From a virus: a DNA stretch of 25,094 nt. The notes below the pieces were generated by a model. The model made no database searches and was not told where the DNA came from. It saw only the letters and a list, made by a program, of their open reading frames with translations. This document shows, in pieces, positions 1 to 25,094 of the stretch (its first letter is position 1; every line of letters begins with the position of its first letter). Both the position numbers and the translations under genes were made by a program. The DNA lies in IMG/VR virus record IMGVR_UViG_3300009481_002897, positions 1 through 25,094 of that record. One strand, 5' to 3'.

Positions 1-1184
1 AGCCAGATAAGCCTGTCAGAACCACTCACAGCGTCTGTGCTCTCTTTAGTTATACCATCTCTGTTGAGCTGTACAAACGATAGGCATGGAATGTCAAATT
101 TCACACACAGGTTATGTAGAGAGGTTATTTGAAATCCTAAAGCTTGGTACTCCTGAATGTTGTTTGTTATTGAATTGGAGGACATCAGCTTTAGGTAGTC
201 GTACACAACAACACACTCATTCGTTCTTCCAAACTCGTCTGTTCTTACCTCTTGTATTACCCACCTTTTAATTATGTTGAGTATCTGCTCAAAGGGTTTT
301 CCAGCAACGCTGACGTAGCTGTATGGTATTGACTCCAAGTGTTTTACAGCTTCGTGTACACGTTGGTTTTTCTCATCGTCATCTACAAATTGTCCAGTTG
401 CTATTTCGTTGATAGGTATGCCACTCATGTTGGCAATAATTCTATTCAGGTGATCCTCTTTGGACATTTCCGTATCTAACACTAGAACTGGTATTCCACC
501 AGAAGAGACGTTTAGGGCGACATTATCAGCAAATACGCTCTTACCAACCTTTGGTCTGGCTGAAACTAAGTCTACACACTTTCTGCGAAGCCCTCCGCCA
601 ATAGCTTCGTCATATCTATTGAAACCAGTAGGTACTCCAATTATGTCACATTTGTTCTCCTGAAGAAACTCTAAGTATTCCTCAATACCTTCACCGATTT
701 TCTCAGGTTTTTCTCCGCCGTCATCCTCTCGTAGAAAATCCATGACTGGGTTTTCCAGCATAGACAATATCTCGTCAACAGATTCTGTTCCACTTATATC
801 ATCTATATCTCGATGTATCTTACCTGTCAGGGTCTTAATTCTTCTTGCGAACTCATACTTCTTTATCTGGATGGCAAAATTAAAGACATTGTTCTGCTTG
901 ACGGGAAAATCAAACAAAGACTTTATGTACTTTAGTTCCTGATCACTATTGATAACATCAGAGAAGTTTAGCTGTGCTGCCGTAGATAGTATCGAGGGTA
1001 AATCAACTTCAGAGTTGTTCTCAATAATTTTCTCAATGCATTGGTATAGTATCTGGTTGTTGGAGTTACCAAAAGTTCCATGACTGATAATATCCGCTAC
1101 CTCAACGTAAGCATCAATACCGTATTGGATCAGCCCAGACAGTACGGCTCTTTCTGCTCCTACATCAACTAAATTTGAATTCAT
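1..1184 (-). CDS. dnaB: Replicative DNA helicase, DnaB type (3' end cut by window edge)
   Basis: Unwinds DNA at the replication fork as a hexameric superfamily 4 helicase. I translated the minus strand from the ATG at 1184 and found 394 codons with no stop before the left edge. Residues about 1-110 resemble the DnaB N-terminal helical domain. Residues 209-216 (ARPKVGKS) are the Walker A loop, with Ala in the first position, which the P-loop pattern allows. LDTEMS at 237-242 carries the catalytic Glu239, VVVYDYLKLM at 325-334 is Walker B, and QLNR at 371-374 is the usual sensor segment. The start overlaps the stop of the upstream oxygenase gene as TAATG, so translation is probably coupled. The last part of the RecA-like core is missing only because the window ends. 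Family assignment is firm. Whether it also interacts with a phage primase cannot be seen. Confidence 0.93.
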   Translation of the reverse strand, partial: MNSNLVDVGAERAVLSGLIQYGIDAYVEVADIISHGTFGNSNNQILYQCIEKIIENNSEVDLPSILSTAAQLNFSDVINSDQELKYIKSLFDFPVKQNNVFNFAIQIKKYEFARRIKTLTGKIHRDIDDISGTESVDEILSMLENPVMDFLREDDGGEKPEKIGEGIEEYLEFLQENKCDIIGVPTGFNRYDEAIGGGLRRKCVDLVSARPKVGKSVFADNVALNVSSGGIPVLVLDTEMSKEDHLNRIIANMSGIPINEIATGQFVDDDEKNQRVHEAVKHLESIPYSYVSVAGKPFEQILNIIKRWVIQEVRTDEFGRTNECVVVYDYLKLMSSNSITNNIQEYQALGFQITSLHNLCVKFDIPCLSFVQLNRDGITKESTDAVSGSDRLIW

Positions 1185-1828
1185 TACTTTACAAGCTCCC
1201 AGTAGTGACCAATTTCCATCGGCACCTTTGTGGTTACGCTTGTTCCCTCATAGTTAAAATCATCGAGGCGGATCAACCTGAAGTCAATTGAGACTCTAGT
1301 TTTTCCTGTTATATTTTTTTGATTCCCATGACTGAGATTAGCACCATCCCAGATATAGTATTCTCCAACACTTGCGTTCATCGGGGAGTAATCGCCTTTA
1401 TCCTCCTCGCTTTCTGCCCAAATAGTATTAGTGTCAAAGGCTTGAGTTAGAGGCAAGAAAACATTTAGTTCATATTCCGAGTGGTTATAGAGCTTGTCTT
1501 TATGCCACTTTGCTACGGCTATGTTGTCGGGCACCTGAACTCTAAATGTAGGCTTGGCCTGATAAACCATATCCAGTCCGTTATAATGCTCTTCAGCTAT
1601 GTGCTTAGCTAGGGATTTATATATTCCTAGAAACTCAGAACCATCCTCATCAAAAGTTTTGTAAAATCTCTTATGAAAGGATGTAGACTGGTCTTTAGAT
1701 GGCTCGCTGGGTATTCTGTTAGGCCCAACCTGCTGAATGTGAAGCTGGTCTAGGTTGTCTATCTCAAAAATACGCTCAACAACATCTACTAGATCAAATT
1801 GACTCGTGTCATATCTGAACTTTTTCAT
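1184..1828 (-). CDS. 2-oxoglutarate/Fe(II)-dependent oxygenase-like protein
   Basis: A 214-residue cytoplasmic protein with the double-stranded beta-helix signature of 2OG-Fe(II) oxygenases. His109-x-Asp111 lies in the WHKD segment, the distal His is His167 in LSHGNQ, and Arg178 or Arg184 is placed to bind the 2-oxoglutarate carboxylate. Such enzymes use O2 and 2-oxoglutarate to hydroxylate a substrate, and they are common accessory genes in aquatic phages, usually with unknown substrates. Its position directly upstream of the helicase and downstream of a zinc-ribbon gene, inside the replication cluster, could suggest a nucleic acid, nucleotide or protein substrate, but that is inference. The glycan/phosphonate cassette is far away and gives no link. 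Family confidence is high; function is unknown. Confidence 0.8.
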   Translation of the reverse strand: MKKFRYDTSQFDLVDVVERIFEIDNLDQLHIQQVGPNRIPSEPSKDQSTSFHKRFYKTFDEDGSEFLGIYKSLAKHIAEEHYNGLDMVYQAKPTFRVQVPDNIAVAKWHKDKLYNHSEYELNVFLPLTQAFDTNTIWAESEEDKGDYSPMNASVGEYYIWDGANLSHGNQKNITGKTRVSIDFRLIRLDDFNYEGTSVTTKVPMEIGHYWELVK

Positions 1829-1832
1829 TCAA

Positions 1833-2225
1833 TTACCTTCCAGTGCAACGGTTGCACCTATGGAATTCTCCATAGACATACCTTGGGTCTGCCTTAAATT
1901 TTTTGCCACACATATGACACTCTAGATCAACCTTCCTTGACTTGGATCTCCTCCTCTCCACTCGCTCAAACTTAGGTGTTTCTATGTCTGAGTGTTCACC
2001 TCCGCTGTCAACCCAAGTGTTCTCCCTGCCTCTAACTGGCTCTTTTTTTCCTCTAGACTGTTGCTTGGATCTGTCAACTATAAAGTCCTCATTGACGGAT
2101 GGCTTAGATCGCTGCCTCTTTCTCTCTGTTTTATCTTTCACTTTTCCAGAAAGGAGGGACTTTACTAGTTCTTCCCTTTCCTCATCTGACAGGTTTTCGA
2201 TTAGCTTGTCTACGTTTTTACTCAT
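1833..2225 (-). CDS. Small basic protein with C-terminal zinc ribbon
   Basis: A 130-residue protein I do not recognise. The N-terminus (1-30) is acidic and probably helical. Residues 30-100 are very rich in Arg, Lys, Ser and Glu and look disordered. The C-terminus carries two CxxC pairs (Cys103/Cys106 and Cys124/Cys127) that would form a four-Cys zinc ribbon. A basic tail plus zinc ribbon fits binding to nucleic acid or to RNA polymerase. It overlaps the upstream gene by an ATGA and sits between recombination genes and the oxygenase/helicase pair, so a part in replication or transcription control is plausible but not shown. Confidence 0.75.
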   Translation of the reverse strand: MSKNVDKLIENLSDEEREELVKSLLSGKVKDKTERKRQRSKPSVNEDFIVDRSKQQSRGKKEPVRGRENTWVDSGGEHSDIETPKFERVERRRSKSRKVDLECHMCGKKFKADPRYVYGEFHRCNRCTGR

Positions 2226-2701
2226 AGTCTTTTACCTTTTTCTAGAAGAATATCGCCTTTCCTTTTTAGTTCATAAACTTTGCCTTCAAGAGATTGTAAC
2301 CTAGCGTCAGCAACCTGCAACATCTGGTCACACTTGGCGGCGTAAGAGTTCTCTTGTATTATACTCTGTCTTTTGGTTTCGTGCTTAGTGTATTGTCCAA
2401 AAGATTCTAAATTTTTTGTCACAAGCTTCTCTATCTGATCCTCGCACCAGTCTTTTACAACTTTGTTCTTGTTGATCTCGTCCTGAATATAAGAGGCGTA
2501 CCCGTACAAAACATAAGCGTGATCAAAAAGTTCCTGCTGAGTTAGTATATTCATTTTGGATATAGACATGTTAGAAGACTGAAGGTACTCTTCATGAAAA
2601 CTAGCAAACCTAACATTGGCTAGGTCTAGGTAGTCGTTTATGTGATCTATATGCCTTGAAAGCTTATCAGAAGCGTTTAAGTTGTTTTCTCCACTCATCA
2701 T
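2222..2701 (-). CDS. Unknown helical protein
   Basis: A 159-residue protein, almost entirely predicted helix by eye, with heptad-like runs near residues 85-155 (charged, with regular Leu/Ile/Met). It has no signal peptide, membrane segment or enzyme motif that I recognise. It overlaps the nuclease-like gene upstream by 35 bases and the zinc-ribbon gene downstream by ATGA, so it is part of the same co-translated recombination/replication block. Its place between a nuclease and a helicase would fit a mediator or loader protein, but no motif supports this. Start chosen at the first of two consecutive ATGs (2701); GGAA stands shortly upstream. Confidence 0.7.
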   Translation of the reverse strand: MMSGENNLNASDKLSRHIDHINDYLDLANVRFASFHEEYLQSSNMSISKMNILTQQELFDHAYVLYGYASYIQDEINKNKVVKDWCEDQIEKLVTKNLESFGQYTKHETKRQSIIQENSYAAKCDQMLQVADARLQSLEGKVYELKRKGDILLEKGKRL

Positions 2702-3089
2702 CTGTTTCCGAATATTTTAATGTTATTAGTTCAATATTGTTTAATTCGCACCAATCTACCTTGTCTTCATCGCGTGCTTTAGCTAATACGAAATCCTTTT
2801 TTGTCTCATGAAAGAAAGGGATATGTTCATAGTGCTGTCTACCGTGCACCTCTACAGCAAGACGTATAACGGGTATAAAGAAATCCAGATATAGTACAGA
2901 CTTTCTGTGGGAAGCTGTGCTGCCCGGCATCTTGACCTCTTCAAGTACTCTATAGCTACCATATATATCCCTGATAATTTCTCTCGCTCTTAGGTGGTGT
3001 TTTGACCTCCTTTTTTTATCGTCACCATAAACGTCGTACTTACTAAGATTCCATGTGTACTCTCTTCCATTAAAGCCTATAGCCTTCAT
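2667..3089 (-). CDS. VSR/DUF559-like PD-(D/E)XK endonuclease-like protein
   Basis: A 140-residue protein with the layout of very-short-patch-repair/DUF559-type nucleases. A strand ends in Asp69 (YLDFFIP). The next strand carries Glu80 and the diagnostic EVHGRQHYE segment (80-88), in which Gln85 or a nearby residue takes the place of the Lys of PD-(D/E)XK. Arg106-Asp107 and Lys110 follow, and then a final hydrophobic strand (ELITL). Members cut or nick DNA in repair, recombination or homing contexts. It starts inside the stop region of the recA-like gene (ATGA overlap), so it is probably co-expressed with the recombinase and may act in recombination-dependent replication or host DNA degradation. 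Family call fairly good, substrate unknown. Confidence 0.72.
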   Translation of the reverse strand: MKAIGFNGREYTWNLSKYDVYGDDKKRRSKHHLRAREIIRDIYGSYRVLEEVKMPGSTASHRKSVLYLDFFIPVIRLAVEVHGRQHYEHIPFFHETKKDFVLAKARDEDKVDWCELNNIELITLKYSETDDEWRKQLKRF

Positions 3090-4192
3090 ACATCAAATAG
3101 CTCCTTAATCTTATCATATATAAATTCACACATGGGGGGATTATCATTAAGGAACTCAGATAAATTGTTGACACCTTGAAATTTTAGAAACTTTTCGGCG
3201 TCTTCTTCCGACTCGCCCACGTTATTGTCTTTAAGGATCTTAGATACGGTTGGGTGGTCTTTTTCTTCTAGGGCGCATGATATTGTATACCAAGCTCCAG
3301 CGGCTTTGATAAGCCTAAAGTCACAAGCCGATTGGACTATCTCTTGCGTTTCATCTATCCCAATGCCATATTTTATCCAGCTTTCCGCTGTTGTGTTAGG
3401 TTTCCCCCCAGCGTTTGATGTCAAGACTTTCCAGTTAGCCACTTGGCCAACGTGGGGACCAGTGTCTTTTGGGACTTGCCACTTACCTCTGTGCGTTATC
3501 GCTATATTTGTTCCAGCTTGATACTGTATCATGTTGCCTCCATCGGCCATTTTTGTTGGAGACCACCTGCTCCCCCCAGTGTTTGCTATGTTGTGCAGTA
3601 TGAAAACCGCAACTGTTTTATTCTTGGTGACCTGACCGCCTATTCTCTTCAGGAACATCGACAACAATCTGGGGAGAGCATTTCTAACACCCGTTCTGAT
3701 TTGACCTTCTAGCTCGTCTTTTGGAACCATGCTAGAAACAGAGTCAACAATTATGACACACTCTGGATCATTATTAATGTAATATTCTATGATGCTCAGG
3801 AAGTCTTCCGCAGTCAACACCCTGTCATCGGTAGACTCTATCACGACTATATCTTCCGGTGCTAAGCTTTTGATCCCCTCGAAGTTTTGTACGGCCAATC
3901 TACCCTCGGTGTTTACGTAGATAACCTTCTTTCCTCGCTGCTGGCACTTGCCCGCAAAATGCAGGGCTGTTGTGGTCTTTCCAGTCTTCGGGTCTCCAGA
4001 CATTACTACACAGCTACCTTCTCTCACGCCTCCCCCTAACGCTATGTCTAAAGACGGAGAGACGCTAAGAACCTCTAGGCTCTTTATGTTCTCAAGAACT
4101 TCAGTTCCCGATCTCACAACGTCCCCGTACTGAGAAACTACCGCACTGCTAATAGGGTCGTCTTTGAACTTAATTACTTTCTTCTTTGCCAT
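3086..4192 (-). CDS. recA: RecA/UvsX-like recombinase
   Basis: Strand-exchange ATPase that forms filaments on single-stranded DNA for recombination-dependent replication and repair. In its 368 residues, Walker A is GDPKTGKT at 66-73 and Walker B is CVIIVD ending at Asp150, followed by SVSSM. A RecA-style core continues through about residue 280 with loop-like Gly-rich segments (near 205-220). The last 90 residues are an acidic, helical C-terminal domain. The size is close to bacterial RecA and phage UvsX. AGAGG stands about ten bases before the ATG, and the gene overlaps its upstream neighbour by 23 bases. The downstream nuclease-like gene begins in its stop codon. I cannot decide between a RecA-like and a UvsX-like subfamily by eye. 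Confidence 0.93.
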   Translation of the reverse strand: MAKKKVIKFKDDPISSAVVSQYGDVVRSGTEVLENIKSLEVLSVSPSLDIALGGGVREGSCVVMSGDPKTGKTTTALHFAGKCQQRGKKVIYVNTEGRLAVQNFEGIKSLAPEDIVVIESTDDRVLTAEDFLSIIEYYINNDPECVIIVDSVSSMVPKDELEGQIRTGVRNALPRLLSMFLKRIGGQVTKNKTVAVFILHNIANTGGSRWSPTKMADGGNMIQYQAGTNIAITHRGKWQVPKDTGPHVGQVANWKVLTSNAGGKPNTTAESWIKYGIGIDETQEIVQSACDFRLIKAAGAWYTISCALEEKDHPTVSKILKDNNVGESEEDAEKFLKFQGVNNLSEFLNDNPPMCEFIYDKIKELFDV

Positions 4193-4724
4193 CCTGTAAT
4201 CCTCTTAATTTACTGATACTTGACTTTTTACCGTACCCTCGCTTTGATCTAGTTTTTAGCTCAGGCTGTGGACACTCTATTATATCACCAGACGGCTGAG
4301 TGTCAACCTCTAATTTATTTTTAATAATATCATAATGTTTTTTGATGACTTCTTCAGCCGGTGGGTTGATCTTCCACCCCCTGCCATTCTGTATGCCTAT
4401 GACTAGTAGTTTGTCAAAGTCTTTAGACTTAATGGCAGATAGAATTGCCTCTTCTCCATATTTTTTCTTGAGAGACATGGCGGCTCTGTGCTGTTTTTGC
4501 CATATCCAATGGAGTGGGTCTCCCTTCGTCCAGAATTTATACGAAGGCTTGCCTAGATTTAGTTTTTCCGACCTGCGGATCACTAGAAATTCCGCCACAT
4601 AGGATTCAAAAGTACAGTACTCTCCTGTGTGGATGTGCTTGTACTTGTATTCTTTAGACCATTCTTTTTGATAACTTTTATTAAAGAGTTCTGGTCTATT
4701 ACTATTTTGCTTTTCTGTATTCAT
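4170..4724 (-). CDS. Unknown phage protein
   Basis: A 184-residue soluble, basic protein that I do not recognise. The N-terminal 25 residues are rich in Lys, Asn and Tyr. A Trp-rich segment (WTKGDPLHWIWQKQH, about 65-79) is followed by helices. A central stretch (IGIQNGRGWKINPP) looks like a conserved loop. The last 30 residues are Arg/Lys/Ser rich and probably disordered. It directly precedes recA in the transcript with a 23-base overlap, so the two are probably co-translated, and a DNA-binding or recombination accessory role is possible. Confidence 0.7.
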   Translation of the reverse strand: MNTEKQNSNRPELFNKSYQKEWSKEYKYKHIHTGEYCTFESYVAEFLVIRRSEKLNLGKPSYKFWTKGDPLHWIWQKQHRAAMSLKKKYGEEAILSAIKSKDFDKLLVIGIQNGRGWKINPPAEEVIKKHYDIIKNKLEVDTQPSGDIIECPQPELKTRSKRGYGKKSSISKLRGLQDGKEESN

Positions 4725-5169
4725 GGTTATAAATCAATGCTTCTTCAAAACAATTTTCAACCGGGTCTTCATCCGATACAGTCTGGTCTTCTACCAGCTC
4801 GGGTGTTAACCACATTTTTTTGTGTACAATGCCATTTATTAGTTTGCCAACCGTATAACAGTGCTTCGAGTCGGCTCCCCATTGTCCTATTAGGGATCTG
4901 ATAATATATACAGCATCCGCTTCAGACACGTCAACCTCAACAATGTGGGACTTGTACTGTAATTTCACGAAGGTAACTGACAAGTGGTTTGACTCACAGT
5001 AATATTTTAGTCTCACCCAGTCTCGATGTTCTGGAAGGTATAATTCCCTACCATCAGATAAGATAGCCCTTATCCAAATCTTGTACCTGTCTTTTAAGTA
5101 CTCTTCTTCCCATCGCTTGTGACTGTCAATGAAGTTGTCACCCGCCATAATAAAGTCATTATCCATCAT
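4702..5169 (-). CDS. Unknown phage protein
   Basis: About 155 residues, no recognised family. The frame opens at 5193, but the two ATGs at 5169 and 5166 overlap the stop (TAA, 5161-5159) of the preceding gene in the coupled arrangement used elsewhere here, so I start at 5169. No clear Shine-Dalgarno sequence decides it. The protein is mixed alpha/beta, with a Trp/Tyr-rich first half (WEEEYLKDRYKIWIRAIL) and an acidic C-terminal part. No membrane segment. Confidence 0.65.
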   Translation of the reverse strand: MMDNDFIMAGDNFIDSHKRWEEEYLKDRYKIWIRAILSDGRELYLPEHRDWVRLKYYCESNHLSVTFVKLQYKSHIVEVDVSEADAVYIIRSLIGQWGADSKHCYTVGKLINGIVHKKMWLTPELVEDQTVSDEDPVENCFEEALIYNHEYRKAK

Positions 5170-5413
5170 CTGCATTCTTGAAATTTTCTGCAAACTCTTT
5201 AAAGCCCTTGATAACTTCCTCTCTGGCTATTTTCCGCATTTCTATGGGAGCTTGATCCACAAAACCCTGCATCATTATTTGTAATTCACCCATCTGAGAC
5301 ATATTATTTACATTTGTGATTTGTAGTCTTCTCAGCTCTTCTTTGAGGTCTTTTATCTCATAGAACGCAAAAGAGAGTAAAACGAAAGCTATTACGTGTG
5401 GTAGAAATTTCAT
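5159..5413 (-). CDS. Small membrane-anchored protein with coiled coil
   Basis: 84 residues. Residues 4-20 (LPHVIAFVLLSFAFYEI) form one hydrophobic segment with few charges before it, most likely an N-terminal anchor. Residues 20-50 have a heptad-like pattern of Leu/Ile/Met with charged residues between, and residues 60-80 are amphipathic. It probably oligomerises at the inner membrane. Function unknown. It sits between an HTH-like gene and an unknown soluble gene in one overlapping run. Confidence 0.65.
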   Translation of the reverse strand: MKFLPHVIAFVLLSFAFYEIKDLKEELRRLQITNVNNMSQMGELQIMMQGFVDQAPIEMRKIAREEVIKGFKEFAENFKNADDG

Positions 5414-5414
5414 A

Positions 5415-5720
5415 TTAATCTGAAGACCCCTCTTTTATCTCCACTACGCACTGCACCCTGTTAGATCGAGGCATCTTTCTTTTTGCGTCGGCTAGCGTTG
5501 ACGAGGTTTCTGTCATGGTTACAACACCTTCTTGTCTAGCCATAGAGGCTCCGGCGGATAGAGGGCTTAGATCTTGATCTGTTCTAACCTTGTCAATATG
5601 CCTTTTAACTGTTGCAATAGGTCTGTCAAGCTCCTTGGCGATAGATTTTGCATCCATCTCTCCATGATGGTGCTCAACATAAAACATCTCGGCTTTTCCT
5701 AGCGGTCCCTTTTTAGTCAT
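5415..5720 (-). CDS. Small helix-turn-helix-like protein
   Basis: 101 residues. Residues 8-45 look like a winged or homeodomain-like HTH: a helix (GKAEMFYVEHH), then MDAKSIAKELDR, then a recognition-like helix PIATVKRHIDKV. This pattern resembles RNA polymerase sigma region 4 and small phage regulators. The C-terminal half is low in hydrophobic residues and probably flexible, ending in a short strand (VQCVVEIKE). No metal ligands. A DNA-binding regulator is the best guess; a structural role cannot be excluded. It starts inside the end of the upstream gene. Confidence 0.6.
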   Translation of the reverse strand: MTKKGPLGKAEMFYVEHHHGEMDAKSIAKELDRPIATVKRHIDKVRTDQDLSPLSAGASMARQEGVVTMTETSSTLADAKRKMPRSNRVQCVVEIKEGSSD

Positions 5721-6057
5721 TGATAAAGCTCCTTTGAGTTCTTGTCATATACAAGGAATTCCTTGTCTTCAAGAACAACATATAAAAATCAAAAGTTTCT
5801 TTCTTTACGCTTTTCATTGCTGTGTTTAGCCATCTATCTCGGTGGCTATGCATTCCGTGTGGGTCGTATGGAAGGCTTTCATGTGTTCTTATGTAATATT
5901 TTTTGTGTACGCCACCGGCCTTGTCGTCGGTTGTCTCTATTACTTTGGCAAATGTTTTTTCCTTTTCGTTAATCACGGGTGAGCCGGTTCTGTCAAATAG
6001 GATTTCCTTTTTGGCCAGTTCTAGGTCTTTTGGGTTGAAGCTTTCGTCGTATTTCAT
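5713..6057 (-). CDS. Unknown phage protein
   Basis: 114 residues, soluble, rich in Lys, Thr and Tyr, with a His-rich loop (DPHGMHSHRDRW, about 65-76) and a helical C-terminus with Phe/Tyr/Leu (FDFYMLFLKTRNSLY). It overlaps both neighbours by 4 to 8 bases (the FmdB-like gene before it, the HTH-like gene after it). I recognise no family. Confidence 0.65.
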   Translation of the reverse strand: MKYDESFNPKDLELAKKEILFDRTGSPVINEKEKTFAKVIETTDDKAGGVHKKYYIRTHESLPYDPHGMHSHRDRWLNTAMKSVKKETFDFYMLFLKTRNSLYMTRTQRSFIND

Positions 6058-6365
6058 TTGTCACCTTTCATTATGTATTTCTGCTTTTGTTTTTCTGTCA
6101 TATTGTTTATGTCCTTTCTAGTTGCTGTAGCGTGTTTGCCCCTTAGCGGCTCTGGCTCCTCTGACCTGCTTTTAGGCTTTATCGCTTCAGGCTTCTGATT
6201 GGTACAATTAGAGTTCTTAACAAAAGCTCCGGCACCTCCATATATTACCCTCTCAAGGGTGTGTTTGCCACACTCTGGGCAAACTTTTTTTGGTGGGTCT
6301 TTTATCGACTGCACTATATCCTTTAGCTCATGGGAGCAATTTTTGCAAAAGTAGTCGTATAACAC
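6054..6365 (-). CDS. FmdB-type zinc-ribbon protein
   Basis: 103 residues. The first 45 match the FmdB putative regulatory protein pattern: YDYFCKNC (Cys7, Cys10), a SIKDPPKKVCPECG segment giving the second CxxC pair, then LERVIYGGAGAFVK. The rest is a Lys/Glu-rich disordered tail. The start is GTG at 6365, which fits because the family begins one or two residues before the YDY motif, and AAGGAAG stands about 7 bases upstream. FmdB-like ribbons are common in phages and bacteria and are usually called regulatory, with no proven molecular function. Confidence 0.85.
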   Translation of the reverse strand: MLYDYFCKNCSHELKDIVQSIKDPPKKVCPECGKHTLERVIYGGAGAFVKNSNCTNQKPEAIKPKSRSEEPEPLRGKHATATRKDINNMTEKQKQKYIMKGDK

Positions 6366-6389
6366 TGATTTCTTCCTTACGTGGTTGTT

Positions 6390-6734
6390 TTAAAACGCGG
6401 GGCCAAAAAGAAGGTATGCTAACAATAATATCTGAAATAGGCACACACCTGCGCAAACTATGGAGCCTCTCTTTCTGTCGGCTACGTATAGCTGTTTGGC
6501 TGAAAATAAAGATATAATAGTGCCCGATATTTTCATGGGTACAAAAATTGAAAAGTCTCCGGTTAGTCTCACGATCCAAACGACCATAGGGTTCTTTTCT
6601 TGCATAGAAAAGGCGTAGTCACTGGTTGGGTCTAATAGATATATGGCCAATGCGAGATCTATCATAGATATGATACCTATAATAAATAGCATCACCCATA
6701 TAATTGGATGTACTTTTTTCTGGTCGGTAGCCAT
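6390..6734 (-). CDS. Small integral membrane protein (three TM segments)
   Basis: 114 residues with hydrophobic segments at about 10-33, 60-80 and 91-112 joined by short charged loops (DPTSDYAFSMQEKNPM and ADRKRG). The positive-inside pattern suggests a cytoplasmic loop at residues 84-90. No family recognised. It lies between phoH and the fmdB-like gene and so is probably expressed early with the metabolism cluster, which argues against a late lysis role. It could be a superinfection or host-membrane factor, but that is speculation. Confidence 0.7.
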   Translation of the reverse strand: MATDQKKVHPIIWVMLFIIGIISMIDLALAIYLLDPTSDYAFSMQEKNPMVVWIVRLTGDFSIFVPMKISGTIISLFSAKQLYVADRKRGSIVCAGVCLFQILLLAYLLFGPAF

Positions 6735-6745
6735 TTTTGTTCTCT

Positions 6746-7411
6746 CTATTCAAGAGCATTAAGTATATTTCCTATTATTCCATTTCTTTGAATATCCGAG
6801 TAGTCTAAGTGACATACCCCAACCCCTTCCACTCCATCCAGTCTATCTATACAAAATTCCAAACCGCTGCGGTTGTGGAGGTCTGTTTGTTTAGTGTCTC
6901 CGTTAATAATAACTTTCGAGCCTTCTCCCATTCTGGTTATAAACATTTTTATCTGCTCTACGGTGCAGTTTTGTGCCTCATCTAAGATCATGCAGGATTC
7001 ATGAAATGTAGAGCCACGCATGGTTTCCAGAGGCTCAAGTCTAATCCTCCCGGAATTGAAAAAGTGCCCGAAGTAGTCACGCCCTAAGAAGAACCGTAGG
7101 TTCTCTTCCATTGGCAGTAGGTAAGGTTTAATTTTATCTTTTACGTCTCCGGGTAGATACCCAATCTCTTTACCTGTACATACCAGTGGTCTGGTTACGA
7201 TTATCTTGTCAAACTGCTCACGGTGCAGGTGCTCTGACGATATGCCAGCCGCTATAAAAGACTTACCGGTGCCTGATGGTCCGGTGCAAAAAATCACTTC
7301 GTTTTCCACTATAGATCTAATGTAATCACGTTGATTTGTTGACTTGGCTTCTAGTGGTATTACCCTGCGAGCCGGTTTGCTATTATTGTTTTTTGTTTTT
7401 CTTTGTTTCAT
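6746..7411 (-). CDS. phoH: PhoH-like ATPase
   Basis: 221 residues, the usual length of phage PhoH proteins. Walker A GPSGTGKS is at 44-51, the PhoH-specific TRPLVCTGKEIGYLPGD at 73-89, Walker B MILDEAQN at 141-148, and the NGDTKQTD sensor at 170-177. It is a P-loop ATPase of the PhoH family, which is related to the N-terminal helicase-like domain of superfamily 1 proteins. PhoH is very widespread in marine phages. Despite its name, a role in phosphate response is not established, and RNA-related activity has been proposed. The gene follows dut by a 14-base gap. Confidence 0.95.
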   Translation of the reverse strand: MKQRKTKNNNSKPARRVIPLEAKSTNQRDYIRSIVENEVIFCTGPSGTGKSFIAAGISSEHLHREQFDKIIVTRPLVCTGKEIGYLPGDVKDKIKPYLLPMEENLRFFLGRDYFGHFFNSGRIRLEPLETMRGSTFHESCMILDEAQNCTVEQIKMFITRMGEGSKVIINGDTKQTDLHNRSGLEFCIDRLDGVEGVGVCHLDYSDIQRNGIIGNILNALE

Positions 7412-7425
7412 ATTGCTTAGCTCTC

Positions 7426-7899
7426 TTATTTACCGCTACTGCCGAATCCCCCCTCCCCTCTTTCAGAATTAGTGAGAAGGCTGGATTCGACCATGCTTAT
7501 TTTTGGTAATTCGTGAAAAATAATTTGTGCTACCCTGTCGCCTTTTTCTATCTCTACGTCTACTTCTGTAGAGTTGAATAGGCAGACTATGATTTCTCCT
7601 CTGTAGCCAGAATCTATAACCCCAGCGAATAGATCTAGCCCCTTCTTTACAGCCAGTCCTGATCTTGGCCATATGAGTCCAACCATGTTATCTGGCATCT
7701 CTAGGGAGATACTAGTTTTAATACACGATCTTCCCCCTCTGGGTATCCACTTTTTTTCTGAGGAATATAAATCCCACCCGGCATCGTTTTCATTAGCCCT
7801 GCTGGGTGATTGCCCGTCGATATTAAGCTTTTGGAACTTAACCATGTTGGTTTTTCTGGGGTGATCGAGTATTGCCCCGTTCTGTGCTCGGTCTAACAT
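7426..7899 (-). CDS. dut: dUTP pyrophosphatase (dUTPase)
   Basis: Hydrolyses dUTP to dUMP and PPi, keeping uracil out of DNA and feeding dTMP synthesis. It is the trimeric all-beta type with all five motifs. Numbered from the ATG at 7899, they are DAGWDLYS 39-46, PRSGLA 78-83, GVIDSGYRGE 93-102 (catalytic Asp and Tyr), GDRVAQI 120-126 and RGEGGFGSSGK at the C-terminus. The open frame extends to a GTG at 7974. I prefer the ATG at 7899, which has AGGAG a few bases upstream. A GTG at 7935 with AAAGGA upstream is the main alternative. Any of these gives a 19-44 residue extension before the usual dUTPase start. It lies immediately downstream of RNR, a natural pairing in nucleotide metabolism. Confidence 0.94.
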   Translation of the reverse strand: MLDRAQNGAILDHPRKTNMVKFQKLNIDGQSPSRANENDAGWDLYSSEKKWIPRGGRSCIKTSISLEMPDNMVGLIWPRSGLAVKKGLDLFAGVIDSGYRGEIIVCLFNSTEVDVEIEKGDRVAQIIFHELPKISMVESSLLTNSERGEGGFGSSGK

Positions 7900-7951
7900 T
7901 TTTCTCCTAGCTATAGCGTCGTGATGATCTTCCACTGTTGAATCCTTTATA

Positions 7952-10153
7952 TTAGATAACTTCACAAGACCCACCAGAACAAGCCCATTCTTGCTCTGGT
8001 TTAACGTTGTTCTGCTCCTCTATCACGTTGGTGTAGTCAACTCCGTTGTATTCCCTGCTTAGGTCCACCCACTCCTTCCAGTTGTAGACATCTTTCATGC
8101 AGTAGGTCAGAGTTCTGATGTTGCCGTCAAAGTATCTATCGGCAAACTTTTCACATCTAATAGCCCACTCTTTTTTTCCATTCCCTTTTATTTTTGACCC
8201 AACGCCTAAGAGGGAGTCGCAAGCTGACCATAGGTTGTCTTCCCATAAATTCAATGCCACCTCAATAAGCCCGCTAACAAATAGAGACGCATCGCCGTAG
8301 TGTCGAACCTGCTCTGTTGGTAGATAGATCGCTGTAAATGGGGCTTGCGGGTAGTCTTTATCACCGGTGATAGGAAGTAATGAGATTCCGCAGAAAAATT
8401 TTCGGTTTTTATATATGAAGTTCTCGACCTCATCCCACTCCTCTGCCTTCACATTGATTGTGTTAGACACGTTGTGGACGAGCCATGGTTGGGTGCATAA
8501 GCCCCTATTTGTTCCCGGTATAACCCAGCTCTGCTGAGTGGTTTTAACGTGGTTTAATAGGTCTAACGCATCTACTTGGTTTTTTGTTTTGGAGCCAGCC
8601 GGGACTTCAACACAAAAAGAAACCACATCGTCACTATCGTTGTTAGACCAAACAGACTCCTCGCAAGCCCTTGGGTTTATTTCTTTAAAATAGTTATATA
8701 TTGGCTCTAACTTATTGGCTTGTACTCGACGTATGTACCTTTTAGCGTGGTGTGGGTGAATGCCGGATGAGGTTCCTAGAATACAACTACTAGTCCCTTC
8801 TGGTTTTATGCAAGTGGTTCTGGCGGCTTGATTGATACCAATAAGCTTTGCTATTCTTTTGTTTTCTTCCTTTACCTCTTTAGCCCCCTCTTTTTGTGTG
8901 GCGGGGTCTAGACATATTTCGTGTTGCTCCATTATTCCGGTCATTGAAACGCCAAGTAGGGCTTCTCTAGAAACAATCTTTTCGCTTGCCTTGGTTAGGT
9001 ATGGAAAAGTAGAAAAGCCAGCCTGTAGAGTGCCTATAATTGACGCCGCCCTGCAAGCCTCTAAAAATTCCTTTTTTGTTTTTACCTTAGCACAGTTTAT
9101 AGTACTTAGGTTGCAAGCCTGCCAACCGCTTTCCCCTGTTTCTTCATCGACTGGCCACATACCAATTTCAACACATGGGTTTACTATTAATTCAGTGGAG
9201 TCAGCCCAGACAAAACCCGGCTCCCCAAACTCCTTCACGGAAGACATTAGTTTGGAAAACTGCTCTTTGGATGTTTTGTCTCTTACTAGCAGGGCTGAAT
9301 TATTAGACCGTCCACGTTGAGGGTTATCGACAAACCAAGATCCAGTCTTAGCGGTGGCCATCTCTTGGTCGCTTGGACTAAACAGACATATCGTCGCACT
9401 TCTCCTTACCCCTCCGCTAATAACAGCGTCTGCGCTGTACATAACAATATCATATGCCTGAATGGGGGTCAACTTCCTTATGGACTTGTGGCAAAAGTCA
9501 AGATCCTTAAGGGCTGAATCTAATACCTTTTTAATGTTGGATAACGCCTTCTTTAGGGGTTCTGGGCCGGGTGCCTTTCCTCCACTAGAATTGAGAAAGG
9601 CTCCGGCCTCTCGTATTTCAGTGAAGTCAAAATTTACGGTTTTACCAACATATTCAGGGAAGAGATCTTCTTGGTCAAAATAACTGCAAACTAAAACCCC
9701 CACTGCATCAGACCAACCCTCGATAGTGTCTGGCACCACAAACCTTTTTGAGCCACGCTTTTGTTTGACTAGATGTGGTAGTTTTTTGATATGGTGTTTC
9801 TGGACAGAGAATCCAGTGCCGCAGCCGCACAAAAGAAGATACATACACTCTTGAAAAAATCTTAATCGGTCACAGAAAGATGTGATACAGTTGTATATAC
9901 GAGCATTATGCTTAAAGATTGGCTTGCCCCCAAACTGCAATGCTCTTTGAGATCCCAAGACACGCTTTTTTCTCATCATCTCATAAGCCCACTCGATGTC
10001 TTCGTGAACTTCTGGTTTTTCAAAGTACTTATTTAGCATCATCTCCTTGACTCTGCTAACAGCTTCGTTCCACGTTTCCCTTCTCTTTTTTTCTGGAATC
10101 CATCTCGCATACTTAGAAACAAAAGTGTAGCTCATCAAGGATTTGATCGACAT
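7952..10153 (-). CDS. nrdJ: Adenosylcobalamin-dependent (class II) ribonucleotide reductase, RTPR-like
   Basis: Reduces ribonucleotides to deoxyribonucleotides with an adenosylcobalamin-generated thiyl radical, so no NrdB partner is needed. In its 733 residues, the NPCVE segment at 325-329 carries the radical Cys327 and Glu329. Cys89 and Cys347 are placed for the active-site redox pair. The C-terminus ends in CSGGSC (Cys725/Cys730), the swinging redox pair that re-reduces the active site. The length and the single-chain layout resemble the monomeric Lactobacillus RTPR type. No intein or insertion of unusual length is visible. AAAAGG stands upstream of the ATG. It is the first gene after the terminator, so it probably opens the metabolism/replication transcript. 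Its cofactor implies a host that makes or imports B12. Confidence 0.95.
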   Translation of the reverse strand: MSIKSLMSYTFVSKYARWIPEKKRRETWNEAVSRVKEMMLNKYFEKPEVHEDIEWAYEMMRKKRVLGSQRALQFGGKPIFKHNARIYNCITSFCDRLRFFQECMYLLLCGCGTGFSVQKHHIKKLPHLVKQKRGSKRFVVPDTIEGWSDAVGVLVCSYFDQEDLFPEYVGKTVNFDFTEIREAGAFLNSSGGKAPGPEPLKKALSNIKKVLDSALKDLDFCHKSIRKLTPIQAYDIVMYSADAVISGGVRRSATICLFSPSDQEMATAKTGSWFVDNPQRGRSNNSALLVRDKTSKEQFSKLMSSVKEFGEPGFVWADSTELIVNPCVEIGMWPVDEETGESGWQACNLSTINCAKVKTKKEFLEACRAASIIGTLQAGFSTFPYLTKASEKIVSREALLGVSMTGIMEQHEICLDPATQKEGAKEVKEENKRIAKLIGINQAARTTCIKPEGTSSCILGTSSGIHPHHAKRYIRRVQANKLEPIYNYFKEINPRACEESVWSNNDSDDVVSFCVEVPAGSKTKNQVDALDLLNHVKTTQQSWVIPGTNRGLCTQPWLVHNVSNTINVKAEEWDEVENFIYKNRKFFCGISLLPITGDKDYPQAPFTAIYLPTEQVRHYGDASLFVSGLIEVALNLWEDNLWSACDSLLGVGSKIKGNGKKEWAIRCEKFADRYFDGNIRTLTYCMKDVYNWKEWVDLSREYNGVDYTNVIEEQNNVKPEQEWACSGGSCEVI

Positions 10154-10173
10154 GTACCTTTTCCATATATATT

Positions 10174-10194
10174 AATAACGTTATTTGCAAATAA
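10174..10194. promoter_or_regulatory. Two overlapping palindromes upstream of RNR (operator/promoter candidate)
   Basis: AATAACGTTATT (10174-10185) and TTATTTGCAAATAA (10181-10194) are both perfect palindromes and share four bases. They lie in the 44-base gap between the terminator and the RNR start. The minus strand also reads TTGCAA followed 13-17 bases later by TATATA/TATATG/TATGGA, a weak sigma70-like arrangement. Perfect dyads in front of the first gene of a transcription unit suggest a repressor or activator site. Such dyads are also easy to get by chance in very AT-rich DNA. Confidence 0.35.
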
Positions 10195-10233
10195 AAATAC
10201 CACGACCACACAATTCGGACTGTGGCCGTGGTA
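10193..10233 (-). terminator. Rho-independent terminator
   Basis: A 13-base inverted repeat pairs 10198-10210 (TACCACGACCACA) with 10221-10233 (TGTGGCCGTGGTA). All positions match except one G-U type pair, and the loop is 10 bases. Read on the minus strand, the stem is followed at once by TTTTTATTT (10197-10189). It lies 34 bases after the stop of the membrane protein gene at 10267 and upstream of RNR. It thus closes the membrane/lysis-like transcript and separates it from the metabolism genes. Confidence 0.88.
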
Positions 10234-10266
10234 TATGTCTAAATAGGCGGGTGTTGGACTTTAGGA

Positions 10267-10614
10267 CTAACTGTCATTAAATAAATTCTCAATGATTTTT
10301 CCAACAACCCAATTGATAATAAAAGAAAGAAAAAGCTGACCCAGTATAGGTATTAATAACGGTAAAAAACCGCTTAGCTCCTCTTGTGACAAGTTTTCCT
10401 TAATGTATTCCTTACATTCTTTTCTAAGGGGTTCCCTCCCCCTGTCTTCAGTAAAGTTAGAATCTGTGAATCCATCACTTACTATTGTAGCCCAATCTTG
10501 GCCCAATTGCAAGCACTTTTCTGCCATTTTTCGTTCTTTTTTCTTTTTATATTTTTTCCCAATCTCTGAGTGTATCTCCCCGAAACCGCACATGATTCTG
10601 GATTCAAAATTCAT
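10267..10614 (-). CDS. Small protein with C-terminal membrane segment
   Basis: 115 residues from the ATG at 10614. The frame opens at a TTG at 10635, but the ATG follows the upstream stop by four bases and the TTG would overlap it. The N-terminal half has a very basic run (KKYKKKKERK, about 20-29). The C-terminal residues 82-108 are hydrophobic (FLPLLIPILGQLFLSFIINWVV), probably one membrane helix with a short tail. No family recognised. It is the last gene before the terminator. A tail-anchored inner-membrane protein is the simplest reading. Confidence 0.65.
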   Translation of the reverse strand: MNFESRIMCGFGEIHSEIGKKYKKKKERKMAEKCLQLGQDWATIVSDGFTDSNFTEDRGREPLRKECKEYIKENLSQEELSGFLPLLIPILGQLFLSFIINWVVGKIIENLFNDS

Positions 10615-10618
10615 ATTA

Positions 10619-10966
10619 TTACGCCCCGTGATCAAAGTGGGAATTATCTACAATAATTTTATCTGAAAACATTTCGCTGTTCTCGGAGTAGTCGAATGAA
10701 ACATCAGGAAAGCTTCCTAGTACTACGGTTCCACCTTCAGGCCCCAAAGTAATCCCTAAAACATTGATTGATATTTTGATGATCTTTTTAACTTCGACTT
10801 TAGGCTTATCTTCTCCTGTGAAATCTATATTGACCACATCGCTACTGGGTTGTGATATAGTTACTTCGAGAGGTAGCTTGGTTTTTAGTTTATACTTTCC
10901 AATCTTTAACCCATCTTTAGAGGATAGTTTCATTACAGCGTCATATGCTTGCTTTAATCTCTCCAT
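10619..10966 (-). CDS. Unknown beta-rich small protein
   Basis: 115 residues, soluble, with alternating hydrophobic/polar strands (VTISQP, VVNIDF, KIIKISINVLGITLG, GTVVLG, VSFDYS) after a basic helical N-terminus. It looks like a compact beta-sandwich. No enzyme motif or membrane segment. GGAG stands about 8 bases before the ATG. It lies within the run of small membrane proteins, whose periplasmic or membrane partner it could be. Confidence 0.65.
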   Translation of the reverse strand: MERLKQAYDAVMKLSSKDGLKIGKYKLKTKLPLEVTISQPSSDVVNIDFTGEDKPKVEVKKIIKISINVLGITLGPEGGTVVLGSFPDVSFDYSENSEMFSDKIIVDNSHFDHGA

Positions 10967-10988
10967 GTTTTACTCCGTGGTTTTAAGT

Positions 10989-11441
10989 TTACTGTAAAAG
11001 AACCCAAGTTAAACCCATAAACTTTTTACTTATGGCTTTCCTTTCTTCTTCTGAGATTCTGTGATCGTCGTTTGTTGTAACGGAGGAAATTAGCTTGATT
11101 ATAGCATCCCCTAAGCCTTTATATTTCCCCGCCATCTGCTCCTTGAAGAATATTTTACCAGCAAGGGCATAAACGTCGTTTGCTTGTTGCACCGTAGAAT
11201 TATAATCCAGTACGTTTGTTGCAAATTGAAAATTGAATATAGCCATCTTTACCCTATCGTCTGTCTCGGTGATAATTTTGTCTATTTCAGAAACCTCGGA
11301 TAGTGTTATCTGGTCTGGCTTATCTACAGAAAGCACCTCGTTATCTGGCTTTGTGGGGGTGTTGGCCCAGTCAATAATCCTATCTCCCCATAGGCCACCT
11401 ATTATTAGCAAAATAGCCGCTATATTTTTTATAATTTTCAT
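10989..11441 (-). CDS. Membrane-anchored unknown protein
   Basis: 150 residues. Residues 1-18 (KIIKNIAAILLIIGGLW) form a short basic then hydrophobic N-terminus, either a signal anchor or a signal peptide without a clear cleavage site. The rest is soluble and helical, with acidic patches and a C-terminal segment (DDHRISEEERKAISKKFMG) that resembles an EF-hand-like acidic loop only superficially. It starts in the stop region of the upstream gene (ATGA overlap). Function unknown. It probably faces the periplasm. Confidence 0.65.
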   Translation of the reverse strand: MKIIKNIAAILLIIGGLWGDRIIDWANTPTKPDNEVLSVDKPDQITLSEVSEIDKIITETDDRVKMAIFNFQFATNVLDYNSTVQQANDVYALAGKIFFKEQMAGKYKGLGDAIIKLISSVTTNDDHRISEEERKAISKKFMGLTWVLLQ

Positions 11442-11761
11442 CCCAGAGTATCCCCCGTCTCGGGTGACGTGCTGATTTTTTTATGACCATCACACTTCTT
11501 GTTTAGAAGTGGAAAAACATCGTCAAGCATTTTGCAAGCCTCTTCCATTCCTGATAAGTGACAAGACTCTTTCAGGGCATGCCAATTGTTTACGACTTCC
11601 ATGAAATCGTCCCGATCTGACTTCCCAGTCTTTACTGCTGGTGGTTTTGGCTTTAAGAGGTTTTTACACCAATTGATCACTGACGATGTGCTGATGAAAT
11701 TAGAAGCCACTAATATTAACCCTAGTGATACGCAGGCTACTTGAATAATATTAAAGTCCAT
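11438..11761 (-). CDS. Small membrane-anchored protein
   Basis: 107 residues with one N-terminal hydrophobic helix (about 4-27) followed by a Pro/Lys linker (KPKPPAVK) and a soluble helical domain with three Cys (in ESCHLSG, EACKML and NKKCDG). The Cys could form disulfides if the domain is periplasmic. GGAGGT stands about 8 bases before the ATG, one of the best ribosome sites here. It forms an overlapping pair with the next membrane-anchored gene. Confidence 0.65.
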   Translation of the reverse strand: MDFNIIQVACVSLGLILVASNFISTSSVINWCKNLLKPKPPAVKTGKSDRDDFMEVVNNWHALKESCHLSGMEEACKMLDDVFPLLNKKCDGHKKISTSPETGDTLG

Positions 11762-11821
11762 GTCTACCTCCAGTTGAATATTCTAAACAGCAACCCTCTT
11801 TGAGAGTATGTTTGTGTTGTC

Positions 11822-11865
11822 TTCCCAGACTGGGAATTTGCGTTAGATGACCGTCAGCCTGACGG
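11822..11865. other. Two tight inverted repeats between genes
   Basis: TTCCCAG-A-CTGGGAA (11822-11836) and CCGTCAG-C-CTGACGG (11851-11865) are perfect 7-base inverted repeats with a single central base. The second overlaps the stop codon of the Cys-rich protein gene. On the minus strand neither is followed by a T run, so they are not classical terminators. They could be RNA hairpins that stabilise the 3' end or mark a processing site. The rest of this 92-base gap holds the ribosome site of the next gene. Confidence 0.4.
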
Positions 11866-12324
11866 GCCACACTCCTTTTCGTCGCTAAAAGAGGCTTCCC
11901 TTTTTACGCATCCGCACTTACCATAGGATGGAACGCAATTGCAATAAGTTCTAGACGTGTCGCATTTGCACTTGTGTTTTTTCTTGTCGTCGTCGTCGTC
12001 GTCGTCTTTATGGTACGGGCAAGGTGTCTTATGCCCATCCCCATGAACAATCCACCCCGAACCCTTGCATGGGCATTTGTTTTTGTCGGGGTTTGGCTCT
12101 GGGGTAACATCGGGGTCTGGTTCTGGATCAGGCTTGAACACTTCTGACTCAGCTTGTAGAAATGCTGATTTTGCACCCTCCTTCCAAGACTCAACTTGTG
12201 AGATTCCAGACGTGTCGATCTTCTCCTCTATAACATCAGAGTTGGGGATAGATGCTACAATCGCTCCAGCCACCACCCCACCCAGACCAATTATTATATT
12301 TCTGATCTTATCTCTTAACGCCAT
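11854..12324 (-). CDS. Cys-rich, Asp/Pro-repeat protein with N-terminal membrane segment
   Basis: 156 residues. One hydrophobic helix lies at about 10-27. A spacer follows, then an acidic Pro-rich repeat (PDPEPDPDVTPEPNPD, about 65-80). Next comes a DnaJ-like Cys cluster (CPCKGSGW and CPYH), a run of seven Asp followed by KKK, and a second Cys cluster (HKCKCD, YCNC, YGKCGC). It contains about a dozen Cys/His residues able to bind zinc or form disulfides. The Asp run could bind calcium. I recognise no full-length family. It is translationally coupled to the protease gene (TAATG) and may act with it at the envelope. Confidence 0.68.
   Translation of the reverse strand: MALRDKIRNIIIGLGGVVAGAIVASIPNSDVIEEKIDTSGISQVESWKEGAKSAFLQAESEVFKPDPEPDPDVTPEPNPDKNKCPCKGSGWIVHGDGHKTPCPYHKDDDDDDDKKKHKCKCDTSRTYCNCVPSYGKCGCVKREASFSDEKECGPSG
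11986..12006. repeat. GTC x7 trinucleotide repeat
   Basis: Seven perfect GTC copies on the plus strand encode seven consecutive Asp in the minus-strand Cys-rich protein. Such a run can change length by slippage without shifting the frame. Confidence 0.9.
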
Positions 12325-13247
12325 TAAAACACCTCATTAATGGTCCACTTGACTTGCCGTGGTGGGAATCCATCCACATCACTAAACACCCAAGATCCGT
12401 TTTGGGATAACATTTTTTCAGCATCTTTTTCTCTAACCCAAAAACTGCCGTCTGGTTGATTGTGTCTTTTGGGTCCGCTGTTCCATTTACCCCAAGAGTT
12501 TTGGATTAGAAACAATGTCTCGTTATGTATCTCTCTAGTGTCATCACAAGCAATCCATGTCATAGCGTGGTTCCACGACCCGCTTCTTTTAGCTATACCG
12601 TGCTTGTCTCTTCTGCTGGAAAATCCAACATCTGAACAAACAGACAATGCATATCCGTTAGCTAGTGCGTCTCTTGCCGCTTTTACGGTATTAACTAGAC
12701 TGATAGTTTTTACCTTGTGCTTATTGCCTTCTTGCAAGACATCTTTTGGTACGCCCCTCTTTCCCCACTTCGTACCTATAGAACTATTGTAGCTGGAAAA
12801 ATCTGCAAAGTCATACTTTTGTCTTAGGAGGATTCCACCATGCTCATTGACAAATCTAGCTGCTCTTGAGCAGGACATACCTTGACCGCTATGCCCACGC
12901 GCCCCATAAATAGCTTCTGTTGCACCCCTAGCCCTAAAGCTTTCCCTGTCTCCATTTTTAATTTCGACAGCTCTGGTTACATCTACGGCGTTCCTAGTAG
13001 AGTGAGACACGCAGTCACCTGTCGTCTGTCTCTCTGATGCCCCGAAATTGGGAACGTAATGAAAAAGACAGTGGAAGGGCAAGCTTAACTCGCCCTTACC
13101 ACTGCCATATAAGTCAAACGCCGATGTTGAGAAAAGAGGATGCTTAAGTTCCCCTAATAGTTTAGCTACGTCTTCTGGGTCGCACCAAGAACCTGCTAAT
13201 CCGCCTTTGTAAGCATTTAAAATCTCCCGAGGAGTTTTAAATAACAT
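12324..13247 (-). CDS. Papain-like (C1A family) cysteine protease
   Basis: 307 residues. The catalytic triad is visible: Cys79 in QTTGDCVSHST (Gln74 is a candidate for the oxyanion-hole residue), His227 in SWNHAMTW, and Asn250 in IQNSWGKW, in the order and approximate spacing of papain. The first 60 residues may act as a short propeptide, but there is no signal peptide. C1 peptidases are uncommon in phages. Possible jobs are processing of phage structural proteins, attack on host envelope or defence proteins, or delivery with the virion. AGAGGT precedes the ATG. The gene lies among membrane-anchored genes, upstream of the Cys-rich protein and downstream of the two-helix membrane protein. Confidence 0.85.
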   Translation of the reverse strand: MLFKTPREILNAYKGGLAGSWCDPEDVAKLLGELKHPLFSTSAFDLYGSGKGELSLPFHCLFHYVPNFGASERQTTGDCVSHSTRNAVDVTRAVEIKNGDRESFRARGATEAIYGARGHSGQGMSCSRAARFVNEHGGILLRQKYDFADFSSYNSSIGTKWGKRGVPKDVLQEGNKHKVKTISLVNTVKAARDALANGYALSVCSDVGFSSRRDKHGIAKRSGSWNHAMTWIACDDTREIHNETLFLIQNSWGKWNSGPKRHNQPDGSFWVREKDAEKMLSQNGSWVFSDVDGFPPRQVKWTINEVF

Positions 13248-13282
13248 TACTTACCTCTAGAGTCTTTGGTTAAAGAATTGAA

Positions 13283-13513
13283 TTACGCAGGAGTATCAGG
13301 AGTATCCTTAACATTATTGTTAGACCACTTTACGACTGCATCAATCAAGATAGCAAGAATAGGAACCGCTACAATACCGGAAGTCCCTAAGTCTAACCCG
13401 CCAAGATTTTGGCCTACATAAGTAAGGGCTGCTGCTATGCCTACAAGGCCAGCGTTCTTACCAAGGTTTCTAACATCGATCCAATTAAGTGAAAATGCTT
13501 TTGAGTCTGGCAT
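13283..13513 (-). CDS. Small two-helix membrane protein (holin-like)
   Basis: 76 residues from the ATG at 13513. The frame's GTG at 13522 lies inside the Shine-Dalgarno AAAGGTGG, so it is not the start. Two hydrophobic segments (about 22-36 and 43-61) are joined by a Gly-rich turn (GQNLGGLDLGTSG) and followed by a polar tail. Size, two TM helices, polar ends and position beside a membrane-PAS gene and a protease fit a class II holin, but no endolysin is recognisable in the window, so lysis function is unproven. Confidence 0.6.
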   Translation of the reverse strand: MPDSKAFSLNWIDVRNLGKNAGLVGIAAALTYVGQNLGGLDLGTSGIVAVPILAILIDAVVKWSNNNVKDTPDTPA

Positions 13514-13540
13514 AATAACCACCTTTCTAAAAAAAATAAC

Positions 13541-14134
13541 TCATACTTCGGAAAGTTCCGACACACTAACCAAAAACCCTCCTTGCTCCTTTTCGTTGAG
13601 CCTATAGGGGAACCCAAGCATCCTTACCGTCTTTGGTTTTACATCTGAAGTCCTAACCATCTTATTGAACCTTCTGTTCATTGACAGGCAGGACTGAAAT
13701 TCTTGGAAGAATTCATCTCTGTCTTCTTCATTGATATAAGTAAGCCAGTCGAAACCCTCCACGTCTGTAAGCGTGTGTTGTGTCAACTGGAAAAAAGGCT
13801 CGTTAGTCCAGACCAACCTTCCGGTGTGATCTGTCTCAAATAAAGCCGTTGTGTTGTAATGTAAAGAAGCTTTGGTTCTCTGCTCAATGACAGACTGTCT
13901 TCTCTCTATTCTTGAGCAAGTTACCCCTAGCTCACAAACGGCGTCTTTTAAGCTGTTTCCGCCGTTAGTGGTTAGTTCTTTTTTTATTTCCTCTACTGAT
14001 TCAGCTACGTTTTCATGCTTATCCATGAACGTAACCGCTGGCCTGACTACTTTCATCCATACGATACTGATAAAGGTTATTACTCCACCAGCTAATCCAA
14101 ATAGTAAGGTGTATTGCTCTGGATTATCAAACAT
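13541..14134 (-). CDS. Membrane-anchored PAS-domain protein
   Basis: 197 residues. One TM helix lies at about 8-28 and a coiled-coil-like linker at 40-90, containing NGGNSLKDAV, a segment seen in phage membrane proteins of the holin/minor tail type. A PAS fold covers about 91-193: ALFETDHTGRLVWTNEPF, then a FDWLTYINEEDRDEFFQEF helix and LGFPYRLNEKEQGGFLVSVSEL as the last strands. PAS domains bind small ligands or form dimers. There is no kinase, cyclase or DNA-binding domain after it. AAGGGG stands before the ATG. Upstream of the holin-like gene, it might sense a cue at the membrane or serve as a structural/assembly factor. Fold call good, role unknown. Confidence 0.75.
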   Translation of the reverse strand: MFDNPEQYTLLFGLAGGVITFISIVWMKVVRPAVTFMDKHENVAESVEEIKKELTTNGGNSLKDAVCELGVTCSRIERRQSVIEQRTKASLHYNTTALFETDHTGRLVWTNEPFFQLTQHTLTDVEGFDWLTYINEEDRDEFFQEFQSCLSMNRRFNKMVRTSDVKPKTVRMLGFPYRLNEKEQGGFLVSVSELSEV

Positions 14135-14168
14135 TGTCTTCTACCCCTTGATGAGAAAGAACTAGCTT

Positions 14169-14225
14169 GAGAGAAGCCCCCTTCTTTGTATGAAACATTA
14201 AAAAATGTATAGGGGGCGTTCTCTC
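14169..14225. other. Intergenic inverted repeat (RNA structure candidate)
   Basis: GAGAGAAGCCCCC at 14169-14181 pairs with GGGGGCGTTCTCTC at 14212-14225, with one bulged base. The CTAG tetrads outside it can extend the stem. The 30-base interior holds a small ACATT/AATGT stem. On the minus strand it is not followed by a T run but by the ribosome site of the PAS gene. It could be a processing, stability or attenuator element between the abundant glycine-rich protein and the PAS gene. The rest of the 105-base gap shows nothing else. Confidence 0.55.
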
Positions 14226-14239
14226 TACTAGCATCAAAA

Positions 14240-14896
14240 CTATTCGTTAGAATTTTTAGCTTTGTACTCATCGGTAGTAGGTTTACCGAGTGCACCAAAG
14301 TGATAAGTAAGCTCACCCGGAACTGCTCTTGTTGGTGTTGCTGCATCGTCTGTTGCGGCGGTTGTACCATCGTCAGCTTGTACAAAAGTCTTGGCAGTAC
14401 CAGCGTCTCCGCCTCTTGTACGACCCGGAACTCTTCCACTACTTGGGACAGCCATGATATCAAATGTACCAGCATCAATCTGCTGCGTACTGACATTTTC
14501 TTGGATGCCGTCAAAACCAACTCCGTCGTACTGACTTCCGGGGATGGTCATATTGGTTACAGCGTCATTATTAACTTTACCGGCACCAGTTGCACCCGCT
14601 CCGCGAATAATGAAGTTTGTATCGCCAGCTCTGGAGTCTGGGAAATAAGCGAGACCACCGGTGCCGCCACTCTTGGCTTTGATAACACCGTCAGGATTTG
14701 TGTAATCGTGGGCCGTGGCTGTTTTTTCAACAACCTTACTTCCGCTACGATTAACGTCTTTGCTGGGGGTAAGATCTCGTAAACCCATGACTTTGGTGAT
14801 GGGGTCGTTGGTGGTGTCTGCGTTTCCACCCTTGACTACTGTACCGCCATCATTTACCTTTGTGGTCACACTTTGGTGTGCATTTGTGGAAGCCAT
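14240..14896 (-). CDS. Glycine/threonine-rich protein, possible virion protein
   Basis: 218 residues, very rich in Gly, Ala, Thr, Asp and Asn, with almost no Cys or Trp and no signal or membrane segment. The composition resembles phage head-decoration, tail or other virion surface proteins rather than an enzyme. There are repeated short motifs of the type GGxA/AGxT (KGGNADTT, KSGGTGG, GAGATGAG, GGDAGTA). Its AAGGAG ribosome site, about 8 bases before the ATG, is near consensus, and a promoter-like TATAAT lies some 75 bases upstream, so high expression is likely. No homologous family recognised. Confidence 0.65.
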   Translation of the reverse strand: MASTNAHQSVTTKVNDGGTVVKGGNADTTNDPITKVMGLRDLTPSKDVNRSGSKVVEKTATAHDYTNPDGVIKAKSGGTGGLAYFPDSRAGDTNFIIRGAGATGAGKVNNDAVTNMTIPGSQYDGVGFDGIQENVSTQQIDAGTFDIMAVPSSGRVPGRTRGGDAGTAKTFVQADDGTTAATDDAATPTRAVPGELTYHFGALGKPTTDEYKAKNSNE

Positions 14897-14969
14897 AATA
14901 CTTCTCCTTGAGAAAAATGAAAAAAGTTAGTAAGTCCGCTTCCAAAAAGATCCTGATTTTCCCAACAGT

Positions 14970-14975
14970 ATTATA
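14970..14975 (-). promoter_or_regulatory. Promoter -10 candidate before the glycine-rich protein gene
   Basis: The minus strand reads TATAAT exactly, preceded directly by GTG, in the 82-base gap after the sigma-like gene. No good -35 box is visible (GCAAAA at 17-base spacing), so it may be an extended or phage-specific promoter. This is one of the few gaps of such length, and it precedes a gene with a strong ribosome site. Confidence 0.4.
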
Positions 14976-14978
14976 CAC

Positions 14979-15470
14979 TTATTTTAGTACTTTTTTGCGA
15001 AGAAGTTCTGACATTTTTTTAATTTTTCTCCTTGCAGTTTCTCTATTATACCCATGTTTCTTAGCTATTTCACTAATTGTCATACTTTTCATACGATCCA
15101 AAATGAGGTCTTTGTCTTCCATCTTATTGATCTCATCCATAAGGTCAGTCATAAGGAAGTGATCTCTATTGTCTTGAGTATTAGGGTGGAGTTTGCGATT
15201 GCAAAATTTAGTTTTCTGGTTAAATTTTACCTCTCTAATGCACTCTATCCTAACCCCATTGTAGAGGTATGTGGTGAATTTTGCAGCCTTATTTTCGTCG
15301 TGATTTGAGAATGCTTTCCATAGAGCATTAAGCTTGCAGGTCTGTATCTCATCATCGCTTAGCTGCCCAAAGAACCCACTAGCGGCTTTCGCCATTATTT
15401 TACTTATATCCTCATCACGAAAAGCTTCTTCAATTTTTTGACTCAAAGAGTCGTTTTCAACAAGTTTCAT
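14979..15470 (-). CDS. Small sigma-70-family-like factor (phage late sigma candidate)
   Basis: 163 residues. About 36-82 looks like sigma region 2 (LSDDEIQTCKLNALWKAF, KFTTYLYNGVRIECIRE), which contacts core RNA polymerase and melts the -10 box. The end (129-152, MTISEIAKKHGYNRETARRKIKKM) is an HTH like region 4, which would read -35 DNA. The size resembles the T4 gp55 class of late sigma factors, and phages with such a factor use it for structural-gene transcription. AGGAG stands before the ATG. It lies directly before the promoter candidate and the likely virion gene. A sigma/regulatory DNA-binding protein is likely; the gp55 equivalence is inference. Confidence 0.72.
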   Translation of the reverse strand: MKLVENDSLSQKIEEAFRDEDISKIMAKAASGFFGQLSDDEIQTCKLNALWKAFSNHDENKAAKFTTYLYNGVRIECIREVKFNQKTKFCNRKLHPNTQDNRDHFLMTDLMDEINKMEDKDLILDRMKSMTISEIAKKHGYNRETARRKIKKMSELLRKKVLK

Positions 15471-15479
15471 TTAAATCTC

Positions 15480-15935
15480 CTAAGATAATAATTTTTTCTC
15501 CAGCTTAATGCGAACATTTTTAAACCGGAACATTTTACCAACACCTATAAAAAATCTGTACCTGCTACACACTTTGAGGACTTCAATGCCCTCTGTTGAA
15601 TCTAGTACTTCTTTTACTCTGGGTGTTATATCAAAATTACAGTGTCCAATCCAACAATCAAAGTTAGCAGACATAGCCATATCATCTAGCATGTCTTTTG
15701 AAAATGGGATAACTTGATGTTGGACAAGATCCTGACCTTCTGTTTCAGCGTGGTAGTTTTCTTGGAAGAACTCTTCGCCACTCTCAGCCTCCATTTGTTC
15801 TATTTGCTGTTCTAATTGAGCATCCTGAGCTGCTGCTACGGACTCCATTAGGGCTAGGAACATTGGGGATGATAGCTGGTTTTCAATCACGTCCTCATAT
15901 TTTTGCCACCCTATTTTTTTTGTAATCTTCGTCAT
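15480..15935 (-). CDS. Unknown phage protein
   Basis: 151 residues. The N-terminal 75 residues are helical and very acidic/Gln rich (QLEQQIEQMEAESGEEFF). The C-terminal 70 residues are a compact alpha/beta part (NFDCWIGHCNFDITP, VLKVCSRYRFFIGVG, FKNVRIKLEKKLL). No membrane segment or known motif. It ends nine bases before the sigma-like gene and is probably co-transcribed with it, so a transcription-related partner is one possibility. Confidence 0.65.
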   Translation of the reverse strand: MTKITKKIGWQKYEDVIENQLSSPMFLALMESVAAAQDAQLEQQIEQMEAESGEEFFQENYHAETEGQDLVQHQVIPFSKDMLDDMAMSANFDCWIGHCNFDITPRVKEVLDSTEGIEVLKVCSRYRFFIGVGKMFRFKNVRIKLEKKLLS

Positions 15936-15950
15936 TGTTTGCTCCCGTAA

Positions 15951-16325
15951 TTATAGCATATCGGAAGGTTTTAAGCAAGGCCTCTCTGTAGTTTTTTCAA
16001 TAGTTTTATGTTTTTTGGATAATGTCTCACCGATATGAAGTGCGAGTTTTAGCAATGTGTCACCCTGAGCGTCTTCAAGTAAGCCTGTTTTGATCATTTC
16101 TATAGTTTCTATATATAGCTGATCAGTACCAAGGGCGGCGACTAGTTTGCACAGGTCGTCTGTGGTTTTCTCCTCGTAATCTCTTAATTCCACATCCACC
16201 ATAGGTGTAGAATCATTCATGAAGAATTTTATAGAGACAGTTATATTGTCATCCTCTTCGTCCAGAGGAAATTGTTCCTCTGGTGTTTTTATCTCCGGTT
16301 TCTTTTTTTTAAAAAAATTAAACAT
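15951..16325 (-). CDS. Unknown small acidic protein
   Basis: 124 residues. It begins with MFNFFKKKKPE, a basic-aromatic tag, followed by an acidic stretch (EEDDN), a beta hairpin and a helical remainder. It overlaps the glycosyltransferase gene before it by 8 bases. No family recognised, no membrane helix. Confidence 0.62.
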   Translation of the reverse strand: MFNFFKKKKPEIKTPEEQFPLDEEDDNITVSIKFFMNDSTPMVDVELRDYEEKTTDDLCKLVAALGTDQLYIETIEMIKTGLLEDAQGDTLLKLALHIGETLSKKHKTIEKTTERPCLKPSDML

Positions 16326-17412
16326 GTCGTAAAATTAGCTCCGCAGTGTGATCCCAGTTGTACTTTTTCGCTGTCTTCACGCCGTCTTGGTTGTTTGTTA
16401 GTTTAACCTTATACTTATGTTTTAGAAAATGGACTTTTCTCATATACTTGGATATCTCTGCCACTTCCTCATCCCCAATTTTAGCCCACTGTCCAACTTT
16501 TCCGTGGAACCACTTCCCGTCATATGCCATTTCTTTGTCTTTTATCGTCACCAAAAAGGAGTTTTCTTTAGTGCAAAACTCAGTGTGAGCAGAATAATCT
16601 GTAATTATTAACCTTTTCCCGCAAGCCATCATCTCTAAAGCCTCTAGGTTCCACCCCTCTCCCCTCGATGGGAAAACCCCACAATCAGTTTTTGACATTA
16701 TATTATACACCTCCTGCTGGTTTGGAACCCTCTCGATAAGCTTTATTTTATCTCCTAGTTTTGAGTTTAGATATAGGTTCTTCCACTCATTTTCCTCAGA
16801 CTCGCTATAAAATGGATTTTCACACATCATCCACAACTCAACGTTATCCGACTCTTTGAAGGCATTGCAAAAGGCTTCTATTAGTATATCGTGTCCCTTT
16901 CTTACTTCCCATTTTCCACAATTGAAAAATATAGTATTTTCACTCTCAGAGACGTTGGTGTCGAGACTGAATATTGATTCGTCTACTCCAAGTGGAATTA
17001 CGTGGACATTCTCTCTCACCCCCATTGTTTTGTAGCGGTTATATAAGTTTGAAACTACCACCTCCTTAGCCCACTCTGAGCAAACGAAAAGCTTGTCTGG
17101 ATAGTAAAGGTGGTGATTTTCATGATCATTGAAAGCGTCAAGCTCAAAAATAGGAAAGCCTATCTTAGTTCCCCTTCCAACAAATTGCGTCATGTCGTGC
17201 TGATGCCATATCTTTATGCAGGGTGCATCAAAGTTTGGCATCTTGGCATTGGCTATGGACGAAGAGATAATATCTGCGTCTTCCTGACTTGTCACAGATG
17301 GCTGTCCTATTGGCCATAATGAAACTTCTGTCTTTTTGCTGAGAGCCTTAACTATATTAAGTCCGGTAATCCCATAGCCTAACTGGTTGATTGGTGAAAC
17401 TATGTTAATCAT
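16318..17412 (-). CDS. GT4-type glycosyltransferase
   Basis: 364 residues with a GT-B fold. The Gly-rich N-terminal loop (NQLGYGITGLNIV, 9-21) and the linker HVIPLGVDESIF (137-148) match retaining family 4. The acceptor/donor signature is FPSRGEGWNLEALEMMACGK at 247-266, with Glu257 as the conserved nucleotide-sugar-binding acid. It transfers a sugar from a nucleotide donor onto a glycan or a protein. No membrane segment, so it works in the cytoplasm on an activated acceptor. It is the last glycan gene in the cassette and overlaps its CAP59-like neighbour by 8 bases or less. Confidence 0.9.
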   Translation of the reverse strand: MINIVSPINQLGYGITGLNIVKALSKKTEVSLWPIGQPSVTSQEDADIISSSIANAKMPNFDAPCIKIWHQHDMTQFVGRGTKIGFPIFELDAFNDHENHHLYYPDKLFVCSEWAKEVVVSNLYNRYKTMGVRENVHVIPLGVDESIFSLDTNVSESENTIFFNCGKWEVRKGHDILIEAFCNAFKESDNVELWMMCENPFYSESEENEWKNLYLNSKLGDKIKLIERVPNQQEVYNIMSKTDCGVFPSRGEGWNLEALEMMACGKRLIITDYSAHTEFCTKENSFLVTIKDKEMAYDGKWFHGKVGQWAKIGDEEVAEISKYMRKVHFLKHKYKVKLTNNQDGVKTAKKYNWDHTAELILRHV

Positions 17413-18370
17413 GGCTTCTTCTGAACTCCCCTAATATTCTAGAAAATTTATGGTGTGAATAAGACGACAACATACTTGGGTTTATTATAATTTTCCAACC
17501 ATTGTTTCTCATTTGACGGTGTAGAAAGGGGTGGTCACAGTCAACTACCCCGTCTGACCATTTTTTTGACCCATAGATACATGGTAGTATGGCTTCTTTC
17601 TTATATATAGCTAGCCCACTAAAGTTTGAGTTAACCTCAACAAGATCGTCCATTCTGGAAAGGTTTATCCCGTTGAACCTCTGGACATTGACTGGTTCCT
17701 CTTCATTTAGCATCCTAAAGGCCCAGCTATCAAAAAATAGATGATTTTTAGGGTCTACATCTTCTAGATCTCTTTCATTATAATAGTCCGAGAGTTTACC
17801 GTTTGCAGATATGCACCCAATATTTGGATCTAACTCTTCAAGCATTTGAAAACTGTGGGCTATACCTTCGTATGACCAGCCACCCCTTAAGTCTAGGTCA
17901 AAAACCATTACGGTATCAAAGTTGTCTATATCCTCTAGGTTTTTAATATATTTAAGGTACTCGTTCCTGCAATTTGCAATGGCTGTGGCCCTAAAAAAGT
18001 GGTCTGTGTCCTTACCATTATCCACGAGGTCTTTGTATTCACTGTCATCCATCTTTCCTGTTATGAAGTGAAACTTGTCATTGGCTTTAGCATACTCCTC
18101 CAGTATCAACCTTGTGGTATCTTTTGAATCATTTTCGTATATAATAATCTTATAATCTTTGAAAGCAGAAGCTATCCTGTATAATCTTATTAGATTTAAT
18201 TCTATAACATTGGCGACATCTCTACAGATGCCGCATAGTATGACAGATCTATTAGAACAGGCAGATAGGCCTTTCTCTACCAGACTGGTGTATTCCTCTT
18301 GCAGGTGTTCTGGCGGTGGGAAAATATCGTCTGGGAATGTTGATACTAGGTTATAATCTATTTCTTTCAT
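17405..18370 (-). CDS. CAP59-like (GT69-type) glycosyltransferase, copy 1
   Basis: 321 residues from the ATG at 18370, which overlaps the LicD stop as ATGA. The TTG at 18373 is a frame artefact. It looks like a GT-A fold: a strand with LCGICRDV (45-52), then IIIYENDSKDTT (76-87), and the metal-binding DLDLRGGWS (158-166) as the DxD motif. Toward the end come the paralogue-conserved FDSWAFR, GLAIYKK and DCDHPFLHRQMR blocks. These resemble the Cryptococcus CAP59 mannosyltransferase family. It shares the same block order with the gene at 23931-24830. Donor and acceptor are unknown. Confidence 0.82.
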   Translation of the reverse strand: MKEIDYNLVSTFPDDIFPPPEHLQEEYTSLVEKGLSACSNRSVILCGICRDVANVIELNLIRLYRIASAFKDYKIIIYENDSKDTTRLILEEYAKANDKFHFITGKMDDSEYKDLVDNGKDTDHFFRATAIANCRNEYLKYIKNLEDIDNFDTVMVFDLDLRGGWSYEGIAHSFQMLEELDPNIGCISANGKLSDYYNERDLEDVDPKNHLFFDSWAFRMLNEEEPVNVQRFNGINLSRMDDLVEVNSNFSGLAIYKKEAILPCIYGSKKWSDGVVDCDHPFLHRQMRNNGWKIIINPSMLSSYSHHKFSRILGEFRRSHD

Positions 18371-18918
18371 CAAGATCTTAACCTCATTACTGGTTTATGG
18401 TCTACTATGCACATTGTGTACTCAGCGTTTTTTCTGAGCGGGATTCGGTAGCTGTCTCCGTATAGAAACTTGCAACAACTGTCTGGGTCTTTCGGCATTT
18501 TGAGAGAGATGCCCCCTATAGTGACGCTGCGTGGTGGCAATAGTATATCTAAAGGAACATGTAAAGTTTCGCCGTTGTGTCCCCCGAAGTTCCAATGGTC
18601 TACCGCGTGGTTGTCTTCTTTGTAGTACAAATAAAAATCTATATATGCCACAACCCCTTCTATCTCCATTTCCCCTTGCACGAACATGTCTGTATCTCTT
18701 CTGAGGCTAAACCCAAGAGAAGACAGTATCCCCGAAATTTCCGCTCTGTGTTGGGAGTTAATGTAAATATCGACATCATCGTCCATCGCTAGCAGGTTCC
18801 CCTCGCGGTGACATCCCAGCAAAGTGCCGAAGAATACACAGTACTCCATGTCTTCCAGATAGGGTGCCACCATACCTAAAGTGGTAAGGTTGTACTTTCT
18901 TTCAATTGGTATATCCAT
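18370..18918 (-). CDS. licD: LicD-family phospho(no)transferase
   Basis: 182 residues. The LicD core is clear: VFFGTLLGCHREGNLLAMDD at about 28-47, containing GTLLG (31-35) and the metal-binding DDDVD run (46-50). LicD proteins belong to the nucleotidyltransferase fold and move phosphocholine from CDP-choline onto glycans. In phosphonate gene clusters, LicD-like enzymes are proposed to transfer the phosphonate from its CMP-activated form. Here it directly follows the dehydrogenase (17-base overlap) and AGGAGG precedes its ATG, so this is the natural last step: hanging 2-hydroxyethylphosphonate, or another phosphonate, on a sugar. The protein is shorter than the common 260-residue LicD. Substrate assignment is inference from the neighbours. 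Confidence 0.85.
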   Translation of the reverse strand: MDIPIERKYNLTTLGMVAPYLEDMEYCVFFGTLLGCHREGNLLAMDDDVDIYINSQHRAEISGILSSLGFSLRRDTDMFVQGEMEIEGVVAYIDFYLYYKEDNHAVDHWNFGGHNGETLHVPLDILLPPRSVTIGGISLKMPKDPDSCCKFLYGDSYRIPLRKNAEYTMCIVDHKPVMRLRS

Positions 18919-19699
18919 TCATAACCTCCTTAAGCTTGTCTGTATCCACATACTGAGACGTATTGTGGAACTTCTTATATCCTTTTGCCAGCTCAATAAC
19001 GCTATCTATGTCGTAACTATAATTGTAGTTTGGTTCTTCAATCAATTCTGCTATATCCGATTCACCCATCAGCACGCAAACAGGCTTGAGGAAAATCCCC
19101 AGTGCTGCCCCATGCGGTATACCGTAAACACCTGTCATGGGGTAGGAGAGGGCATGAAGTATAGTTGTTGGAACTTTCTCTATGATATGCCCGGCGATGT
19201 GCCCCGACTTCATCACACTCATCCTGTCCACACCAGCCTTTAGTAATACCTCTAAAGTTCCTGTGGCCAAGGTTCTTATTCCATCCGTACAATCTTTAGA
19301 CCACATAGAGTCTAAGCAGTGACTTATTGCGTCATATTTAGTTCTTTGGTATATATCTTCTGGCAGGGAGTTTATAAAATCTTCTTCCCACATTACACTT
19401 TCTGGGGGAGATCTGTAGCAGTTGCATTTTGCTTCGTTCTCCCAGTACACCGAGTGTGACGTAGCAGACGCTCCAGACGCAGTTGTTGGCCAGCAGTGAA
19501 CCGTATTGCCAACCATCTTAGCGGTATCTATCACGGCTCCTCCGCCTATAGCGGCCACGATGTCATATTTACCCAAGTCAAGAAGCGTGTTATGTGTGGG
19601 TGGAGAGTCTATGCACACCAAGTCGCCAAAGCGTTCACCGTACTTAGAAATAAAGAGACTTCTAGTAGACTTAGAGCATATCAGAGCGTCATACTTCAT
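18902..19699 (-). CDS. Compact iron-containing alcohol dehydrogenase, probable phosphonoacetaldehyde reductase
   Basis: 265 residues. It has the group III (Fe) ADH signatures: GGGAVIDTAKM at 52-62 (nucleotide binding), PTTASGASAT at 71-80, DAISHCLD at 123-130, and LHALSYPMTGVYGIPHGAAL at 181-200. The four metal ligands are present at the family spacing: Asp123, His127 (plus 4), His182 and His196 (plus 14). Usual members have 370-400 residues, so both the N-terminal part and the C-terminal helical domain are short, but the frame is intact. It starts in the stop region of the decarboxylase beta gene. In phosphonate operons Fe-ADHs such as PhpC reduce phosphonoacetaldehyde to 2-hydroxyethylphosphonate, which fits here since no AEP transaminase is seen. 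Activity of so short a form is untested. Confidence 0.83.
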   Translation of the reverse strand: MKYDALICSKSTRSLFISKYGERFGDLVCIDSPPTHNTLLDLGKYDIVAAIGGGAVIDTAKMVGNTVHCWPTTASGASATSHSVYWENEAKCNCYRSPPESVMWEEDFINSLPEDIYQRTKYDAISHCLDSMWSKDCTDGIRTLATGTLEVLLKAGVDRMSVMKSGHIAGHIIEKVPTTILHALSYPMTGVYGIPHGAALGIFLKPVCVLMGESDIAELIEEPNYNYSYDIDSVIELAKGYKKFHNTSQYVDTDKLKEVMNGYTN

Positions 19700-20157
19700 G
19701 TTAAAAATTCCTTGATACTGGTCGTATTATCCACACAATCAACCCCAACCCTATCCGTCTTCCCATCACTACTTATTTTTATTATCTCATTAACTCCGAC
19801 ATAAATATCCTCCAGAGGAGAGCATTCATATCCCCCAACGGATTCATGACATCCATTGTCTAGTATATATACATAAAGATTTGCAGGACAGAGGTCTCTA
19901 ATTGTGTGTGTTATTCCAAGATGCATGAGTATGGCCGCATCCCCACTAAACACCACAACGTCCCTGCTGGTGTTAAGAGCCAAGCCTAATCCAATACATG
20001 GGGATAGACCCATACTGCCCTGCATGTAGAATATGTTTTTGTTATCTGGGTACTCGTTATATACAGCTCTTGATATATACCCCGTACTAGTCACGTATGC
20101 AGCGTCTTCCCCATGCCTTTCAAAAACCGTTCTTATAGCGTTCTTCCTACTTAACAT
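19696..20157 (-). CDS. ppd: Phosphonopyruvate decarboxylase, ThDP-binding (beta) subunit
   Basis: 153 residues. This is the C-terminal half of a thiamine diphosphate decarboxylase. GDAAIL at 72-77 stands where the ThDP/Mg motif GDG begins, and LDNGCHESVGG at 99-109 supplies the Asn ligand (Asn101) that ends it. YMQGSMGLSPCIGLGLAL (44-61) matches the family turn before it. GDA instead of GDG is a mild variant. The HESVGG segment is typical of phosphonopyruvate and sulfopyruvate decarboxylases. Together with the alpha gene (11-base overlap) it would turn phosphonopyruvate into phosphonoacetaldehyde, pulling the unfavourable mutase step forward. Ppd is often one chain; here it is split as in ComD/ComE. 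Confidence 0.85.
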   Translation of the reverse strand: MLSRKNAIRTVFERHGEDAAYVTSTGYISRAVYNEYPDNKNIFYMQGSMGLSPCIGLGLALNTSRDVVVFSGDAAILMHLGITHTIRDLCPANLYVYILDNGCHESVGGYECSPLEDIYVGVNEIIKISSDGKTDRVGVDCVDNTTSIKEFLT

Positions 20158-20536
20158 TGTTTGAGCCTTTTACTATTATGTAGCGGGAGTAGCCAATTAC
20201 CTGAAGAAGCTCTTCGTCAACCTCGCCCATAATCTTATGCTGTGGTAAGGTATGTCTATGACCTATAACGAGAAGTGGTGTAATCTTGTGAGGGATGCAT
20301 AGGCTAGTAATCGGGTTTATAATATTCCCCAAGCCAGAATTTTGTAGGTAAACACAGGCTTTGCTACCCGCCAGCTCAGCCCCTACTGCAATACCCACAG
20401 CTTGACCCTCGTTGGTGGCTATGACATGTTGGTATCCAGACCGGATAACTTCATCCTGAAACTCTTTAAGGGCACTGTCGGGAACTCCGGTGAAAAAGTC
20501 GCACCCCATATCAATAGCATCCTGAAAGACCGACAT
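20147..20536 (-). CDS. ppd: Phosphonopyruvate decarboxylase, pyrimidine-binding (alpha) subunit
   Basis: 129 residues from the ATG at 20536, which overlaps the mutase stop as TAATG and has GGAGGGG just upstream. The frame extends to 20584 but that start lies inside the mutase gene. It is the N-terminal half of a ThDP decarboxylase: FFTGVPDSALKEF at 14-26, the conserved activating Glu43 in ATNEGQAVGIAVG, and LQNSGLGNIINP at 64-75. It would pair with the downstream beta subunit to make the active site at the interface. The alternative substrate sulfopyruvate is less likely because a PEP mutase gene precedes it. Confidence 0.87.
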   Translation of the reverse strand: MSVFQDAIDMGCDFFTGVPDSALKEFQDEVIRSGYQHVIATNEGQAVGIAVGAELAGSKACVYLQNSGLGNIINPITSLCIPHKITPLLVIGHRHTLPQHKIMGEVDEELLQVIGYSRYIIVKGSNNVK

Positions 20537-21819
20537 TAATTCCCCTCCGGTATCAGTTCTATAATGTCTTTTATGGGCATGCAATATTGCTCAGACGCAA
20601 GCCACGCAGAGCCATCCCGTAGTATCTGCTCGGCTGTTTTCACCATGGCAGGGTATGCGCTACGCATCAGGTGGTTAGCGTATATAACTAACCCTACACC
20701 ACGGTCAGACAGTTCTTTCTCAGTTACTTGACAATACGTAGAGGGAACTACCACCAAGGGAACTTTGCTATCAAGAGTCTGATACGCATCACAGAACTCT
20801 AATATCTCATCTGGACAGGATTCCTTGCTGTGAATCATTATCCCGTCAACTCCAGAGTCAATGTAAGCCTTTGCCCTTTCTAACGCATCGTTCATCCCCG
20901 CCTTTAATATCAAGCTTTCTATCCTAGCTATAATCATGAAGTCTTCGCCAACCTGAGACATCTTCCCCGCTGATATTTTTTTGCAAAACCCAGAGATTGA
21001 ATCCTGCGTCTGGGGAACGTCAGTACCAAATAAAGAATTCTTCTTGAGTCCCACTTTGTCTTCTATGATTATCGCAGAAACTCCGAGTCTCTCCAGAGTC
21101 TTGACAGTGAAAACAAAATGCTCCACCTTACCCCCCGTGTCCCCGTCGAGTATGATGGGCTTAGTGGTGACTTCAAGCACATCATTAAGAGTTCCGTATC
21201 TGTTGACCAACTCTATGTCTGGCTTTCCTTTTGCTGTTGAATCAGTAAGGCTGGACAGCCATATGGCATCAAACTCTCTGTTGTTTGCGGAAGCGTGTTC
21301 TACGATGAGTCCCGTAATCCCATTATGCGCTTCCATAACCCTAACAATGTCTTTGCAATCTAGCAACCTTCTGAGTTTCCTTTGCCTCATCTCTGGAGTT
21401 GTTCCCAAATCCTTAAGGTGGGTGTGAAGCTTGGTTGAAGACATCCCCTCAGTGTATGGTATCTCCACTAACATCCCACCCCAAGCCTTCAAAACAGACA
21501 ACACCTGTTCTCTTGTTTCTTGCTGAACGCCTGTCTTCCAGTCGTCTCCGTGTACTACAACTTCAGGTCTTACTTTTTCTAGGTTGTCTGTATAGTCCAG
21601 CGTGTGCTGAGCCATTACTGATGACACCCCTTTGATGCTCTCCACAACAGCCTTTCTCTGATCGTATGTCAAGGCGGGTAGCCTTTTGTAGCTAGCGATT
21701 GCTTCATCAGTTAGTAGACCGACAACCACCTTTCCGTATCCTGCCGCCGCGTTAATAAGATTGATGTGCCCGTGATGTATCAAGTCGGCACTCATTCCTA
21801 CGTATACTGTATTCATCAT
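20536..21819 (-). CDS. pepM: Fused cytidylyltransferase - phosphoenolpyruvate phosphomutase (PepM)
   Basis: 427 residues from the ATG at 21819; the ATG at 21816 is equally possible, and the frame's upstream part lies inside the sulfotransferase. Domain 1 (1-135) is a cytidylyltransferase: HHGH at 15-18, [11 protein letters not shown] at 45-55 and MSSTK at 126-130 (the ISSTxI site). Domain 2 (about 145-427) is an isocitrate-lyase-superfamily TIM barrel with LDGDTGG at 224-230 and [10 protein letters not shown] at 253-262, which fits the EDKxxxxxNS motif that marks PEP mutase against other superfamily members. PepM converts PEP to phosphonopyruvate, the entry to nearly all C-P biosynthesis. The N-domain likely makes the CMP-phosphonate for the LicD enzyme. 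It starts three bases or so from the sulfotransferase stop. Confidence 0.93.
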
Positions 21820-21820
21820 T

Positions 21821-22618
21821 TTATCCCACAAATATTGTATCATACTCTTCTTTTAGTTTCAAGAACTCTTTGTAGTTTGGTATCTTTTCTAGGTTCTTTG
21901 AGGTGTTAAGCTTCTTGTTCTCTAGATAATGATATTTCACCCAAGTGTAGTCTAGATCAGAAAAACTTATGCCTATAAATTCGCATAAGTCACTTATTAG
22001 TGCTAACTTTTTAGTTAGGCTATCCGTAAAGTTTTCTTCATACCTTAGATATTTAACTTCGGGCTTATAAAGCCGCACCCAAAACTTGCATTGGTCAATT
22101 TTGGAGTACCAGACATCTGCCACGCTAAGTATTTTTTGTAGGTCAATAGGCTGGTATTTAGCATTGTCTACTTTTGACTTGCCCTCCTTAGACCACTGAA
22201 TAACGCCTGTAATATCTGTTAACTGATCTGATATAGAACAGTCCAGTAGCGATTTTCTACTCTGAAAAATTATCTTTATGTTGTTGCGAACTGCATACTC
22301 TATAATCATCCTGTTGAGAAAAGCAGCGGAGCTTGTTATTATATGCTTGATGCCGGTGAAATTAGAGTACAAAGCGTCTAAAAAATCAAAGGCATCTTTG
22401 CAGTTTTTGGGCCATACGCTTTCGTGATAATAATTACCTAGCAAGCCTCTGGTTCTTTTGTCTTGCTCATTCTTTAGTGTGCTGTAATGATCTCTGTCTC
22501 CAGAAGTAAATAAAAATGGCTCTTGAACAATCTTTTCGCTAAGGATACCATTACCTAGACATGCAGACAGATTTGATGTACCGCTCCTCGCAACCCCTAG
22601 TATTATGAATTTATTCAT
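21821..22618 (-). CDS. PAPS-dependent sulfotransferase-like protein
   Basis: 265 residues. The N-terminus [18 protein letters not shown] (4-21) is the 5'-phosphosulfate-binding loop (Arg11-Ser-Gly-Thr). [15 protein letters not shown] at 116-130 supplies the 3'-phosphate site (Arg121 and Ser128 or Ser130). Such enzymes move sulfate from PAPS onto hydroxyls of sugars or other small acceptors. The gene sits between a glycosyltransferase-like gene and pepM, with 8-base overlap upstream. GGAGAGG lies before its ATG. This suggests a sulfated glycan, though a different acceptor, for example phosphonate or protein, is possible. It is a cytoplasmic form without a Golgi-type anchor, as expected in a phage. 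PAPS would have to come from the host. Confidence 0.82.
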
Positions 22619-23666
22619 CCTTTACCTCTCCTCGTTGATCGGCTGCTGGGATGTATGGGCTTTGATTATACTCTTCGCATTTTCTGATTACATCCTGAAA
22701 GGTATCTTCATCATTAACAGAGTCTCTTATGAGTTCAAACAACCCAACCTTATTGTGAAACTTGTGGGGCTTCAGGCCAATACATGTTTTTTCAGCACAT
22801 GAGCATGTTATGGTTTCAACATGCATATGTTGGTACTTAGGAGGTTTCCGAGAGAAAAAACCGGTACTAAGCCTTATTAGGTGGTTTTTAATGTAGTCAT
22901 AAGCCGATCTAACACAGCTATTATATAAAATATCTACAGCGTCAGATTCCCCCCATAGCACCTGATCGCACACTACTGGCATTCCATTGGGAAATTGAAG
23001 GAATTTAACCATGACATTTTTGTCACTACGCCATCCGTGGTTTACCTCTACGTTCCTCCTCAAAAATTCAAGCCTGTCTTCCAGTTTTGAGTGTGGAAAC
23101 GCTATGTCTGTCCTCAACCTAAAGGTAAGGTCGTATCTTATATTGTTTTTTTTCTGGTATCTTATTTTTTCTCTTATTGCTTTTTGGGAACTTATAAACT
23201 GAACAATCTTTTTTGCACACCAGCCCCGATCTCGTAAAAAATTGTACGAATGCTCCCAGCCTTCCGGCAGGTTGTAAAAATCTTTGCCCTCACAAAAATC
23301 TCCGGGCTTATGATTGCTTTTATCACACTTCCATTCTTGTAGTAAGCCCATAAATTTTTCTACACAGTAATTGTAGTATAAGTCACTAGATGGGTCTTGT
23401 ATTTTTAACACTTTTGGGTTATAGATATCTCTGAAAGATTGCTCTAAAGTACTGCCTTCTATTTTTTTTTGGCTTGGGTGGTTTTCTGGAAAATGACTGA
23501 ATGCGATCTTAGGGTCTACTCTATCCCAAGAATGGGCAAAGTAGTCTGTCTGTATACCAGCGTCTGAAAAATCGAAGAAAGGTTTAATAAATTTTGAACC
23601 TATCTCAAGCTGTCTTGGTTGACCAAAGAAAACGACTGCTATTTTTTTAATGTCTTCTAACTTCAT
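22611..23666 (-). CDS. RLRTD-type glycosyltransferase-like protein
   Basis: 351 residues. It starts with IAVVFFGQPRQLEIG, an alpha/beta nucleotide-binding type strand and loop. About residue 180 has YDLTFRLRTDIAFP, the RxRxD segment seen in glycosyltransferase-like proteins of viruses and LPS clusters (WavE-like). Cys-rich patches occur near 280-300 (CSCAEKTC). No TM helix. Probably adds or modifies a sugar in the glycan. The family call is by short motif only. It is coupled to the small conserved gene before it and to the sulfotransferase after it. Confidence 0.55.
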   Translation of the reverse strand: MKLEDIKKIAVVFFGQPRQLEIGSKFIKPFFDFSDAGIQTDYFAHSWDRVDPKIAFSHFPENHPSQKKIEGSTLEQSFRDIYNPKVLKIQDPSSDLYYNYCVEKFMGLLQEWKCDKSNHKPGDFCEGKDFYNLPEGWEHSYNFLRDRGWCAKKIVQFISSQKAIREKIRYQKKNNIRYDLTFRLRTDIAFPHSKLEDRLEFLRRNVEVNHGWRSDKNVMVKFLQFPNGMPVVCDQVLWGESDAVDILYNSCVRSAYDYIKNHLIRLSTGFFSRKPPKYQHMHVETITCSCAEKTCIGLKPHKFHNKVGLFELIRDSVNDEDTFQDVIRKCEEYNQSPYIPAADQRGEVKDE

Positions 23667-23944
23667 AGTAAAGGCCTGTCTACATAAATAGGGGTTTCTT
23701 TTCCTATGTATGAGCCTATTGCGTTAAATTCTACCCACTCGATAGAATCTTCATATGACATTCCAGTCTGACTCATACACGCCTCTACCATCTTCTCGTA
23801 ATCATAAACCACCCTTCCTGAATCGTGGCCACAAGCAATGCCAATAATAGCAGAATCAAAGCCATCGGCAAAAATAATATCATCGCCAAATTGTTCACAT
23901 ATTTCTTCTCGTGTAAAAATTTTGGTCTCATTATTCAACTTCAA
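23663..23944 (-). CDS. Small conserved phage-type protein of unknown function
   Basis: 93 residues. The order IIFADGFDSAIIGIA, then GRVVYDYEKMVEACM, then GMSYEDSIEWVEFNAIGSYIG, ending in TPIYVDRPLL, is the pattern of a small protein that I have seen in many unrelated phages, with no known function. It sits between two glycosyltransferase genes, overlapping both. The acidic DGFD and E-W-V-E-F-N segments could be ligand-binding, but this is not shown. Confidence 0.7.
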   Translation of the reverse strand: MKLNNETKIFTREEICEQFGDDIIFADGFDSAIIGIACGHDSGRVVYDYEKMVEACMSQTGMSYEDSIEWVEFNAIGSYIGKETPIYVDRPLL

Positions 23945-24830
23945 TCTCCTCTGAAAACTCTGTTGGTGAATAGAGTGTTATCATGCTTGGGTTTAGGAAA
24001 ATGTTTCCACCGGCTTGTCTGATCTGTTGATGTAGAAACGGATGGTCACACATTACACTTCCATCGTCCATTCTTCTTGCTCCATACTCATGATCTTTCA
24101 CGTCGTCCCATTTGTATATAGCGAGACCTCCAAAGTTAGAGAATACCTGTTGTGGCTTTTCTCCCCTGTTGAACTTTAGGTGATTAACGCTACCATCTGG
24201 TATCACATCCTCATTACCCATCGCTCTAAAGGCCCATGTGTCAAACAAGATTTGCTCGTATTCTATCTCGGTTTGGTCTCTGAAAGTTAGCTTCTTCTCT
24301 CTGAATATAATACCATTGGACGACATGACAGACCATCCAGTATAAGAAAAACAATTTAAAATACCGTCGTAAGACCACCCGCCCTTTATATCTAGGTCAA
24401 CCACGATCATATAATCTGGGTAAAATTCTGACTTTACATAGTTAAGGTATTTATTACGCAGCGTGCTTAAGTATTTAGCTCTGTTGTAATCTCTTGTTCT
24501 TTCAAACTGATCCCACCCAGCCACCTCCTGTATTAAGTGGACACGACTATCTTGAGAGTCATACTCCTGTAGTATTTCTGATGTCCCATCATCAGAGTCG
24601 TTTTCATAGATGACAAAATTACAACTTTTAAAAAGGCTTGATGTCTTGTCTAGCCTAGCCATCAATTGGTGTATATTACTTCTTATATTTCTACACAGGC
24701 CTACCACCACTACGGATTTGTTTCTTGTGTATTTCAGGCCTTTAATTAGCCTTCTGGAATTTTCAGAAGCATCTTTGCATGGAAAGAGTGACTCTGGAAA
24801 CTTTGAGTATACATAATTTTCTGGCTTCAT
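23931..24830 (-). CDS. CAP59-like (GT69-type) glycosyltransferase, copy 2
   Basis: 299 residues, paralogous to the gene at 17405-18370. It shares VVGLCRNI (42-49), FVIYENDSDDGT (72-83), VDLDIKGGWSYDG (144-156, DxD metal motif), FDTWAFRAM, NFGGLAIYKW and MCDHPFLHQQIR in the same order. The two differ in the middle and the C-terminus, so they probably use different acceptors or donors. No membrane helix. It overlaps the partial GT4 gene upstream by 4 bases (ATGA). Confidence 0.82.
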   Translation of the reverse strand: MKPENYVYSKFPESLFPCKDASENSRRLIKGLKYTRNKSVVVVGLCRNIRSNIHQLMARLDKTSSLFKSCNFVIYENDSDDGTSEILQEYDSQDSRVHLIQEVAGWDQFERTRDYNRAKYLSTLRNKYLNYVKSEFYPDYMIVVDLDIKGGWSYDGILNCFSYTGWSVMSSNGIIFREKKLTFRDQTEIEYEQILFDTWAFRAMGNEDVIPDGSVNHLKFNRGEKPQQVFSNFGGLAIYKWDDVKDHEYGARRMDDGSVMCDHPFLHQQIRQAGGNIFLNPSMITLYSPTEFSEEIEVE

Positions 24831-25094
24831 CGTAGAATTCCTGTTAGATTTCTTACAACCTCTTCCCTAAATGTATCCTGCCTGAGAAAATCTTTATCCA
24901 TATTGGCTAGATATTTATGAGCCTGTAATATTAGGTGTTCATTAAGTAGTATCTCTGATGCTTCTTCGAGGGTTTCAAAGTACAGCGGGTAATTTACTCC
25001 TAAATACTCCTCTGTTGCTGGCAATCTGTTAACTATGATTGGCGTGTTTCTAGCAATGCATTCAATCACAGCATTATTGGCGGATGAATCGTAT
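24827..25094 (-). CDS. GT4-type glycosyltransferase, C-terminal fragment (5' end outside window)
   Basis: 88 codons in frame up to the right edge without a stop: the sequence reads SSANNAVIECIARNTPII from near the edge. The apparent start at 25069 is an internal GTG, so the real start lies beyond 25094. The NNAVIECIARNTPIIVNRLP segment is the C-terminal donor-site block of GT4 enzymes (Glu in the position of the conserved E of EALA.G.P). The rest is the helical tail. It continues the glycan cassette to the right. Family call is fair given only the fragment. Confidence 0.75.
   Translation of the reverse strand, partial: YDSSANNAVIECIARNTPIIVNRLPATEEYLGVNYPLYFETLEEASEILLNEHLILQAHKYLANMDKDFLRQDTFREEVVRNLTGILR

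Follow-up and report, generated by a model that had tools for sequence, protein, structure and literature searches.

Enzymes with a papain fold are already known from phages, mainly as CHAP and NlpC/P60 lysins that cut peptidoglycan (PMC10318531). Phage proteins annotated as C1 proteases have also been recorded without an assigned role, namely the “Peptidase C1A” proteins of uncultured Caudovirales in BFVD, which share a papain fold and a phage origin with the protein described here at 12-18% identity. Furthermore, the PeiW and PeiP proteins of methanogen phages (MEROPS C71) are pseudomurein endoisopeptidases, and they provide a precedent for viral cysteine peptidases that open a non-murein wall (PMC4592898, PMC2989375).

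The protease described here resembles the CHAP, NlpC/P60 and Amidase_5 endolysins, which are lysis enzymes, in its papain-like fold (PMC10318531); those enzymes cut peptidoglycan, whereas the present family shows the Asn-Ser-Trp-Gly arrangement of C1 proteases and matches these rather than the endolysins. With family C1 and xylellain it has in common the full fold, the Gln-Cys-His-Asn set, the NSWG motif and an alignment of residues 6-48 with the propeptide region, and it differs from them in its identity of about 16%, the lack of a signal peptide in its own clade and the phage operon context. Five residues lead from the oxyanion Gln to the Cys, compared with six in papain. PeiW and PeiP belong to another peptidase family, have archaeal hosts, carry wall-binding repeats and lack a membrane module like the one found here. 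We found no earlier description of bacterial phages that combine a C1 protease and a recurrent membrane partner and in which no common hydrolase was detected.

A C1 protease family in uncultured phages

We analysed a stretch of 25,094 bases, the IMG/VR virus record IMGVR_UViG_3300009481_002897 of an uncultured aquatic phage, which we refer to as the window. Its other genes are phage-like and include those for a DnaB-type helicase, UvsX, PhoH, a dUTPase, a ribonucleotide reductase, a sigma factor and a glycosyltransferase. A preliminary description, made from the letters of the window, had reported an open reading frame with a full C1 triad; we found the frame with exactly these limits (Table 1) and Cys79, His227 and Asn250 in their places, and we add the strand, which is minus, the plus strand of the same stretch being full of stops.

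Searched as a single sequence, the window protein has no match in Pfam, PHROGs, NCBIfam or the sequences of the PDB, and its papain identity is seen only via its relatives and its fold. Pfam Peptidase_C1 (PF00112) matches 13 of 36 family members, with a best E value of 2.3e-5 and the window member itself without a match. Gln74, Cys79, His227 and Asn250 are invariant in 84 of 84 close relatives, a count that includes the window and its own copies, and Q74, G77, C79, H227 and N250-S-W-G are invariant in all 48 members of an alignment that reaches down to 26% identity. A loose version of the active-site motif arose 70 times in 200,000 shuffles of the window protein; the conservation, the Peptidase_C1 matches of the relatives and the fold together exclude a chance origin of the motif.

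An initial structure model, built on 7 near-identical sequences, was of low quality (pLDDT 47.6) with a weak fold search, and it was replaced by a model from the 48-member alignment (pLDDT 87.5, pTM 0.88). The central helix of this model (residues 79-97) begins at the catalytic Cys79, as the papain fold demands. Using Foldseek and VIA-align 2, we found that the nearest solved structure is xylellain (PDB 3ois; Z 21.5, 235 residues aligned), that papain aligns with Z 17.8 over 196 residues and that C1 structures overall give Z 17.8-21.5, the full-length C1 proteases being aligned over 196-249 residues. Residues 6-48 of the model superpose on the proregion of C1 zymogens, and from this match a self-inhibited protease precursor is plausible. 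We regard the identity of the window protein as a papain-like (C1-type) cysteine protease, which the preliminary description had proposed, as settled by the conserved active site, the matches of its relatives and the modelled fold, its activity being predicted.

Of the IMG/VR stretches with close relatives, 158 were confirmed, and we retained 80 loci; contigs of 94-167 kb are among those that carry the gene. Phage contigs whose gene order resembles that of the window bear a second clade (L106, L110, L112, L117 and L118; about 41% identity), and L119, L122 and L123 represent a further, more distant viral lineage that carries the protease. The window-family profile also detects a protease (PLIM_RS21800; 6.8e-16) on the 37-kb Planctopirus limnophila plasmid pPLIM01, which bears phage structural genes for terminase, portal, capsid and tail. 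Among the isolated phages of INPHARED, the window, L106 and L119 proteases have no detectable relative, and the pPLIM01 protease has two weak partial matches only, both in Microbacterium phages (E 0.2 and 0.6). A comparison of a 166-kb relative with T4 gave a clear match for rIIA and weak ones for gp41 and gp1, so that a T4-like virion is not supported.

Outside of viral sequences, two Mucilaginibacter genomes carry a lone chromosomal protease gene at 35% identity, with no obvious phage genes or lysis context around it, and the gene was not found in the rest of the 395 genomes searched from the Mucilaginibacter phylum. Both copies are intact (L088 9992-10918, L089 9962-10876) and lie downstream of the same deacetylase gene in the two species. 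In a 25-row tree the Mucilaginibacter pair joins the second phage clade (94/93), and the pPLIM01 branch is too long for placement.

Membrane proteins and other neighbours of the protease gene

Table 1. Positions of the protease gene, its neighbours and the nearby sugar and phosphonate genes in the window
Feature	Position	Strand	Basis or occurrence
Two overlapping ORFs (10267-10635, with C-terminal TM, and 10619-10966)	10267-10966	-	Single protein in relatives; possible split or frameshift
Y: N-terminal TM and ~120-aa domain	10989-11441	-	68 of 82 loci
X: N-terminal TM and ~60-aa helical-looking tail	11438-11761	-	68 of 82 loci
Z: membrane-anchored, Pro/Asp-rich, Cys-rich, motif CxCxGSGW..GDGHKTPC	11854-12324	-	74 of 82 relatives' loci
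Papain-like (C1-type) cysteine protease, 307 aa	12324-13247	-	Gln74, Cys79, His227, Asn250-Ser-Trp-Gly; relatives and fold
Small holin-like membrane protein, 79 aa, directly upstream of protease	13283-13522	-	45 of 82 loci
N-terminal TM and PAS domain protein	13541-14134	-	Domain match, hydropathy
Gly/Thr/Asp-rich protein beside the module; possibly a virion surface protein	14240-14896	-	Neighbourhood conservation
Sigma factor	14979-15470	-	Upstream of protease, past the TM-PAS gene
Sugar-transferase genes	16318-18373	-	Adjoin phosphonate genes
Glycosyltransferase	16318-17412		Counterpart in most relatives' loci
LicD-like ORF	18370-18918	-	By eye; adjoins phosphonate genes
Apparent phosphonate biosynthesis cluster	18902-21843	-	Matches given in the text
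Phosphonopyruvate decarboxylase, one piece	19696-20157		By eye
Phosphonopyruvate decarboxylase, other piece	20147-20584		Alpha subunit match, 2.3e-9

The small membrane proteins that the preliminary description had seen around the protease are borne out by a hydropathy scan of the neighbours. X, Y and Z are retained in 68-74 of 82 loci and form a tightly packed gene run with the protease: in the window, Z overlaps the protease stop by 1 base, and X and Y overlap by 4 bases. Some relatives of Z are lipoprotein-like, and in L084 and L086 a single protein matches both the Y and the Z profile. The holin-like protein is also present in the L106/L110/L112/L117 lineage, and a sigma factor adjoins the protease in L119 and L122 too.

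Y accompanies the protease in three divergent lineages. In profile comparisons with hhalign, the membrane protein encoded immediately upstream of the protease is related to Y both in the L119 lineage (E 2e-5) and in L117/L118/L106 (E 3.6e-6), against a baseline of 0.0025 or worse for unrelated pairs. Profile comparison gave similarity below significance for X with small TM proteins from other lineages, and no significant homology for the 370-aa protein of pPLIM01 with Y or for the holin-like region of pPLIM01.

The absence of a signal peptide noted in the preliminary description holds for the clade of the window, where the hydropathy scan found no TM segment in 72 sequences, and fails for distant members: the proteases of pPLIM01, L119, L122, L123 and L125 have an N-terminal TM segment. 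Different features may serve in export, the holin-like neighbour in the window clade and the TM anchor of the proteases of L119 and pPLIM01.

Between the protease and Z, freshwater relatives have a variable block of large Mtd_N proteins, which are tail-fibre-like and some of which have RCC1 and lectin domains. This adhesin insert is missing from the window and most marine relatives, in which Z comes directly after the protease. Proteins with a GDSG motif also lie between the two genes in the freshwater relatives L004, L028, L030 and L093 (14414-15664); a trypsin-like nature of two of them found no confirmation against PDB sequences. The ORFs of the 166-kb relative include one Pfam Trypsin match (5.2e-16), and the papain gene of this relative is located among replication-side genes, on the strand opposite to the large ORFs taken to be structural. 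Two relatives have a giant single ORF on the minus strand, 3737 and 4075 aa long (L096-L097 and L103-L104; G001:81626-92839, G010:63485-75712).

Further along the window, sugar-transferase genes and a LicD-like ORF adjoin an apparent phage phosphonate biosynthesis cluster (Table 1). The cluster encodes a cytidylyltransferase fused to a phosphoenolpyruvate mutase (PDB matches 1.6e-57 and 1.5e-42), a phosphonopyruvate decarboxylase divided into two pieces and an alcohol dehydrogenase of the iron type (8.6e-12), and its product is likely a phosphonate for surface decoration.

Peptidoglycan hydrolases and candidate hosts

Six-frame searches of 14 viral contigs (51-167 kb) and pPLIM01 gave no match to CHAP, GH24, Amidase_2, M15_3, M23, SLT, NlpC/P60 or VanY, while bacterial control sequences gave matches; contigs of this kind may be incomplete, and divergent or rarer families could escape these eight profiles. 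Furthermore, no hydrolase domain in Pfam was found in 38 scanned pPLIM01 proteins, and none is among the matches listed for the 108 ORFs of the 166-kb relative (25 of 50 Pfam families). Among the window protein and its relatives, Peptidase_C1 is the sole Pfam match, and no known peptidoglycan-hydrolase domain was seen. Because detectable lytic proteins are encoded by 97.4% of dsDNA phages (PMC12596118), the absence of detected hydrolases is unusual, though it is no proof.

Two relatives of the protease are on contigs inside one SAR202 MAG, from which GT51 is absent; GT51 is present in four Bacteroidota assemblies. Peptidoglycan synthesis has been reported as lost in marine Dehalococcoidia (PMC10284905), and planctomycetes possess peptidoglycan (PMC4432640). 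The SAR202, Lokiarchaeota and Flavobacteriales matches are all contigs within MAGs, a membership that is weak as host evidence. The GC content of the phage contigs fits the SAR202 bin, tetranucleotide correlations fail to separate hosts, and assignment by composition picked out no single host. A protein-walled host such as SAR202 is possible but weakly supported.

Possible roles of the protease

The preliminary description had left a choice between attack on the envelope, virion maturation and host takeover. Envelope attack has the most support, because of the conserved membrane partner Y, the signal-anchored homologues and the lack of a match to the eight hydrolase families, and maturation in the sense of capsid processing is disfavoured. 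We tentatively favour an envelope-directed protease that serves lysis in place of a canonical endolysin, a role that the protein may well have and that we stop short of calling probable.

Under this hypothesis, the protease would be expressed alongside small membrane proteins and directed at the host envelope, with Y and Z as its putative membrane partners. In the window phages, the signal-less protease would be let out by the neighbouring holin-like protein, and in small planctomycete-type phages it would use its own N-terminal membrane anchor, which is seen by hydropathy. Outside the membrane it may cut an envelope protein (S-layer, protein sacculus or protein-peptidoglycan links) and so do the job of an endolysin. 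More speculatively, the lack of common peptidoglycan hydrolases would follow if the host, for example one of the SAR202 Chloroflexota, had no peptidoglycan. Some observations speak against a function in lysis: the lone Mucilaginibacter copies are kept without a lysis context, planctomycetes do have peptidoglycan, and tail-fibre-like genes adjoin the protease in freshwater relatives, which allows a role in the virion.

Such a virion-associated or assembly protease would trim or release tail-fibre or adhesin proteins, or travel with the particle and breach the cell surface during entry, and we consider this rather doubtful. The large proteins of Mtd_N, RCC1 or lectin-like type and those with a GDSG motif that lie directly downstream of the protease in many freshwater relatives argue for it, as does the surface-protein-like product of the Gly/Thr/Asp-rich gene; however, the window and most marine relatives do without the adhesin insert, and the signal-anchored homologues point to the host membrane. 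Furthermore, pPLIM01 has a ClpP-type protease annotated for head maturation, and the 166-kb relative also encodes a Clp protease; because this function is already provided for, a prohead protease role of the papain-like protein in capsid maturation is unlikely.

Phage genes that adjoin membrane-protein genes often modify the host, and the protease could act on cytoplasmic host proteins or at the inner membrane in host takeover, counter-defence or superinfection exclusion. The window clade without a signal is consistent with an intracellular enzyme, and the lone Mucilaginibacter copy indicates that a cell can keep this enzyme without a phage, but other lineages have anchored homologues and Y recurs as a membrane partner, and we consider such a role unlikely. 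That the protein is an ordinary endolysin in unfamiliar sequence, a papain-fold peptidoglycan peptidase working in the manner of CHAP or NlpC/P60, would fit the fold it has in common with these lysins (PMC10318531), a weak fold match of the model to one mycobacteriophage Lysin A and the peptidoglycan of planctomycetes, but is highly improbable for a model that matches full-length C1 proteases over 196-249 residues and a Gln, Cys, His, Asn-Ser-Trp-Gly set that is a protease signature.

Returning to the envelope protease, phage lysis of bacteria without peptidoglycan is an open question, and our literature search found no paper on a phage protease that lyses such bacteria. The family described here offers a concrete, testable candidate: it occurs on numerous contigs of uncultured viruses (158 confirmed stretches, with several contigs above 100 kb) and previously had no function attached to it, and the host of pPLIM01, Planctopirus limnophila, is culturable and has genetic tools. 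We consider it unlikely, though worth stating, that protein-walled hosts, such as SAR202 and related Chloroflexota, have led a widespread class of bacterial phages to lyse by a papain-type protease in place of a peptidoglycan hydrolase. If this were true, the protease and Y would together constitute a transferable lysis cassette for protein-walled bacteria.
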